Shown here piece after piece: positions 1 to 64,000 of a stretch of 64,000 bases of DNA. A program made the translations under genes and the position numbers. The notes beneath the pieces are model-generated. The model was given only the letters and a program-made list of their open reading frames with translations. It made no database searches and was not told the DNA's origin. Position 1 is the first letter of the stretch, and every line of letters starts with the position of its first letter. This DNA comes from Butyricimonas faecalis (GTDB taxonomy: Bacteria; Bacteroidota; Bacteroidia; Bacteroidales; Marinifilaceae): positions 2,480,001-2,544,000 of the forward strand of contig NZ_CP032819.1 in the NCBI RefSeq assembly GCF_003991565.1. Direction: 5' to 3'.

Positions 1-489
1 ATCCGCTTACTCTCGTTAGCTCAACTAGACCTTCGTTCCCGCCGCACCCTGTGGGACATCGGGTTCTGCACCGGCTCCGTCTCCATCGAGGCGAAACTCC
101 AGTTCCCACATGTAAAGATCGCAGCCTTTGAACAACGCCCCGAAGGTGAACGGTTGATGAAGCTAAACAGCATGCGTTTCGGGACGCCCGGCATCATCAC
201 CCGGATCGGTAATTTTCTGCAGGCGGAACTGGACGACCTTCCCGCCCCCGACGCCGTATTCATCGGGGGGCACGGGGGACAGATGGATGAAATCATTCGA
301 AAAGTAAGCAAACACTTGCTTTCCGATGGCGTCATTGTCTTCAATTCCGTCTCCGAGCAAAGTCGGGAGCTCTTCATCAATGCCGTTAAGCACCACGGGC
401 TTACCCTTGCCGCAACCCAACACGTGACCATCGACGACCACAACCCTATATTAATCATGAAAGCACAAAAAAGATCATCCTATGAATAA
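1..489 (+). CDS. cbiT: CbiT, cobalt-precorrin C15-methyltransferase (decarboxylating), 5'-truncated by window edge
   Basis: The frame is open from base 1, so the start lies outside the window. The visible part is a SAM-dependent methyltransferase: the glycine-rich SAM loop reads DIGFCTGSVSIEA, followed by an acidic strand end (AAFEQRPEG) and FIGGHGG. This matches CbiT, which methylates C15 and decarboxylates the C12 acetate of the corrin ring in the anaerobic cobalamin pathway. In many Bacteroidetes CbiT is the C-terminal half of a CbiE-CbiT (CobL-like) fusion; only the CbiT part is visible, so the fusion is inference. The loop has Phe-Cys where GAGTGS is common. The stop overlaps the next start by 8 bp, indicating an operon. 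Confidence 0.88.
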   Translation: MRLLSLAQLDLRSRRTLWDIGFCTGSVSIEAKLQFPHVKIAAFEQRPEGERLMKLNSMRFGTPGIITRIGNFLQAELDDLPAPDAVFIGGHGGQMDEIIRKVSKHLLSDGVIVFNSVSEQSRELFINAVKHHGLTLAATQHVTIDDHNPILIMKAQKRSSYE

Positions 490-2293
490 AATTGCCGTCA
501 TCATCGCCTCCGATCAAGGAGCAAAACTAGCTCTCACCATACGACAGGAACTTCCCGGTGCCGAGCTCTATTCCACAGTGGAACGGGAACACTGCACCCC
601 GATCACTTCCATCCAGACGTTCGTTTCCGAGCAATTTTCCCGTTTTGATGCCCTCGTTTTTATTGGGGCGTTGGGTATCTGCGTACGAGCCATCGCCCCC
701 TGTGTACGCTCCAAATACACGGACCCCGCCGTCATCAACATTGATTCCTCCGGGAATCACGTGATATCTGTTCTCTCCGGTCACATCGGTGGGGCCAACC
801 GGATGACCCTTCGCTTGGCCGCCATACTGGGAGCAAACCCGGTGATCACCACGCAAAGCGATAACAACGACCTTTGGGCTTTGGACACGCTGGGACAAAC
901 GTACGGCTGGAAAGCAAATTCCACCTCTCCCTTGAACACTGTCATCTCAACGTTCGTCAACACCCGTCCCGTAGCGTTACTGTTGGACATAAAAGACGAA
1001 GGAACCCGTTTCATGGAACGTACCGCCCCGAAACACGTGAGTTTATTTTACCACTTCGATGACATCGACCAACAGCAATTCGAAGCCCTCATCGCTGTCA
1101 CCCCCTACATATACCCAACCTCCATCCCCACGCTGTATTATCGTCCCGCCATACTGCATCTTGGCGTCGGTTGCCGCCGGGGGTGTTCCCCGTTGGGCAT
1201 TCAGAAGCACATCTTCCGCACCCTTGAAAACACAGGCTTATCCCCCTTATCCCTAAAAAGCGTGTCGACCATCGACCTCAAAAAAGACGAACCGCTCATC
1301 CATGAGCTGGTACGGGATAACAACACTGAACTCCACATTTACACCGCCGAGGAACTGCAAGGCATTGAGGTCCCCAACCCTTCCGCAAAAGTACTTGACG
1401 TGACCAGCATACCCGGGGTGGCCGAAGCTTGTGCGCTGAAAACATCCGGCAACACCCGGCTTGTCCTTGAAAAACAGAAAGGTAAACTCAGCGAAGGCAA
1501 TGACTTTACTTTTGCCGTTGCCATGGACCGTGCTGTCGAACGCCAGGGATTCATCGAGATCGTCGGAGCCGGCCCCGGAGACCCGGAACTGATCTCCGTT
1601 AAAGGTAAGCACTTTTTGGAACAAGCCGACCTCATCCTTTATGCCGGCAGTCTCGTACCCGTGGAGCTCACATATTACGCCAAACCCGGTGCAACTGTTC
1701 GCAGTTCCGCCTCTATGACCTTGGAAGAACAATTCGCCTTGATGAAAGCATTCTACGACAAGGGACTTTTCATCGTCCGTCTCCACACTGGAGATCCCTG
1801 TATATACGGGGCAATACAGGAACAAATGGCATTTTTCGATGAATACGGGATGAACTACCATATCACACCGGGCATCTCCTCCTTCCTTGCCGCCGCTGCC
1901 GCCTTGCAGTCCCAATTTACCATCCCGGATAAAGTGCAGACCATCATCCTCACCCGCGGAGAAGGTCGTACCCCCATGCCGGAGAAAGAGAAATTACACC
2001 TGCTCGCCCGTTCACAAAGCACCATGTGCATCTTCCTCAGTGCCTCCATCGTCGATCAGGTCCAATCCGAATTGATGCAACATTATCCCCCGACAACCCC
2101 CGTTGCCGCTTGTTACCACCTCACGTGGAAAGACGAACGGATATACCGGGGAGAACTGCAAAACCTAGCAAAGATCGTGAAAGAAAACAATCTCACCCTC
2201 ACCACCATGATCGTTGTGGGAGATGCCATCGACAACCGCCAAGGACTGTCGAAACTCTACTCGCACCAGTTCAAACACCTCTTTAGGAATTGA
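482..2293 (+). CDS. cbiGF: CbiG-CbiF fusion: cobalt-precorrin-5A hydrolase / cobalt-precorrin-4 C11-methyltransferase
   Basis: This 603-residue protein carries two consecutive corrin-ring enzymes. Residues about 1-340 are CbiG, with IGALGICVRAIAP, the LSGHIGGAN motif and the C-terminal domain start GVGCRRGCSPLG; CbiG opens the delta-lactone and releases acetaldehyde. Residues about 356-603 are CbiF, with the tetrapyrrole methylase signature VGAGPGDPELISVKG, HTGDPCIYGA and TPGISSF; CbiF methylates C11. CbiF acts immediately before CbiG, so the fusion joins sequential steps. The ATG overlaps the end of cbiT by 8 bp. No frameshift is seen across the junction. No riboswitch is visible for this operon because its 5' end is outside the window. 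Confidence 0.95.
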   Translation: MNKIAVIIASDQGAKLALTIRQELPGAELYSTVEREHCTPITSIQTFVSEQFSRFDALVFIGALGICVRAIAPCVRSKYTDPAVINIDSSGNHVISVLSGHIGGANRMTLRLAAILGANPVITTQSDNNDLWALDTLGQTYGWKANSTSPLNTVISTFVNTRPVALLLDIKDEGTRFMERTAPKHVSLFYHFDDIDQQQFEALIAVTPYIYPTSIPTLYYRPAILHLGVGCRRGCSPLGIQKHIFRTLENTGLSPLSLKSVSTIDLKKDEPLIHELVRDNNTELHIYTAEELQGIEVPNPSAKVLDVTSIPGVAEACALKTSGNTRLVLEKQKGKLSEGNDFTFAVAMDRAVERQGFIEIVGAGPGDPELISVKGKHFLEQADLILYAGSLVPVELTYYAKPGATVRSSASMTLEEQFALMKAFYDKGLFIVRLHTGDPCIYGAIQEQMAFFDEYGMNYHITPGISSFLAAAAALQSQFTIPDKVQTIILTRGEGRTPMPEKEKLHLLARSQSTMCIFLSASIVDQVQSELMQHYPPTTPVAACYHLTWKDERIYRGELQNLAKIVKENNLTLTTMIVVGDAIDNRQGLSKLYSHQFKHLFRN

Positions 2294-2317
2294 AAATGGA
2301 AAATTGAAACAAGGAGT

Positions 2318-2360
2318 AACTCAACTCTCCCTCTGTGTAGGGGAAGTTAGAGGGGGTAGT
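2318..2360. repeat. Degenerate short palindromic intergenic element
   Basis: The 92-bp gap between cbiGF and cbiJD contains a C/T-rich stretch (ctctccctctg) followed by a G-rich stretch ending gggggtagtcaaaatcatt. It resembles the right part of the palindromic repeat at 52316-52464 (ggggaggtagtcattaaa). I read it as a decayed relative of that family; it could also form a weak hairpin in the mRNA. Confidence 0.4.
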
Positions 2361-2385
2361 CAAAATCATTAAATCTAAAATTAGC

Positions 2386-4176
2386 ATGATCATCATTTTC
2401 GGTGGAACAACAGAAGGCAGAACAGCCGCAAAAGTACTCGACGAGGCAGGCAGTCCCTATTATTACTCAACCCGCGGCAACGCCCAGCAAATCGAATGCA
2501 AACACGGAACCCGCGTGACCGGGGGCATGGACCGCAACACCATGCTCGAATTCTGCATGACCCACAACATCCGTCTCATCATCGACGCTGCCCATCCCTT
2601 CGCTTCTCTGCTTCATGCCACCGTGGCCTCCGTTTCCGAACAATTGGATATCCCCGTCATCCGTCTTGAACGCCGTTACCCGCCGCGAGACGAAACGCTC
2701 GTGTGGTGCGATACCTTCGACGACGCTATCGACTACCTCGAATCACATGAAATAAACCATTTATTAGCCTTGAGCGGAGTGCAAACCATCGGTAAATTAC
2801 GCCGTTACTGGGAAAAACACCCCTGTCACTTCCGAGTATTGGACAGGGAAGACTCCCGTACCCTTGCCCGACAAGCTGGATTTCCCGAAAAAAATCTCCT
2901 TTTCTGGCACGAAGGACAGGATGAACTGGCTTTGTTTCGCCAACTGCATCCCGGGGCCATTCTCACCAAAGAAAGCGGGGAATCCGGGTACTACGAGGAA
3001 AAGATCGACGCCGCCCACCAGCTCGGCATCCCCGTCATCGTGATCCGTCGCCCACCCCTCCCCGACAGTTTTTACACCGTGAACGGCGAACACAGCTTGC
3101 GTTACCGAGTCGAGCGACTTCTGCCGGGATTCTATCCTCTCCGCAGCGGTTTTACCACCGGCTCATGTGCTACCGCAGCCACCCGGGCGGCATTGCTTGG
3201 ACTTCTCACGCAAGAAATACAGAACTCCGCCACGATCGCCCTGCCCGATGGCGAAACGGTCACACTTCCCGTCAGCACTTGTGTCATTACTGACTCCGAT
3301 TGCACGTGCGGGGTGACCAAAGATGCGGGAGACGATCCCGACGTCACGAACGGCTACACGATCCTTTCCACCGTTTCCCTGACCGATGCTCCCGGCGTAC
3401 ACTTTCTTCCCGGCGAGGGCGTTGGCACCGTTACTTTACCCGGCATCGGCATACCCGTCGGGGAACCCGCCATTAACCAAACTCCCCGCCGCATGATCAC
3501 TAACGAGGTAAAGCAATTGCTTCACTCACACGGGCTTCATTCCGGCGTCGCCGTCCGCATATCCGTACCGGGAGGTAGCGAACTGGCACAAAAAACATTC
3601 AACCCCAAGCTAGGCATTATCGGGGGAATCTCCATCATCGGTACTTCCGGCATCGTCCGTCCCTTCTCCTCGGAGGCTTTTGTCAACTCCATCCGTAAAG
3701 AAATACAAGTCGCACGGGCTCTCGGATGTACTGACATTGTGATTAATTCCGGGGCAAAAAGTGAAAACTACCTTCGCACCCGCTTCCCTGATCTCCCGCC
3801 ACAAGCGTTCATTCACTACGGCAATTACATCGGAGAGACTCTCCGCCTGGCCGAAGAGGAAGGCATCACCCGTGTCACCATGGGAATCATGATTGGCAAA
3901 GCAGTCAAACTTGCCGAGGGGCACTTGGACACCCACAGCCGCAACGTCGTCATGAACCGGGATTTTATCACCGCCCTGGCCACCGAGAGCCACTGTCCCC
4001 CAGAAAATATCGCCAAGGTTGCCGGAATCACCCTAGCCCGCGAGCTGTGGGAAATTTTTGCCGACACCCCGGCATTCTTCACCCGGCTCGTCGATCGTTG
4101 TCTGGCCGTCTGCCGTCCGCAACTTCCCCACGCTGACCTGGATATCATACTGGTGCCCGAACATAGTCCGCAATAA
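2386..4176 (+). CDS. cbiJD: CbiJ-CbiD fusion: cobalt-precorrin-6A reductase / cobalt-precorrin-5B C1-methyltransferase
   Basis: Residues about 1-245 are CbiJ/CobK: the Rossmann start IIIFGGTTEGRTAA, then DAAHPFA and ALSGVQTIG. This enzyme reduces cobalt-precorrin-6A with NAD(P)H. Residues about 248-596 are CbiD: RSGFTTGSCATAA, CGVTKDAGDDPDVT, and a glycine-rich SAM site. CbiD methylates C1 just before the CbiJ step, so this is a second fusion of consecutive reactions. It lies 92 bp after cbiGF on the same strand, probably in the same transcript. It is convergent with btuD, leaving only 37 bp between the stops. Confidence 0.95.
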   Translation: MIIIFGGTTEGRTAAKVLDEAGSPYYYSTRGNAQQIECKHGTRVTGGMDRNTMLEFCMTHNIRLIIDAAHPFASLLHATVASVSEQLDIPVIRLERRYPPRDETLVWCDTFDDAIDYLESHEINHLLALSGVQTIGKLRRYWEKHPCHFRVLDREDSRTLARQAGFPEKNLLFWHEGQDELALFRQLHPGAILTKESGESGYYEEKIDAAHQLGIPVIVIRRPPLPDSFYTVNGEHSLRYRVERLLPGFYPLRSGFTTGSCATAATRAALLGLLTQEIQNSATIALPDGETVTLPVSTCVITDSDCTCGVTKDAGDDPDVTNGYTILSTVSLTDAPGVHFLPGEGVGTVTLPGIGIPVGEPAINQTPRRMITNEVKQLLHSHGLHSGVAVRISVPGGSELAQKTFNPKLGIIGGISIIGTSGIVRPFSSEAFVNSIRKEIQVARALGCTDIVINSGAKSENYLRTRFPDLPPQAFIHYGNYIGETLRLAEEEGITRVTMGIMIGKAVKLAEGHLDTHSRNVVMNRDFITALATESHCPPENIAKVAGITLARELWEIFADTPAFFTRLVDRCLAVCRPQLPHADLDIILVPEHSPQ

Positions 4177-4178
4177 CC

Positions 4179-4200
4179 CTCTCCCCGGTATAAGGGGAAG
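4179..4200. terminator. Possible hairpin between convergent cbiJD and btuD
   Basis: A short inverted repeat (tcccc at 4182-4186, gggga at 4194-4198) sits in the 37-bp gap between convergent genes. The stem is short and no clear T-run follows on either strand, so this is only a candidate shared terminator. Confidence 0.3.
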
Positions 4201-4213
4201 CTGGTGAGGTGGT

Positions 4214-5233
4214 TCAAAATAATACCTTCAACTGCTCTAAAAGTTCTTCAATAGTTTTTGCCTCGATTACAACTTTTCCATCACGACATATGCCGAATCC
4301 CGGAGTGGCCAGGTTGCCTGTTTCCACACATATGTCCGATACCACGTTACGATTGGCCAGAATACCATTACGCTGTAAGGCTTTCCGAGCCATGGCGTAC
4401 TTTTGACCATGACCCACAAGCTGAACTTGGGATGAATATTGATTTTCCACGCGGAACAATCCTGTCTCCATATCGAAAACAATCCCCTTGCGAGCGAAGA
4501 ATCCGCTTAAATGCCCCTCCAATGCCAAATCTTCCGGCGTGCCGATCGTGATGCCATGTTGACGATCCATGAGCCAGATTTTATCGGCAATCTGCAGAGC
4601 TAGTTCCAAATCGTGAGTAGAGAGGAAAATGGTCTTACCCGTTTCACGTGTCAACTGATGGAGTAATTGCATGATCTCCACCTTGCTTGGAAAATCCAAG
4701 AATGCCGTCGGTTCATCGAGAAAGATCACGGGTGTTTGCTGGGCCAGCGCTTTGGCAATCATCACTTTTTGGCGTTCCCCGTCACTGAGCGTGTGAACCA
4801 TGCGATCTGCCAGGTTCTCTATTTTCACGAGAGCGATTGACCGTTCAACAATTTCCCGGTCTTCCCCGCGCAACGTGCCCCAGAAGCCCGTGTAAGGACT
4901 ACGCCCCATCCCGATCAACTCCCGGGCCGTCATGTTCCGAACATCACATTTCTCCGTCAGCACCACTCCGATCGTGCGAGACAACTCTTTATCAGAATAT
5001 GTCTCGATCTCCCGGTCCATGATGTAGATCGCCCCTTCCAATTTCGGCTGAAATGCCGACAAGGTACGCAACAAGGTGGACTTCCCGACCCCGTTCGCTC
5101 CCAGCAGACAAGTGAGTTCCCCGCTATTAATCTCCGTACAAAGGCCACTGGCCACCACTTTCGTGTTGTTTTTCGCCTTGTAACCGATAGCTAAATTCTT
5201 TAACCGGATGGTCGCCTGTTTCTTGTTCTCCAT
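4214..5233 (-). CDS. btuD: Cobalamin ABC transporter ATP-binding protein, with C-terminal extension
   Basis: An ABC ATPase of the FecE/BtuD type. Walker A is GANGVGKST, the signature is LSDGERQKVMIAKALAQ, Walker B is VIFLDEPTAFLD, and the H-loop His is in LSTHD. At 339 residues it exceeds the usual 250-260; about 80 extra C-terminal residues (from about 258) carry no motif I can name. The neighbours are a FecCD-type permease and a binding protein on the same strand behind a cobalamin riboswitch, which fixes the substrate as a corrinoid. Family motifs alone could also mean an iron-siderophore. Confidence 0.9.
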   Translation of the reverse strand: MENKKQATIRLKNLAIGYKAKNNTKVVASGLCTEINSGELTCLLGANGVGKSTLLRTLSAFQPKLEGAIYIMDREIETYSDKELSRTIGVVLTEKCDVRNMTARELIGMGRSPYTGFWGTLRGEDREIVERSIALVKIENLADRMVHTLSDGERQKVMIAKALAQQTPVIFLDEPTAFLDFPSKVEIMQLLHQLTRETGKTIFLSTHDLELALQIADKIWLMDRQHGITIGTPEDLALEGHLSGFFARKGIVFDMETGLFRVENQYSSQVQLVGHGQKYAMARKALQRNGILANRNVVSDICVETGNLATPGFGICRDGKVVIEAKTIEELLEQLKVLF

Positions 5234-5257
5234 TACGATGTATGATTTACGACAAAT

Positions 5258-6304
5258 CTAAAATTCAACAGCATCTTTTCGTTTTCTCTTGCCAAATAAT
5301 ACCGAGGCCACAACAGGAGCACCGACGAGTGCCGTCACCGAATTCACGGGCAATGCCCCCTCAAATCCCGGCAAACGGGCAATCAAGTTACAAAGTAACG
5401 CCAGTGAAGCACCGACGAGCATGGCTGTCGGCATCAGAATCCGGTGATCGGATGTTTGAAAAATAGCACGACACAGATGTGGTACTGCCAGCCCCAGAAA
5501 GATAATAGGTCCGCAATATGCCGTTACGATAGCCGTCAATACCCCGGCACAAGTAATTACCCATACTCGGGCCCGGTGGATGTTCAACCCCAGGTTGCGG
5601 GCGTAACCGTCACCCAACATCAATAAGTTCAAGGGTTTGATCAACAAAAAGGATAGCGGTATGATAACGGCCATGATCGTGACAAACAACATCATCTGGT
5701 TACCCAATACCCGGGCGAAACTTCCCAATCCCCAGATCACGTACGCCTTTATGTCCTCTTCCACGCTAAAAAATTTCAACACCCCGATTACCGCGTTGGC
5801 AATGTACCCGATCATCACCCCGATAATCAACAAAGTCACACTACCCGCCACTTTCCGGGAGGCAAGAACAATCAATCCCATCACCGATAATGCACCCGCA
5901 ATGGCCGCAATCGACAGGGCGACCTCGCCGATAAAACCGAGGCGGCTCAATGCCACACCCCCCAATTGTCCGGAAAGCAGCACCACGAACGCGACACCGA
6001 GGCTTGCCCCAGAACTGATTCCCAGTACGGAGGGTCCGGCCAACGGGTTGCGAAAGATGGTCTGCATTTGCAAACCGCTAATCGATAACCCGGCCCCTGC
6101 TACCAAAGCCGTCAAAGCTTGTGGTAGGCGAGACTTCAGAATAATATTCTGCCAAGCGACCGGATCGCCTTCACCTCCCGTCAAGATATTCCAAACGGAA
6201 GCAAACGGGATGGACACCGATCCCAACAGTAGGTTCAATAACAGGAATACGATGATGGATGCCGTGATCACAAGAATGAGTATCGTATATTTACCTCTCT
6301 TCAT
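5258..6304 (-). CDS. btuC: Cobalamin ABC transporter permease (FecCD/BtuC family)
   Basis: A 348-residue, very hydrophobic protein with about ten membrane helices. FecCD landmarks include LPQALTALVAGAGLSISGLQ near residue 60, NPLAGPSVLGISSGASLG, and the cytoplasmic loop around GLAVPHLCR that contacts the ATPase. It forms the inner-membrane channel of the B12 importer. It lies between btuF (4-bp gap) and btuD (24-bp gap), so one transcript is likely, under the riboswitch at 7490-7657. Confidence 0.92.
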   Translation of the reverse strand: MKRGKYTILILVITASIIVFLLLNLLLGSVSIPFASVWNILTGGEGDPVAWQNIILKSRLPQALTALVAGAGLSISGLQMQTIFRNPLAGPSVLGISSGASLGVAFVVLLSGQLGGVALSRLGFIGEVALSIAAIAGALSVMGLIVLASRKVAGSVTLLIIGVMIGYIANAVIGVLKFFSVEEDIKAYVIWGLGSFARVLGNQMMLFVTIMAVIIPLSFLLIKPLNLLMLGDGYARNLGLNIHRARVWVITCAGVLTAIVTAYCGPIIFLGLAVPHLCRAIFQTSDHRILMPTAMLVGASLALLCNLIARLPGFEGALPVNSVTALVGAPVVASVLFGKRKRKDAVEF

Positions 6305-6308
6305 CAGA

Positions 6309-7460
6309 TTATTTCTTTAAAATGTCGTAGTAAACCGGTTCGTGGTCGGGAAGGATTTCCGGGTGAAACACCTTGATCATATCCGCCAGAACGATCTCTG
6401 GTTCGGCAGGCATACTCTCGTAAAACGGTTTCTGCCTCATGTTACAATAAATCACGTGTTTCTCCTTGAATGCCTTAAAATCTGCGTAACGTTCATCTTG
6501 TGCTTTCAGGGCATCATAACAATATTCTCCGGCAAAGCTATTCGCTATACGCCAGTAGTCGGCACTTTCCGCTTGATTGTACACGGTCTCGAAATCGAGG
6601 GTCACACCTCCTGAGCGGGGATCATCCTTCAAGAAATAATCCGCTCCCGCATCATGAAACAATTGTGCCAAAAAGCTTCGGCCACCCACGGCATACCATA
6701 CTCCTCCCCGCAATTCGCCACTGAACACAACGGGGCGACGTTTCACCTCACCCACCATCGCTTTCAAAGAATTATAGCGTTGCTCGATGCGGTCGAACTC
6801 CCGGTTAGCCACATCTTCCATACCCAGGAGTAATCCCACGAACTTGATCCACTCCGCCTGCCCCAGCGGTGTCATCTCCTTGTAACCCAAATGGGGAACC
6901 AGCGGGATGCCTATGTCCTTCACGGCATCATATCCCCCGCGCTTAAAGGGGGAAATCAGCATCAAGTCGGGATTGATACTCATGATGACCTCGTTGTCAA
7001 AATTCCCTTCGATACCGATGCGGAGAGTCTTCCCCTCCTCCACTCTTTTCTGCATTTCGGGGTTAAATAAGAAACGGGTACTCGTGATTCCCACGACCCG
7101 ATCTGTGGCTCCCAGTTTGATAAAGTTAGACAACTGCAATGAAGTCATGCAAATGGCACTCCTCACGGGCAATTGCACCACCGGCATATTCTCCGGGGGT
7201 TGTATATTCACGCCCCTCGGTATCAAAGCATATTGGTAATGAGTGTGACTGCTTTCCTGCGGGTCTTTGATATTTAACACCACGCACCCGTCACGTTCTT
7301 CCAACCAAAAGCCCTTAGCGTATTTAATGGAAATCCGGGAAACGGTATCGATTCCCTCACTCGTTTTTGGATCTCCCGATGATTGCTTGCGCGAAGCCGA
7401 TTTGCAACAAAGGAGAACACTACAAACACATAAAAGATAAAAAAAACGTACTACATTCAT
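6309..7460 (-). CDS. btuF: Corrinoid-binding lipoprotein of the B12 ABC importer
   Basis: A 383-residue solute-binding protein. It starts with a lipoprotein signal (MNVVRFFYLLCVCSVLLCC), so it is probably anchored to a membrane face. The fold is the cluster A-II/BtuF type: LSNFIKLGATDRVVGITST, then INPDLMLISPF and a C-terminal lobe. The ATG lies 30 bp downstream of the riboswitch. No BtuB receptor gene lies in this operon, so outer-membrane passage must be encoded elsewhere. A siderophore substrate is possible by family alone, but the riboswitch argues for cobalamin. Confidence 0.88.
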   Translation of the reverse strand: MNVVRFFYLLCVCSVLLCCKSASRKQSSGDPKTSEGIDTVSRISIKYAKGFWLEERDGCVVLNIKDPQESSHTHYQYALIPRGVNIQPPENMPVVQLPVRSAICMTSLQLSNFIKLGATDRVVGITSTRFLFNPEMQKRVEEGKTLRIGIEGNFDNEVIMSINPDLMLISPFKRGGYDAVKDIGIPLVPHLGYKEMTPLGQAEWIKFVGLLLGMEDVANREFDRIEQRYNSLKAMVGEVKRRPVVFSGELRGGVWYAVGGRSFLAQLFHDAGADYFLKDDPRSGGVTLDFETVYNQAESADYWRIANSFAGEYCYDALKAQDERYADFKAFKEKHVIYCNMRQKPFYESMPAEPEIVLADMIKVFHPEILPDHEPVYYDILKK

Positions 7461-7489
7461 CTCTTTTCCTCCGAAAGTATTAATTCATC

Positions 7490-7657
7490 GCGTCAACTGG
7501 CAGGTTTTCTGGCTTGTCATCTTTTCCCCTTCCCGGTTTCACCAGTGGTCTTATGAAAAGATCCGCCCATACGACGGAAAATGACTTTACAGCTGCGGGG
7601 ACAGCTCCGGAATTTCACCGGATTCCCTTTTCTTTCAACATGAAAGCACCAAGACGC
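7490..7657 (-). promoter_or_regulatory. Cobalamin riboswitch upstream of btuFCD
   Basis: Read on the minus strand, the aptamer has the core aagggaatccggtgaaa, then ctgtccccgcagctgtaa (the conserved L5 region), a variable arm, and gccagaaaacctgcc near the 3' end. P1 forms between gcgtcttgg (7657-7649) and ccagttgacgc (7500-7490). The btuF start is 30 nt beyond P1, so control probably acts on ribosome access. Cobalamin riboswitches repress when adenosyl- or methylcobalamin binds. Confidence 0.95.
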
Positions 7658-7660
7658 CTG

Positions 7661-7668
7661 CAAATATA
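7661..7668 (-). promoter_or_regulatory. Bacteroidetes -7 element for the btuFCD transcript
   Basis: On the minus strand TATATTTG fits the Bacteroidetes -7 consensus TAnnTTTG. It lies just before riboswitch P1, which places transcription start at the first bases of the aptamer. No good -33 TTTG is seen at 19-20 bp. Confidence 0.6.
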
Positions 7669-7756
7669 GGAATATTATTTTGAGGCTATCCCTTTTTTAG
7701 CGACTTTTGCAAAGGGAAGGGGGTGACAAGGGGTTGATAAAACTCATTACTTAACC

Positions 7757-7812
7757 CCTCCAACTCTCCCTCTGTTTATAGAGGGAGTACGGCGAAGCCG
7801 GGAGGGAGTTTA
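7757..7812. repeat. Degenerate palindromic element upstream of cbiL
   Basis: The sequence runs cccctccaactctccctctg, a short loop, tagagggagt, a small hairpin cggc-gaa-gccg, and gggagggagt. The left arm matches the left half of the 149-bp repeat at 52316-52464. The terminal inverted repeats are not recognisable, so this is a partial or decayed member. It fills most of the gap between the riboswitch and cbiL. Confidence 0.5.
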
Positions 7813-7853
7813 AATCTGGAATTCAACAAAATCTCATAACTGACAAATTAAAG

Positions 7854-8558
7854 ATGACAGGCAACATATCAGGAGTTTCATTGGGGCCGGGAGAACCGGA
7901 ACTGATCACGTTGAAGGCATTGAAAGCTTTACAAGAAGCGGATGTTATATATTGTCCGGGGACGCAGGCAAAATCCCGAGCACGAGATATCCTAGAAGCA
8001 TTACCGATCAAGATGGATCGGGTGCGGCTTTTCCACGTGCCCATGTCCAAGGACCGCACGTTAGCCAATCAAGCGTATGATGTCATCTGTACAGAGATAG
8101 CTGACCTTGTTGCCACAGGTAAAAACGTAGCTATTACGGCTGAAGGGGACTCCGGATTCTACTCTTCCGTGAATTATATGTTTGACAAGCTCGCCGGCAT
8201 GGGGCTCCCGGTTTCCACGATCGCGGGAGTTCCGGCCTTTATCGCAGCTGGAGCTATTTCCGGGCTCCACATCGTGAAACAGGAAGAAAAACTCGTTGTC
8301 CTACCGGGAATTGTCACGGCAGAAGAACTGGCTACACTCCTCACCGACGGCCATGTTGTTGTCGTGATTATGAAACTATCACAATGCACGGAAGAGATAC
8401 ATCGTTTCATGCAGGCAAACCGTCAGCACGAGTTCCACTACTACGAAAACGTGGGAACAATAAACGAGTTACATTCAACAGATTACGAGAATATTTCACA
8501 AAAAGATTATCCTTATTTTTCCTTAATGATTATTCGTCCCGGCAAACAATTGGCATAG
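7854..8558 (+). CDS. cbiL: CbiL, cobalt-precorrin-2 C20-methyltransferase
   Basis: A 234-residue tetrapyrrole methylase. The N-terminus reads VSLGPGEPELITLKALKAL, the SAM-binding signature of this family. ITAEGDSGFYSSVNYM and IAGVPAFIAAGAISGL follow; the serine-containing SGFYS stretch and the overall length fit CbiL/CobI, which adds the C20 methyl to (cobalt-)precorrin-2. It is transcribed away from btuF and separated from the other cbi genes by the btu operon. No riboswitch is seen on this strand ahead of it. Confidence 0.9.
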   Translation: MTGNISGVSLGPGEPELITLKALKALQEADVIYCPGTQAKSRARDILEALPIKMDRVRLFHVPMSKDRTLANQAYDVICTEIADLVATGKNVAITAEGDSGFYSSVNYMFDKLAGMGLPVSTIAGVPAFIAAGAISGLHIVKQEEKLVVLPGIVTAEELATLLTDGHVVVVIMKLSQCTEEIHRFMQANRQHEFHYYENVGTINELHSTDYENISQKDYPYFSLMIIRPGKQLA

Positions 8559-8616
8559 ATATTGCGTATAAAGAAGCGCAAGATGAATGATTATAAACGT
8601 TATACAAATCAATTAT

Positions 8617-9789
8617 ATGGTTCGACGGACAATATATGCTTTGTCATTGTGTATTCTTTTGTTTATCCCGTTTCATGGCTCCATGGCGGAGAATCTCACG
8701 ACGAGAGATTCGTTGAAGAATACGACCGACACGTTGAAAGATGGTTTCTTTCACCGTTTTTACCGCTATTTTCAACAATCGAACAAGGTACACGAAGAAA
8801 AGAAATTCGACTTTTCGGTTATCGGGGGACCGCACTTTTCAAGCGATACGAAGCTGGGACTCGGTGTGGTTGCATCCGGATTATACCGCATTGACCGTGA
8901 AGATAAATCCATCTCCCCGTCGAATATTTCTCTCTACGGAGATATCACAACCACGGGATTCTACCTGCTGGGTATCCGGGGGAATACCATTTTCCCGAAA
9001 GATCGTTTCCGGGCAAATATTAACATGTATTTTTTCTCCTTTCCCAGCCAATATTGGGGAATCGGTTACGATAACGCCAAAGACAAAGATCATTACACGG
9101 ATTACAAAAGGCTTGAGCAACAAGTAAAAGTAGATTTTCTGTGTCGACTCGCCCCCAATTTATACGCCGGAGTGAATCTCATGTTCCGAAATGTTGCCGT
9201 GAAAGACTTTGACGATATTTCATTCCTTAACGGGGAAAAGAAAAATGTTGTCTCATTCGGCCCGGGGCTAGTAATCTCCTACGATTCGAGAGATTTTATT
9301 CCCAACCCGGCAAAAGGTTTCTTCGCCCAATTCGAGCAACAATTCTTTCCCGGATTTTTGGGGAACGACTATGATTTCAAACGCACGAGCATAGATTTCA
9401 GATATTACCAAAGGATGTGGAAAGGGGCGATTCTGGCCTCCCAGGTTCAAGGTATATTCAACTACGGAGATACCCCGTGGAGCATGGTGGCTCTCATGGG
9501 GGGGGCGTATAGCATGAGAGGATACTACGAGGGGCGATACAGGGATAACGACTTGATTCAGTTTCAGGTGGAATATCGTCAAAAAATATATAACCGCCAT
9601 GGGATGGTGGTATGGGGGGGTGCGGGAAACGTGTTCCCGGACATGGACAAATTCAAATGGAAGCAAACCTTACCCACGTACGGGATAGGTTATCGTTGGG
9701 AATTTAAAAACAGAGTAAACGTAAGATTAGATTATGGATTCGGTAAAGGTGTCAGCGCATTCTACTTCGGTATTAACGAAGCTTTCTAG
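8617..9789 (+). CDS. Outer-membrane beta-barrel protein of the BamA/TamA (surface antigen D15) superfamily
   Basis: From the chosen ATG the protein begins MVRRTIYALSLCILLFIPF, a clear signal peptide; an in-frame ATG at 8587 would add ten residues. The mature part is alternating strands rich in aromatic residues, with FSVIGGPHFSSDTKLGLG, a long central barrel, MGGAYSMRGYYEGRYRDN (the RGY-type loop of the Omp85 barrel) and a terminal aromatic strand ending INEAF. POTRA domains are absent, so it is a short barrel-only member of unknown substrate. It is 58 bp downstream of cbiL, but a role in B12 uptake is not supported by anything visible. Confidence 0.75.
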   Translation: MVRRTIYALSLCILLFIPFHGSMAENLTTRDSLKNTTDTLKDGFFHRFYRYFQQSNKVHEEKKFDFSVIGGPHFSSDTKLGLGVVASGLYRIDREDKSISPSNISLYGDITTTGFYLLGIRGNTIFPKDRFRANINMYFFSFPSQYWGIGYDNAKDKDHYTDYKRLEQQVKVDFLCRLAPNLYAGVNLMFRNVAVKDFDDISFLNGEKKNVVSFGPGLVISYDSRDFIPNPAKGFFAQFEQQFFPGFLGNDYDFKRTSIDFRYYQRMWKGAILASQVQGIFNYGDTPWSMVALMGGAYSMRGYYEGRYRDNDLIQFQVEYRQKIYNRHGMVVWGGAGNVFPDMDKFKWKQTLPTYGIGYRWEFKNRVNVRLDYGFGKGVSAFYFGINEAF

Positions 9790-11494
9790 GGGGATCGTGA
9801 ATTTCGTGAAAAAGCCAAAATTATTATTCTGGCTCTTTATCGCATTGAATTTAGTCCCGAACTTTTGTTTGTTGTTCACGGAACCTCTCTCCGGATTAGG
9901 CAAACTGATCCTAATTTTAGTACCGTTAAGCATATACATGATTCTCTTTTCCCTATTCAAGAGGGCAGGAATCATGCAATTGATACTTATCCCAGTACTT
10001 GTTCTACATGCTTTTCAACTTGTATTGTTCTATCTTTTCGGGGAATCGGTGATCGCTGTCGATATGTTCTTGAACCTGCCAACCACGAACGCTTCCGAGG
10101 CTGGAGAGCTATTGGGAAACATATGGCCCTCCATCATTATCGTGTGCGTTCTGTATATTCCGGTCATTGTGCTGGCTTCCATTGCCGTACATCACAAGGT
10201 AAAACGCACGGCAGTATTCCGAAAACAGATGATCACATGGGGTATTATTTTCTTCATTGTCGGCTCCGGGCTTGTTGCTTTTGAAAAACACAGGGACAAT
10301 TCCTACGAGGTAAAAACAGATATATACCCGGCAAACGTGATGTACAATTTATATTATGCCTGCGTGAAATGGAACCGTAGCATGAACTATCCGATTACTT
10401 CCAAGGATTTCACGTTCGAAGCTTCCAGAGACTCCGTTCACCAACGTCGGGAGATCTACGTACTGGTCATCGGAGAAGCCGGAAGAGCCGAAAATTGGAA
10501 CCTGTGGGGATATCACAGGGAAACCAATCCGTTGTTAAAGACAGAAGACAATTTGGTATTATACAAGGATGCCCTGACGCAATCCAATACCACGCACAAG
10601 AGTGTACCCCTTATTCTATCTGCCGCCGATGCATGTCACTACGAATTCTTGTACACGCATAAAAGTATCGTGACGGCATTCAAGGAAGCCGGATTTAAAA
10701 CTATATTCCTGTCGAATCAAACTCCCAACCGGTCATTCACCGATTACTTTGCCGAAGAAGCAGATATTCATGTCAACGTGCGTCCACAGGCTGACGGGGG
10801 ACTGATCACGGTCAACAAATTTGACGGAGAAATGCTTCCCCTGCTGCAACAATACGTGGATTCATTGCAAGAAAATCTCTTTGTCGTATTCCATTCCTAT
10901 GGCTCGCATTTTAATTATAAAGAACGTTACCCGGAAGAGTTTGCCCGGTTCCAACCGGCAAATGCCACGGAAGTCGAGTATAAGAACAAAGACCAACTGA
11001 TTAATGCTTATGACAATAGTATTTTGTACACGGATTATTTCCTGCACAGCCTCATCGGGATATTAAAGAACTCGGGGGCTGATGCTACCATGATCTACTC
11101 GCCCGACCACGGGGAAGATTTGTTGGATGACAACCGGAAGAGATTCTTGCACGCCTCGCCCATCCCGACCTACTATCAAATACATATTCCATTCTTGATG
11201 TGGTTTTCGGATAATTATATCAAGGCTCGACCAGAGAAGTTCGAAGTGGCCCGTTATAACAGTAACGCCCCGATTTCATCAAATGCCTCTATTTTCCATA
11301 CCCTGTTGGAAATGGCAGAAATCAATACGCCTTATTTCGATGCCTCCTATTCATTGGTTAATCCCGAATTTGTCAGAAGACCGCGCATGTACCTGGGTGA
11401 TCACGATCAACCCGTGAACTACTACGAGGTGGGCTTGAAGAAAGAAGACAAGGAGATGATTCTCAAGAGAGGAATGGATCATTCGATTCAATGA
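9734..11494 (+). CDS. Phosphoethanolamine transferase-like membrane sulfatase-fold enzyme (EptA/OpgE family)
   Basis: About five N-terminal membrane helices (to residue about 175) are followed by an alkaline phosphatase-fold domain. YVLVIGEAGRAENWNLWGY gives the first metal-binding strand, SNTTHKSVPLIL holds the probable nucleophilic Thr, and YSPDHGEDLLDD and FLHASP supply further metal ligands. Such enzymes add phosphoethanolamine to lipid A or glycans on the periplasmic side; the acceptor cannot be told. The ATG at 9734 overlaps the barrel gene by 56 bp. In-frame GTG codons at 9797 and 9806 follow an AGGGGG (9788-9793) and may be the true start. Confidence 0.82.
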   Translation: MDSVKVSAHSTSVLTKLSRGIVNFVKKPKLLFWLFIALNLVPNFCLLFTEPLSGLGKLILILVPLSIYMILFSLFKRAGIMQLILIPVLVLHAFQLVLFYLFGESVIAVDMFLNLPTTNASEAGELLGNIWPSIIIVCVLYIPVIVLASIAVHHKVKRTAVFRKQMITWGIIFFIVGSGLVAFEKHRDNSYEVKTDIYPANVMYNLYYACVKWNRSMNYPITSKDFTFEASRDSVHQRREIYVLVIGEAGRAENWNLWGYHRETNPLLKTEDNLVLYKDALTQSNTTHKSVPLILSAADACHYEFLYTHKSIVTAFKEAGFKTIFLSNQTPNRSFTDYFAEEADIHVNVRPQADGGLITVNKFDGEMLPLLQQYVDSLQENLFVVFHSYGSHFNYKERYPEEFARFQPANATEVEYKNKDQLINAYDNSILYTDYFLHSLIGILKNSGADATMIYSPDHGEDLLDDNRKRFLHASPIPTYYQIHIPFLMWFSDNYIKARPEKFEVARYNSNAPISSNASIFHTLLEMAEINTPYFDASYSLVNPEFVRRPRMYLGDHDQPVNYYEVGLKKEDKEMILKRGMDHSIQ

Positions 11495-11570
11495 TTTTAG
11501 ATTTCAACGGCACCCGTTTTGTTGAAAATTTAACGTGCTGGATGCTTGTTGAAAAAATAACACAGTCCTA

Positions 11571-11601
11571 TTGCTCAAGCAAGGCTTATTCACTATTTTT
11601 G
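11571..11601 (+). promoter_or_regulatory. Promoter for asd
   Basis: TTG at 11571-11573, a 20-bp spacer and TATTTTTG at 11594-11601 match the Bacteroidetes -33/-7 promoter. Transcription would begin near 11607, leaving a leader of about 55 nt. Confidence 0.65.
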
Positions 11602-11661
11602 AGGCGTTAATTATAACCCAATACCAGAAAGGTATGTGATCATTAAATCAAATTACACGCA

Positions 11662-12651
11662 ATGAAAGTAGCAGTAGTAGGAGCAACAGGATTAGTTGGA
11701 AGAAAAATGTTGCAGGTTCTGGAAGAAAGAAACTTCCCGGTAACAGAGTTAATGCCGGTAGCCAGCGAGCGTTCGGTAGGTAAAGAAATATCCTTCAAAG
11801 GAAAAAACTACAAAGTCATGGGTATGCGGGACGCAATCAGTATGAAGCCTCAACTTGCTATTTTCTCTGCCGGAGGAGACACTTCACTGGAATGGGCACC
11901 ACAATTCGCCGCAGTCGGTACCACCGTGGTAGACAATTCGTCAGCTTGGCGAATGGACCCGACCAAGAAACTGGTAATCCCCGAGATCAATGCGCATGTA
12001 TTAACTAAAGAAGACAAGATCATTGCCAACCCGAACTGTTCTACTATACAGATGCTGGTAGCCTTGGCTCCCCTCCACAAGAGATACGGAATTAAACGGG
12101 TGGTTGTGTCCACGTACCAATCCGTGACCGGAAGCGGGCTGAAAGGGATCAATCAGCTTGAAGGCGAACGGGAAGGTCGAGAAGTGAAAAAAGCATACGC
12201 CCATCAGATTGACCGGAATTGCCTGCCCCACTGTGATTCATTCACCGACAACGGGTACACGAAAGAAGAAATGAAACTGGTTAACGAAACATGCAAAATA
12301 TTAGGCGACGACACGATAAAAGTAACCGCCACTGCCGTACGGGTTCCCGTCATGGGCGGCCATTCCGAGAGTGTAAACATCGAATTCAAGCAAGACTATG
12401 ACCTAAACGAACTTCGGGAGCTTTTAGCTCACTCGGAAGGCATTGTCGTACAAGACGATCCTGCCCGGAATCTCTACCCGATGGCCATCACCGCAAACGA
12501 GAAAGACGAGGTTTTCGTGGGCCGTATCCGTCGGGATTTCTCACAACCCAACAGCCTTAACTTGTGGGTTGTTTCCGACAACCTGCGCAAGGGAGCTGCC
12601 ACAAATGCCGTACAAATTGCGGAATATTTATACAAACATCAATTATTATAA
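11662..12651 (+). CDS. asd: Aspartate-semialdehyde dehydrogenase
   Basis: A 329-residue enzyme that reduces aspartyl phosphate to aspartate semialdehyde on the way to lysine, threonine, methionine and diaminopimelate. It starts with the NADP-binding loop VVGATGLVGRKML. The catalytic Cys lies in NPNCSTIQML, QSVTGSGLKG follows, and the active-site His is in GGHSE. The gene stands alone with its own promoter and terminator. Confidence 0.97.
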   Translation: MKVAVVGATGLVGRKMLQVLEERNFPVTELMPVASERSVGKEISFKGKNYKVMGMRDAISMKPQLAIFSAGGDTSLEWAPQFAAVGTTVVDNSSAWRMDPTKKLVIPEINAHVLTKEDKIIANPNCSTIQMLVALAPLHKRYGIKRVVVSTYQSVTGSGLKGINQLEGEREGREVKKAYAHQIDRNCLPHCDSFTDNGYTKEEMKLVNETCKILGDDTIKVTATAVRVPVMGGHSESVNIEFKQDYDLNELRELLAHSEGIVVQDDPARNLYPMAITANEKDEVFVGRIRRDFSQPNSLNLWVVSDNLRKGAATNAVQIAEYLYKHQLL

Positions 12652-12692
12652 CTAGAAAACAGAATATCCCTTTGTGGTATTTTATATTAAAG

Positions 12693-12735
12693 AGAAATTC
12701 GCCAAAGATATATCCTCTCTGGCGAATTTCTTTAT
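12693..12735 (+). terminator. Terminator of asd
   Basis: A 12-bp perfect stem (agaaattcgcca at 12693-12704 with tggcgaatttct at 12720-12731) is followed by a short T-rich tail. Confidence 0.7.
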
Positions 12736-12820
12736 TGAAAAAATATTCTTTCATTTCTGTCACCCTTGAACATTTTTTGGGATTAGTATATTGAAAAACC
12801 ATTTAATTAATACCCAAAAC

Positions 12821-14185
12821 ATGAAATGCTTCTTAACGATTTTGTTATTCGCACTAGTTTCTTGTGCTACCCCATCTTCTTCAGAAGACAGTATAAAGAT
12901 TTCCATTGATGTTCATGAATTACCGTCGATCGGCCTGGCAATATCAACAACGGACTATGATATTCAACTCGTTAATTTCGACTCGAATAAACATGGCGAA
13001 TATGTCATACATAATATGGATGCAGCGTATATAACCCTACACAATGGATTTAGTGAACGCAAACGGATTTATGCGAAACAAGGAGACCATATCCATCTTA
13101 CATTTGACGGGAAAAGTATGAAAGAATCTTTAGAAATTACCGGAGATCACCCGAGAATCACCGAATACCTGTCCCGCCAAAAAACAACACCTTACAATCG
13201 CAACATTTATTCCCTGCAATTCCCCGAATTCGAATCCGTCTTAAAAGAGAAAATAATAGAGAATAGTCGCCTATTGGACAGCTGCGAAAACACATTGAAA
13301 AATGAAAGTGAGAAATTTATAAAACTCGAACGTGCCCGCATAAAGTATTCATTCGCCCCGGCTCTTCTAAATTATCCAAAAGTCCATGGTGGGGAAGACT
13401 TAGAAAAAATCAGAGATGATTATTACACAACCATTAAAAACTGGATTGAAGAGGACAAAGATTACCTGAATTTAAATGAATACAGGACATTTGTCGCACT
13501 AGCTTGTGCTACCCTTGCCTCTCAAGAGGGAAAAAATACGACAACATACTACGAAAAAATCTTGGAACAAATGTATTACCTTGACCAAAACTTCAAACAA
13601 GAAGACGTGAAACAAGGATTTATCTCCCTTTGGGCAAATGAATACGTGCAGAATAATGGAATAAAACAAATCGATGAACTAAATAAATTCACGCAGGAAA
13701 AACTTACCGACAATAAACTCTTATCTCGTTACGAACAAATTTATGACAGTTGGGCCAGAATTGCCCCGGGCAACAAAGCGATAGATTTCCATGCCCAAGA
13801 TTCCACGGGTAAAGAATTCTCGTTAAAGGACTTCAAAAACCAATACGTTTGCCTCTATATTTGGCAAAACGTCTATCCCTGTATGGTTGAATTTTCTCAC
13901 CTGAAAAAATTAATCCCCCTATTGGAAGAAAAAAACATTCAATGGATAAATTTATCCATTGAACCAAAACCTGACGAATGGAAAAAAGCGATCAGGAACC
14001 AAGATATTCAAATAGGGAAACACTTTTTCTTGAAGAATGAAAAAGAATTCTTGAAAAATTATCATTACAACTCCGAAACTATGTATCAATTTATACTAAT
14101 TACCCCAGACGGGAAAATCGTGGAATCACATCTTCCTAAAGCATCTTCCGGAAAACTGGAAAAGTATCTGACAGAACAGATTTAG
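12821..14185 (+). CDS. TlpA-like thioredoxin-fold lipoprotein with a single active-site cysteine
   Basis: I chose the ATG at 12821 because it gives a lipoprotein signal (MKCFLTILLFALVSC); the frame is open from 12791. The N-terminal half (to about residue 300) is helical and unassigned, like the extension common in Bacteroidetes TlpA-type lipoproteins. The C-terminal 130 residues are a TlpA/AhpC-like thioredoxin domain starting PGNKAIDFHAQDSTGK. The usual WCxxC is replaced by YIWQNVYPCMVEF, so only the resolving Cys remains and classical disulfide exchange is unlikely. It precedes the ECF sigma/FecR/SusCD cluster but is separated from it by a strong terminator. Confidence 0.8.
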   Translation: MKCFLTILLFALVSCATPSSSEDSIKISIDVHELPSIGLAISTTDYDIQLVNFDSNKHGEYVIHNMDAAYITLHNGFSERKRIYAKQGDHIHLTFDGKSMKESLEITGDHPRITEYLSRQKTTPYNRNIYSLQFPEFESVLKEKIIENSRLLDSCENTLKNESEKFIKLERARIKYSFAPALLNYPKVHGGEDLEKIRDDYYTTIKNWIEEDKDYLNLNEYRTFVALACATLASQEGKNTTTYYEKILEQMYYLDQNFKQEDVKQGFISLWANEYVQNNGIKQIDELNKFTQEKLTDNKLLSRYEQIYDSWARIAPGNKAIDFHAQDSTGKEFSLKDFKNQYVCLYIWQNVYPCMVEFSHLKKLIPLLEEKNIQWINLSIEPKPDEWKKAIRNQDIQIGKHFFLKNEKEFLKNYHYNSETMYQFILITPDGKIVESHLPKASSGKLEKYLTEQI

Positions 14186-14249
14186 AAAATAGTTGAAATA
14201 ACAAAGTACAGTCATTTATATGATTGTACTTTGTTATTTCAACTATTTT
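14186..14249. terminator. 30-bp-stem hairpin terminator
   Basis: Arms 14186-14215 and 14220-14249 are complementary over 30 bp with one G-T pair and a 4-nt loop, followed by ttgcttttttt. It begins directly after the stop of the upstream lipoprotein gene and ends 34 bp before the sigma factor gene. The stem is unusually long for a simple terminator. Confidence 0.85.
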
Positions 14250-14282
14250 TTGCTTTTTTTGTGAATCAAAGCTCCCATCATC

Positions 14283-14849
14283 ATGATAAAATTCGATAAA
14301 TTTATACAAGGAATAAACAATAAAGATCCCCGTGCCTGGAAGGAACTATATCGTTTTTATTACGGAGCATTATGTAATTACTCTTCTTCTATTATAAACG
14401 AAGCAAGTGTCGCAGAAGACATCGTTCAAGAATGTTTGATTATGGTCTGGAAATCGGATTTGTATTTCCAAGACATTAAAATACTGACATCCTATTTATA
14501 CAAATCCATTTACAATAATACATTAAAATACATCCGGGACAAAAAAGTTGAAGACAAACGAAAATCAGAATGGAGTTTAACACTATCAGAAGTCGAAGAT
14601 GATCTCTTTTACATGGCGGTAGAAGAAGACGTCATTCGTCAACTCCGGGCTGTGATAGCCCTTCTGCCCGATCAACGAAAAATAATATTACAATTAAGCC
14701 TCGAAGGATTATCTGTTCAAGAAATTGCCCAGCGATTAGGAATAAGTATCAACACGGTAAAAACCCAGAAAAAAAGAGCATACGCGTTTTTAAAAGCAAA
14801 CTTGAAGCATTATTTCAGCCTACTCGTGTTACTGGAAATCTTGAAATAA
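14283..14849 (+). CDS. ECF-type RNA polymerase sigma factor
   Basis: A 188-residue sigma-70 factor with only regions 2 and 4. Region 2 includes ASVAEDIVQECLIMVWKS; region 4 includes LSLEGLSVQEIAQRLGIS followed by a helix-turn-helix ending NTVKTQKKRAY. A FecR-type anti-sigma gene follows, then a SusC with an STN signalling domain. This is the standard Bacteroidetes arrangement in which substrate binding at the outer-membrane receptor releases the sigma factor to transcribe the uptake genes. Confidence 0.93.
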   Translation: MIKFDKFIQGINNKDPRAWKELYRFYYGALCNYSSSIINEASVAEDIVQECLIMVWKSDLYFQDIKILTSYLYKSIYNNTLKYIRDKKVEDKRKSEWSLTLSEVEDDLFYMAVEEDVIRQLRAVIALLPDQRKIILQLSLEGLSVQEIAQRLGISINTVKTQKKRAYAFLKANLKHYFSLLVLLEILK

Positions 14850-14931
14850 CCCAGAACCACAAATAATTTTCATAACTACTGTCACCCGCCAAACCACTTT
14901 TCGGATATAATTGACAACAAAAGATTATATC

Positions 14932-16062
14932 ATGAAATGGAACTCTTTATTTGATAAGTCCGAATGGCTATTTCGACAACTCCTAAACAAGGAGGAAGAA
15001 ATCCCATGCGAGGATTCTAGTTTGAAAGATCTTGCTCGAAAATTATCAGACGATCAGTATCTTCACAAAAGGATAGAGGAACAAGAACGGTTTGACTATC
15101 TCAAAGCATACCATAAAAATATTGTTACCTCGAAAAAAGTAATCATATCCTCCTATCTCAAGATTGCCTGCATTCTTTTGCTTCTAATCGGCTCGGGAAC
15201 ATTCTTGTATATTTGGCAAAAACAAAATACCCCTCAATATGGTAACGAAATGTATTTTACTGATATACATCCCGGGAAGCAACAAGCATTACTAATCACG
15301 CACGATGGACAAAAAGTAAAATTAAATCGGGATTCCAGGCAAATAATAAGGCAAGACGGGACCATCATCCAAATCGACACAACAGGTTTACATTATACCC
15401 CATCAGCCCAAGTCCCGACGGGAATTATCTACAACACATTAGTAATTCCACGGGGTGGAGAATTTTTCCTAACCTTATCCGACGGAACAAAAGTATGGTT
15501 AAACTCCGATTCCCGGCTAGAATATCCCGTCAATTTCGCCGATTCGGTACGGGAAGTAACTATATCCGGAGAAGCATATTTTGAGGTAAACCACACGGAC
15601 ACTCCTTTTATCGTAAAAACCGACAAAGGTGATATTCGTGTTCTTGGAACAGAATTCAACGTGAACAATTACCCCAAAAGCCGGGAAGCCGTGACCACTC
15701 TTGTCAACGGGAAAATCGCCTATTGTTTACCTGATGGGAAGCAACTTATCTTGACCCCGAACCAACAGATTACCATAAACGCCAACGGGCAAACAGAAAT
15801 TAAGACTGTAGATATGCGATATGCCACCTCTTGGAAAAACGGTATGTTTTTATTCCAAGAAATGAGACTGGAAGATATCATGAACCAACTTGAAAGATGG
15901 TATGACATCCATGTTTTCTATACGCACGAAAGAGCTAAAAATCTACACTTCTCCGGTGATTTAAGTCGTTTCAAGAATATCGGTACATTCATCGAGATGT
16001 TCGAGAAAAGCTCGGATTTAAAAATAGAGGTTCAAGGGAAAAATTTGATTATTGGAATGTAA
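14932..16062 (+). CDS. FecR-family anti-sigma factor
   Basis: An inner-membrane regulator with one membrane helix (about residues 70-93 from the chosen ATG: IACILLLLIGSGTFLYIW). The periplasmic part is a FecR domain (VIPRGGEFFLTLSDGTKVWL, then EAYFEVNHTDTPFIVKTD and VLGTEFNVNNY), and the C-terminal domain contacts the receptor STN domain. The frame is open from a TTG at 14911, but the ATG at 14932 gives the usual cytoplasmic start (MKWNSLFDK). It is paired with the sigma gene 82 bp upstream and the receptor gene 47 bp downstream. Confidence 0.93.
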   Translation: MKWNSLFDKSEWLFRQLLNKEEEIPCEDSSLKDLARKLSDDQYLHKRIEEQERFDYLKAYHKNIVTSKKVIISSYLKIACILLLLIGSGTFLYIWQKQNTPQYGNEMYFTDIHPGKQQALLITHDGQKVKLNRDSRQIIRQDGTIIQIDTTGLHYTPSAQVPTGIIYNTLVIPRGGEFFLTLSDGTKVWLNSDSRLEYPVNFADSVREVTISGEAYFEVNHTDTPFIVKTDKGDIRVLGTEFNVNNYPKSREAVTTLVNGKIAYCLPDGKQLILTPNQQITINANGQTEIKTVDMRYATSWKNGMFLFQEMRLEDIMNQLERWYDIHVFYTHERAKNLHFSGDLSRFKNIGTFIEMFEKSSDLKIEVQGKNLIIGM

Positions 16063-16109
16063 AAAATAAACTGGCTTTAACAATTATACTAAACTCAATT
16101 ACTAGCATT

Positions 16110-19100
16110 ATGAAAAAAAAGAAAAGAACAGCGTACACTTTTGTTAGTTTTCTATTCTTATCCGTTTCATTATTGTGCAGTAGCACAATATATGCACAAA
16201 ATAGTACAGTAAACCTGAACTATAAAGATGCTTCTTTTGTGGAGGTCATTAACGAGTTCCGCAAACAGACCGGTGTAAAATTTATGTACAACTTGGAAAA
16301 GGTGAAAAACAAAAGATGTAAAGACCTCGTTGTTAAAAACGTCCCTACGCAACAAGCTATTGACATTGTACTGAAACATTTCAACTTAGCCTACTCCATG
16401 GTTGAAGGAGTTGTCGTGGTCAAAGAGCAGCCGGAAAAACCACAAAACCCTAGGACCATTAAGGGAACCGTATTGGATGAAAACGGAAGTGCTCTTCCCG
16501 GTGTAACGGTACTCGTCAAAGGAACCACCATTGGAGTCTCCACAGATGTAAAGGGAAATTTCAGCATCACGTTACCCGGTGAAAAGGACAACTCCTTGAT
16601 ATTCTCTTTCATCGGGATGCAAACCCAGGTGATAAAATGTACCGATGACAAACCGCTAAAAATTACCATGAAGACCGACGCCTCCCAATTGGAAGAAGTA
16701 ACTGTTATATCAACCGGATACAGTAGTCTTCCCCGTAAAGACATGGTTGGGGCATACACCACGGTGAAAGCGGAAGACATTATGATGCCGGCGTATAATT
16801 CCATCGACCAGATGCTACAAGGGAAAATCCCGGGAATGGTTGTTGTCAACTCATCTTCCCGTATCGGTAGTACTCCTAAAATCACCATTCGGGGAACATC
16901 GACAATTTTCGGGAACACAGACCCGTTATGGGTCGTAGACGGTATCATCCAACCGGACCCACTTCCGATAGATGCCAGCTCTGCCGTCACGGAAGATATG
17001 AAAAATTTAATCGGAAATCAGATATCATGGCTAAATCCATCCGATATCGAAACCATCACCGTCTTAAAAGATGCCTCGGCCACGGCAATTTACGGTTCAA
17101 AAGCCTCTAATGGGGTTATTGTAATTACAACCAAAAAAGGAAGTGCCGAGAGAACAAGTATTCGTTATTCAACCCATTTTTCGTTTAGAACCCGTCCGAA
17201 TTACGGCATGTTCAATTACATGAATTCGAAAGAACGAATTCAATTTAGTAAAGAAGCTTATGACGCGGGGGTCAGGTACCAATCAGACCCTCTTCCACAA
17301 ATATATACTTACGAAGGATTGATGGCCATGTACAACAAACGGCTGATCAATGAAAATGACTTCATGAAACAAATGGAACAACTGGAAACGTGCAATACGG
17401 ATTGGTTCGATATTTTGTGCCGGAATTCTTTCAGCCATAATCACAACCTAAGCATCTCCGGAGGTTCACAAAAAGTAACATACAACGCTTCATTCGGTTA
17501 CTCATCAAGCCATGGTACTCAAAAAGGGGATGATATGACACAATTCACCTCCCGATTGAATGTCAATACACAATTCACTAAATCTTTGTCAATTACCTTT
17601 AACTTGAGCGGTTCTTTCAGCGACAAGAAAGGATACGGTCCGGGAGTTAACCCTCAAAGTTACGCAAATCAGACAAGTCGGGCTATCCCCGTTTACGATG
17701 AAAATGGGAAACGAGTATTTTATAAACGATATTACGAGTATCAATTAAATAGAAGCGGACAACTCGAATACGGATACAATATCCTGAACGAAATGGAGAA
17801 CAGTTACTCTAAAAACAACTCTAAGAATTTTAACGTATCTATCAACGCAGATTGGAGTATCACAGATTGGCTAAAATACCAATTCGTCGGGAGTATTGCA
17901 TACAGTACCAATAATTCAGAATCATTCGCGGGAGAAAAGACTTCTTACATCGAGAGAAACTATCGCGGTTACGCCTATGGAACGGAGCCTTCTGGATCTG
18001 CCAGATTCAATGCAGCATTATTACCATTCGGAGGAGAATTGGCAACCAACGTAATAAATAACACATCTTACAATATGCAACATAAAGTTGTATTCTCTCG
18101 TACCATCAACGAAATTCATCGGCTCAACGCCATGGCAGCCATGGAAATCCGCTCTGGAGAGAATAAAAATAATACAAACACGGTTTGGGGATACGTACCC
18201 GAAAGAGGCGAAATCCTTGTCAGTCCCACGTACCCGACAGAAATAACACCTGTTGGCGGAACCGTTCCCATTTCCTGGGGAGCATTAGATAAACTATACC
18301 AAGGTGGTTGGAAAAATACGACGATTACAAACAACTATGTATCATTTTTCGTCACATTTGCCTACTCTCTAAAAGATCGCTACGTGTTTAACGCTAATGT
18401 TAGGTCGGATGCATCAAACCGATTCGGACAAGATGCCAACAAACAATTCGACCCCACTTATTCTTTCGGTATATCCTGGAGGATGGCTGAAGAAGAATTT
18501 GTTAAAACTTATCTTCCCTGGCTCAATCAACTGAATTTACGTGCCACGTATGGGGTTCAAGGAAATGTTGTGACCTCTATAAGTCCGGACCTTATCACCC
18601 AATACCAAGGAATTTTGCCTGGTTACAACGAATACTATTTAACCATATCAAGCCTACCCAACCCTCTATTAAAATGGGAACGGACAAAGACTTGGAACTT
18701 GGGACTGGATCTACAATTATTTAATGGCATAAGCATGAGTTTGGAATACTACGGTAGACGTTCAAATGCCATTATCAATCAAGATATTGCCCAAGAATAT
18801 GGTATGAACGCCATGAAATTGAACGGGGGACGCATTCACAATCACGGGTTAGAATACTCCGTGAATATAACTCCCTATCAAAGAAAAGATTTCGTATGGA
18901 CAATAGGTATCAATGCATCTAAAAACTGGAACAGAACTCAAAATAATGACATTCGAACCAAGGCAGATAAAATAACCAAAAGTAATTTCCTCACGGGTAG
19001 CAGTGATCGTTTCTTAAAGAAAGGTTACCCGCTTAGTGCATTTTGGTCATATTCTTTTGCCGGCTTGGACCCGGAAACAGGTTACCCGACATTTAATCTG

Positions 19101-19700
19101 ATTGATTTCGAAGAAGCAGATCCGGACATTGATCCCACTACATTCTTGGTCTATTCCGGTCAAAAAGATCCTTACTTCACAGGAGGTGTCAACACACGTG
19201 CCCGTTACAAGAGTTTTTCATTAGGAGTAAATTTTTCCGTGTTACTTGGAGCCAAAAAACGTCTTCCTAATCCTTATCAGAATTTTAGTCACGGGAAATT
19301 GCCTGATCCTTTTTACAATTTATCGAAAGACCTGTTAAAACGGTGGCAAAAAACGGGAGACGAAAAACACACGATTTATCCGGCCTTATATACATCTGTC
19401 GAAGATCTATACAATATTCAACTCCCGGACGGTACCATGTCAAATTCCATCTATGACATGTGGGGACAATCTGACGCCATGGTTGTTAATGCTTCTTTTT
19501 TACGTTGTACTCAAATCTCCCTATCTTGGAACATGCCCAAGCAAATATGTTCCAAATTCGGAGCGACCAATTGTTCTATCAGTGCAAACGTGAATAACCC
19601 GTTTGTTATAGGTAGTAGCCGTTTTAATGGTTTTGACCCAGAGTTAGGAGATAGTGTTATGCCCAAAATCTTCTCGTTCGGTTTAAGTGTAGGATTTTAA
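16110..19700 (+). CDS. SusC/RagA-type TonB-dependent outer-membrane receptor with STN signalling domain
   Basis: A 1196-residue transporter. The signal peptide ends near residue 29. Residues about 30-100 are an STN domain (NLNYKDASFVEVINEFRKQ), which marks receptors that signal to FecR. About 115-200 is a carboxypeptidase-regulatory-like domain (GTVLDENGSALPGVTVLVKG). The plug follows (DMVGAYTTVKAEDI, then VLKDASATAIYGSKASNGVI, the RagA signature), then the 22-strand barrel ending in FSFGLSVGF. No carbohydrate-active enzyme lies nearby, so the substrate need not be a glycan; the thioredoxin-fold neighbours hint at a peptide, metal or redox-linked ligand. Confidence 0.96.
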   Translation: MKKKKRTAYTFVSFLFLSVSLLCSSTIYAQNSTVNLNYKDASFVEVINEFRKQTGVKFMYNLEKVKNKRCKDLVVKNVPTQQAIDIVLKHFNLAYSMVEGVVVVKEQPEKPQNPRTIKGTVLDENGSALPGVTVLVKGTTIGVSTDVKGNFSITLPGEKDNSLIFSFIGMQTQVIKCTDDKPLKITMKTDASQLEEVTVISTGYSSLPRKDMVGAYTTVKAEDIMMPAYNSIDQMLQGKIPGMVVVNSSSRIGSTPKITIRGTSTIFGNTDPLWVVDGIIQPDPLPIDASSAVTEDMKNLIGNQISWLNPSDIETITVLKDASATAIYGSKASNGVIVITTKKGSAERTSIRYSTHFSFRTRPNYGMFNYMNSKERIQFSKEAYDAGVRYQSDPLPQIYTYEGLMAMYNKRLINENDFMKQMEQLETCNTDWFDILCRNSFSHNHNLSISGGSQKVTYNASFGYSSSHGTQKGDDMTQFTSRLNVNTQFTKSLSITFNLSGSFSDKKGYGPGVNPQSYANQTSRAIPVYDENGKRVFYKRYYEYQLNRSGQLEYGYNILNEMENSYSKNNSKNFNVSINADWSITDWLKYQFVGSIAYSTNNSESFAGEKTSYIERNYRGYAYGTEPSGSARFNAALLPFGGELATNVINNTSYNMQHKVVFSRTINEIHRLNAMAAMEIRSGENKNNTNTVWGYVPERGEILVSPTYPTEITPVGGTVPISWGALDKLYQGGWKNTTITNNYVSFFVTFAYSLKDRYVFNANVRSDASNRFGQDANKQFDPTYSFGISWRMAEEEFVKTYLPWLNQLNLRATYGVQGNVVTSISPDLITQYQGILPGYNEYYLTISSLPNPLLKWERTKTWNLGLDLQLFNGISMSLEYYGRRSNAIINQDIAQEYGMNAMKLNGGRIHNHGLEYSVNITPYQRKDFVWTIGINASKNWNRTQNNDIRTKADKITKSNFLTGSSDRFLKKGYPLSAFWSYSFAGLDPETGYPTFNLIDFEEADPDIDPTTFLVYSGQKDPYFTGGVNTRARYKSFSLGVNFSVLLGAKKRLPNPYQNFSHGKLPDPFYNLSKDLLKRWQKTGDEKHTIYPALYTSVEDLYNIQLPDGTMSNSIYDMWGQSDAMVVNASFLRCTQISLSWNMPKQICSKFGATNCSISANVNNPFVIGSSRFNGFDPELGDSVMPKIFSFGLSVGF

Positions 19701-19711
19701 AAAAAATCATT

Positions 19712-21277
19712 ATGAAACAACAAATCATATTTATCATTATTATCAGTTTGATTTTAGGAGGGTGCGGAGATTTTCTAGAACCCAAATCCAAAAGTGAATT
19801 TGTACCCAAGGATGCAAATTCCATGCATGAACTTCTATTGGGAGAAGCTTACCCTCGCAATGACATCACGGGATTAAACATTTTCCTTTATCTATTAGAT
19901 GACGATGTTACTTCTGCTCCTTATCAAGAACTCAATATCGGCTCAGACGCTAATGCCTGGTGGGCTCCTTATTCTTGGCAATCGAACATGTACGAGGTCA
20001 TGGATGAAGCCGGGGTAACCACATTCAATATTTATAAAAGTTATTACACTTTAATACTGGGAGCCAACGCCGTTTTGGATTACATTGCTGACATAAATGA
20101 TGATATAAACACGATTAATTCCGTAAAGGCCCAAGCATTAGCTCTTCGTGGATACTTTTACTTCAACTTGGTCAACATTTTCGGAGCACCTTATAATAGC
20201 AATAAAAAAGCATTAGGAGTTCCTCTAAAATTAAACAGTGGAATTGAAGAATCCGAATTAAAAAGAAATACAGTAGAAGAAGTTTATACACAAATATTAA
20301 ATGACCTTCTAGAAGCAGAACGCTTGTACCAGTCATTACCCACAGACCAACAATGGCAAGCGAACTATAGAACAAGTCTTCCCATGGTACAACTACTCCT
20401 TTCCAGAGTCTATTTATACATGGAACAATGGGAAAAAGCAGCAACTTACGCCAACAACGTTATCCAGAACGAGAATTTTCGTCTCTTGGATCTAAAAACA
20501 ATTGACTTCGATTCTGCCTCTCCCTCTTATATAAATTACCACTCCTACACCAACTCAACCGAAGTGATTTGGGTATACGGGAATGTAACAGACGTTACTC
20601 GTTATGTTTACAATATAAGCGCGGGAAAAGAAGGACGTCCATTTTTCAGAGCCTCGGAGGAACTGATGAAAAGTTTTGACGAAACAGCAGGAGACCTACG
20701 TAAAGACCGTTACATTATTCGCAGTTCGTATGAAATCACTAACGCAAACAATGAAGTAGAAGCAATGCCTTCTGCATTCGGGAAAGTGAATGTAAGTCCT
20801 TCCAGATATTATCAACCAACGGGAGGAACCGGCATCTTCGGTAGAAGTTTTCGCCTGTCTGAGGCTTATTTAAATTCTTGTGAAGCAAATGCCATGTTAA
20901 ATAAGTCTAGAGGAAATGCAAATGCGGGAAGAGAAGCACTACGTTTACTAAATGAACTTCGGACATACCGCTTCCCTTCAGATTATCAGGAAAAAAACAT
21001 TTCTGATCCGGATGAATTAATCACGTTTATACAGGACGAACGACGTCGAGAATTATGTTTCGAAGATCACCGATGGTTTGATTTACGCCGTTGGGGAATG
21101 AAAGAAATTAAACACACATGGTTTCCGGATGCAACCTCTACAATCGTCTACACATTACAAAAGAATGATCTCGGGTACACCCTACCTTTACCTCCGGATG
21201 CGTTGGAGTTAAATAACCTGCTGGAACAAAATCCGCTGGCACCCTCTCCTCGCAACGGTAGTTTAACCTCTAATTAA
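19712..21277 (+). CDS. SusD/RagB-family surface lipoprotein
   Basis: A 521-residue partner of the upstream SusC. The signal peptide ends in a lipobox (SLILGGC). Tetratricopeptide-like helices (AQALALRGYFYFNLVNIFG) and the C-terminal signature ELCFEDHRWFDLRRWG identify the RagB/SusD family. SusD forms the lid that captures ligand over the SusC barrel. It starts 11 bp after susC, so the two are co-transcribed. Confidence 0.96.
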   Translation: MKQQIIFIIIISLILGGCGDFLEPKSKSEFVPKDANSMHELLLGEAYPRNDITGLNIFLYLLDDDVTSAPYQELNIGSDANAWWAPYSWQSNMYEVMDEAGVTTFNIYKSYYTLILGANAVLDYIADINDDINTINSVKAQALALRGYFYFNLVNIFGAPYNSNKKALGVPLKLNSGIEESELKRNTVEEVYTQILNDLLEAERLYQSLPTDQQWQANYRTSLPMVQLLLSRVYLYMEQWEKAATYANNVIQNENFRLLDLKTIDFDSASPSYINYHSYTNSTEVIWVYGNVTDVTRYVYNISAGKEGRPFFRASEELMKSFDETAGDLRKDRYIIRSSYEITNANNEVEAMPSAFGKVNVSPSRYYQPTGGTGIFGRSFRLSEAYLNSCEANAMLNKSRGNANAGREALRLLNELRTYRFPSDYQEKNISDPDELITFIQDERRRELCFEDHRWFDLRRWGMKEIKHTWFPDATSTIVYTLQKNDLGYTLPLPPDALELNNLLEQNPLAPSPRNGSLTSN

Positions 21278-22534
<1,257 letters not shown>

Positions 22535-22550
22535 ACATCATAACTAAAAC

Positions 22551-22581
22551 AGTGTCAAAAGTCTTAAAAACTTTTGACACT
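22551..22581 (+). terminator. Terminator of the sigma/FecR/SusCD operon
   Basis: An 11-bp perfect stem (agtgtcaaaag with cttttgacact) with a 9-nt loop lies 16 bp after the GT-lipoprotein stop. The tail is only weakly T-rich, so read-through into the tlpA-like gene is possible. Confidence 0.6.
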
Positions 22582-22615
22582 GCATTTCCTTGCACATTTT
22601 TCATATTTCAAAAAC

Positions 22616-23707
22616 ATGAAAATAAGAATCCTCATATTCCTACAGTTCCTCTATTTCCCCCTTTTCGCACAAGACGAAAATATTTATCAATATCTCAAAC
22701 AAACATGGTCGAAAGAATTTTCCTCTGCTAAAGATATTACAACGACCTATCATGATAATATAAAACGACTAGGCAAAAAAAACATCCCCTCAATCGTTCA
22801 AAATAATTGTTTCATGATTTTAAAAAGTGGGAAATACATCACACAACATAAAGGAGAAAAAAAAGATATAAAATCTTTACTCCGCCAAACACCTACCATT
22901 GATTTAAACGATTCTACCGTAATCGTATTCATGCAACAAAACTCTCCCGGCCAATGGACAGATTATTATTATATGATTCAAGCCTTAAAAAAGGGAGAAA
23001 CTTTCGATGCCGCAAGAGACGGGATCTCCATGTCCACACAATTCCTCGCGAGACCACTCAACCACAACGATTACGCCAAATTAAAAAATATTTTTTCTTG
23101 TAACAATAAACTACTACATGAAACCTACCTGGAAAAAATGAAATTTCTCTTCCAAAACAATGGATGCCCGGAAGAAATTGCAGCATTACGCCTTACCATA
23201 GAATCATGCGTGAAAGACTCCCCATTAAAACAAGAAATACTAAAACTATACACACAATACCAAACTTTAAGCAAAGGCCAATCGGCACCATTATCTTCAT
23301 TGAAAGATACAAATGGCAAAAATTACACGTTCGCTGATTTCAGAGGGAAAGTGGTTATCGTGGATGTTTGGGCTACATGGTGTTGTAGCTGCATTGAAAA
23401 AATGCCCAAATTCATGCAATTAAAAAATGAATTCAAACCATATAAAGACATCCTATTTCTAACCATCTCTATTGATCGGAAAAGCAACCGAGACAAATGG
23501 TTAAAAGCCATCAAAGAAAACAACATGACAGACATGTTGAATTTAATTTCAGACCCGACAGCAAATTCCCACTTTGAAACAGAATACCATATAACCGGAA
23601 TTCCTCGTTATTTCATTATAGACAAAGAAGGAAAAATCGTAACGGTTTTTGCCCCCGGTCCCGGAGAAGAAATGAAAACATTAATCCAAAATACATTAAA
23701 ACAATAA
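22616..23707 (+). CDS. TlpA-family thiol-disulfide oxidoreductase
   Basis: The ATG at 22616 gives a clean signal peptide (MKIRILIFLQFLYFPLFAQ); the frame is open from 22574. The N-terminal 220 residues are an unassigned helical extension. The C-terminal domain is TlpA-like: KGQSAPLSSLKDTNGK, DFRGKVVIVDVWATWCCSC with an intact CxxC (Cys-Cys-Ser-Cys), and the cis-Pro in TGIPRYF. It probably acts in the periplasm as a reductant or isomerase. It follows the SusCD operon and is 2 bp from the next thioredoxin-fold gene. Confidence 0.88.
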   Translation: MKIRILIFLQFLYFPLFAQDENIYQYLKQTWSKEFSSAKDITTTYHDNIKRLGKKNIPSIVQNNCFMILKSGKYITQHKGEKKDIKSLLRQTPTIDLNDSTVIVFMQQNSPGQWTDYYYMIQALKKGETFDAARDGISMSTQFLARPLNHNDYAKLKNIFSCNNKLLHETYLEKMKFLFQNNGCPEEIAALRLTIESCVKDSPLKQEILKLYTQYQTLSKGQSAPLSSLKDTNGKNYTFADFRGKVVIVDVWATWCCSCIEKMPKFMQLKNEFKPYKDILFLTISIDRKSNRDKWLKAIKENNMTDMLNLISDPTANSHFETEYHITGIPRYFIIDKEGKIVTVFAPGPGEEMKTLIQNTLKQ

Positions 23708-23709
23708 TT

Positions 23710-24786
23710 ATGAAACGCATCTTTTTAATTAGTTTACTATTTTTCCTTACAGGTTATTGTCTAGCTCAAGAAGGAACAAACTTTGAAGATCTTACCTTTA
23801 AAGAAGCATTGGCAAAATCGAAAGACAGCGGCAAAAAATTATTCATAGATTGTTACACGAAAACCTGCGGACCATGTAAATATATGGTAAAATTCATCTT
23901 CCCATTGAAGGAATGTGGTGACTATTTCAACAGCAACTACGTCTGTATCATGAAGGACATGGAAGAAGGTGAAGGTATTGATATTGCTCAAAAATACAAC
24001 GTACGAATATACCCAACTTACCTGATACTCAACCACGACGGAACCGTATATTGCCGTTTGGATGGGGGATCCGTACTCAATCCGAAAGAAAACTTCGTCC
24101 AAAAAGTCAAAGATGCCATTGAATTGGCAGAAGCCAACCGGAAATATGCAGCGGGAGAACGAGATAAGGCGTTCTTGGAAAAATATATCAGCATTCTACA
24201 AACTCACGACAAAAAACAATTACAAAGCGTCATGAGCGAAACCATGATCCAACTAGGCGTGAACAAACTATGCGAACCGAAAAACTGGAATCTAATCAAG
24301 ACTGAAATAAACGAAGTGGATACTCCCCTATTCCGCTATCTAGTGACAAATCGGAAAACATTCAGCAAAATCCTCGGTCAACAGGAAATTGAAAACAAAA
24401 TCATGTCCGTCTACTTGAATGAATTCCGGTTATTTAAAATGATGGGCATCGACTTCGAAAAACGAATGGCAGACTTAAAACAATTTGAAAAAGACCGGTA
24501 CAAAAACGCCCTTCCGTTAAGATACCGCATGCTCTTTTATTCCATCATTTCTCAAAAGCAAAAAGATCGGGTCAACGAAATTCTTAAAACCCTCCAGGAC
24601 ATGAACAAAAAACTCCCGAACGAAGACGACCGCATAGCTGTCCTACGGGAACTTTCGGGTTTCGAACGGATAGCCAATCAACAGCAAAAAAAGGAAGCTT
24701 GCGAATACCTACAAAAAATAAGTAATAACCTCCAACCCAACCATGTTAACTATGTGCAGAAACTGATAGCACGCATAAACAAATAA
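23710..24786 (+). CDS. Exported thioredoxin-fold protein (DUF255/thioredoxin-like)
   Basis: A signal peptide (MKRIFLISLLFFLTGYCLAQ) is followed by a thioredoxin domain: EALAKSKDSGKKLFIDCYTK, the CxxC in CGPCKYM, and VRIYPTYLILNHDG with cis-Pro. The remaining 220 residues are helical and lack a family I can name. It starts 2 bp after the tlpA-like gene, so the two are one operon and may form a periplasmic redox relay. Confidence 0.87.
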   Translation: MKRIFLISLLFFLTGYCLAQEGTNFEDLTFKEALAKSKDSGKKLFIDCYTKTCGPCKYMVKFIFPLKECGDYFNSNYVCIMKDMEEGEGIDIAQKYNVRIYPTYLILNHDGTVYCRLDGGSVLNPKENFVQKVKDAIELAEANRKYAAGERDKAFLEKYISILQTHDKKQLQSVMSETMIQLGVNKLCEPKNWNLIKTEINEVDTPLFRYLVTNRKTFSKILGQQEIENKIMSVYLNEFRLFKMMGIDFEKRMADLKQFEKDRYKNALPLRYRMLFYSIISQKQKDRVNEILKTLQDMNKKLPNEDDRIAVLRELSGFERIANQQQKKEACEYLQKISNNLQPNHVNYVQKLIARINK

Positions 24787-24793
24787 TCCCTCC

Positions 24794-24826
24794 GAGAGGT
24801 CACCTGACTAACAACAGGTGATCTCT
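24794..24826. terminator. Bidirectional hairpin between convergent genes
   Basis: gagaggtcacctg (24794-24806) pairs with caggtgatctctt (24814-24826) with a 7-nt loop. The right arm lies inside the end of the phosphopantetheinyl transferase gene. Confidence 0.6.
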
Positions 24827-25488
24827 TCAAAAGCAACTTCCCGAATCCCCGATAAACCATCGTATTCACCACAAACATAACAGGCATACTCCGCATCTAC
24901 CGGACAAGAATTTACATACACCGGTAACTCGTTTTCTCCCTCATACAAGGAAACACGCTCTCCCACAAACTCCGCGAAAAAACTATTCAACGGACGAGTT
25001 AATCCCATCCCTGTATATTTTAGGTAACTTTCTTTCACAGACCAGTAATTAAAAAACAACTGATCCTGTTTTGTTCCATGCAAGGAGGTCAACACCCGCA
25101 CTTCCCGCTCATGAAAAAAACGTCCGGCAACTTCCATTCGAGCCTTGGCCCGTTTTTCAATATCAACCCCGATCTCCCGATCCGATACGGCACAAACCAC
25201 ATAATCTCCCGAATGAGAGAGATTGAAAAATACATCCTCCCGTCCGACAATAAAAGGTTTCCCTTTTTCACCCCGGGCTATCCGGTAAGTTCCCAACGGC
25301 AAATTCCAATATTCCCGCAAAGCAAAACCGACCAATGCTTCCCCCAACAAACGGCGAAGAGCCGCCTTCCCGTTTTTATACCCCAGGACTTCATTATAAC
25401 ATTCACCGGAAACAAAATTTTGTAAGCAAACAAACAAATTTTCTTGTTCTACATGCTCCGGAATCCGAATATACAATACCTTTATCAT
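24808..25488 (-). CDS. 4'-phosphopantetheinyl transferase (Sfp type)
   Basis: A 226-residue enzyme that transfers phosphopantetheine from CoA to a carrier-protein serine. The magnesium-binding motif is IGVDIEKR, and the second signature is FFNYWSVKESYLKYTGMGL (the WxxKESxxK motif). PFIVGREDVFFNLSHSGDYV matches the substrate-binding region. Sfp-type enzymes serve polyketide/peptide synthases or, where AcpS is lacking, fatty acid synthesis; no such synthase is in the window. Confidence 0.92.
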   Translation of the reverse strand: MIKVLYIRIPEHVEQENLFVCLQNFVSGECYNEVLGYKNGKAALRRLLGEALVGFALREYWNLPLGTYRIARGEKGKPFIVGREDVFFNLSHSGDYVVCAVSDREIGVDIEKRAKARMEVAGRFFHEREVRVLTSLHGTKQDQLFFNYWSVKESYLKYTGMGLTRPLNSFFAEFVGERVSLYEGENELPVYVNSCPVDAEYACYVCGEYDGLSGIREVAFEEITCC

Positions 25489-25635
25489 GATACAAAGGTA
25501 AAAAAGTTAGAAACAACTAATTTCTTCCCAAAAACAAATAATCCAGAAAACCTAATAAAAACGGGTATCTTAACGTTATTTTAAATATATCTCCTAAAAA
25601 ATTTAAGAAAATATTCACATTTCTCCATGAAAAAC

Positions 25636-25666
25636 TTGTTTATATCATTTTTATCCTCTATTTTTG
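25636..25666 (+). promoter_or_regulatory. Promoter for the first TonB paralogue
   Basis: TTG at 25636-25638, a 20-bp spacer and TATTTTTG at 25659-25666 match the Bacteroidetes promoter consensus, 44 bp before the ATG. Confidence 0.6.
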
Positions 25667-25709
25667 AAACATCAAATTAACGTTTAAATAACATTTAGGA
25701 ATAAACGCC

Positions 25710-26408
25710 ATGGAAGTAAAGAAAACATCCCGTTCCAATCTTGAGAACAAGCGGTTCATTTTCCGCGAGATTGGCTTCATCGTAGCCTTGTCGATGGTGT
25801 TTTTTGCCTTTGAAACAAAATACTACCAGGAAGAAGCTAAAGAAATCTCTTTCCCCGTGGAGACGAGTGATATAGAAGAAGTTCTTCCGGTTTTTGTTCC
25901 CCAAAGAGCTTCCCAACCGCTTCCCAAAATTTCCGTGAAACCGTTGGATTTCATCGAAATCGTGGAGAACGAAATGGATTTCGAAAACGAGATGGACGTT
26001 GTGGATGATAACGAGAACACGAAAGGTTCTTTGACAGGTAAGGCTACCGATTGGCAAAGTGAATACGGTAACACGGATGAAACGGGAGAAGGAGATGGAG
26101 ACATACCGTTTATTACAGTTGAAAAAATGCCTCGTTTCAACGGAGATTTGAACACATGGCTTCGGAAAAATTTAAGATACCCAGCAAGATGCGCGGAAAT
26201 GGGCATCGGAGGGAAAGTATTTATTGAATTCGTGGTAGAGAAAGATGGTAGCATCAGTTCCATCAACGTCGTTCGTTCTGCCGACCCGGATTTATCACAA
26301 GAAGCCATTCGCGTGGTAAAAGCCATGCCCAAATGGATTCCGGGAATGCAACGGGACAAAGCCGTGAGAGTTCGGTTTACCATCCCGATTACCTTCCAAT
26401 TAAGATAA
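25710..26408 (+). CDS. TonB-family energy transducer, paralogue 1 (divergent)
   Basis: A 232-residue protein with the shared start MEVKKTSRSNLENKR, one membrane helix (about 19-38), a periplasmic spacer and a TonB C-terminal domain (MPRFNGDLNTWLRKNLRYP to the end, IPITFQLR). TonB couples the inner-membrane proton gradient to outer-membrane receptors. Unlike the two paralogues at 26679 and 30590 it lacks the polyproline run and has QRASQPLPKISVKPLDF instead, and FNGDLNTWL replaces FPGGxVQKWI. It has its own promoter and terminator. ExbB/ExbD are not in the window. Confidence 0.88.
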   Translation: MEVKKTSRSNLENKRFIFREIGFIVALSMVFFAFETKYYQEEAKEISFPVETSDIEEVLPVFVPQRASQPLPKISVKPLDFIEIVENEMDFENEMDVVDDNENTKGSLTGKATDWQSEYGNTDETGEGDGDIPFITVEKMPRFNGDLNTWLRKNLRYPARCAEMGIGGKVFIEFVVEKDGSISSINVVRSADPDLSQEAIRVVKAMPKWIPGMQRDKAVRVRFTIPITFQLR

Positions 26409-26448
26409 GAAAACATACAGTGATTTACATACAATACGAACATCCCGA

Positions 26449-26481
26449 AAAAGGACAGCCTGCAAAGGTTGTCCTTTTTTT
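26449..26481 (+). terminator. Rho-independent terminator after TonB paralogue 1
   Basis: aaaaggacagcc pairs with ggttgtcctttt around a short loop, followed by a run of T. Confidence 0.8.
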
Positions 26482-26599
26482 CACTAAACATCGTGCATCA
26501 CCCCACTCGAAACAAAAACAACAATCAAAACTTTTAAGAAGATTTTAATGAAGTTTAGTGATCATTTTAACATTTTCTTCAAAAAAAAGGGGAGAAATA

Positions 26600-26630
26600 T
26601 TGTGGTTTATTATGAATTTGACTATTTTTA
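26600..26630 (+). promoter_or_regulatory. Probable promoter for TonB paralogue 2
   Basis: TTG at 26600-26602, a 20-bp spacer and TATTTTTA at 26623-26630 (one mismatch to TAnnTTTG). Confidence 0.45.
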
Positions 26631-26678
26631 CCCACGCAAATTGTGAGAAAAACAAGACTATAATATTAAACTAATAAC

Positions 26679-27371
26679 ATGGAAGTAAAAAAATCACCTA
26701 AAGCAGATCTTGAAGGGAAAAAGACCATTTTTCTTGAGATCGGTTTTGTTATAGCTCTAGGGATTCTACTGAGTGCTTTCAACTGGAAGACCAACACGAA
26801 AGTAGAAGAAGGGTTTGTTATTACCCAAGAAGAGCAGGTTGAGGAGGAAATCATTCCTATTACTCAACAAATGATGAAACCACCCCCACCACCTCCTCCA
26901 GCCCCTAAATTGACGGACTTGATCGAGATCGTGGAAGACGAATTAAGTATTGACGAGGAACTTGAAATCGACGATGCGGAAGCTGATGTTGAAAACAAAA
27001 GCAATTACAACTTTGATTACGACGGAGACAGCTGGGGTGAAGAAGAGAGCGACGGAGAAGCTGACATCTTCCAAGTAGTAGAAGATATGCCGCAATTCCC
27101 CGGAGGTAGCGTGCAAAAATGGATCGCGAAAAACGTAAAATACCCGATGATCGCGCAAGAGAATAACATTCAGGGTAAAGTTTTCGTACAATTCGTGATC
27201 GAAAAAGACGGTAGTGTTAGCGACGTGAAAGTTGCCAGATCCGTTGACCCATCTTTGGACAAAGAAGCCATTCGCGTGGTGAAAGCCATGCCGAAATGGA
27301 AACCTGGAAAACAGAGAGGTAAACCGGTTCGAGTATCTTACACTGTACCTATCAACTTCCAGTTACAGTAA
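26679..27371 (+). CDS. TonB-family energy transducer, paralogue 2
   Basis: A 230-residue protein with an N-terminal helix (EIGFVIALGILLSAFNW), a proline run (KPPPPPPPAP) near residue 70, an acidic linker (about 90-125) and a TonB C-terminal domain (MPQFPGGSVQKWIAKNVKYP, VKAMPKWKPGKQRGKPVRV). It is closely similar to the gene at 30590 and less so to the one at 25710. The shared N-terminal MEVKKSxKAxLE and the C-terminal domain show recent duplication. Confidence 0.93.
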   Translation: MEVKKSPKADLEGKKTIFLEIGFVIALGILLSAFNWKTNTKVEEGFVITQEEQVEEEIIPITQQMMKPPPPPPPAPKLTDLIEIVEDELSIDEELEIDDAEADVENKSNYNFDYDGDSWGEEESDGEADIFQVVEDMPQFPGGSVQKWIAKNVKYPMIAQENNIQGKVFVQFVIEKDGSVSDVKVARSVDPSLDKEAIRVVKAMPKWKPGKQRGKPVRVSYTVPINFQLQ

Positions 27372-27392
27372 AAAGACATGTTAAATCATAAC

Positions 27393-27426
27393 AAGGGGCT
27401 GTCGATCATCGTCAGCCCCTTCTTTT
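27393..27426 (+). terminator. Rho-independent terminator after TonB paralogue 2
   Basis: aaggggctg (27393-27401) pairs with cagcccctt (27413-27421), followed by ctttt, ending 8 bp before hflX. Confidence 0.8.
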
Positions 27427-27433
27427 CCTATTT

Positions 27434-28666
27434 ATGAGCGAATATTTTTATACGAAGAAAGAAGCAGAAAAAGCCATTCTTGTAGGTGTAGCGCTACAAT
27501 CAGAAAACATCAGCTATGACATAATGTGTGAATACTTGGACGAACTCGCGTTCCTAGCGGAAACAGCAGGAGCGGAAACCGTGAAAATATTCACGCAAAA
27601 CTTGGATAAGCCGGTAACGGCCACCTTTATCGGTAAAGGGAAATTGGAAGAAATCAAAACATACGTCGAAGAAAACGACATCGACTTGATCATCTTTGAT
27701 GACGAATTAAGCCCGACACAAATCAGAAATCTTGAAAGAGAACTAAAAGGAAGAAAAGTCCTTGACCGTACCAACCTTATCCTGGATATTTTCGCCAAAA
27801 GAGCCCGTACGGCGGAAGCAAAAGCCCAAGTTGAACTGGCACAATACCAATACTTACTTCCTCGTCTGACGGGTATGTGGACCCACTTGGAAAGACAAAA
27901 AGGAGGTATCGGACTTCGCGGTCCGGGAGAAAGCGAAATCGAAACCGACAGACGTATCATCCGGGACAAAATTACTCGCTTGAAAGAACAACTGGCCAAG
28001 ATTGACAAACAGATGGTCACGCAACGTAAAAACCGCGGGAAACTCGTGCGAGTAGCCTTAGTGGGATACACCAACGTGGGCAAATCCACGCTCATGAACC
28101 TGCTAAGCAAATCGGAAGTATTCGCCGAGAACAAACTTTTTGCAACCCTGGACACCACGGTACGAAAAATCGCCATCAAGAACGTTCCGCTATTATTGGC
28201 CGACACGGTCGGGTTCATCCGTAAACTTCCCCATCACCTGGTAGAATCATTTAAATCCACGCTCGACGAGGTAAGAGAAGCGGATGTCATTTTGCATGTA
28301 GTCGACATCTCCCACCCCCAGTTCGAGGATCAGATCCGGGTCGTGAACGAAACTCTGGGCGAATTAATGAATCACTCCAAACCCACGATCACGGTATTCA
28401 ATAAAATAGATGCCTTCACGTACACGAAAAAAGACGAGGACGACCTCACCCCCATGGAACGGAAAAACTATAGCCTGGAGGACCTGAAACAAATGTGGAT
28501 GTCCAAACAGGAGGGAGAAACCGTGTACATTTCGGCTAAATCCAAAGAAAATATCGAGGAATTGAAAGAAAAGCTATACGATATAGTCAAAGACATCCAT
28601 TCGGCACGCTTCCCGTTCAACGATTTCTTGTATCAAGACTTCGAGTTGGACGAAGAGGGCAAGTAA
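27434..28666 (+). CDS. hflX: HflX, ribosome-associated GTPase
   Basis: A 410-residue GTPase that binds the 50S subunit and splits stalled or stressed ribosomes. The HflX N-terminal domain occupies about residues 1-190 and includes GPGESEIETDRRIIRDKI. The G domain has G1 GYTNVGKST, G3 DTVGF and G4 NKID. The start follows the TonB paralogue 2 terminator by 8 bp. Palindromic repeat A starts 54 bp after its stop. Confidence 0.96.
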   Translation: MSEYFYTKKEAEKAILVGVALQSENISYDIMCEYLDELAFLAETAGAETVKIFTQNLDKPVTATFIGKGKLEEIKTYVEENDIDLIIFDDELSPTQIRNLERELKGRKVLDRTNLILDIFAKRARTAEAKAQVELAQYQYLLPRLTGMWTHLERQKGGIGLRGPGESEIETDRRIIRDKITRLKEQLAKIDKQMVTQRKNRGKLVRVALVGYTNVGKSTLMNLLSKSEVFAENKLFATLDTTVRKIAIKNVPLLLADTVGFIRKLPHHLVESFKSTLDEVREADVILHVVDISHPQFEDQIRVVNETLGELMNHSKPTITVFNKIDAFTYTKKDEDDLTPMERKNYSLEDLKQMWMSKQEGETVYISAKSKENIEELKEKLYDIVKDIHSARFPFNDFLYQDFELDEEGK

Positions 28667-28793
28667 GCACGAACAAGACAAAAAACAGAGGGATTTGACC
28701 ATTCCCCCTTCAAGGGACAGTCTAACAAGTCTTATTCCTATCAACAAGCTACCCCCTCCAACTCCCCCTATTCTTATGATTTATGCAAATATT

Positions 28794-29792
28794 TCATGAA
28801 TAAACAGGGGTATAAAATTGATCTTTTTTGATGACAGCAAACATTCTCGCGATCAGCTTTGCCCTGATCGCGTTAATGACCGTCATCTTGTTCTTTCCTT
28901 CCTTAACCTTTCTCTCGTAATACGCCTTTAACTCACCAGACTTCCTTCCCGTGATCGACAAGGCAGCCATGTGTAACAACGTCTTGATTTGCTTGTTCGC
29001 CCGCTGGGATACCTTGTTCCTGGAATGTTGACTGCTTCCCGAGGTGTAACGGAAAGGTGCTACCCCGGCATGACAGGCGAACTTGCGGGGATCATCGAAG
29101 CGCGTGAACGCTTCTGTCTCGATGATCAAGCAAAGGGCGACACTCGGCCCAACCCCCTCGACTGATAGCAACAACTCCCGCTGACGCCAGAGAACACGGC
29201 AGGAACGGATAATTGTCTCGACGAGTAGATCGATATCTTTGATCAATTTTTCCAGCTCTTCTATCAACCGTTCCAGTCTTTGAGCCTTCTCTTGATAGAC
29301 TCGATCAAGCATGAACTCTCGTTGGTCGGAGAGTTGCCCCTTGTACTTGGCCAAGTCCGACTTGTAAAGGTCTTGCTCGTTCCTTAACTGCTTGAGGCGC
29401 TCGATCTCTTCCCGAGGACGCTGGTAATAACGAGCGTTGTCACTGAAACGAGAGGCGTAGCGAGCGATTCGGTGAGCATCGACCTTGTCATTCTTCCCAC
29501 GTGAGAAGCCCGAAGAATACTTGATCTGCGCTGGATTTTCAAGCCATAAACCACAAGAGAGAGACTGGCAAGCGATTGACAGGGGGAAGGTGTACTGCCC
29601 CGTGTGCTCGGCACAGACTAGCAGGTTATCGATCGAGGTTTTAAAATCAACCAAGAACGTTTCCAGGAAACGACGTATCGACGGGATGTTATTGTTTACT
29701 ACTTCTTCAAGAACTATCGTGCCGTTTAGCAACACGCAAAAATCAAGTTTCTTTTTACTAACGTCTACCCCGATAAAATAAAAGTTTTCCAT
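28794..29792 (-). CDS. IS110-family transposase (DEDD recombinase)
   Basis: The ATG at 29792 gives MENFYFIGVDVSKKKLDF, the usual family N-terminus at 332 residues; the frame is open upstream to 29951, but that part lies in the element's non-coding end. The DEDD/RuvC-like site is visible: Asp in GVDVSK, Glu in CAEHTG, and two Asp in NDKVDAHRIARYA. A coiled coil follows (about 120-180). The C-terminal IS116/IS110/IS902 domain has LLSVEGVGPSVALCL, a helix-hairpin-helix, and the catalytic-serine region TSGSSQHSR. No frameshift is seen. Confidence 0.95.
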   Translation of the reverse strand: MENFYFIGVDVSKKKLDFCVLLNGTIVLEEVVNNNIPSIRRFLETFLVDFKTSIDNLLVCAEHTGQYTFPLSIACQSLSCGLWLENPAQIKYSSGFSRGKNDKVDAHRIARYASRFSDNARYYQRPREEIERLKQLRNEQDLYKSDLAKYKGQLSDQREFMLDRVYQEKAQRLERLIEELEKLIKDIDLLVETIIRSCRVLWRQRELLLSVEGVGPSVALCLIIETEAFTRFDDPRKFACHAGVAPFRYTSGSSQHSRNKVSQRANKQIKTLLHMAALSITGRKSGELKAYYERKVKEGKNKMTVINAIRAKLIARMFAVIKKDQFYTPVYS

Positions 29793-30044
29793 ATCTTTGT
29801 GTTTAGCAATTTGAAGAGGGAAAGGATATTGAACGTCACCTAAAAACCTTAACAACAAGAAAGTTAATTTCTTATACAGGTCCCCGTTCAAGAAAGCCAA
29901 GGTGTCCAAATAGGGGGATGAAGCTGTTTTCAAACACAGCTCACGGTTCACACCTCGGTTTCCTTTCTTTCAAATTAGTTCATACTTTACAAATATAAAT
30001 ATTACTTTTTTATTCCATTTACTTTTCATGATACAAAGCTAAGG
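29793..30044 (-). ncRNA. Candidate bridge RNA region of the IS110 element
   Basis: IS110 elements of the IS621 type make a structured bridge RNA from the non-coding end upstream of the transposase. This 252-nt region is in that position. On the minus strand it holds a hairpin gctgt/acagc (29940-29923), then tccccct, a tcccc/gggga stem, cctgtataag, and a hairpin aagaaa/tttctt. tccccct (29918-29912) equals the target plus strand left of the insertion. cctgtataag (29880-29871) matches 9 of 10 bases of the target minus strand across the insertion point. Their order is not the one I recall for IS621, so the guide assignment is tentative. Confidence 0.45.
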
Positions 30045-30289
30045 TTACACAGGGGGAGCGTTGATTACCAAGCGGTTTCCCCTCCTGTGCAAGGAGGGGT
30101 TAGGGGAGGTAGTCATTAAAAGACTGACTTGTTATACACACCTTTTTTTTATATTGAAAATCAACCGCATATATAATTAATGCAAATTCAATAGAAGACG
30201 TAAATTACTTTCTAGAGTATTACGGATATAGCACTAAAAGTATTCAATATCAATCGCATTATCTTGGGTTACAATGAACTTCTAATTGG

Positions 30290-30448
30290 ACAATAGAATT
30301 ACAAATCATTATTACTAGTGGATCACTTCCGAATATAAAGTTTTCAGTATGCTTATAAAACCCTATTAAAACGCTATTCCGTATAGCGTTTTAATAGCGT
30401 TCTAATAGCGTTTTAATAGCGCTTTACACGGTAGTGATCCGGATGCAA
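30290..30448. repeat. Repeat B, copy 1 (159 bp, nested hairpins)
   Basis: About 93% identical (11 differences in 159 by my count) to 52761-52919. It holds a perfect 15-bp hairpin (30363-30377 with 30383-30397, loop tccgt) followed by further copies of atagcgtt(t/c)taatag, all enclosed by ggatcact (30320-30327) and agtgatcc (30433-30440). It has no coding potential. It lies 142 bp before TonB paralogue 3. The bases from 30138 to 30289 and 30449 to 30589 show nothing I can assign. Confidence 0.9.
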
Positions 30449-30589
30449 GTATGTATTAATCCTGACATCGCGTGTTAAATCGGATGTAATACCGGATTAT
30501 TTCCCGATAAACTCCCATTCATTCATTTTGATTTTCAGCTATTTTTTTGTACCTTAGAGGTATAAGCTTAACCATCATAAATAAACATT

Positions 30590-31300
30590 ATGGAAGTGAA
30601 AAAATCATCAAAGGCAAACCTCGAAAACAAAAAAGGAATCTTCTTCGAGATCGGACTAATCGTAGCGTTAGCCTGCATATTCCTTGCTTTCGAGTGGAAA
30701 GTCGACGTGAAGATGGAAGAAGGCTTCATAGTAATAAACACGGAAGAACAGTTGGACGAGGAAATCATACCCGTTACGCAACGGATGCAACAAGCACTTC
30801 CGCCACCACCTCCCGCACCTCGGTTAACCGACTTGATAGAGATCGTAGATGAAGAGATAAATCTAGATGACAACCTGGACATCATAGACGCGGAAGCCAA
30901 CGTTGCCAATCACGGAGTCTACGACTTTAGCGGTACGGGTAGCGGGTACGAGGGTGAATACGGGTATGGAGATGAATATTCCGGAGAATCCGAAGTATTC
31001 GCGGTTGTTGAAGAGATGCCGAGATTCCCGGGAGGCAATGTACAGAAATGGATTACCAAACACATCAAATACCCGATGGTTGCCCAGGAAAATAATATCC
31101 AAGGCAAAGTTTTTGTACAATTTGTCATCGAGAAAGACGGTAGCGTTTCAAACGTGAATGTCACCAGATCCGTGGATCCTTCCCTCGACAAGGAGGCCAT
31201 TCGTGTCATTCAATCCATGCCGAAATGGATTCCCGGAAAGCAACGAAAGAAACCGGTGAGAGTGTCTTTCACGGTTCCTATTAATTTCCAATTACAATAA
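30590..31300 (+). CDS. TonB-family energy transducer, paralogue 3
   Basis: A 236-residue protein with an N-terminal helix (EIGLIVALACIFLAFEW), proline run (LPPPPPAPR), a Gly/Tyr/Glu-rich linker (about 105-130, GTGSGYEGEYGYGDEY) and a TonB C-terminal domain (MPRFPGGNVQKWITKHIKYP). It is closest to the gene at 26679, differing mainly in the linker. The IS110 element and repeats A and B now lie between this copy and hflX. Its ATG is 12 bp after a taagctta stretch, with no Shine-Dalgarno seen. Confidence 0.93.
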   Translation: MEVKKSSKANLENKKGIFFEIGLIVALACIFLAFEWKVDVKMEEGFIVINTEEQLDEEIIPVTQRMQQALPPPPPAPRLTDLIEIVDEEINLDDNLDIIDAEANVANHGVYDFSGTGSGYEGEYGYGDEYSGESEVFAVVEEMPRFPGGNVQKWITKHIKYPMVAQENNIQGKVFVQFVIEKDGSVSNVNVTRSVDPSLDKEAIRVIQSMPKWIPGKQRKKPVRVSFTVPINFQLQ

Positions 31301-31333
31301 ACGAACAAAGGCTGCGTTGCAGCCTTTGTTCGT
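31301..31333. terminator. Bidirectional terminator between TonB paralogue 3 and tyrS
   Basis: A perfect 15-bp stem (acgaacaaaggctgc with its complement) with a 3-nt loop, immediately after the TonB stop, serving both convergent genes. Confidence 0.85.
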
Positions 31334-31350
31334 TTATCCCATCAACTCGC

Positions 31351-32643
31351 TTACTTTACCGTAATCAAGAAATAATTCTTTTTTCCACTCTGTAGAAGGA
31401 TAAATTTGCCGTCAATCAAATATTCGGGAGTAACGACTAATTCTTGATCCTGCACTTTTTCCTTATTTATACTGATCGCGTTTCCTTTCAAAGCTCGCCG
31501 AGCCTCGCCTTTTGAAGACATCATGGAAGTTTTCTCTGCCATCAAGTCCACGATAGGAATCCCAGCCTCTAAATCCGTTCGTGCCACCTCAAATTGAGGA
31601 ACCCCCTCGAAAACGGACAATAGCGTGTCTTCATCCAAACGTTTCAACACGTCGGATGTCGCGTTACCGAAAAGGATTTGCGAGGCTTCCAAAGCCGAAT
31701 TATAAGCTTCTTCCCCGTGAATCAAGCAAGTCACTTCTTTTGCCAGCACTTTCTGCAGTTTTCTTAAATGCGGGGCCTCTTGATGCTCGGCAATCAAGGC
31801 ATCAATCTCGGCCGGTGGCAATATCGTGAAAATCTTGATATACCGGGCAGCATCCTCGTCCGTGCTGTTCAGCCAGAACTGGTAGAATTTGTATGGAGAC
31901 GTGCGCCGCGGGTCTAACCACACGTTACCGGACTCTGTTTTCCCGAATTTCTTCCCGTCACTCTTGGTCATTAATGGCCAAGTCAAACCATAAGCTTCTC
32001 CGCCATCTTTCCGGCGAATCAACTCTCCTCCCGTGGTGATATTCCCCCATTGGTCGGAACCACCCATTTGCAACAAGCAGTTATAATTACGACGCAAGTA
32101 CAAGAAGTCATACCCTTGCACCAACTGATAAGTGAATTCCGTGAACGACATGCCGTTCGTTGAATCGGCACTCAAGCGTTTTTTCACGGAATCTTTTGAC
32201 ATCATGTAATTCACGGTGATGTGTTTTCCCACTTCCCGAATAAAATCGAGGAAAGAGAAGTTTTTCATCCAGTCATAATTATTCACCATGATTGCCGCGT
32301 TCGACTCGCTGGAATTGAAATCAATAAACTTGGACAACTGGGCTTTAATTCCCGCCATATTTTTCTGAATGGTATCCTCGTCCAACAAATTCCGTTCTAA
32401 GGATTTACCGCTGGGATCTCCAATCATGCCCGTCGCTCCACCTATCACGAAAATCGGTTTGTGCCCGGCCATCTGCAAATGTTTCATCATCATAACCGAC
32501 ACGAGGTGACCGATATGCAAGGAATCAGCCGTCGGGTCAATTCCGACATAAGCCGTCGTTTGCTCTTTTGCCAATTGTTCTTCGGTTCCCGGCATGATGT
32601 TATGGATCATCCCTCTCCATCTTAGTTCTTCAACAAAATTCAT
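31351..32643 (-). CDS. tyrS: Tyrosyl-tRNA synthetase
   Basis: A 430-residue class I synthetase. The HIGH motif appears as SLHIGHLV, and the KMSKS-type loop as [10 protein letters not shown], the usual TyrS variant. YDFLYL and GGSDQWGNI line the tyrosine site. A C-terminal S4-like RNA-binding domain starts near residue 365. The ATG at 32643 gives the standard [11 protein letters not shown] start. Confidence 0.97.
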
Positions 32644-32720
32644 CGATTCTTAATTTTTAATTCGCCTTTGGCGAGTTATAGGTTAACAAGTTATGCGTTT
32701 TTCAACTCTTATCTTTTATC

Positions 32721-33227
32721 TTATTTTATCGTGTTTTCGTAAACACCATTTGCAAAGTTAACAAAAGGTTTGTACAACAAGCTATCACTTTTCGTTTTTG
32801 CCGAAATAAAATCATAACGCACGTCCAGCGCGTTCACGATGAAAAGTACCACGCTCACCACGATGGCCGCTTTCAACACCCCCATCACGATCCCGAACAA
32901 CTTGTTAAACAATCCCAATGAAACCATATCTATCAACTTGGTCAACAATTTCCCAAGCAGGTGCATCAAGATAATAACCAGCAGGAAGGTCACGGCAAAA
33001 GCGATGTAATAGGCATAAGATTCCGGCAAGACCACGAAATCTTTCAAAAAATTCTCCACGTTCACGGCATATCTCAACGAGATAAAAACTCCCAGCACCA
33101 ACGCAAATAACGTTGACATTTCAATAATCAACCCCTGGCTAAAGCCTTTATACGCCCCGTATAGCAACGGCAGCAATATAATCACATCAATGTAATTCAC
33201 CGTTAAATTATTAATCACTTTATTCAA
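32721..33227 (-). CDS. CvpA-family membrane protein
   Basis: A 168-residue protein with four predicted membrane helices. YIDVIILLPLLYGAYKGFSQG is the typical CvpA N-terminus. The family was named for colicin V production, but its general role is unclear. It is 77 bp upstream of tyrS on the same strand and divergent from aspS. Confidence 0.85.
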   Translation of the reverse strand: MNKVINNLTVNYIDVIILLPLLYGAYKGFSQGLIIEMSTLFALVLGVFISLRYAVNVENFLKDFVVLPESYAYYIAFAVTFLLVIILMHLLGKLLTKLIDMVSLGLFNKLFGIVMGVLKAAIVVSVVLFIVNALDVRYDFISAKTKSDSLLYKPFVNFANGVYENTIK

Positions 33228-33442
33228 ATTTCAAAGATAAGCATTTGTCCACGTTTCAACACAAAATCGGGATAATAATATTGAAAAAATCCGACAACAT
33301 TTCCTTCTCAGCTTCTGTCGATCTTTCACTGATCACTTCATTTTCAGTATCCATACTTCAATTTTCAATTATTTATGCCTTAAACTGACAAATTCTTACT
33401 ATTTTCGCACAATGTTTATGCCAGAATTAAAATTGAGAATTT

Positions 33443-35188
33443 ATGTATAGAACACATACTTGTGGGCAGCTAAGAATGGAGAACGTGAATGAAAGCGTTT
33501 GTCTTAGCGGATGGGTACAGAAAGTACGGAAACTTGGAGCCATGACCTTCGTGGATCTTCGTGACCGTTACGGGATTACCCAATTGGTGGTCGAGGAGTC
33601 GGCTCCCGAAGAGATTAAAGCTAACGTGGCAAGGCTCGGACGTGAATTCGTGATCCAGGTAAAGGGTACGGTGATTGAAAGAGCCAGCAAAAACAATAAA
33701 ATACCGACAGGCGATATCGAGATTATCGTGAAAGAATTGAATATTCTGAGCGAATCGGAAGTTCCGCCTTTCACGATCGAGGATCAAACCGACGGGGGAG
33801 ATGAAATCCGGATGAAATACCGTTACCTGGATTTACGTCGCTCTTGTGTTCGCAAGAACTTGGAATTACGCCACCGCATGGCACAATTGACCCGGAATTA
33901 TTTGAGTAACTTGAACTTTATCGAGGTGGAAACCCCGGTATTGATCAAGAGTACGCCCGAGGGTGCCCGTGATTTCGTGGTACCTTCCCGTATGAACCAA
34001 GGTCAATTTTATGCCCTGCCGCAAAGTCCGCAGACGTTCAAGCAACTGTTGATGGTTTCCGGCTTCGACCGTTATTTCCAGATCGTGAAATGTTTCCGGG
34101 ACGAGGATTTACGGGCTGACCGTCAACCCGAGTTCACGCAGATCGACTGCGAGATGTCATTCGTGGAGCAAGAAGACGTGTTGGAGATTTTCGAAGGTTT
34201 GATCCGTCACTTGTTCAAAGAAGTTCGCGGTGTTGACATTCCCAAATTGGAGAGAATGACCTGGATGGATGCCATGGAACAATACGGCTGCGACAAACCG
34301 GATCTTCGTTTCGGGATGAAGATCGTGGATTTGACCGCTGTTGCCAAAGGGAAGGATTTTGCCGTGTTTAACGATGCAGAATATATCGGGGCCATCCGCG
34401 CACCTAAATGTGCCGGATATACCCGTAAACAACTGGATGAATTGACGGACTTCGTGAAACGCTCGCAAATCGGGGCCAAAGGTTTGGTTTACGTGAAATA
34501 CAACGAGGACGGGACTTTCAAATCTTCTGTTGATAAATTTTACACGGAAGCCGATTTGAAAGTATGGGCAGAAGCCTGTGAGGCAGAACCGGGGGATTTG
34601 CTCCTGATTCTAGTCGGTCCGAAATTCAAGACTCTTCCCCAATTGTGCGAATTACGCTTGGAAATGGGGGACCGGCTGGGATTACGGGATAAGGATGTAT
34701 TCAAACCCTTGTGGGTGGTAGATTTCCCCTTGTTGGAATGGGACGAGGAAACCCAGCGTTTCTATGCCATGCACCACCCGTTTACCTCCCCGAAGCCGGA
34801 GGATATTCCATTAATGGATACCGATCCGGGTAAGGTTCGAGCCAATGCTTACGACATGGTCATCAATGGCGTGGAGGTTGGTGGCGGTTCTATCCGTATT
34901 CACGATTCGGCATTACAATCCAAGATGTTCGATTGCCTGGGTTTCACTCACGAGGCCGCACAGGCTCAGTTCGGGTTCCTCATGGGAGCATTCAAGTTCG
35001 GGGCGCCTCCTCACGGTGGTATCGCGTTCGGTTTCGACCGGTTAGCCTCGATGTTTGCCGGGTTGGATTCCATCCGCGACGTGATTGCTTTCCCGAAGAA
35101 CAATTCCGGGCGTGACGTGATGATTGATTCCCCCGCTGAAATCTCTCCGGAGCAGTTCAAGGAACTGGGAATTAAATTAGAAATTTAA
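33443..35188 (+). CDS. aspS: Aspartyl-tRNA synthetase
   Basis: A 581-residue class II synthetase of the bacterial type. The N-terminal OB fold binds the anticodon ([20 protein letters not shown]). The catalytic core has motif 2 [18 protein letters not shown], the bacterial GAD insertion in the middle and motif 3 [22 protein letters not shown] and LPQSPQ are also typical. Start ATG at 33443. Confidence 0.97.
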
Positions 35189-35289
35189 AATTTAGAGTTT
35201 AGAATTTAGAATGAATAGAATCACTAAATCGAAAATTACTGATTCCCCAATCTAAAATCTAAAATCATTAAATCTAAAATTGATAAGCG

Positions 35290-36414
35290 GTGTTTTTTAA
35301 AGACGTCATAGGACATGAAGAGATAAAGCAACGACTGATTACTTCCCTGCAAACGGGAAGAATCAGTCATGCACAACTCTTTTCCGGCGATACGGGAGCG
35401 GGGTCGCTGGCCCTGGCGTTAGCTTTCACGCAATACCTTTTCTGCACGGGCGACAAACATGAAGATGCTTGTGGGGTATGTCCGGAGTGCAAGAAGATGC
35501 AGAAATTGATCCACCCGGATTTACATTTTGTCTTTCCCGTGGTAAAATCTGCCAAAATAAAAACACCGATCAGTGACGAGTATATCAACGAATGGCGCAA
35601 TCTTCTGCTCAAAAGTCCATACATCGACATGGAAGAGTGGTTGGGAGCGATGGGCGACGAAAATGCCCAAGCCTTGATATACACGGAAGAAAGCGGGAAT
35701 ATTCTCCGAAAACTCAACTTGAAATCCTTCGAATCGGACTACAAGGTTATGATCATCTGGCTACCCGAAAAGATGAAAACGGAATGTTCCAACAAGCTTT
35801 TAAAGATATTGGAAGAACCCTATCCAAACACGCTATTTCTGTTAGTCACCGAACACGCCGAGGAGATTATCACCACGATTCTCTCGCGTACCCAGCGGAT
35901 TAATGTACCCCCTCTGACCCAAGAAGACATAGCGGAACAACTGGTTCTTCAAAAACACTTGGTTCGGGAGTCGGCTGACCAAGTCGCTCACGTGGCATCC
36001 GGTAGCTGGTTGAGAGCCCTCCGTATGCTGAACGAGACCGACGAATCTATATACAACCAAGAGAAATTCGTGCAGATGATGCGTCTCTGCTGGGAACGGA
36101 AAATGCTTCCCGTCAACGAATTTGTCAACGAACTCGCTTCTCTCGGAAGAGAAAAGCAAAAAAGTTTCCTGATGCACTGCATCCGTATGTTACGGGAAAA
36201 CTTTGTCAAAAACTTTGGTATTGAAAAAATAGTATACATGACGGAACGGGAGAAAACTTTCTCCACGAGATTCTCTCCCTACGTTCATGAAGGCAACATC
36301 ATTCCCCTTTTCGATGAATTCGAACGCGCATACAGCGACATCATCCGGAACGGGAACGGGAAAATAATTTTCACGGATCTTTGTATCAAGGTGATGCAAA
36401 ACATCAGACCGTGA
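35290..36414 (+). CDS. holB: DNA polymerase III delta' subunit-like clamp-loader protein
   Basis: A 374-residue AAA+ protein related to HolB. The start is GTG (reads MFFKDVIGHEEIKQRL), the family's usual N-terminus. The P-loop is degenerate (SGDTGAGSLALAL, no Lys), which fits the non-hydrolysing delta' subunit. A zinc-binding cluster CGVCPECKKM lies near residue 60. KLLKILEEPYPNTLFLLVTE and ILSRTQ are also typical. It is followed at 107 bp by a PSP1/RicT gene, a common Bacteroidetes neighbour. Confidence 0.9.
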   Translation: MFFKDVIGHEEIKQRLITSLQTGRISHAQLFSGDTGAGSLALALAFTQYLFCTGDKHEDACGVCPECKKMQKLIHPDLHFVFPVVKSAKIKTPISDEYINEWRNLLLKSPYIDMEEWLGAMGDENAQALIYTEESGNILRKLNLKSFESDYKVMIIWLPEKMKTECSNKLLKILEEPYPNTLFLLVTEHAEEIITTILSRTQRINVPPLTQEDIAEQLVLQKHLVRESADQVAHVASGSWLRALRMLNETDESIYNQEKFVQMMRLCWERKMLPVNEFVNELASLGREKQKSFLMHCIRMLRENFVKNFGIEKIVYMTEREKTFSTRFSPYVHEGNIIPLFDEFERAYSDIIRNGNGKIIFTDLCIKVMQNIRP

Positions 36415-36521
36415 GAAACATAAAGAATGAAAAGATATAAACTAAAATTGAACAATTGAAACCCGAAAATAAACATCACACTATTTTCAATTTTCAATTT
36501 TCAATTTTCAATGAATACAGT

Positions 36522-37943
36522 ATGAGCGAGATTAACGAAGAAGAAGTACAAAATAACTCCGAAAATAAAAATATAAAGCAACAACCACAGGTTGTCCCCG
36601 TGATTGACCACCGCCTGCTGGCAGGGAAACTCACGGTCTATAACTGGATGGAAGATACCCCGGAAGGATGCGCTCCTTCTGACATCGTGGAAGTCCGGTT
36701 TAAGAATACAAGGAAGGGTTTTTATTTAAACAACAGCAACCTGAAGCTGAACATCGGGGACATCGTGGCCGTGGAAGCCGCCTTGGGGCATGACATCGGG
36801 ATCGTATCTCTCACGGGTGAACTCGTGCGGGAACAGATGAGGCTGAAAAAAATTGATCTGGAACGTAATCCCTTGAGGAAAATATACCGCAAGGCAAAAC
36901 CTCACGACATCGAAAAATGGCAACAGGCTATCGCCTTGGAACACGACACGATGATCCGGTCACGTGTCATCGCCGCCGATTTAGGACTCGACATGAAGAT
37001 CGGGGACGTGGAGTACCAAGGGGACAAGACAAAAGCCATCTTTTACTACATTGCCAATGACCGCGTGGATTTCCGGAAGTTGATCAAGATTCTGGCAGAA
37101 ACTTTCCACATCCGGATCGAGATGAAGCAGATCGGAGCCCGTCAGGAGGCGGGACGTATCGGGGGAATCGGGTCGTGCGGACGTAAATTATGCTGTTCCA
37201 CGTTCATCACGAATTTTATTTCCGTTTCCACTTCAGCCGCCCGTTATCAGGACATCTCCTTGAACCCGCAAAAGCTGGCAGGCCAATGCGGCAAGTTGAA
37301 ATGTTGTCTGAACTACGAGGTAGACGCTTATATTGACGAGCAAAAAGATTTCCCGTCCACCAACATCTGGCTGAACACGGGTGAAGGGATGCTTTATCAC
37401 CAAAAAACAGATATTTTTGGTCGCAATATGTCCTACTCTTTCGACAAAGAAGGACGCGGTACGCTGATCAAATTGTCCGTTGCCCGCGTGAAGGAGATCA
37501 TTGCCATGAATAAACGGGGACAAATTCCGGCAAAAGCCATCGAAGCGGAAAAAGAGGAACAAGTGAGTATCGGCTACACGGACGGGGTGGGAGAAGAAAG
37601 TTTGAATCGTTTTGACGAGAAAAAACAAAATCAAAGCAAACGAAATCATTCGAGAAATCGTAATAATCGAAAAAATAACCAGAAGGAAAACAGTAACACG
37701 AATAACGAGAACAAACCCAAGGAGAATCCGGGGAACAATACGGGAAACAAACCTGAAAACAGAAACGAAAACAGGCAAGGCAACAGACCTAAGCGCAGGC
37801 CCGAAAACCGGAATAACAATCAACAGGGCAATCGTTCCAACGAGAAACCGGCTAATCGTCCGGAGGGATCGAAAGTGTTGCGTAAACAAGACAAAAACAA
37901 TAAACCGGAAAACAAGGAAAATAATAAACCTGCTGAACAATGA
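36522..37943 (+). CDS. ricT: PSP1/RicT-like protein with long basic Asn-rich tail
   Basis: The ATG at 36522 (MSEINEEE) is preferred; the frame runs back to 36456 only through an AT-rich tandem repeat. The PSP1 domain spans about residues 60-260. Conserved cysteines appear in GSCGRKLCCSTF and GQCGKLKCCLNYE, which in B. subtilis RicT (YaaT) help hold an iron-sulfur cluster in a complex affecting RNA processing. The last 110 residues are low complexity, rich in Asn, Lys, Arg and Glu, and probably disordered. It overlaps the rhomboid start by 4 bp. Confidence 0.88.
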   Translation: MSEINEEEVQNNSENKNIKQQPQVVPVIDHRLLAGKLTVYNWMEDTPEGCAPSDIVEVRFKNTRKGFYLNNSNLKLNIGDIVAVEAALGHDIGIVSLTGELVREQMRLKKIDLERNPLRKIYRKAKPHDIEKWQQAIALEHDTMIRSRVIAADLGLDMKIGDVEYQGDKTKAIFYYIANDRVDFRKLIKILAETFHIRIEMKQIGARQEAGRIGGIGSCGRKLCCSTFITNFISVSTSAARYQDISLNPQKLAGQCGKLKCCLNYEVDAYIDEQKDFPSTNIWLNTGEGMLYHQKTDIFGRNMSYSFDKEGRGTLIKLSVARVKEIIAMNKRGQIPAKAIEAEKEEQVSIGYTDGVGEESLNRFDEKKQNQSKRNHSRNRNNRKNNQKENSNTNNENKPKENPGNNTGNKPENRNENRQGNRPKRRPENRNNNQQGNRSNEKPANRPEGSKVLRKQDKNNKPENKENNKPAEQ

Positions 37944-38764
37944 ACAATTATAGGCCCTTCGCCGGGATCACTCCGGCGGTAAAAATCATCATCATTATCA
38001 ACGTGCTCGTTTTTCTGGCCATTAACATGATCGGTAAACGGTCGGATGTCGATTTGGTTTATATACTTGGAATGCACTTGCCGCAATCCCAGTATTTCCA
38101 TATCTACCAGTATATCACGCACATGTTCACGCAGGAAGGTCTTACTCACCTTTTCTTCAATATGTTTGCGGTGTTCATGTTCGGGCGGATATTGGAATCG
38201 GTATGGGGTACCAAACGTTTTATTATTTACTATTTTGTTACCGGATTAGGCGCTGCCGCACTCCACTCGCTGGTAAGCTTGTACGGTCTGCACAATATGC
38301 AGGAACAATTCTACGCATTCCAAAGTACTCCCGATGCAGGAGTCTTCGCGGAATTCGTGCGTTCTCATGTAAGTAATCCTAAATTGCTCTCGGAACTCAT
38401 GCAATTCGTTGATGCCTGGAATGCCGCTCCTGCCAGTGCCCAATTTGCCGGACAGGCAGAATATTATATGCAAGGTATAATTCAAGTCTACACCAATGCC
38501 CCGGCGTTCGGAGCATCCGGTGCTGTCTTCGGCATATTGCTAGCATTCGGTATGTTGTTCCCGAACACGGAGTTGTACTTGATGTTCATCCCGATCCCTA
38601 TTAAAGCGAAGTATTTCGTGCTCTTGTACGGTGCTGCCGAATTGTTCTTCGGTTTACAGAATTCGGTAGGTGACAACGTGGCTCACTTCGCACACTTGGG
38701 TGGTATGCTTTTCGGTTTCTTCCTAATCCTTTACTGGCGAAAACACAGCAAGAAGTTTTACTAG
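37940..38764 (+). CDS. Rhomboid family intramembrane serine protease
   Basis: A 274-residue protein with about six membrane helices. The catalytic serine is in GASGAVFG and the histidine in HFAHLGGMLFG. HLFFNMFAVFMFG is the conserved second-helix motif. It cleaves membrane proteins within the bilayer; the substrate is unknown. Translation is coupled to the upstream RicT-like gene through ATGA. Confidence 0.92.
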   Translation: MNNYRPFAGITPAVKIIIIINVLVFLAINMIGKRSDVDLVYILGMHLPQSQYFHIYQYITHMFTQEGLTHLFFNMFAVFMFGRILESVWGTKRFIIYYFVTGLGAAALHSLVSLYGLHNMQEQFYAFQSTPDAGVFAEFVRSHVSNPKLLSELMQFVDAWNAAPASAQFAGQAEYYMQGIIQVYTNAPAFGASGAVFGILLAFGMLFPNTELYLMFIPIPIKAKYFVLLYGAAELFFGLQNSVGDNVAHFAHLGGMLFGFFLILYWRKHSKKFY

Positions 38765-38776
38765 AAAAGACAGGTT

Positions 38777-39703
38777 ATGTACAACAGGGCATATGGATCG
38801 AATTTTTCAGGTGGAATCTGGAATGGGATAAAGAACTCGTTCAAACAAGGAACGGCACTTACCCGCCTGATCTATATCAACATCGGTGTATTTATCATCA
38901 TCAAGATATTGGAGGTATTCTTCGTGCTGGCCGGACAACGGGGATTCGAACAATTCCTGTTGCCTTACGTGGGTGTTCCCGCGCTGCCGGAACGTCTGCT
39001 TTACACGCCGTGGACAATCATTACCTATATGTTCACCCAGTTCGGTTTTCTACACTTGCTGTTTAACATGCTTTGGTTGTATTGGTTCGGTTCTATCTTC
39101 CAAAACACGTTTTCCAGCCAGAAACTTACGGGAGTGTATCTCCTTGGGGGAATTACCGGGGCAATCATTTACATGGCAGCCTACGCCTTGTTTCCCGCTT
39201 TCGAGATTGAACGTTACCAGTCGTGGGCCATCGGGGCCTCGGCATCCGTCATGGCGATCGTGTTCGCCGTGTGTACTTATCACCCGAACTACAAGATATA
39301 CGTGTTTCTGATCGGCTCTGTGAAACTTATTCACTTGGCACTCTTCACGGCAGTGATAGACCTTCTAAGTATCCCCAGCGGTAACGCGGGAGGGCATATT
39401 GCCCACCTGGGGGGAGCCTTGTTTGGCTATCTTTTCACCTTGTCTCTCCGCCGCAATCTCGACTTGACCAAAGGATTGTCATTGCTCTTCACCAAGTTAG
39501 GTAACAGCCTCCTGTTCCGGAAGAAGACGATGAGAGTCAAATACAAAAAGAAAGTTTCCGAGATGAATGACATGGAATACAATGAATATAAAAAACGAAA
39601 AGGTGACCGTATCAACAGCATTTTAGACAAAATCTCCAAATACGGCTATGAAAGTCTGACGAGAGAGGAAAAGGAGATATTGTTCAAATCAAAAAACAAT
39701 TGA
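38777..39703 (+). CDS. Rhomboid family intramembrane protease with cytosolic C-terminal domain
   Basis: A 308-residue second rhomboid, 12 bp after the first. HLLFNMLWLYWFG, the serine in GASASVMA and the histidine in HIAHLGGALFG are present; the residue after the catalytic Ser is Ala rather than the usual Gly, so the motif is GxSA. The C-terminal 80 residues are charged (MNDMEYNEYKKRKGDRIN, then LTREEKEILF) and match the DUF6576 tail seen on Bacteroidetes rhomboids. Confidence 0.88.
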   Translation: MYNRAYGSNFSGGIWNGIKNSFKQGTALTRLIYINIGVFIIIKILEVFFVLAGQRGFEQFLLPYVGVPALPERLLYTPWTIITYMFTQFGFLHLLFNMLWLYWFGSIFQNTFSSQKLTGVYLLGGITGAIIYMAAYALFPAFEIERYQSWAIGASASVMAIVFAVCTYHPNYKIYVFLIGSVKLIHLALFTAVIDLLSIPSGNAGGHIAHLGGALFGYLFTLSLRRNLDLTKGLSLLFTKLGNSLLFRKKTMRVKYKKKVSEMNDMEYNEYKKRKGDRINSILDKISKYGYESLTREEKEILFKSKNN

Positions 39704-39725
39704 AAAATCATAAATCTAAAATCAA

Positions 39726-40748
39726 TTGGGTCGATTGTTTGATATTATTATGAGAATTGTCACGATCATTGCCATGATCGGATTACTTGGGAGTTACACG
39801 GCCCCCTATGTCAATCCTAATGTGTTTTATTTATCGTCCCTGCTAGGGTATACTTACCATTATCTATTGATTGTAAATATTATTCTATTACTCTATTGGA
39901 TAGCTCGTTTGAAAAAGATAGCCATCCTGTCTATCTTGATCATTGCTGCCGGGTACCCGTTAATTAGTACTTACTATGGGTTGAATTCCAAAACCACTCC
40001 CAATGCTCCCCACGATCTTTCCATCATGACTTACAATATCCAGATGCTAAGGGCTCCCGGGAAGGATGCTAGCTCAAAAATTGTGGATTATATTAATAAT
40101 AGTGGTAATGATATTGTTTGTATACAAGAATTTCCCCAACGAGAAGCTTCTTTTCAAAAATTTCCATCCTATCCGTACCATTATCGTCATCGGGATGTAG
40201 CACTCATCTCCCGCTATCCTATCATTAATAAGGGCGAAATCAATTTTGCCAAGGGACACTCGGCTGCCTGCATTTATGGAGATATTGCCATCGGTAAAGA
40301 CACGATTCGGGTATATTCCGTGCATCTTGAATCTTACCGGTTAGGTAAAAATGAACAACAGATATACAAGGAGCTCACCAGTGGTAATACACAAAATGCC
40401 ACTCAAGGTGTCAAGACCATATCCTCTCGTCTGGTTACAGCCAACCGTAACCGGGCAAAACAAACACAAATAATAAAAGACCACACACAACAATCCCCTT
40501 ACCCGGTTATTATTTGCGGAGACTTTAACGATACCCCTATTTCCTTTGCCTACCACACGTTGTCCGAGGGGATGAAAGATAGTTTCATCGAAAAAGGACG
40601 AGGTCTCGGCAACACGTATATCGGGGAATTTCCTTCATTCCGCATCGACCATATTCTGCACGCACCAACACTCAGCACCGTATCCTATACCCGCGATACC
40701 GTCAAATATTCCGATCATTACCCGGTGCAAAGCGATATTCGCTTTTAG
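39726..40748 (+). CDS. Membrane-anchored endonuclease/exonuclease/phosphatase family protein
   Basis: Two or three N-terminal membrane helices (to about residue 90) precede an EEP domain: LSIMTYNIQML, CIQEFP with the catalytic Glu, VHLESYRL, ICGDFNDTP and the final SDHYPV. The enzyme could cleave phosphodiesters in lipids or nucleic acids. The TTG at 39726 keeps the GRLFDIIMRI start that resembles related proteins as I recall them; an ATG at 39750 is the alternative. Confidence 0.85.
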   Translation: MGRLFDIIMRIVTIIAMIGLLGSYTAPYVNPNVFYLSSLLGYTYHYLLIVNIILLLYWIARLKKIAILSILIIAAGYPLISTYYGLNSKTTPNAPHDLSIMTYNIQMLRAPGKDASSKIVDYINNSGNDIVCIQEFPQREASFQKFPSYPYHYRHRDVALISRYPIINKGEINFAKGHSAACIYGDIAIGKDTIRVYSVHLESYRLGKNEQQIYKELTSGNTQNATQGVKTISSRLVTANRNRAKQTQIIKDHTQQSPYPVIICGDFNDTPISFAYHTLSEGMKDSFIEKGRGLGNTYIGEFPSFRIDHILHAPTLSTVSYTRDTVKYSDHYPVQSDIRF

Positions 40749-40772
40749 ATTTATAATTTCACCCCACAACCA

Positions 40773-40803
40773 TTTCTTATTTTCAAATATTTATCTATAT
40801 TTG
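40773..40803 (+). promoter_or_regulatory. Promoter for tRNA-Ala
   Basis: TTTC at 40773-40776, a 19-bp spacer and TATATTTG at 40796-40803 fit the Bacteroidetes promoter. The tRNA starts 12 bp after the -7 element. Confidence 0.65.
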
Positions 40804-40814
40804 CAACCGGAAAT

Positions 40815-40888
40815 GGGGAATTAGCTCAGTTGGCTAGAGCGTTTGAATGGCATTCAAAAGGTCGTCGGTTCGATTCCGATATTCTCCA
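40815..40888 (+). tRNA. tRNA-Ala (GGC)
   Basis: A 74-nt cloverleaf. The acceptor stem is ggggaat paired with attctcc (one G-T), discriminator A. The anticodon stem tttga/tcaaa encloses loop atggcat, anticodon GGC, read as alanine. The T arm has ggttcgattcc. CCA is not fully encoded (act follows). Confidence 0.95.
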
Positions 40889-40897
40889 CTAAAGCGG

Positions 40898-40928
40898 ATA
40901 CTTCACTGAAAAGTGGAGTATTTTTTTT
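40898..40928 (+). terminator. Terminator of tRNA-Ala
   Basis: atacttcac pairs with gtggagtat (one G-T) over a 6-nt loop, followed by a run of eight T. From here to 41180 I see no gene or clear signal. Confidence 0.85.
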
Positions 40929-41180
40929 GCTTTCGTACTTGTAAGTCGTTGATATTTTACGAAATAAACGAAACACTTCATTCTCTGAAAAAGTTCGATA
41001 ATCGTCATTTTTATCGTCCCACGTGAAAAAGTAGGTGGTCCCTTTGCTTCCACGAGAATCTCTCCCATCGTGAAAGAATCATCGTAACCTAATTAACGAC
41101 TCTTTCCCGAAAAAAAGGAGAGCGTATTAAACACGTTGCCCTTTTTTTTGTAAATTAGCCACAAATAAAAAACGGATTTT

Positions 41181-42275
41181 ATGGAACAGGAGCGACAAGA
41201 AGAGAACCAGGAACTGACAAAGAAGATCAGCCCATACAAAATCATATATCCTATCATTATCGGGTTGGCCGTGGTCTCTTACATGTTATATAAAGAATTT
41301 GACCCCAAAGCATTTGATCTGATCACCTTTACTTGGAGTACCGTGTTTTGGTTATTTGTTGCTGTTCTATGCATGGCTATTCGGGATTTCGGATATGTGA
41401 TTCGAATCAAGATTCTATCGGGAGGAAAACTAAACTGGTTTCAGTCTCTCCGAATTATATTCCTTTGGGAATTCACCTCGGCAGTGACCCCTTCCGCTAT
41501 CGGAGGTACCAGCCTAGCTATTCTTTTCGTGCATAAAGAAGGAATTGGGGTCGGGAAAAGTTCTGCTATGGTCATGGCAACCTCTTTTCTTGATGAATTA
41601 TATTTCATCATCATGTTTCCACTCATACTACTGTTCGTCAACCACCAGGCTTTATGGGAAATGCCGGACACCACGAAAGCCGTGGCCAACGGGTTGATTC
41701 TCGTGGCTGTCATTGGATACTGCGTGAAGCTCGCCTACCTGCTTGTGCTAAGTTACGGACTATTCATGAATCCGCGAGGATTAAAATGGCTGATCATGAA
41801 ACTATTCAAATGGCGCATTCTCCGGAAATGGCGTCATGATGCCAATGAAGCAGGGACCGATATTATCCGGAATTCTCATGAATTAAAAAGTATGCCGTTC
41901 TCCTTTTGGCTAAAAACATTCGGGGCCACCTTCTTCTCGTGGACAGCACGTTACTGGGTGGTGAATGCCATTCTCGTGGCTTTTTGGTTCGGACGTTATG
42001 ATTGGGCGCAACATTTTCTTATCTTTGCACGACAACTCGTCATGTGGATCATGATGCTGGTAAGCCCGACACCAGGTGGTAGCGGTTTTGCGGAATTCGT
42101 ATTCTCCAAGTATCTAGGGGAATTTCTTCCGAGCGCCGGGGTTGCCATAGCGATGGCTATTTTATGGAGACTCATCAGCTATTACCCTTACCTGTTTATC
42201 GGGGCATTTATCGTACCGAAATGGATTGCCCGTAGTTTTGGCAAGACATCGAAACAAACGAAAACGAACAATTAA
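41181..42275 (+). CDS. Flippase-like / lysylphosphatidylglycerol synthase transmembrane protein (YbhN family)
   Basis: A 364-residue protein with about eight membrane helices. It shows the AglD/MprF N-terminal domain pattern: EFTSAVTPSAIGGTSLAI and, near the C-terminus, LVSPTPGGSGFAEF. Such proteins are thought to move or modify membrane lipids; the soluble synthetase domain of MprF is absent. A small membrane protein and mutL follow on the same strand. Confidence 0.88.
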   Translation: MEQERQEENQELTKKISPYKIIYPIIIGLAVVSYMLYKEFDPKAFDLITFTWSTVFWLFVAVLCMAIRDFGYVIRIKILSGGKLNWFQSLRIIFLWEFTSAVTPSAIGGTSLAILFVHKEGIGVGKSSAMVMATSFLDELYFIIMFPLILLFVNHQALWEMPDTTKAVANGLILVAVIGYCVKLAYLLVLSYGLFMNPRGLKWLIMKLFKWRILRKWRHDANEAGTDIIRNSHELKSMPFSFWLKTFGATFFSWTARYWVVNAILVAFWFGRYDWAQHFLIFARQLVMWIMMLVSPTPGGSGFAEFVFSKYLGEFLPSAGVAIAMAILWRLISYYPYLFIGAFIVPKWIARSFGKTSKQTKTNN

Positions 42276-42302
42276 AGATTAATGCGTTAAGGAATAGAAA
42301 TC

Positions 42303-42611
42303 ATGGGACTATTTAAACAACCTGAATATCGCCGTTTCAACTTGAAACCCCGCTACTGGGATCCGGAAGCCGAGGCTCGAAAAGAACGGGAAAAACGCAT
42401 CCGCGCGGAATTAGGCCTCGCGGAAGACGGGAACGAATACATTCCCGATGTTAGAGCCAGCTTACAAAAAGAATATGCCAAACGTAAAGGCGATCGTGCC
42501 GGTCTGCGCCTCGGTTACTCAACCCGGCTTTTTATGATTCTTATTATCATACTGATCGGGATTTTCTACCTGGCGACATACAAGATTGATCTTATCATGA
42601 AATTATTCTAA
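42303..42611 (+). CDS. Small tail-anchored hypothetical protein
   Basis: 102 residues, strongly charged up to about residue 75 (DPEAEARKEREKRIRAELGL), then one C-terminal membrane helix (FMILIIILIGIFYLATYKI). I do not recognise a named family. It sits 27 bp after the flippase-like gene and 10 bp before mutL, so it is probably co-transcribed with both. Confidence 0.75.
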   Translation: MGLFKQPEYRRFNLKPRYWDPEAEARKEREKRIRAELGLAEDGNEYIPDVRASLQKEYAKRKGDRAGLRLGYSTRLFMILIIILIGIFYLATYKIDLIMKLF

Positions 42612-42621
42612 GGATTTCGGC

Positions 42622-44487
42622 ATGGCAGACGTGATTCAATTATTACCCGACTCGGTAGCGAACCAGATTGCGGCAGGAGAGGTCGTACAACGTCCGGCAT
42701 CCGTGGTGAAGGAATTGATGGAAAATGCCATTGATGCCGGGGCAACAAAAGTACAGGTTATCTTGAAAAATGCGGGCAAAGGATTTATCCAAGTCATTGA
42801 CGATGGAAAAGGTATGTCCCCAAGAGATTCCCGTATGGCTTTTGAACGTCATGCCACATCCAAAATATCCAACGCACAGGATTTGTTCAACATCCGCACG
42901 ATGGGATTCCGCGGAGAGGCCCTTGCTTCGATTGCTTCCGTGGCAGAGGTGGAATTACGTACCAAACGGGAAGAGGACGAACTGGGCACCTATCTTTTCG
43001 TGGCGGACTCAGAACTAAAAAAACAAGAGAACATTAATTGTTCCCGGGGAACGAACATGCTGGTTAAAAACTTGTTCTACACGATCCCCGCCCGGCGAAA
43101 ATTCCTAAAATCGGATACCACGGAACTCCGTAACATTACCACGGAATTCTTACGGGTAGCCCTCACCACCCCGGACATCGCATTCACGCTTGTCAACAAC
43201 GGAAATGAAATATATAACCTACCGGCATCCGGATTACGCCAGCGAATCGTAAATGCTTTCGGGAAAACGATCAATACCAAATTACTCCCGGTGAATTGTG
43301 AAACGGGAATCGTCACCATCAACGGCTTTGTATGCATTCCCCAACACGCCCGAAAAACTTACGGGGAACAGTATTTTTTCGTAAACCACCGGTTCATGAA
43401 ACACAACTTTTTCCACAAAGCAATCACGGAAGCCTATGCCGGACTGATTAGCGGGGACATGATTCCCTCGTATTTTCTCTATTTCACGGTAGACCCTTCC
43501 ATCATCGATGTGAATATCCATCCGACAAAAACGGAGATCAAATTTCAAGACGAGAGCGCCATATTTCAAATTATACTGGCGAGCGTGAAAGAAGCGTTGG
43601 GAAAATTCAACGTAACCCCGACAATAGACTTTGACACGGAAGATAAAGTCGATTTTACAGTTCCAGACTCGCCGATTCTCCCAAAGGTCCCCAAGGTTAG
43701 TTATAACCCCCATTACAACCCGTTTAACTATTCCTCCTCGATCTCGAAAGAGGATTCAGACTTCGAACAGTCAGGCAGTAACAGTTTCCGCCCAAACTTC
43801 GAACCCCGACACAAGGAACAAGTTCCCGCAAACTGGGATGTTCTCTTTGCCGGATTGGAAGATAAAACAGAAGAAGTACAAACAGAAATTCCTGAAATGG
43901 CAGCAAAACAAGAAGATCACGAAGGAATTATCTCTTTCGTACAAATGAAAGGCAGATTTATCGTCACACCAGTTCATTCCGGTTTAATGTTTATCGATCA
44001 GAAACGAGCACATGAACGAGTGCTATACGAGCGTTATCTAGAAACCTTGTCACACCAACAAATCTGCGGACAAAAAAGCTTGTTTCCCGAAACACTGGAA
44101 CTCTCGGCTGAAGATTTCTTGCTCGTGAAAGAGATCATGGATGATCTTGCCATGCTAGGTTTTGAACTCGGGGAATTCGGAAAGAATTGTTACGCCATCT
44201 ACGCCACGCCACCCGATCTATCCACTTCTCGCGGGAAAGAAGTACTTATCAGCCTGATTGAACACTACAAGAACACGGAAGGTTCAATCCGGGATAAAAT
44301 GAGGGAGCGCATAGCCCTCTCTCTCGCGAAGGCGGCATCACTGGATTACAATACCTCACTGGACAAGCAAGAAATGAACGACCTATTTGACAACCTGTTC
44401 GCTTGCCAACACCCCAATTACACGGCTGACGGCAAAATAATCATTCATATCCTTAAAAACGAGGATGTAACCCAGTGGTTTAAATAA
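42622..44487 (+). CDS. mutL: DNA mismatch repair protein MutL
   Basis: A 621-residue protein. The N-terminal GHKL ATPase is clear: VANQIAAGEVVQRP, ELMENAIDAGA, DDGKGM, TSKI and GFRGEAL. A poorly conserved linker (about 340-430) precedes the dimerisation domain. The endonuclease/metal motif DQHAxxExxxxE appears as DQKRAHERVLYE, with Lys in place of His, and the CPHGRP-type motif is replaced by ACQHPNYTADGK, so nuclease activity is uncertain. Confidence 0.96.
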   Translation: MADVIQLLPDSVANQIAAGEVVQRPASVVKELMENAIDAGATKVQVILKNAGKGFIQVIDDGKGMSPRDSRMAFERHATSKISNAQDLFNIRTMGFRGEALASIASVAEVELRTKREEDELGTYLFVADSELKKQENINCSRGTNMLVKNLFYTIPARRKFLKSDTTELRNITTEFLRVALTTPDIAFTLVNNGNEIYNLPASGLRQRIVNAFGKTINTKLLPVNCETGIVTINGFVCIPQHARKTYGEQYFFVNHRFMKHNFFHKAITEAYAGLISGDMIPSYFLYFTVDPSIIDVNIHPTKTEIKFQDESAIFQIILASVKEALGKFNVTPTIDFDTEDKVDFTVPDSPILPKVPKVSYNPHYNPFNYSSSISKEDSDFEQSGSNSFRPNFEPRHKEQVPANWDVLFAGLEDKTEEVQTEIPEMAAKQEDHEGIISFVQMKGRFIVTPVHSGLMFIDQKRAHERVLYERYLETLSHQQICGQKSLFPETLELSAEDFLLVKEIMDDLAMLGFELGEFGKNCYAIYATPPDLSTSRGKEVLISLIEHYKNTEGSIRDKMRERIALSLAKAASLDYNTSLDKQEMNDLFDNLFACQHPNYTADGKIIIHILKNEDVTQWFK

Positions 44488-44491
44488 AAAA

Positions 44492-45835
44492 CTACTTCAG
44501 ATAAGTTCGCAATGTTTTAGTCGTTTCGGGATCAGAAGGTCGCGACATATCCGAGTTAATAATACGTCCATCCGGAGCGATCAAAATGAAACGAGGGATT
44601 CCGCGGATCATGTAAAAATCCATGAAAGAATGATCATTCCCCATATATAACTGCACCTCTCCCTTGGGATTCTCCCGCACCCGCTTTTCCCAAACTGCCC
44701 GGTCATTATCACAAGAAACAGCCACGAACACGATATTATCATCTTCAAACTCTTTTTCCAGTTTCTCCCAAGCCACATTTTCATTACGACAAGGCACACC
44801 CCAAGTTGTCCACACGTTGATAAACAAATATTTTCCTCTAAAATCTTCCAATTTGACAGCTTGTCCGGCTATATCCGTAAACATAAAATCAAAGGCGGGA
44901 CTACCGGGAACAATCTTTGCACAACGGTCATAAATCTCTTGAAACCGCTTCCGTAATACCGGATCCTTCACGTAAAAATCATACACACGCAATACATCAT
45001 CAATATGCTCGTCAATTCCTACACCAAGCAAATAGACACAAGCGTAATGATCGATCAAAAACTCTACCAACGTTTCATTTGTCAAATGGTGAATCACGTA
45101 ATCAAACTGCGCCATCACCTGCTTGTAGGCATCCAGCTCCTTCATATGGTAAGTACTGATCAACGAAACCAAGGACGCCATCCCTTCTTGATACTCCTTG
45201 AGCACTAATAACTTCTCATCTTCCTTAATCAATTTCCTGATACAAGAAAGATAAACGGTATCCGGTTGATAATCCATATTTCCCGTACTCCAAGCGTGAT
45301 ACAAGGGATAATTTTCCAATGCTTTATAAGTAGAAAACTTAATTCTATTTCGTTCCATTTCAGTAAAAGCGGTATCAAATCCCATGGTATCCAAATAATG
45401 AAACTGCTCTTGAATCAAGTCTTTCAACTGCCCTAAAAACTCCGGACCATCCAGCTCGTAATCGAAGGACAGATTCTTCATGATCTGGCTGTTCAAATAA
45501 CAATTCTTGGGAGCGCCGTCTCCTTCAAAACGAATATTCCCTTTAGCATGATCCCCGTAAATATATATACGTAATGTTGTTCCGTCTTCGATAAACAATG
45601 GGAGACGATCCTTTCCATACTTTAACGTTGCATACCCATGTTCGCCTTCTGTCAGCATCAATTTGGCATACCCCGAATCATCCACTCCAATTTCCCGTTC
45701 TTCCCCGTTAACTACCAACTCTGGCTGCACCCCCGAAGACCCGATAAGATTAAATTCCACAACTGTTTTCCGGGTATTACAACACCACATCAATAATATC
45801 AAGATCAATATTATACCACCAAATTTTCCCATCAT
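44492..45835 (-). CDS. TlpA-like lipoprotein with a single active-site cysteine
   Basis: A 447-residue lipoprotein (signal GGIILILILLMWCC). The N-terminal half resembles the DUF4369-type extension of Bacteroidetes thioredoxin-like lipoproteins. The C-terminal domain is TlpA-like (DFMFTDIAGQAVKLEDFRG, RGIPRFILIAPDG) but the active site reads VWTTWGVPCRNE: Gly replaces the first Cys of WCxPC. It is convergent with mutL, with 4 bp between stops. With the gene at 12821 it is the second one-cysteine member in the window. Confidence 0.85.
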   Translation of the reverse strand: MMGKFGGIILILILLMWCCNTRKTVVEFNLIGSSGVQPELVVNGEEREIGVDDSGYAKLMLTEGEHGYATLKYGKDRLPLFIEDGTTLRIYIYGDHAKGNIRFEGDGAPKNCYLNSQIMKNLSFDYELDGPEFLGQLKDLIQEQFHYLDTMGFDTAFTEMERNRIKFSTYKALENYPLYHAWSTGNMDYQPDTVYLSCIRKLIKEDEKLLVLKEYQEGMASLVSLISTYHMKELDAYKQVMAQFDYVIHHLTNETLVEFLIDHYACVYLLGVGIDEHIDDVLRVYDFYVKDPVLRKRFQEIYDRCAKIVPGSPAFDFMFTDIAGQAVKLEDFRGKYLFINVWTTWGVPCRNENVAWEKLEKEFEDDNIVFVAVSCDNDRAVWEKRVRENPKGEVQLYMGNDHSFMDFYMIRGIPRFILIAPDGRIINSDMSRPSDPETTKTLRTYLK

Positions 45836-46060
45836 CTAATGCGCCAATGTTACAATTTGCTAAATTAATTATAAATTCTTTTAACCCGAGTTGATATGAA
45901 GACTTTAACTTTTTATTAACGTATTGCATCCCATCATTTAAATCAAATCCGAAATAGATTTACATACGCTTAAAATGATCTTTCACGAGCCTATTCGCGA
46001 AAGCAATGGAAAAATCCCTTTAGGAAAGAATGACTACCCCCACCAACTTTCCGTATGAAC

Positions 46061-46110
46061 AAACACCCTCCCCCTTTCCGGAATCAATGCCCGAAAGGGG
46101 GAGGGTGTTT
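46061..46110. terminator. Long GC-rich hairpin between rpiB and the TlpA-like gene
   Basis: aaacaccctccccctttccgg pairs with cccgaaagggggagggtgttt (one mismatch, about 20 bp) around a short loop. It is followed by two copies of ggatatgttttta (46111-46140). It can end transcripts on the minus strand from rpiB. The remaining bases 45836-46060 show nothing I can assign. Confidence 0.7.
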
Positions 46111-46156
46111 GGATATGTTTTTAAATTGGATATGTTTTTAAAACTGAAATCACAAA

Positions 46157-46588
46157 TTATTTTACCGGAATCTTTTCTACCCTTCTCTGGTGACGACCAC
46201 CTTCAAAATCGGTTGACAAGAAAACGTCTACCACATTTTGGGCCTCTTCGTAAGCAATGAAACGAGCAGGCAATCCCACCACGTTTGCATCATTATGCTG
46301 ACGGGCCAAAGCGGCAAGTTCCATATTCCAACACAAAGCACAACGGATGCCTTGATGTTTATTGGCTGTCATAGAAATTCCGTTGCCACTTCCGCAAATA
46401 GCAATTCCCCTTTCATACTCGCCGGACTCAACGGCCACAGCCATCGGATGAGCCGTATCCGGATAATCCATACTCTCGGCAGAATAAGCACCAAAATCCT
46501 TTACTTCATGACCTTTTTCTCGAAGATATTTTACCAACCGTTCCTTATACTCGTAACCGGCATGGTCACATGCTATCGCTATTTTCAT
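46157..46588 (-). CDS. rpiB: Ribose 5-phosphate isomerase B
   Basis: A 143-residue RpiB/LacA-type isomerase. IACDHAGYEYKERL is the N-terminal signature, DYPDTAHPMA follows, and the catalytic Cys lies in GIAICGSGNGISMTANK. It interconverts ribose 5-phosphate and ribulose 5-phosphate in the pentose phosphate pathway. Confidence 0.96.
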   Translation of the reverse strand: MKIAIACDHAGYEYKERLVKYLREKGHEVKDFGAYSAESMDYPDTAHPMAVAVESGEYERGIAICGSGNGISMTANKHQGIRCALCWNMELAALARQHNDANVVGLPARFIAYEEAQNVVDVFLSTDFEGGRHQRRVEKIPVK

Positions 46589-46696
46589 CTCTTTAAAATT
46601 ATTACCTTAACTACAAAATAAAAGTTGACTTGTTATAATTTGCAAGTTTACATAGAAACTTTTTAACTTGCAACTTGTAACCTGCCAACTTCTAAC

Positions 46697-46726
46697 AAAA
46701 AAGGGACTCTTCCGAACCCCCTTTTT
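46697..46726 (-). terminator. Terminator after rprY
   Basis: On the minus strand aaaaaggggg pairs with ccctttttt over a short loop, just after the rprY stop, ending in a T-run. Confidence 0.65.
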
Positions 46727-46730
46727 ATCA

Positions 46731-47420
46731 TCAAAGAATCAATTTATAACCCTTTCCGTGAACATTGATAATTTCCACCGACGGATCTTTCTTCAAGTGT
46801 TTACGCAATTTCGTGATATAAACATCCATGCTTCTGGCATTAAAGTAATTGTCATCAGCCCAGATATTCTTCAAAGCGTAGTTTCTCTCCAATACCTTGT
46901 TCACATTCAAGCACAACAAACGAAGTAACTCAGACTCTTTCGTGGTCAATTTTTGTTCTTCTTCCCCGTCAAACAAAGTCTGTTTCTTAGAATTGAATGT
47001 TAACTTACCAATCTTGAAGATTTCTTGTTCATCTTCCGGCTTCAACCCGGTTGATCTTCTCAGGACAGCCTCGATACGCAGCAATAACTCTTCCATACTG
47101 AAAGGTTTACTCATGTAATCATCGGCTCCCAACTTGAATCCTTCCAACACATCTTCTTTCATCGACTTAGCTGTCAAGAAAATAATTGGAATTTCGCTAT
47201 TGATCTGTCTGATTTCTTTCGCAAGCGTAAAACCATCTTTTTTAGGCATCATCACGTCGAAAATGCAAATGTCAAACGGTTCGTTCAAAAACCTTTCATA
47301 TGCAATCTCTCCATCCTCACATAAAACGGTCTCAAAACCTTTAGCTCTCAAATATTCTTTAAGAAGCATACCCAAGTTGGTATCATCCTCTGCCAATAAA
47401 ATTTTAATTTTCTCATCCAT
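46731..47420 (-). CDS. rprY: Response regulator, OmpR family (RprY-like)
   Basis: A 229-residue regulator. The receiver domain has the acidic pair LLAEDD, the phosphoacceptor Asp in CIFDVMMPKKDG, and Lys in SKPF. The C-terminal winged helix (TTKESELLRLLCLN, ARSMDVYITKLRKHL) binds DNA. It is 56 bp downstream of the kinase gene and resembles the Bacteroides RprX/RprY pair. Confidence 0.93.
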   Translation of the reverse strand: MDEKIKILLAEDDTNLGMLLKEYLRAKGFETVLCEDGEIAYERFLNEPFDICIFDVMMPKKDGFTLAKEIRQINSEIPIIFLTAKSMKEDVLEGFKLGADDYMSKPFSMEELLLRIEAVLRRSTGLKPEDEQEIFKIGKLTFNSKKQTLFDGEEEQKLTTKESELLRLLCLNVNKVLERNYALKNIWADDNYFNARSMDVYITKLRKHLKKDPSVEIINVHGKGYKLIL

Positions 47421-47476
47421 AGCTATGTTGTTTTAAATAATTCTTATTCTTTAATTCTCAGTAAAAATATACGAAT

Positions 47477-49021
47477 TTAAAAAAATAAGGTTCTCTTTAT
47501 TTTTTGTTTTTTCACGGTTAAAGGTAAAATGATGTCAAAACAACTTCCCTTCTCAAGAGAACTTTCCACATCTATTCTCCCTCCATGAGCCTCAACAATT
47601 TTTTTCACATATGATAACCCCAAGCCGAATCCCTTCACGTCGTGCAAATTCCCCGTGGATACACGATAGAATCTTTCAAAGATCAACTTCTGATCTTTCT
47701 TAGCAATTCCTATGCCATTATCAATGACACTTATTACAATTTCTTTATCTTTATTACGAGTGTAAATGGTAATTTCCGGTGATTTCACACAATACTTTAT
47801 CGCGTTATCCACGAGATTAGAAATCACGTTTGTTATATGCACCTCATCTGCAAGCACTTCATCTTGATCCGCCTCGAGATAAGCAGAGAATTTTCCCCCT
47901 TTATCCTCCACGCGTAAGCTAAATTTAGGCAATAAATCTTCAATCAACTGATTCATATTTATATTCTTTAGCTTCAACTTCATCCGAGTCTCCGTGAATA
48001 AGGCCGTTTGCAACACGCGCTCCACTTGGAATGTCAAACGCTTACTCTCGTCTCGGATAATCGTGGCCACCCGGTCTATCGTTTCCGGGGTATTCGTCAC
48101 CGCCCCGTCCTTCAACATCTGCGATGCCAAAGAAATTGTCGCGATCGGAGTCTTGAACTCGTGCGTCATATTATTAATAAAATCATTCTTGATAACCGAC
48201 AACTTCTTCTGTCGAACAATAACGATCAGACAGAACACGGCACAGAACACGATAGCAATCGTGATCAGCACCCCGGGCAGAACCATCCACACGGAACCTG
48301 CCGTGTCGGAAGAAGCATCCGGAAATTTCAAGTACAAGATGGCAGAAGAACTTTCACCGGGGAATATCTTCCGGCTAAGAGTCACATCATCGGACATATG
48401 ACTCAAAAAATTCTTGGATGACAAAATAAATTTACCATTTTCCTTGATACCGAATTCAAACCGGGAACGAATTCCTGCATCCGTCAGCGTGTTACCGATA
48501 AAACCGTATAGATTATTCAAATTTACCCGTCCCTCGATCACGTGCTTATCCTCTTTCCCTTCCGGCACGAACCTATAATTCTCCCCGGTTCGCTCCTTCA
48601 TAGCTTGTTGCAACTTGGAGATAGAAGTAGCCAAATTATCTTCCTTGAATTTACTTCCCATGAATTCACTGACATCCCTCACCTCCGAATCGTCATCAAT
48701 CAAATTAAGCATGGAGTTGGCAACCGCCGACGGGTCATTTTTCACGGCAACCGGACGTTTCGGATCAATATAGATCGGGGCATCAATCTCCACTCCCCGA
48801 TTTTTAACCTCTGTCAGATTCCCGTTTTCAGAAAGCCTGCCCGCTTCTTCCTGCTTGCGGATATAATCAACCATATCATCCATCGCCCGGTTAGCCGAGT
48901 AGAAAAATTGCTCCTTCTTCACCTCGTAGGCCGTTTGGAAATAACTGGTCTGGAGAATAATCAATCCCAGCAAGGATATACCAAACACAATTCCTAATAT
49001 GATTATCTGTTGCTTTCTCAT
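47477..49021 (-). CDS. rprX: Sensor histidine kinase (RprX-like)
   Basis: A 514-residue membrane kinase with two membrane helices (about 6-28 and 250-275) around a periplasmic sensor domain. The H-box is FINNMTHEFKTPIATISL, the N-box SNLVDNAIKYC, and G-boxes are VIDNGIGIAKKD and GFGLGLSYV. It phosphorylates the downstream regulator. Confidence 0.94.
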   Translation of the reverse strand: MRKQQIIILGIVFGISLLGLIILQTSYFQTAYEVKKEQFFYSANRAMDDMVDYIRKQEEAGRLSENGNLTEVKNRGVEIDAPIYIDPKRPVAVKNDPSAVANSMLNLIDDDSEVRDVSEFMGSKFKEDNLATSISKLQQAMKERTGENYRFVPEGKEDKHVIEGRVNLNNLYGFIGNTLTDAGIRSRFEFGIKENGKFILSSKNFLSHMSDDVTLSRKIFPGESSSAILYLKFPDASSDTAGSVWMVLPGVLITIAIVFCAVFCLIVIVRQKKLSVIKNDFINNMTHEFKTPIATISLASQMLKDGAVTNTPETIDRVATIIRDESKRLTFQVERVLQTALFTETRMKLKLKNINMNQLIEDLLPKFSLRVEDKGGKFSAYLEADQDEVLADEVHITNVISNLVDNAIKYCVKSPEITIYTRNKDKEIVISVIDNGIGIAKKDQKLIFERFYRVSTGNLHDVKGFGLGLSYVKKIVEAHGGRIDVESSLEKGSCFDIILPLTVKKQKIKRTLFF

Positions 49022-49230
49022 ACATGCAAATTTAACAAATCCATTTTAACAATTAGCAAGCTTAATACTATTTAACAAAAATATAACTCATTGATCCTCT
49101 TTAAAATCTCATTCAATCCCCCCAATCAACCCAATCAAGTCCCCGCTTCCACTCTCTTTTAACGTTAATAAAACTTTTGAATTTATTATTTTATCCAACA
49201 CTTCCCGTTTCCCCGACCCACCGGAATCAC

Positions 49231-50256
49231 CTAGAACAACGTGGCTTGCCAGTCATCTGTTCGTCGATTCTTCCGCAAATGCTTGTAGGCCAAATCTGTC
49301 ACTTCACGCCCCCGGGGAGTCCTTTTCAGAAAACCTTCCTTGATCAGGAACGGCTCGTACACCTCTTCCAAGGTTCCCGGATCCTCGCTGACCGCGGTAG
49401 CGATCGTCGTCAAACCGACAGGCCCTCCCTTAAACTTATCAATAATCGTCAACAATATTTTATTATCCATATCGTCCAACCCGAACTTATCAATATTCAA
49501 TGCCTCCAGCGCGAAAGTCGTAATCTCGAGATCAACTACCCCGTTTCCCTTCACCATGGCAAAATCCCGTACCCGACGCAACAAGGCATTAGCAATACGA
49601 GGAGTTCCGCGACTCCTGGACGCGATTTCCTTCGAGGCTTGACTCGTGATCTTCGTTCTTAAAATAGCTGCCGAACGCTCCACGATTCCCGTCAACACGT
49701 CGAGATCATAATACTCCAAATGGCTATTGATTCCGAAACGCGCCCTTAACGGTGCCGTCAGCAACCCGCTACGGGTGGTTGCCCCAATCAACGTGAAAGG
49801 ACTCAACTGGATCTGCACGGATCGGGCTGCCGGCCCTTTATCTATCACAATATCAATCTTGAAATCCTCCATCGCCGAGTAAAGATACTCCTCCACGATC
49901 GGACTTAACCGATGAATCTCGTCAATAAACAACACGTCATTCGGCTCCAGATTCGTTAACAACCCGGCCAAATCACCCGGCTTGTCCAACACCGGACCGG
50001 AGGTAATCTTAATCCCGACCCCCAACTCGTTGGCAATAATAGCCGACAACGTTGTCTTGCCCAACCCGGGAGGGCCGTGCAACAGGACGTGGTCCAGAGA
50101 CTCACCCCGCATCTTCGCCGCCTTCACGAAAACTTCCAAATTGTCCACGATCTTCTTTTGCCCCTGGAAATCACTAAAACTCAGCGGACGCAAAGCCTTC
50201 TCCAGCTCTTTCTCACTATCTGGCACATTCCCGGTCCTTATATCGAAATTACCCAT
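49231..50256 (-). CDS. ruvB: Holliday junction branch migration helicase RuvB
   Basis: A 341-residue AAA+ motor. Walker A is [10 protein letters not shown], Walker [10 protein letters not shown], sensor 1 GATTRSG, and the C-terminal winged helix includes [13 protein letters not shown]. It drives branch migration with RuvA, which is not nearby. The 209 bp upstream of the sensor kinase (49022-49230) show nothing I can assign. Confidence 0.97.
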
Positions 50257-50416
50257 GTACTATTTTATTTATAACAATCTATTCAATTCGTAAATGTACA
50301 ACAAAACAATTGAAAATTGAAAATGACGAATTAATTAATTTACGATTCACGAATTCCAATTCACGGATAAACAAATGCAAATCCGCGGGATGCCGTCATA
50401 AACCAAGAATCACGAA

Positions 50417-50851
50417 CTATCTTTTCCTGGCAAAAAAGCTTTTCACCAACTCCCCACACTCATCATCTAAAACACCGGCAACCACGTTCGTTTTCGGGTG
50501 CAACACGGATGGTGAAAGCCGAGCATATCCCCGATGCGGATCGGCTGCCCCGTACACCAATTCTCCGATTTGAGCCCAAGCGAGCGCACCACCACACATG
50601 ACACATGGCTCCAACGTAACATACAACGTGCAGTCATTCAAATACTTCCCTCCCAACAAAGAAGCTGCCGACGTGATGGCAAGCATCTCCGCGTGTGCGG
50701 TCACGTCATTCAGTCGCTCGGTTTGATTATGAGCCCGGGCAATCACCCGACCTTTACAAACGACTACCGCTCCAACCGGGATTTCCCCCTCTTCTTCTGC
50801 CAAGTGGGCTTCCTCCAAGGCTTTCCGCATGAACATCTCGTGTTTATCCAT
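50417..50851 (-). CDS. tadA: tRNA adenosine(34) deaminase TadA
   Basis: A 144-residue cytidine/deoxycytidylate deaminase-fold enzyme. The zinc site is HAEMLAI and PCVMCGGAL. The frame is open to 50935, but the ATG at 50851 (MDKHEMFMRKALEEA) gives the normal start. It converts A34 to inosine in tRNA-Arg(ACG); a guanine deaminase-type function is the main alternative. Confidence 0.92.
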   Translation of the reverse strand: MDKHEMFMRKALEEAHLAEEEGEIPVGAVVVCKGRVIARAHNQTERLNDVTAHAEMLAITSAASLLGGKYLNDCTLYVTLEPCVMCGGALAWAQIGELVYGAADPHRGYARLSPSVLHPKTNVVAGVLDDECGELVKSFFARKR

Positions 50852-51025
50852 AAATACTATTTTTATTCTCCGACAAGAAGACAACGAGAACAAAAATCCA
50901 CATTTCTCGTGAAGGTTACAAATTTTCTTCCACATTTTTTCTTCTTACACGTACGCGACAAGCACGATCAACATTTGACTTACATCAACCAAGACACTAC
51001 ACGTGAAATTCCATCCTTCATATTT

Positions 51026-51056
51026 TTTGGTTTGAATAATTTTATCCTTACCTTTA
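51026..51056 (+). promoter_or_regulatory. Probable promoter for pgk
   Basis: TTTG at 51026-51029, a 19-bp spacer and TACCTTTA at 51049-51056 (one mismatch to TAnnTTTG). Confidence 0.45.
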
Positions 51057-51098
51057 GCTTTTAATATAAGTAATTTACTCATTAAAATAACAATTGCT

Positions 51099-52292
51099 AT
51101 GCAGACAATTGATAATTACAACTTTAAAAACAAAAAGGCGCTTATCCGCGTAGACTTTAACGTACCTTTAAATGAAAAGTTCGAGATCACTGACGACACC
51201 CGTATGCGGGCAGCCGTTCCCACGATCAAGAAAGTGCTGGCGGGAGGAGGTTCCGTAATATTAATGTCTCACCTCGGACGCCCGAAAAACGGACCAGAAG
51301 ACAAATTTTCATTAAAACATATCCAGAAACACCTGGAAGAACTGCTAGGGACTCCCGTGCAATTCGCCGATGACTGCATCGGGGAAAGCGCGGTGAAAGC
51401 TGCTGCAGACCTAAAACCGGGAGAAGTTCTTCTATTGGAAAATCTTCGTTTTTACAAAGAGGAAGAAAAGGGAGACGAAAATTTCGCCCACAAATTGGCA
51501 TCCTTGGCCGATGTTTGGATCAACGACGCATTCGGGACAGCCCACCGGGCTCACGCGTCTACCGCTGTCATTGCCAAATTTTTCCCGAACGACAAGCTAT
51601 TCGGCTACGTCATGCAAGGAGAGCTGGAAAGCGTGGACAAAGTAATGCACAACCCCACCCGCCCGTTCACGGCCATCATGGGAGGTTCCAAAGTCTCATC
51701 CAAAATCGACATCATCATGAACCTCATGGACAAGGTGGACAACCTCATCCTAGGCGGAGGAATGACTTACACGTTCAAAAAAGCAATGGGTGGTCATGTC
51801 GGCAATTCCATTTGCGAAGAAGACAAACTCGACTTGGCTCTTGAAATCATGAAACTAGCCGAAGAAAAAGGAGTAAATCTCGTACTGGCAACCGACACCG
51901 TGGCTGCCGATGCTTTCGACAACGGTGCTAACACACAAATCGTTTCTTCCATGGAAATTCCTGATGGATGGGAAGGATTGGATGTAGGCCCGGAAAGCAT
52001 CGCGTCTTTCTCTAAAATCATCGAGCAATCCAAAACAATCCTTTGGAATGGCCCCGTAGGCGTATTTGAGATGCCCAAATTTGCCGTGGGAACCAAAGCT
52101 ATCGCCGATGCTATCGTGAAAGCCACAACAAATGGAGCCTTCTCTTTAATCGGGGGTGGAGACTCCGTCGCTGCCATCAACCAATTCGGGCTGGCCGACA
52201 AGGTTAGCTACGTGTCCACCGGAGGTGGTGCCTTACTCGAATACATCGAAGGCAAAGAACTACCGGGAATCACCGCGATTCGTGGGAAATAA
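51099..52292 (+). CDS. pgk: Phosphoglycerate kinase
   Basis: A 397-residue glycolytic enzyme that makes ATP from 1,3-bisphosphoglycerate. Signatures include [28 protein letters not shown] and the nucleotide-binding GGGDSVAA. It stands alone and is followed at 24 bp by repeat A copy 2, which may end its transcript. Confidence 0.97.
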
Positions 52293-52315
52293 ACTTCACC
52301 AAACATGACATCGAA

Positions 52316-52464
52316 ATTGTCTAACAAGTCTTATACAGTATCAACAAACTATCCCCTCCAACTCCCCCTTACACAGGGGGAGAATTGATTACCAAGCGGT
52401 TTCCCCTCCTGTGCAAGGAGGGGTTAGGGGAGGTAGTCATTAAAAGGCTGACTTGTTAGACAAT
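52316..52464. repeat. Palindromic repeat A, copy 2, intact (149 bp, MITE-like)
   Basis: Perfect 15-bp terminal inverted repeats (attgtctaacaagtc / gacttgttagacaat). Inside are two hairpins: ctccccct-tacac-agggggag (52362-52382) and cccctcct-gtgca-aggagggg (52403-52423). There is no coding potential and no evident target duplication. It lies directly after pgk, as copy 1 lies after hflX, so it may act as a terminator. Bases 52465-52760 show no gene or signal I can assign. Confidence 0.9.
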
Positions 52465-52760
52465 CTCTTTTTTCGGAAAAACTTTCCTTCTTTCAAAATT
52501 TAGCAACCCTTGAATCATCACGACCTATCCCCTCTTTCCAATTCCAACATAGGTTTGCAGTAGTCTCTTTTCAAGGTAATACACGCTCCACCCATGACAC
52601 ATTCGATGTACTTCGGGATTCACATTTCATTACAAAATCGTATATCATTAACGTGAGTTTGGTATAAAAATCACATTATCGCACGGAACATCAAGAATAT
52701 AACTGCACAAACATTAAACATGTATGACAGCACATTGGGAGCCACATAACTGCTGTTAAA

Positions 52761-52919
52761 ACAATAGAATTATACATCATTATCACTAGCGGATCAATTC
52801 CGGATATAAAGTTTTTAGTATGCTTATAAATCCCTATTAGAACGCTATTCCGTATAGCGTTTTAATAGCGTTCTAATAGCGCTTTAATAGCGCTTTACAC
52901 GGTAGTGGTCCGGATGCAA
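52761..52919. repeat. Repeat B, copy 2 (159 bp)
   Basis: About 93% identical to 30290-30448. The left arm ctattagaacgctat pairs perfectly with the second downstream unit (atagcgttctaatag) and with one G-T pair to the first, so alternative hairpins are possible. It ends 125 bp before the riboswitch P1 stem. Confidence 0.9.
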
Positions 52920-53043
52920 TCATGTTTCAATTATCATTTCGTGTACGAACTCGAACTTATGTTAGTTACTTCTGCGTTATAAGTCCATTAAAAAAATTAC
53001 AGAAAAAAAGTAGGAATACAATTATATTTATATACCTTCGCGA

Positions 53044-53222
53044 TGTCATGGTGATCTCTTTCCCCAGCAAGGGAAAAGATTGAATAGGGAATCCGGTGAA
53101 AATCCGGAACTGTGCCCTCAGCTGTAAGTTCTCAAAAAGGTTTTCGCATTCTAATGGTCACTTTTTCAACGAGAAAAGGGAAGGCCGCGAATACCGGAAC
53201 AAGTCAGAAGACCTGCCTGACA
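53044..53222 (+). promoter_or_regulatory. Cobalamin riboswitch upstream of the 4-hydroxybutyrate/butyrate operon
   Basis: The core aatagggaatccggtgaaaa, then ctgtgccctcagctgtaag (L5 variant), a peripheral arm ctttttc-aacga-gaaaag, gggaaggcc, and aagtcagaagacctgcc are all present in order. P1 forms between tgtcatgg (53044-53051, one bulged T) and cctgaca (53216-53222). abfD begins 367 nt beyond P1, a long leader. None of the downstream enzymes uses B12, so this fits control of a B12-independent alternative. Confidence 0.93.
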
Positions 53223-53319
53223 ACATATAAATCCGTTACTCTGGGGATTTGGGGTAAAGGAGATGTGCGAAGTTATTCATAAAAATAAAATTGTGTTGAC
53301 GTCCCCGTGACGGAACATT

Positions 53320-53592
53320 ATGAACAAAGGAGCATTACAACGTGAGTATATTTATACTGACGTAATCAATTCTTTTTCAACGAGAAAAAGAACATGTTTC
53401 TCTATAATGGCAACGAGAGACCGCGCGTGTTATCCCTTCAACGGCAAACATACGCTTCGATTTTCCGTGCCTTTTCTCTTCTCGCATTCTTTCCTTCAAA
53501 TTTCCCCCTGTAATAGCCCGCAGACGGCTTTTATTTACTGCATTTTTTCTTTATTCAAAATATTACAACTAACAAAATATCAAAGATCATGA
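53320..53592 (+). CDS. Possible leader ORF translationally coupled to abfD
   Basis: A 90-codon frame begins with ATG about 100 nt after the aptamer and ends in TGA that overlaps the abfD start as ATGA. The product has no signal, domain or known family and may not be a functional protein. Position and overlap suggest it could pass riboswitch control of ribosome loading on to abfD. It may equally be chance. Confidence 0.3.
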   Translation: MNKGALQREYIYTDVINSFSTRKRTCFSIMATRDRACYPFNGKHTLRFSVPFLFSHSFLQISPCNSPQTAFIYCIFSLFKILQLTKYQRS

Positions 53593-55052
53593 TGACAAAA
53601 GAACAGTACATTGAAAGTCTCAGGAAACTAAACCTGAAAGTCTATTTCATGGGAGAACTAATCAGTAATCCGGTCGATCACCCGATGATCCGCCCATCCA
53701 TGAATTCAGTGGCCATGACTTATGAATTGGCTGAAAAAGAGGAGTATCGAACGCTCATGACGGCTAAATCCAATCTTACCGGAAAAACCATTAATCGTTT
53801 TTGCCACTTGCATCAATGCACCGAAGACTTGATCAATAAGGTAAAGATGCAACGTTTGGTCGGGCAGAAAACCGGGGCTTGTTTCCAACGCTGCGTTGGA
53901 ATGGACGCCTTCAATGCCATTTACTCTACCACTTACGAAATCGACCAAGCTCACGGGACGGAATATCACAAACGTTTCACGGAGTACTTGAAATACGTGC
54001 AAGACAACGATCTCACGGTGGACGGGGCCATGACCGATCCGAAAGGAGATCGGGGTCTTTCTCCATCACAACAAGAGGATCCGGATTTGTATCTACGTAT
54101 CAAGGAAGTACGTCCGGATGGAATCATCGTTCGCGGAGCCAAAGCCCACCAGACGGGAGCTGTCAATTCCCACGAACACTTGATCATGCCGACCGTGGCC
54201 ATGAAAGAAGCCGATAAAGACTACGCCGTTTCATTTGCCGTTCCTTCTGATGCCGAAGGTGTACTCATGATCTACGGACGCCAGTCCTGCGATACCCGCA
54301 AAATGGAAAAAGATGCGGATCTTGACTTGGGGAACTCACAATTCGGCGGACATGAAGCTCTTGTGATATTTGACGATGTATTCGTTCCCAACGAACGCGT
54401 CTTTATGTGTAAGGAATATGAATTTACCGGCATGATGGTAGAGCGTTTTGCTGGTTATCACAGGCAATCTTACGGGGGATGTAAAGTCGGTGTCGGAGAT
54501 GTACTTATCGGGGCTGCCGCTCTCGCCGCCGACTACAATGGAGTCCCTAAAGCCAACCATATCAAAGATAAGATCATCGAAATGATGCACCTCAACGAGA
54601 CTCTTTACTCGTGTGGAATCGCTTGTTCGGCAGAAGGGAAACCCACGCTCGCGGGCAACTACCAGATTGATTTATTACTTGCCAATGTCTGCAAACAGAA
54701 CGTGACTCGTTTCCCGTATGAAATTGCCAGACTAGCAGAAGATATTGCCGGAGGATTAATGGTAACCATGCCTTCAGCCCAAGATTTAAGAGATCCGTAT
54801 ATCGGGAAATATGTAAAAAAATACCTGCAAGGGGCCACGGGTACTGACACGGAAAACCGGATGCGCGTTCTTCGCTTGATCGAGAACATCACGCTTGGGA
54901 CCGCGGCGGTAGGCTATCGCACGGAGTCCATGCACGGAGCCGGCTCCCCGCAAGCCCAACGCATCATGATTGCCCGGCAGGGAAACCTCGAAAGCAAAAA
55001 GGAGCTAGCGAAACAAATTGCCCGGATTGATGAAAGCAAGAACCGGAAATAA
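53589..55052 (+). CDS. abfD: 4-hydroxybutyryl-CoA dehydratase / vinylacetyl-CoA delta-isomerase
   Basis: A 487-residue FAD and [4Fe-4S] radical enzyme that converts 4-hydroxybutyryl-CoA to crotonyl-CoA. The four cluster ligands are visible: Cys98 and Cys102 in ACFQRCVGMDA, and His291 and Cys298 in YHRQSYGGCKVG, spaced as in the Clostridium aminobutyricum enzyme (99, 103, 292, 299). A second ATG at 53592 is possible. It leads an operon for converting succinyl-CoA toward butyrate, behind a cobalamin riboswitch. Confidence 0.96.
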   Translation: MMTKEQYIESLRKLNLKVYFMGELISNPVDHPMIRPSMNSVAMTYELAEKEEYRTLMTAKSNLTGKTINRFCHLHQCTEDLINKVKMQRLVGQKTGACFQRCVGMDAFNAIYSTTYEIDQAHGTEYHKRFTEYLKYVQDNDLTVDGAMTDPKGDRGLSPSQQEDPDLYLRIKEVRPDGIIVRGAKAHQTGAVNSHEHLIMPTVAMKEADKDYAVSFAVPSDAEGVLMIYGRQSCDTRKMEKDADLDLGNSQFGGHEALVIFDDVFVPNERVFMCKEYEFTGMMVERFAGYHRQSYGGCKVGVGDVLIGAAALAADYNGVPKANHIKDKIIEMMHLNETLYSCGIACSAEGKPTLAGNYQIDLLLANVCKQNVTRFPYEIARLAEDIAGGLMVTMPSAQDLRDPYIGKYVKKYLQGATGTDTENRMRVLRLIENITLGTAAVGYRTESMHGAGSPQAQRIMIARQGNLESKKELAKQIARIDESKNRK

Positions 55053-55350
55053 TCAAAACCCCACAACTCTGTGGAAGCACCTGGAGGAGATCATAAATAC
55101 ACACATTCGCCCTCTCCTCCAGGATCACGGGGGGGATGTTGTTATCCGGGAAGTCCGAGGGAAAGACGCGCGGGTGGCCCTACTCGGCAACTGCAAGGGA
55201 TGTCCCGCCGCACAGATCACGATTGAACAGACCGTGCAACGTATTCTCGTGGAAAAAATGGGAGATCAGATCGGTAAAGTAATACTGGTAAACGAAATAG
55301 ATCCCAGCATACTCGACTTCGCCCGCCAATTTCTCAACCCCCAAAAATAG
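55030..55350 (+). CDS. NifU C-terminal domain (Fe-S scaffold) protein
   Basis: A 106-residue protein consisting almost entirely of a NifU C-terminal domain: RPLLQDHGGDVVIREV and the CxxC in NCKGCPAAQ. The ATG at 55030 overlaps abfD by 23 bp; a TTG at 55018 is also in frame. It may deliver or repair the [4Fe-4S] cluster of AbfD, judged by position. As I recall, P. gingivalis has a NifU-related gene at the same place. Confidence 0.85.
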   Translation: MKARTGNNQNPTTLWKHLEEIINTHIRPLLQDHGGDVVIREVRGKDARVALLGNCKGCPAAQITIEQTVQRILVEKMGDQIGKVILVNEIDPSILDFARQFLNPQK

Positions 55351-55357
55351 AAAAACG

Positions 55358-56668
55358 ATGAACTGGAAAGAACTTTATACACAAAAAACGACCACTGCCG
55401 AAGAAGCGATCAAGGCCATCCGGGATAAGGATCGGGTTGTCTTTGCCCACGCGGCAGGTGTTCCGCAGGAAATCACGAAAGCCCTTGTTGCACATAAAGA
55501 TGATTTCCATGACGTGGAAATATACCACATGTTATGTCTTGGTGACGGAGCTTATACACAACCGGAAATGCTATCCCATTTTCGGCACAATACCAATTTC
55601 GTGGGAGGAAATACCCGACAAGCCGTGAACGAGGATCGTGCGGACTTCACCCCTTGTTTCTTTCACGAATTACCACACTTTTTCCGCAACGGGACCCTGC
55701 CCGTTGACGTGGCAATCGTTCATCTCAGCACACCGGACGAGGAAGGTTATTGTAGTTTCGGGGTGTCTTCAGACTACACGAAACCCGCGGCTCATGCCGC
55801 ACGCGTGGTAATTGCCGAAGTAAACGACCGGATGCCTCATGTCGGAGGCGATAACCACATTCACGTTTCGGAACTGGATTATATCGTGGAGACCTCCAAT
55901 CCCTTGTTTGAAATACCGCTGCCTAAAATCGGGGAAACGGAACAAGCCATCGGTCGGTACTGCGCGGAACTCATCGAGGATGGTTCCACCCTGCAACTGG
56001 GAATAGGAGCTATCCCCGATGCCGTTCTGCAATGCCTGCAAGACAAAAAAGATTTGGGTATTCACACGGAAATGTTTTCCGACGGGGTCATCGATTTGGT
56101 AGAAAAGGGGGTAATTACCGGAAAATGTAAAACCCTTCATCCGGGAAAACTGGTGGCCACCTTCCTCATGGGAAGCCAATGTCTGTATGATTTTGTTGAT
56201 AACAATCCCAATGTCGCTCTATTTCCCGTGGATTATGTAAACGATCCTTACGTTATTCGTCAGAATCGTCAATTAATATCCATCAATTCCTGCATCGAGA
56301 TCGATCTTTCCGGACAGGTTTGTTCCGAAACCATCGGTCCAAAACAATTCAGCGGGACGGGAGGCCAAGTTGATTACATCCGGGGGGCAGCTCTTTCCGA
56401 AGGCGGCAAATCCATCCTGGCCATGCCTTCCACGGCAGCCCGGGGAAAGGTTTCCCGTATCGTACCCTATCTGGCAGCAGGTGCCGCCGTCACCACCTCA
56501 CGAAACGAGGTGGATTATATTGTCACGGAATACGGGATCGCTCACCTCAAGGGGAAAACTTTAAGGCAACGAGCCGAAAGTCTAATTCGGATCGCTCATC
56601 CCGATTTCAGAGAATCGCTCACGGAGGAGTTCTTTCATCGTTTTCCATTAGCATTACAAACCATATAA
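55358..56668 (+). CDS. abfT: 4-hydroxybutyrate CoA-transferase
   Basis: A 436-residue family I-type CoA-transferase of the acetyl-CoA hydrolase/transferase group. LQLGIGAIPDAVLQ and the Glu in SCIEIDLSGQVCSE mark the active site, and GTGGQVDYIRGA lines the CoA pocket. It activates 4-hydroxybutyrate with acetyl-CoA or butyryl-CoA. It lies 7 bp after the NifU-like gene. Confidence 0.93.
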   Translation: MNWKELYTQKTTTAEEAIKAIRDKDRVVFAHAAGVPQEITKALVAHKDDFHDVEIYHMLCLGDGAYTQPEMLSHFRHNTNFVGGNTRQAVNEDRADFTPCFFHELPHFFRNGTLPVDVAIVHLSTPDEEGYCSFGVSSDYTKPAAHAARVVIAEVNDRMPHVGGDNHIHVSELDYIVETSNPLFEIPLPKIGETEQAIGRYCAELIEDGSTLQLGIGAIPDAVLQCLQDKKDLGIHTEMFSDGVIDLVEKGVITGKCKTLHPGKLVATFLMGSQCLYDFVDNNPNVALFPVDYVNDPYVIRQNRQLISINSCIEIDLSGQVCSETIGPKQFSGTGGQVDYIRGAALSEGGKSILAMPSTAARGKVSRIVPYLAAGAAVTTSRNEVDYIVTEYGIAHLKGKTLRQRAESLIRIAHPDFRESLTEEFFHRFPLALQTI

Positions 56669-56680
56669 AATGAAATAGTC

Positions 56681-57796
56681 ATGCAATTATTCAAATTAAA
56701 AACCCGTTTAAGTGAATTCAATTCTTTCGCGGACTTTGCCAAAGAATTCAATCTCAAGAAAGAAGATTTAATCATCACGAATGAATTCCTATACAATCCA
56801 TACATGCGTGATCTTCACCTTCCTTGTCGTTTTATCATGCAGGAACACTACGGAATGGGGGAGCCGTCTGACGAGATGATTAATCATATTCTCGCGGACA
56901 TAGAACTGGAAAATTATACCCGTGTGATAGCCGTAGGGGGAGGAACCGTCATTGACATCTCAAAACTATTTACTCTGCACGGCATCGTTAATGCAACTGA
57001 TGCTTTCGAACGCAAAATACCCGTTGAGAAGGCCCGTCAATTGGTGATCCTCCCCACTACCTGCGGCACCGGTAGCGAGGTAACCAATATTTCGATCGCC
57101 GAGATCAAATCCCGCCACACGAAAATGGGATTGGCCGATGACACCCTACTAGCCGATGATGCCGTGTTAATCCCTGAACTAGTGCGGGGGCTTCCCTACA
57201 AGTTTTTCGTGTGCAGTTCGATCGATGCCCTCATCCATGCCGTAGAATCATACGTATCCCCGAAATCCAATCCCTATACCCAAATATTCTGCCGGGCAGC
57301 TATCAAAAGCATTATTGATGTTTTCAAGCACATCGCTGCACAAGGACCGGAATATCGTCTGGAACATCTGAGAGAAATGCTGATTGCCAGTAATTATGCC
57401 GGCATTGCATTCGGGAATACCGGGGTGGGTGCCGTACACGCGTTATCCTACCCGCTTGGAGGAAACTATCACGTACCTCACGGGGAAGCCAATTATCAAT
57501 TCTTCACGGAAGTATTCAAGTTTTATTACAAGAAAAAGCCTTCCGGGAATATCACGGAAGTTAATGCGTTACTTGCGAATCTCCTGGGAACCGACACGAA
57601 ACACGTGTATGAAGAACTCGATTGCTTACTAGGCAAATTATTGTCCAAAAACCCTCTCCACACGTATGGTATGAAGCCCGAAGAGATTGACGGGTTCACG
57701 GACAATGTACTTCAGACACAACAACGCCTGTTGGCCAACAATCACGTGGAATTAACAAGAGAAGAAATAAAAGAAATCTATTCAACCCTATATTAA
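56681..57796 (+). CDS. NAD-dependent 4-hydroxybutyrate dehydrogenase (iron-type alcohol dehydrogenase)
   Basis: A 371-residue group III alcohol dehydrogenase. The NAD loop is VGGGTVIDISK, TTCGTGSEVTNISI follows, and metal ligands are Asp and His in IDALIHAVESY and the His residues in VHALSYPLGGNYHVPHGEAN. It reduces succinic semialdehyde to 4-hydroxybutyrate. The assignment to this substrate rests on the operon. Confidence 0.92.
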   Translation: MQLFKLKTRLSEFNSFADFAKEFNLKKEDLIITNEFLYNPYMRDLHLPCRFIMQEHYGMGEPSDEMINHILADIELENYTRVIAVGGGTVIDISKLFTLHGIVNATDAFERKIPVEKARQLVILPTTCGTGSEVTNISIAEIKSRHTKMGLADDTLLADDAVLIPELVRGLPYKFFVCSSIDALIHAVESYVSPKSNPYTQIFCRAAIKSIIDVFKHIAAQGPEYRLEHLREMLIASNYAGIAFGNTGVGAVHALSYPLGGNYHVPHGEANYQFFTEVFKFYYKKKPSGNITEVNALLANLLGTDTKHVYEELDCLLGKLLSKNPLHTYGMKPEEIDGFTDNVLQTQQRLLANNHVELTREEIKEIYSTLY

Positions 57797-57803
57797 ATAT
57801 ATC

Positions 57804-59159
57804 ATGGAAATAAAAGAAATGATAGAAAGAGCCCGCAAAGCTCAAGTCATTTATGACGAACGATTCGACCAGGAAGGAGTCGATCAAGTCATTAAAGCTG
57901 CCGCCCGCACGATTTTTGACCATGCAGAAGAACTGGCACGCCTTACGATTGACGAGACCCAAATGGGTGTCTACGAAGACAAAGTTGCCAAAAACAGGAA
58001 TAAATCCAAGGGGGTATGGTATAACCTGAAAGGGAAAAAATCCATGGGGATCCTAAGTATTGACGAGAGAACTAATCTTATCGAAATCGCCAAACCTATT
58101 GGTGTGGTTGCCGGTATTACCCCGATGACAAACCCCGTGGTTACCCCGATGTCTAAAATCATTTTTGCATTAAAAACGAAGAACGCCATCATCATAGCTC
58201 CTCACCCGAAAGCAAAACAATGCTCCAGTGCAGCTGTTAAACTCATTATCGAGGCCATCGCCCCGTTTGAAGTTCCGGAGGGTCTGGTTCAGGTGATTGA
58301 AGAACCCACGATCGAAAAGACCTGCGAGTTGATGGAAGCTTGTGATGTCGTGGTGGCCACGGGTGGAATGCCCATGGTGAAATCGGCTTACTCTTCGGGC
58401 AAACCCTCTTTTGGTGTCGGAGCGGGTAACGTACAGGTAATCCTGGATCGATTTATTGATTTCGATACAGCGGCAGAAAAAGTCATCACCGGCCGTTCTT
58501 TTGACAATGGTATTATCTGTTCTGGAGAACAAAGTTTTATTTATCACAAAGATGACAGACAGGAAGTCATGGACGCTTTTCGTCGTCACGGGGCGTACAT
58601 CGTGCCTGAAGAAGATCGGGACAAAGTGGTTAATGCACTTTTTGAAGACGGGCATATTTGCAGGGACATTGTCGGACAATCCGTCCAGACAATCGCAAGC
58701 AAAGCCGACATCTTCGTACCGGGAAACACCCGTGTTCTCGTGGTAGAAGCGCACGGGATAGGACGTGACGACCTCATCTGCAAAGAAAAAATGTGTCCTG
58801 TCATGGCTGCTTTTTCTTATGACAATTTTGACGAAGCGATAAAAATCGCCAAGACAAATCTATTCATGGAAGGAAACGGACACACGGCCGGCATCCACTC
58901 CAACAACCAGGCAAATATTATCAAGGCCGGAACGGAACTTTCCGTATCACGCCTGATCGTGAATGCCCCGTGTGCTACCACGGCGGGAGGTTCCATACAA
59001 AACGGTCTCCCCGTGACCAACACGCTCGGGTGCGGAAGTTGGGGAAATAATTCTATTTCTGAGAATTTCACCTATAAACACCTATTAAATATCACACGCA
59101 TCGCCCCGTTGTCCGCACGGATACACGTACCTTCCGATGCTGAAATATGGGATTTATAA
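57804..59159 (+). CDS. sucD: CoA-acylating succinate-semialdehyde dehydrogenase
   Basis: A 451-residue aldehyde dehydrogenase of the acylating (AdhE N-terminal-like) type. GVVAGITPMTNPVVTPMSK shapes the cofactor site, and the catalytic Cys is in NGIICSGEQS. It reduces succinyl-CoA to succinic semialdehyde, the entry step of the branch. It starts 7 bp after the dehydrogenase gene and is the last gene of the operon. Confidence 0.94.
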   Translation: MEIKEMIERARKAQVIYDERFDQEGVDQVIKAAARTIFDHAEELARLTIDETQMGVYEDKVAKNRNKSKGVWYNLKGKKSMGILSIDERTNLIEIAKPIGVVAGITPMTNPVVTPMSKIIFALKTKNAIIIAPHPKAKQCSSAAVKLIIEAIAPFEVPEGLVQVIEEPTIEKTCELMEACDVVVATGGMPMVKSAYSSGKPSFGVGAGNVQVILDRFIDFDTAAEKVITGRSFDNGIICSGEQSFIYHKDDRQEVMDAFRRHGAYIVPEEDRDKVVNALFEDGHICRDIVGQSVQTIASKADIFVPGNTRVLVVEAHGIGRDDLICKEKMCPVMAAFSYDNFDEAIKIAKTNLFMEGNGHTAGIHSNNQANIIKAGTELSVSRLIVNAPCATTAGGSIQNGLPVTNTLGCGSWGNNSISENFTYKHLLNITRIAPLSARIHVPSDAEIWDL

Positions 59160-59170
59160 AAAATAATCGT

Positions 59171-59253
59171 AAATTTGCGGGACTACAAGTGGCAAGTACA
59201 TTTCTTTAAGGTCGGTTTCATAAATACGTACTGCACTTGTAACCCGCAAATTT
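59171..59253. terminator. Long imperfect hairpin after sucD
   Basis: aaatttgcggg...tacaagtg..aagtac (59171-59199) pairs with gtac..cacttgta.cccgcaaattt (59228-59253). It fills the 109-bp gap before marC and is the probable end of the butyrate operon transcript. Confidence 0.6.
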
Positions 59254-59268
59254 CATGTTAACACGAAT

Positions 59269-59862
59269 ATGGACTTCAGTATCAATATAAAAGAAATATT
59301 CACCGCCTTTATGGTACTTTTCGCCGTGATTGACATCACGGGATCAACCCCCATTATCATCGGGTTGAATGATTCAGGAAAAAAAGTCAGTGCAGAAAAA
59401 GCCGCAGGAATATCTCTCATTATATTTATAGTATTTCTTTTCGCGGGGGACGGATTATTGAAACTATTCAACATCGACATTTCCTCCTTTGCCCTTGCCG
59501 GGGCATTGGTACTTTTCGTGCTCGCCATAGAAATGACCTTTAGTATCGAGATATTCAGAAATGATGGCCCGGAAGGTTCGGCAACAATCGTACCCGTCAT
59601 TTTTCCACTTATCGCGGGAGCCGGGGCATTAGCGACCACACTGACACTTAAATCAGAATGCAGTGTTTTTAGTATTATTATTGCCATTCTTCTTAACATG
59701 ACTGTCGTCTATGTTGTTTTACGTAACGTCTATTTAGTAGAACGGGTTCTCGGAAAAGGTGGCGTTTACATCCTACGAAAATTCTTTGGCATCATTCTAC
59801 TTGCCATGTCTGTAAAAATTTTCGCATCCAATTTAAACGCGCTGCTGGCAACTCTATCTTGA
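59269..59862 (+). CDS. MarC family integral membrane protein
   Basis: A 197-residue protein with six predicted membrane helices. FAVIDITGSTPIIIGLN at the N-terminus and IPVIFPLIAGAGALATTL-like VPVIFPLIAGAGALATT in the middle are the MarC signatures. The family was once linked to antibiotic resistance; its function is unknown. It lies between the two riboswitch-controlled units. Confidence 0.9.
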   Translation: MDFSINIKEIFTAFMVLFAVIDITGSTPIIIGLNDSGKKVSAEKAAGISLIIFIVFLFAGDGLLKLFNIDISSFALAGALVLFVLAIEMTFSIEIFRNDGPEGSATIVPVIFPLIAGAGALATTLTLKSECSVFSIIIAILLNMTVVYVVLRNVYLVERVLGKGGVYILRKFFGIILLAMSVKIFASNLNALLATLS

Positions 59863-59960
59863 ATCAAAAATTTTCTTTTTGGAAAACTTTTTGGAAAAAT
59901 TAAACGAGAAAGTTTTCCAAAAAAGACATTTTTTTCTCACCAATAAAAAAAATTTCTTCA

Positions 59961-59968
59961 TACATTTG
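59961..59968 (+). promoter_or_regulatory. -7 element for the nrdDG transcript
   Basis: TACATTTG matches TAnnTTTG, 5 bp before the riboswitch P1 stem. No clear -33 TTTG is seen. Confidence 0.55.
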
Positions 59969-59972
59969 TCTA

Positions 59973-60130
59973 GATTTTGGTTCCTTCAAGAGGGATTAAA
60001 AGGGAATCAGGTGGAAATCCTGAACAGTCCCGCTGCTGTGAGTTTCACTCAACGATTCAAGTATCATATAGCCACTGTTTTCAATGGGAAGGCACTTGAT
60101 CGGGAACAAGTCAGAAGACCTGCCAAGATC
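59973..60130 (+). promoter_or_regulatory. Cobalamin riboswitch upstream of nrdDG
   Basis: aaaagggaatcaggtggaaa, cagtcccgctgctgtgag (L5), a variable arm, tgggaaggc and aagtcagaagacctgcc appear in order. P1 forms between gattttggt (59973-59981) and gccaagatc (60122-60130) with G-T pairs. Upstream bases 59863-59960 hold only AT-rich sequence. Repression of nrdDG by B12 fits organisms that also have a B12-dependent class II reductase. Confidence 0.94.
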
Positions 60131-60160
60131 AGAGGTTTCAAAGGCTTTCGAGGAAAAAGC

Positions 60161-60201
60161 CGGGAACGCAGGTATTCCAAATATACTTACATCCCGTTTT
60201 T
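60161..60201 (+). terminator. Candidate riboswitch expression-platform terminator before nrdD
   Basis: cggga (60161-60165) can pair with tcccg (60192-60196), with an inner aggtat/atactt stem, followed by five T. It lies 30 nt after the aptamer and 75 nt before nrdD. The stem is interrupted, so this is tentative. Confidence 0.4.
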
Positions 60202-60276
60202 AATCATAAGTCATCTCAAACCAAGATAAATTAAAAATTCATGTAATTGCAATTAAACTAAAGGAATAAAAAAGAT

Positions 60277-62484
60277 ATGATTCAGACAGTTGTAAAAAGG
60301 GATGGCCGGGTTGTCGGCTTTAATGAAGAGAAAATCATTGCAGCCATTCGCCGGGCAATGCTCCACACGGCACAGGGAGAGGACATGGAATTAGCATCCA
60401 CCATTGCCGACCGAATTGCCTATCGAGGAGCTGAACGGATGACCGTGGAAGAAATACAAGACCATGTAGAGATCGAACTCATGAAAAGCCGCAGAAAAGA
60501 TGTGGCACAATTATATATCGCTTATCGGAACCAGCGGAGCATTGCGCGCAAAGCAAAGACGAGAGATATTTTCCTGGAAATTATCGAAACAAAATCCAAT
60601 GACATTACCCGGGAAAACGCTAATATGAACGCGGACACCCCGGCAGGAATGATGATGAAATTTTCCAGTGAAACGACCAAACCTTTTGTCGACGACTACC
60701 TGTTAACCGAGGAAGTAAAAAACGCCGTTCGCCAAGGCTACCTACATATCCATGACAAAGACTATTATCCCACGAAAAGTCTCACCTGCGTGCAACACCC
60801 GTTGGATAAAATTCTGAAAAACGGATTCTTTGCCGGACACGGGGAATCACGTCCGGCCAAACGTATAGAAACTGCCAGTATCCTTGGATGCATCTCCTTG
60901 GAAACCGCCCAAAACGAAATGCATGGAGGACAGGCTATTCCTGCTTTCGACTTTTATCTGGCTCCTTACGTACGCTCGAGTTTTATAGAAGAAGTCAAAG
61001 TACTGGAAGAGTTATACGGAGAAAACTATAACCATCTTTATCACATTGAAATCTCGGACTACATGCCACGAGAACTGACAGGATTGACCGGAGAAGAAAG
61101 AGTTCTACAACACGCTATCAATCGCACGGTGAACCGGGTACATCAATCCATGGAAGCTTTTATTCATAACATGAACACCATCCATAGCCGGGGTGGTAAT
61201 CAGGTCGTCTTCAGTTCTATCAACTACGGCACGGACACTTCTGCCGAAGGACGTTGTGTCATTCGAGAGTTGTTGCGTTCTACCTACCGGGGAGTGGGTA
61301 ATGAAGCCACGGCAATTTTCCCTATTCAAATCTGGAAAAAGAAAAGAGGGGTAAACTACCTTCCGGAAGATCCGAATTACGATCTATATGAATTCGCATG
61401 TAAAGTTTCCGCACGTCGTTTTTTCCCGAATTTCATAAACTTGGATGCCACTTTCAATCAACACGAAAAATGGAGAGCTGATGACCCGGAACGATTCCGT
61501 TATGAAACAGCCACCATGGGATGTCGCACCCGTGTATTCGAGAATCGTTTCGGAGAAAAAACTTCTATCGGACGTGGGAATCTTTCTTTTTCTACGGTAA
61601 ACATCGTTCGACTTGCCATCGAATGCATGGAGATAAAAGACGAGACCGCTCGGGTGGAAACGTTCTTTTCAAAACTGGATGAAATACTCGATTTAACAGC
61701 TTTACAACTGCACAAACGCCTGGAATTCCAAAAAACAGCCCGGGTAAAGCAATTTCCCTTACTCATGTCTTCTCTTTGGTTGGGTAGTGAAAAATTGGGA
61801 CCGGATGACACCATCGAAAGTGTCATTAACCAAGGAACTCTAGGAATCGGCTTTATCGGCCTGGCCGAATGTCTGGTTGCTCTAACCGGTAAACATCATG
61901 GAGAAGATGCCAAGGCACAGGAACTCGGCCTGCGCATCGTATCGCACATTAGAGATAAGGCAAACGAGTACTCGGACAAATATCAGCACAATTACAGTGT
62001 ACTTGCCACTCCAGCCGAAGGGCTTTCCGGGAAATTTACCGCAAAAGACAAGAAAAGTTTCGGTATCTTACCGGGAATCACGGATCGGGAATATTACACG
62101 AATTCCAATCACGTGCCCGTGTATTATAAATGCAGTGCCCGCCATAAAGCCGAAGTAGAGGCTCCCTATCACGACTTGACCCGGGGTGGTCATATTTTCT
62201 ATGTCGAAATAGACGGGGATGCCACTCACAATCCGAGCACGATCATGTCAGTTGTCGATATGATGGATCGATACAACATGGGTTATTGTTCCGTGAACCA
62301 CAACCGGAATCGTTGTATGGACTGCGGTTTCGAAGATGCTTCGGCACATTTGGAAGCTTGTCCGAAATGCGGAAGTACAAACATTGACCGCTTGCAAAGA
62401 ATTACCGGTTATCTGGTAGGTACCACGGACCGCTGGAATCATGCAAAACTAGCAGAATTAAACGATCGGGTAAGACATGACTAA
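60277..62484 (+). CDS. nrdD: Anaerobic (class III) ribonucleoside-triphosphate reductase
   Basis: A 735-residue glycyl radical enzyme. Residues about 1-90 form an ATP-cone (VVKRDGRVVGFNEEKI). The core includes IHDKDYYPTKSLTC and GGQAIPAFDFYLAPY. The C-terminus has four zinc-type cysteines (CMDCGFED, CPKCGS) and the glycyl radical region RITGYLVGTTDRW. It makes deoxynucleotides without oxygen and without B12. nrdG overlaps its end by 8 bp. Confidence 0.96.
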   Translation: MIQTVVKRDGRVVGFNEEKIIAAIRRAMLHTAQGEDMELASTIADRIAYRGAERMTVEEIQDHVEIELMKSRRKDVAQLYIAYRNQRSIARKAKTRDIFLEIIETKSNDITRENANMNADTPAGMMMKFSSETTKPFVDDYLLTEEVKNAVRQGYLHIHDKDYYPTKSLTCVQHPLDKILKNGFFAGHGESRPAKRIETASILGCISLETAQNEMHGGQAIPAFDFYLAPYVRSSFIEEVKVLEELYGENYNHLYHIEISDYMPRELTGLTGEERVLQHAINRTVNRVHQSMEAFIHNMNTIHSRGGNQVVFSSINYGTDTSAEGRCVIRELLRSTYRGVGNEATAIFPIQIWKKKRGVNYLPEDPNYDLYEFACKVSARRFFPNFINLDATFNQHEKWRADDPERFRYETATMGCRTRVFENRFGEKTSIGRGNLSFSTVNIVRLAIECMEIKDETARVETFFSKLDEILDLTALQLHKRLEFQKTARVKQFPLLMSSLWLGSEKLGPDDTIESVINQGTLGIGFIGLAECLVALTGKHHGEDAKAQELGLRIVSHIRDKANEYSDKYQHNYSVLATPAEGLSGKFTAKDKKSFGILPGITDREYYTNSNHVPVYYKCSARHKAEVEAPYHDLTRGGHIFYVEIDGDATHNPSTIMSVVDMMDRYNMGYCSVNHNRNRCMDCGFEDASAHLEACPKCGSTNIDRLQRITGYLVGTTDRWNHAKLAELNDRVRHD

Positions 62485-62995
62485 CACGATTACATTATTG
62501 GATATTATTGAAGATACCGTTGTTGATGGACCCGGATTCCGGGTATCCGTCTACGCGGCGGGTTGTTCCCATCATTGTCCGGGTTGCCATAACCCGCAAT
62601 CCTGGAACTTACGGAACGGTCACCCGGTTCCTTTGGATTATATTATAGCGAAAATCACAAATAATCCCTTCTCCAACGTAACATTCAGTGGAGGAGATCC
62701 GCTATTTCAAGTAGAGGGTTTCACGCGACTGGCCCAACGCCTGAAAAGCACCACGTCCAAAAACATCTGGTGCTACACGGGCTTCCGTTACGAAGAAATC
62801 ATTAGCTCCAAACGGCTTTCTCAAATCCTGCCTTATATAGATGTTTTAGTCGACGGACGATTCGATCCGACCAAACGGAAAGAAGGACTCCTCTTTCGGG
62901 GAAGTTCCAACCAAAGATTGATAAACGTTCCCGCCTCGCTTCGTTCGGGAAAGGTTATCCTCTGGGAATACAATCCATATCCCCAATACGTTTGA
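62477..62995 (+). CDS. nrdG: Anaerobic ribonucleotide reductase-activating protein (radical SAM)
   Basis: A 172-residue radical SAM enzyme. The cluster motif is CSHHCPGCHN (CxxxCxxC within), preceded by VDGPGFRVSVYAAG, and FSGGDPLFQ follows. It generates the glycyl radical on NrdD. The 8-bp overlap with nrdD fits tight co-expression. Confidence 0.96.
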   Translation: MTNTITLLDIIEDTVVDGPGFRVSVYAAGCSHHCPGCHNPQSWNLRNGHPVPLDYIIAKITNNPFSNVTFSGGDPLFQVEGFTRLAQRLKSTTSKNIWCYTGFRYEEIISSKRLSQILPYIDVLVDGRFDPTKRKEGLLFRGSSNQRLINVPASLRSGKVILWEYNPYPQYV

Positions 62996-63011
62996 TGAAA
63001 CCAGCCCAAAA

Positions 63012-63620
63012 ATGTATACACTCACGCACCATATTGTCTCACTCCCGACTTCACAATACATTCAGGAGTTTCGTGATCCGGAAAAGTTCATTTCTTTCTG
63101 CCGGCAATGTGAACGCTATAATCGTTGTTGGGCCTGCCCGCCTTTTGAGTTTAACACGGACGAATATCTCTCCGGTTATCAACAAACGTACATCATCGGG
63201 ACTAAAATAACATTCGATACGGCAACACGCGACTCCTGCACGACATTAGAAGAACACAAAACAATTTCCCTCCAAACCATAGAATCCGTCCGAAAGATCA
63301 TCGATCCACGGCTATTGACTCTTGAACATGAATATTCCGGTAGCCGGGCCTTTTATGCAGGGACCTGCCATTTATGCCCCAAAAACACGTGTACCCGAAT
63401 AAACGGGCATCCCTGTCTCCATCCTCAAGAAATACGCCCATCCCTTGAATCCGTCGGGTTTGACATCAGCAAAACAACCTCTGAACTCCTTCACATTGAA
63501 TTACAATGGAGTAACGATGCCCATTTACCGGAATACCTTACCCTCGTAAGTGGCCTTTTCACGAAAGAGAGTGCCTACGCCCCGATTTCCACCAGGATCT
63601 CGTCTTTACTCACGGTTTGA
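63012..63620 (+). CDS. DUF2284 metal-binding protein
   Basis: A 202-residue cysteine-rich protein. Cysteines occur in CRQCERYNRCWACPPFEF and later in CHLCPKNTCTRINGHPC, the pattern of the predicted metal-binding DUF2284 family. The function is unknown. It lies 16 bp after nrdG and may share its transcript. Its 3' end overlaps the convergent biotin-carrier gene by 46 bp. Confidence 0.82.
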   Translation: MYTLTHHIVSLPTSQYIQEFRDPEKFISFCRQCERYNRCWACPPFEFNTDEYLSGYQQTYIIGTKITFDTATRDSCTTLEEHKTISLQTIESVRKIIDPRLLTLEHEYSGSRAFYAGTCHLCPKNTCTRINGHPCLHPQEIRPSLESVGFDISKTTSELLHIELQWSNDAHLPEYLTLVSGLFTKESAYAPISTRISSLLTV

Positions 63621-63991
63621 CCGGCAATCACACATACCCGGTGAACCCGTCCTTTTTGAGAAGCAACAATGACATTCTGCATTTTCATTGCCTCAAGCAC
63701 AACTAGGGTGTCTCCCTTGTTAATCTCCTGTCCTACTTCTATCGACACGTCCAGAATTTTTCCCGGCATAGGAGATTTAATGGTTATATCGAAGATTTCA
63801 CTCTGTCGGCCTGCCAATAATCTTTTCCGATTCAAAGAAAAGGGAGTTTCCACCGAAAAAGTATAAGCCACCCCATTAAGTAAAATCTCGTATTCATTCT
63901 GTCGGCGAGACACGATTTCCACCGGGTAGCGAATCCCCTTGTACAATAGGATCAAAAAACCATCTGCCTCCTCGACTAAGTCAATACGCAT
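63575..63991 (-). CDS. Biotin carboxyl carrier protein of an acyl-CoA carboxylase/decarboxylase
   Basis: A 138-residue protein whose C-terminal 75 residues are a biotinyl/lipoyl domain with the attachment lysine in LEAMKMQN. SPMPGKILDVSIEVGQEI is typical of carriers of propionyl-CoA carboxylase or methylmalonyl-CoA decarboxylase rather than AccB. The ATG at 63991 is 9 bp from the window edge, so partner subunits would lie just outside. The full-length gene is probably inside the window. Confidence 0.83.
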   Translation of the reverse strand: MRIDLVEEADGFLILLYKGIRYPVEIVSRRQNEYEILLNGVAYTFSVETPFSLNRKRLLAGRQSEIFDITIKSPMPGKILDVSIEVGQEINKGDTLVVLEAMKMQNVIVASQKGRVHRVCVIAGQTVSKDEILVEIGA

Positions 63992-64000
63992 ATTTTGCCG

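Follow-up and report, generated by a model that had tools for sequence, protein, structure and literature searches.

Isozymes form one of the four target classes of cobalamin riboswitches in the accessible part of PMC3766115, and metE is found under a cobalamin riboswitch where the B12-dependent enzyme is also encoded (PMC9600662, in excerpt). A link between a cobalamin aptamer and abfD, the same RNA-gene link as at the locus studied here, occupies one sentence of PMC7160235, which deals with Tannerella and reports transcripts that are more abundant in periodontitis. In the available portion of that paper the link is bracketed as adenosylcobalamin biosynthesis, without a pathway reading or a comparison across Bacteroidota. 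The riboswitch link had been put forward as possibly new by a first-pass annotation of our locus; the link itself is already in print for Tannerella, but its pathway meaning is absent from that portion of the paper. PMC7160235 was the sole report of the aptamer-abfD link in our literature search, with subscription papers mostly outside its coverage. Because Hovik et al. are credited by PMC5771137 (in excerpt) with describing the riboswitches of P. gingivalis, an earlier description of the abfD link is possible.

The succinate (4-hydroxybutyrate) route to butyrate of Porphyromonas and Tannerella is pathway P2 in the accessible part of PMC9403272, and its enzymes are the same as those of our operon. 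In a table there, Odoribacter and Butyricimonas are assigned different combinations of pathways, and the word "riboswitch" is absent from the main text. In another Bacteroidota anaerobe, Xylanibacter ruminicola, B12 decides between propionate and succinate via methylmalonyl-CoA mutase, so that the vitamin acts on acid output through this enzyme (PMC11575231, in the sections available). According to these sections, the propionate genes have no riboswitch nearby and the organism makes no butyrate, whereas at our locus the competing branch bears a riboswitch.

We analysed a window of 64,000 nucleotides from Butyricimonas faecalis (NZ_CP032819.1, positions 2,480,001 to 2,544,000). The first-pass annotation had placed a cobalamin riboswitch, starting at 53044, ahead of the abf operon. 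The RF00174 covariance model matched 53031..53234 (plus strand, as are all features below unless stated) over its full length (1-189 of 189) with 95.2 bits and E of 2e-22, compared to a gathering score of 31.5 bits; the element is thus confirmed, with an extent slightly wider than annotated. The match contains the L5 loop (TGCCCTCAG, 53113..53121) and the B12 box (AAGTCAGAAGACCTGCC, 53201..53217), and is followed by a putative P13 hairpin at 53236..53257, whose stem was drawn by eye. CCTCAG of L5 can pair with CTGGGG at 53241-53246 in the putative P13, and both complementarity and covariation point to a kissing loop. The mean L5-L13 complementarity of 29 leaders was 12.84, as compared to a mean of 11.26 and a maximum of 12.62 in 200 re-pairings. 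The real pairing therefore exceeded 200 of 200 re-pairings, by a modest margin and among leaders that are akin to one another.

The operon begins 354 nt beyond the aptamer end, at the ATG of abfD (53589). The abfD gene (53589..55052), which carries Pfam HpaB domains, encodes a close match to the solved 4-hydroxybutyryl-CoA dehydratase 1u8v (849.6 bits, E 5e-255). C98, C102, H291 and C298 of AbfD are aligned with C99, C103, H292 and C299 of 1u8v, which we take to be the Fe-S ligands. A NifU-like domain protein (55018..55350, PF01106) overlaps abfD, and is followed by the 4-hydroxybutyrate CoA-transferase gene abfT (55358..56668; 3eh7, 649.2 bits), by 4hbD (56681..57796) and by sucD (57804..59159), encoding a CoA-dependent succinate-semialdehyde dehydrogenase (8cei, 490.1 bits). 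The 4hbD product belongs to the iron alcohol dehydrogenase family (PF00465; 30sm (Cvir-Hbd2), 380.9 bits), and by sequence similarity is likely a 4-hydroxybutyrate dehydrogenase. The order abfD-nifU-abfT-4hbD-sucD behind the riboswitch, as first annotated, agrees with the open reading frames, Pfam and solved relatives; none of the five proteins reached the curated NCBIfam cut-offs. A MarC-family membrane protein is encoded 3' of sucD on the same strand (59269..59862, PF01914). In relatives marC lies either 3' of sucD or between the aptamer and abfD, and it is likely a member of the operon.

The whole genome (4.98 Mb) has 14 RF00174 matches, ten of which lie within 96 kb (G000:C1:2472553-2568606, G000 being the own genome). 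Such clustering would suit an aptamer that is a functionless hitch-hiker of a B12 gene island at abfD. The comparison of abfD leaders in relatives, proposed with the first annotation, argues against this. An aptamer was found ahead of abfD at 26 of 41 readable Bacteroidota loci, in four of the four genomes with abfD from the family to which the window belongs, and at 15 of 19 readable loci in a search of the genus Porphyromonas, which had 8 genomes in common with the Bacteroidota set. Moreover, the loop pairing is maintained across leaders through compensating changes. We therefore give the hitch-hiker explanation almost no credence, and placement by chance is also unlikely with 14 matches in 4.98 Mb and an arrangement that recurs in so many genomes. 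The abfD gene of P. loveana had no aptamer, and none preceded abfD at 37 loci (35 readable) of other phyla. Three further loci (L038, L051 and L082) were dropped as aptamer-abfD neighbours because cmscan found no aptamer near abfD in them.

Both subunits of methylmalonyl-CoA mutase, for which the first-pass annotation had advised a search, are encoded in the own genome, as are the bcd-like, etfB and etfA genes of the crotonyl-CoA-reducing type, which it had also named. We consider it probable that the riboswitch turns off the succinate-to-butyrate operon when adenosylcobalamin binds, and that butyrate formation from succinate opens when B12 is short. The operon would cover the steps from succinyl-CoA towards crotonyl-CoA. 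With B12, the mutase would work and succinyl-CoA could become propionate. Without B12, the mutase would be idle, the unliganded RNA would permit expression of abfD-nifU-abfT-4hbD-sucD(-marC), and succinyl-CoA and reducing power could flow through crotonyl-CoA to butyrate. One vitamin would then gate both branches at succinyl-CoA, as the mutase cofactor and through RNA. The mutase was found in 29 of 30 aptamer-bearing genomes vs. 9 of 15 without the aptamer (Fisher p = 0.0035). The nine of 15 aptamer-free loci that lie in mutase-encoding genomes count against the switch reading, as do the lack of an aptamer in P. loveana and abfD of P. gingivalis, which is highly expressed with no significant change between pocket and culture in the available part of PMC5807917.

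The arrangement resembles the control of metE and nrdAB/nrdDG, in which an aptamer precedes a B12-free alternative and the B12-dependent enzyme is present in the same genome; here the mutase is the B12-dependent enzyme for the same substrate. It differs in that the substitute is no isozyme catalysing the reaction of the B12 enzyme but a fermentation branch that ends in a different product: the operon encodes a dehydratase, a CoA-transferase and dehydrogenases. Because its route and product differ from those of the B12 enzyme, we regard the operon as a variant of the metE/nrdDG type. It would be handled as a B12-free substitute that replaces a pathway and alters the end product. Our interpretation is that B12 represses alternatives that do without it, a scheme that would here extend to a fermentation branch, and if this is true the targets of cobalamin riboswitches widen from isozymes to such branches.

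Other aptamers bear on the direction of the switch. A second cobalamin aptamer (59961..60141, 110.1 bits) lies ahead of nrdD and nrdG (60277..62995; NCBIfam NrdD and NrdG above cut-off), which encode the class III, B12-free ribonucleotide reductase and its activase, and a class II reductase is encoded elsewhere in the same genome. Uptake genes are among the further targets. In another genome, G048, two aptamers precede a metE-like gene (B12-independent methionine-synthase-like) that leads into bcd-like-etfBA. Uptake genes, nrdDG and metE are classical OFF targets of cobalamin riboswitches. By analogy, the off-switch direction would agree with these targets. It is very improbable that the RNA is instead activated by B12 or senses another corrinoid state; non-classical mechanisms are mentioned in the accessible text of PMC11575231, but the co-targets are of the OFF kind (for metE, see the excerpt of PMC9600662).

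The own bcd-like-etfBA copy has no aptamer and adjoins the genes of lysine 5,6-aminomutase, a B12-dependent route to butyrate. A choice of "propionate or butyrate" is therefore too simple: the genome holds the prerequisites for the vitamin to set the product, as first annotated, but butyrate cannot be equated with the product made without B12. The substrate of the bcd-like proteins is only inferred, because their best score was against acryloyl-CoA reductase, below its cut-off. The second butyrate route would also suit an operon that B12 represses as an electron sink, or as a means of disposing of succinate or further metabolites while the mutase is inactive, with a propionate-to-butyrate ratio that hardly tracks the vitamin. 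Other aptamer targets, putative exporters and a carboxylase rather than butyrate genes, point the same way. The gene pair at G000:C1:2548744-2551792 matched PF06826 and PF06738/PF12821 (AspT and ThrE families). Succinate exporters such as SucE1 and YjjPB are of these types, and the pair is a candidate for the same function. A biotin-carrier-like protein (63575..63991, minus strand, PF00364) is encoded at the end of an mmdA-like/accC-like operon, for which a separate aptamer lies outside the window (G000:C1:2547270-2547453). An aptamer precedes this operon in G009, G048 and the genome studied here, and also in G027 and G032, where the operon stands behind an AspT gene; the control of this operon does not fit a simple logic of B12-free substitutes. 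However, in other genomes bcd-like-etfBA (L139/L036) and abfT-like genes (L129, L130, L136 and L162, some with marC alongside) have separate aptamers, and we consider the sink or removal role unlikely. The set of aptamer stretches compared across genomes left out two aptamers, in G065 and G078.

Returning to repression of a butyrate branch, we can extend it to a B12-bypass regulon of Bacteroidota, a proposal for which we hold the chances to be about even. Riboswitches would have been gained piecewise over the abf operon, abfT-like genes and marC, and bcd-like-etfBA, with some genomes also placing an acyl-CoA carboxylase and putative succinate exporters under such control. All would respond to a single vitamin signal, and the balance between three-carbon and four-carbon acids in communities of the gut, rumen and mouth would be set by how much B12 is supplied. 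Hosts are affected by the propionate and butyrate that Bacteroidota make in the gut, the rumen and the gum pocket, three sites that are not supplied with B12 alike. If the predicted switch operates, the vitamin effect on acid output is directly testable in cultured species such as Odoribacter splanchnicus.

The long leader between the aptamer and abfD (53235..53588) holds a doubtful 90-aa open reading frame, which starts at 53320 and ends inside the abfD start. This frame is open in three leaders of the window's family, each time ending 4 nt inside abfD; shuffling puts the chance of an open frame at about 0.4-0.5%. Seven rumen-type leaders contain a short frame, MIITSRII or variants. These frames and the 354-nt spacer would suit an aptamer that governs the leader content (a short frame or a small RNA), with abfD transcribed chiefly from a separate promoter within the spacer. 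However, 15 of 24 codons changed between L025 and L026 alter the residue, and the 90-aa frame is absent from L028 and from the other leader groups. For these reasons we do not claim a leader peptide, and consider control of the leader content quite unlikely, slightly more so than the sink or removal role. No intrinsic terminator was found in the spacer; a scan of 52600-53650 gave one terminator-like site, inside abfD (0.7 expected). Apart from the 3' end of the aptamer itself, a search of 53200-53640 for other known RNAs (E cut-off 1) returned a single match, below threshold and on the minus strand. A spacer of this length in which neither a terminator nor another known RNA was found counts against the switch reading. 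Compared with its shuffles, the segment 53218-53600 has a mildly more stable fold (z = -2.1; 3 of 100 shuffles as stable), and in the predicted structure the L13 region is paired with a downstream C-rich tract, on which we build nothing. Across loci, the distance from the aptamer to abfD is some 170-360 nt, and 578-819 nt in four loci.

The full-length cobalamin aptamer at 53031-53234 on the plus strand (RF00174, cmscan, 95.2 bits) ends 354 nt ahead of abfD (start 53589), which is followed on the same strand by a nifU-like gene (start 55018), abfT (start 55358), 4hbD (start 56681), sucD (start 57804) and a MarC-family gene (start 59269). These genes were identified as ORFs with Pfam matches, and abfD, abfT, 4hbD and sucD also through solved relatives (1u8v, 3eh7, 30sm and 8cei, respectively); no NCBIfam model scored above its cut-off for the five genes from abfD to sucD. 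The first-pass annotation had placed a riboswitch before abfD-nifU-abfT-4hbD-sucD, and the RNA match and gene identities bear this out. Two further aptamers were detected by cmscan at 59961-60141 (+) and 7482-7668 (-). Behind the latter, a minus-strand trio (4214-7460) was named by eye as periplasmic binding protein-, permease- and ABC ATPase-like. The Butyricimonas faecalis genome (G000) carries 14 cobalamin aptamers, every one above the gathering score; genome-wide counts are lower bounds because in many genomes only part of the first-look candidates was scored. Ten of the 14 are clustered in 96 kb that include the window (G000:C1:2472553-2568606).

We examined whether this arrangement recurs. 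A protein scan yielded 80 abfD loci from named genomes (80 of 110 relatives kept), 43 from Bacteroidota (L068, without a phylum label, was grouped with these) and 37 from other phyla. Forty-one of the Bacteroidota loci were readable because L047 and L063 have too little DNA upstream. An aptamer, indicated in agreement by a B12 box and by an RF00174 match whose coordinates fit, lies upstream of abfD in 26 of the 41, and direct scanning found none in the other 15. No aptamer was found upstream of abfD at the 37 loci of other phyla (35 readable, since L086 and L095 have <100 nt upstream), with L082 and L084 scanned directly and the rest by B12-box search and genome coordinates. abfD occurs in 4 of 56 genomes of the window's family. 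A genus search around P. loveana found it in 20 of 26 genomes, 8 of them common to the 80-locus set; 20 loci were scanned, with L243 kept and L242 excluded because it holds the latter half of a broken gene. The leader scan proposed for Odoribacteraceae and Porphyromonas gave an aptamer in 4/4 loci of the window's family and in 15/19 readable loci of the genus search, the latter 244-745 nt ahead of abfD; scanning the abfD leaders of P. loveana and P. circumdentaria revealed no aptamer. In Bacteroidota, the succinate-to-butyrate branch has a cobalamin riboswitch leader that is real and widespread.

The riboswitch link had been marked for a check of its novelty. In PMC7160235, a riboswitch-abfD link is given for Tannerella, bracketed "adenosylcobalamin biosynthesis", and a Porphyromonas riboswitch is placed ahead of a hypothetical protein. 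The link is known in one organism; the pathway-wide pattern was not found in the literature searched. Papers there report five cobalamin riboswitches per P. gingivalis strain, crediting Hovik et al. (PMC5771137), one ahead of PGN_0704 (PMC3764172), and four target classes (PMC3766115, in whose main text "butyr" and "succin" are absent). PMC9403272 includes the succinate-derived route to butyrate among its pathways, and the word "riboswitch" is absent from its main text.

The first-pass annotation had further proposed that B12 might set the choice between propionate and butyrate, and called for a search for the methylmalonyl-CoA mutase. Both subunits are encoded in G000, with no aptamer nearby. 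A mutase match was present in 40 of 47 genomes searched. Of the 45 whose abfD leader was readable, the mutase occurs in 29/30 genomes with an abfD aptamer vs. 9/15 without (Fisher p 0.0035, or 0.009 when the 1.1-Mb G056 is dropped), counting fragments, e.g. in G060 and G061, as present; the association is weakened by common ancestry and by the incompleteness of MAGs. According to PMC11575231, the propionate genes of X. ruminicola have no riboswitch nearby and riboswitch-adjacent genes respond strongly. The explanation that suits the leader best is that B12 represses a B12-free alternative. The analysis establishes the RNA and its link to these genes; vitamin control and a switch of product we infer.

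Some evidence speaks against so simple a reading. The search for crotonyl-CoA-reduction genes, also proposed earlier, found bcd-like-etfBA in G000, without an aptamer and adjoining lysine 5,6-aminomutase genes, so that G000 likely encodes a B12-dependent butyrate route as well. For P. gingivalis abfD (PG0692), PMC5807917 gives -0.92, 12.35 and 0.26; if these values are the log2 change, the mean expression and the p value, as we take them to be, they indicate high expression and no significant change.

For repression of a B12-free alternative, the arrangement that we judge most telling is in G048, taken as the Odoribacter splanchnicus type strain. Its order is aptamer, abfD-nifU-abfT-4hbD-sucD-marC-DUF2284, two aptamers, a short metE-like gene (PF01717; NCBIfam PRK06520 above cut-off), bcd-like, etfB and etfA, so that a B12-free methionine-synthase-like gene runs on the same strand into crotonyl-CoA-reductase-type genes. 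A divergent aptamer there faces mmdA-like-accC-like and biotin-carrier-like genes, and a second bcd-like copy lies elsewhere. Published work gives acetate, propionate and succinate as major products of O. splanchnicus and butyrate as a small one, with lysine the only amino acid enabling butyrate.

Butyrate-type genes also have aptamers of their own. Locus L139 reads aptamer, bcd-like-etfBA, second aptamer, marC, abfD (both aptamers confirmed in L036). Aptamers precede abfT-like and marC in L130 and L136, abfT-like in L129 (contig end) and L162, marC in L204, and a 1066-aa ORF, abfT-like and marC in L192. Two abfT-like proteins scanned were nearest to butyryl-CoA:acetate CoA-transferase and the bcd-like protein to acryloyl-CoA reductase, all below cut-offs, so their exact reactions are suggested by neighbourhood.

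The further targets in G000 are TonB receptors, surface lipoproteins, ABC-type uptake genes, nrdDG (the genome also has a class II reductase at another place), an AspT-family and ThrE-family pair, and an mmdA-like/accC-like/biotin-carrier operon (G000:C1:2544105-2547147 plus window 63575-63991). Such operons lie behind an aptamer in several genomes (L222, L216, L219, L220), directly or after an AspT gene. A DUF2284 metal-binding-type gene adjoins B12-regulated genes in two genomes (window 63012-63620; L215 9773-10363). We surveyed 98 of 100 non-abfD aptamers from 33 Bacteroidota genomes up to 5.5 kb downstream, some stretches ending with the contig. By the top-scoring query whose match begins in the initial 1.2 kb, 43 were assigned to TonB/uptake/lipoprotein/CbiK-like queries, 7 to nrdD, 4 to abfT, and 1 each to bcd, marC and accC-like, and 41 were unmatched. 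Among the ORFs at the unmatched aptamers, there are additional nrdD-like genes and many for surface proteins, and some have no evident B12 link. At L143, L154, L169, L171, L178, L181, L193 and L198, genes lacking such a link follow, and only after a longer gap. L022 (G000:C1:3295407-3295589, minus strand) lacks a nearby downstream ORF of ≥80 aa on its own strand; the genes in that place run on the plus strand, and L022 is possibly an orphan or antisense element.

In the abfD leaders, the L5 loop is able to pair with a stretch 20-35 nt past the B12 box (29 parsed leaders; L028 unparsed), and the partners co-vary (CCTCAG/CTGGGG or CGCG/CGCG). The mean pairing score of the 29 was 12.84, whereas 200 random re-pairings averaged 11.26 and reached 12.62 at most, a modest margin among related leaders. 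The aptamer-abfD distance is some 170-360 nt, and 578-819 nt in L031, L036, L064 and L231. Across the four leaders of the family, TGGGGA and an ATGTGCG downstream of it are conserved and the spacer is mostly divergent. A 90-aa ORF at 53320-53592 is open in three family members with equal length and an equal 4-nt overlap with abfD; its substitution pattern argues against coding. In the rumen-type leaders L030, L032-L035, L039 and L072, the L13 hairpin is followed at a constant position by a short ORF for MIITSRII or a variant of it.
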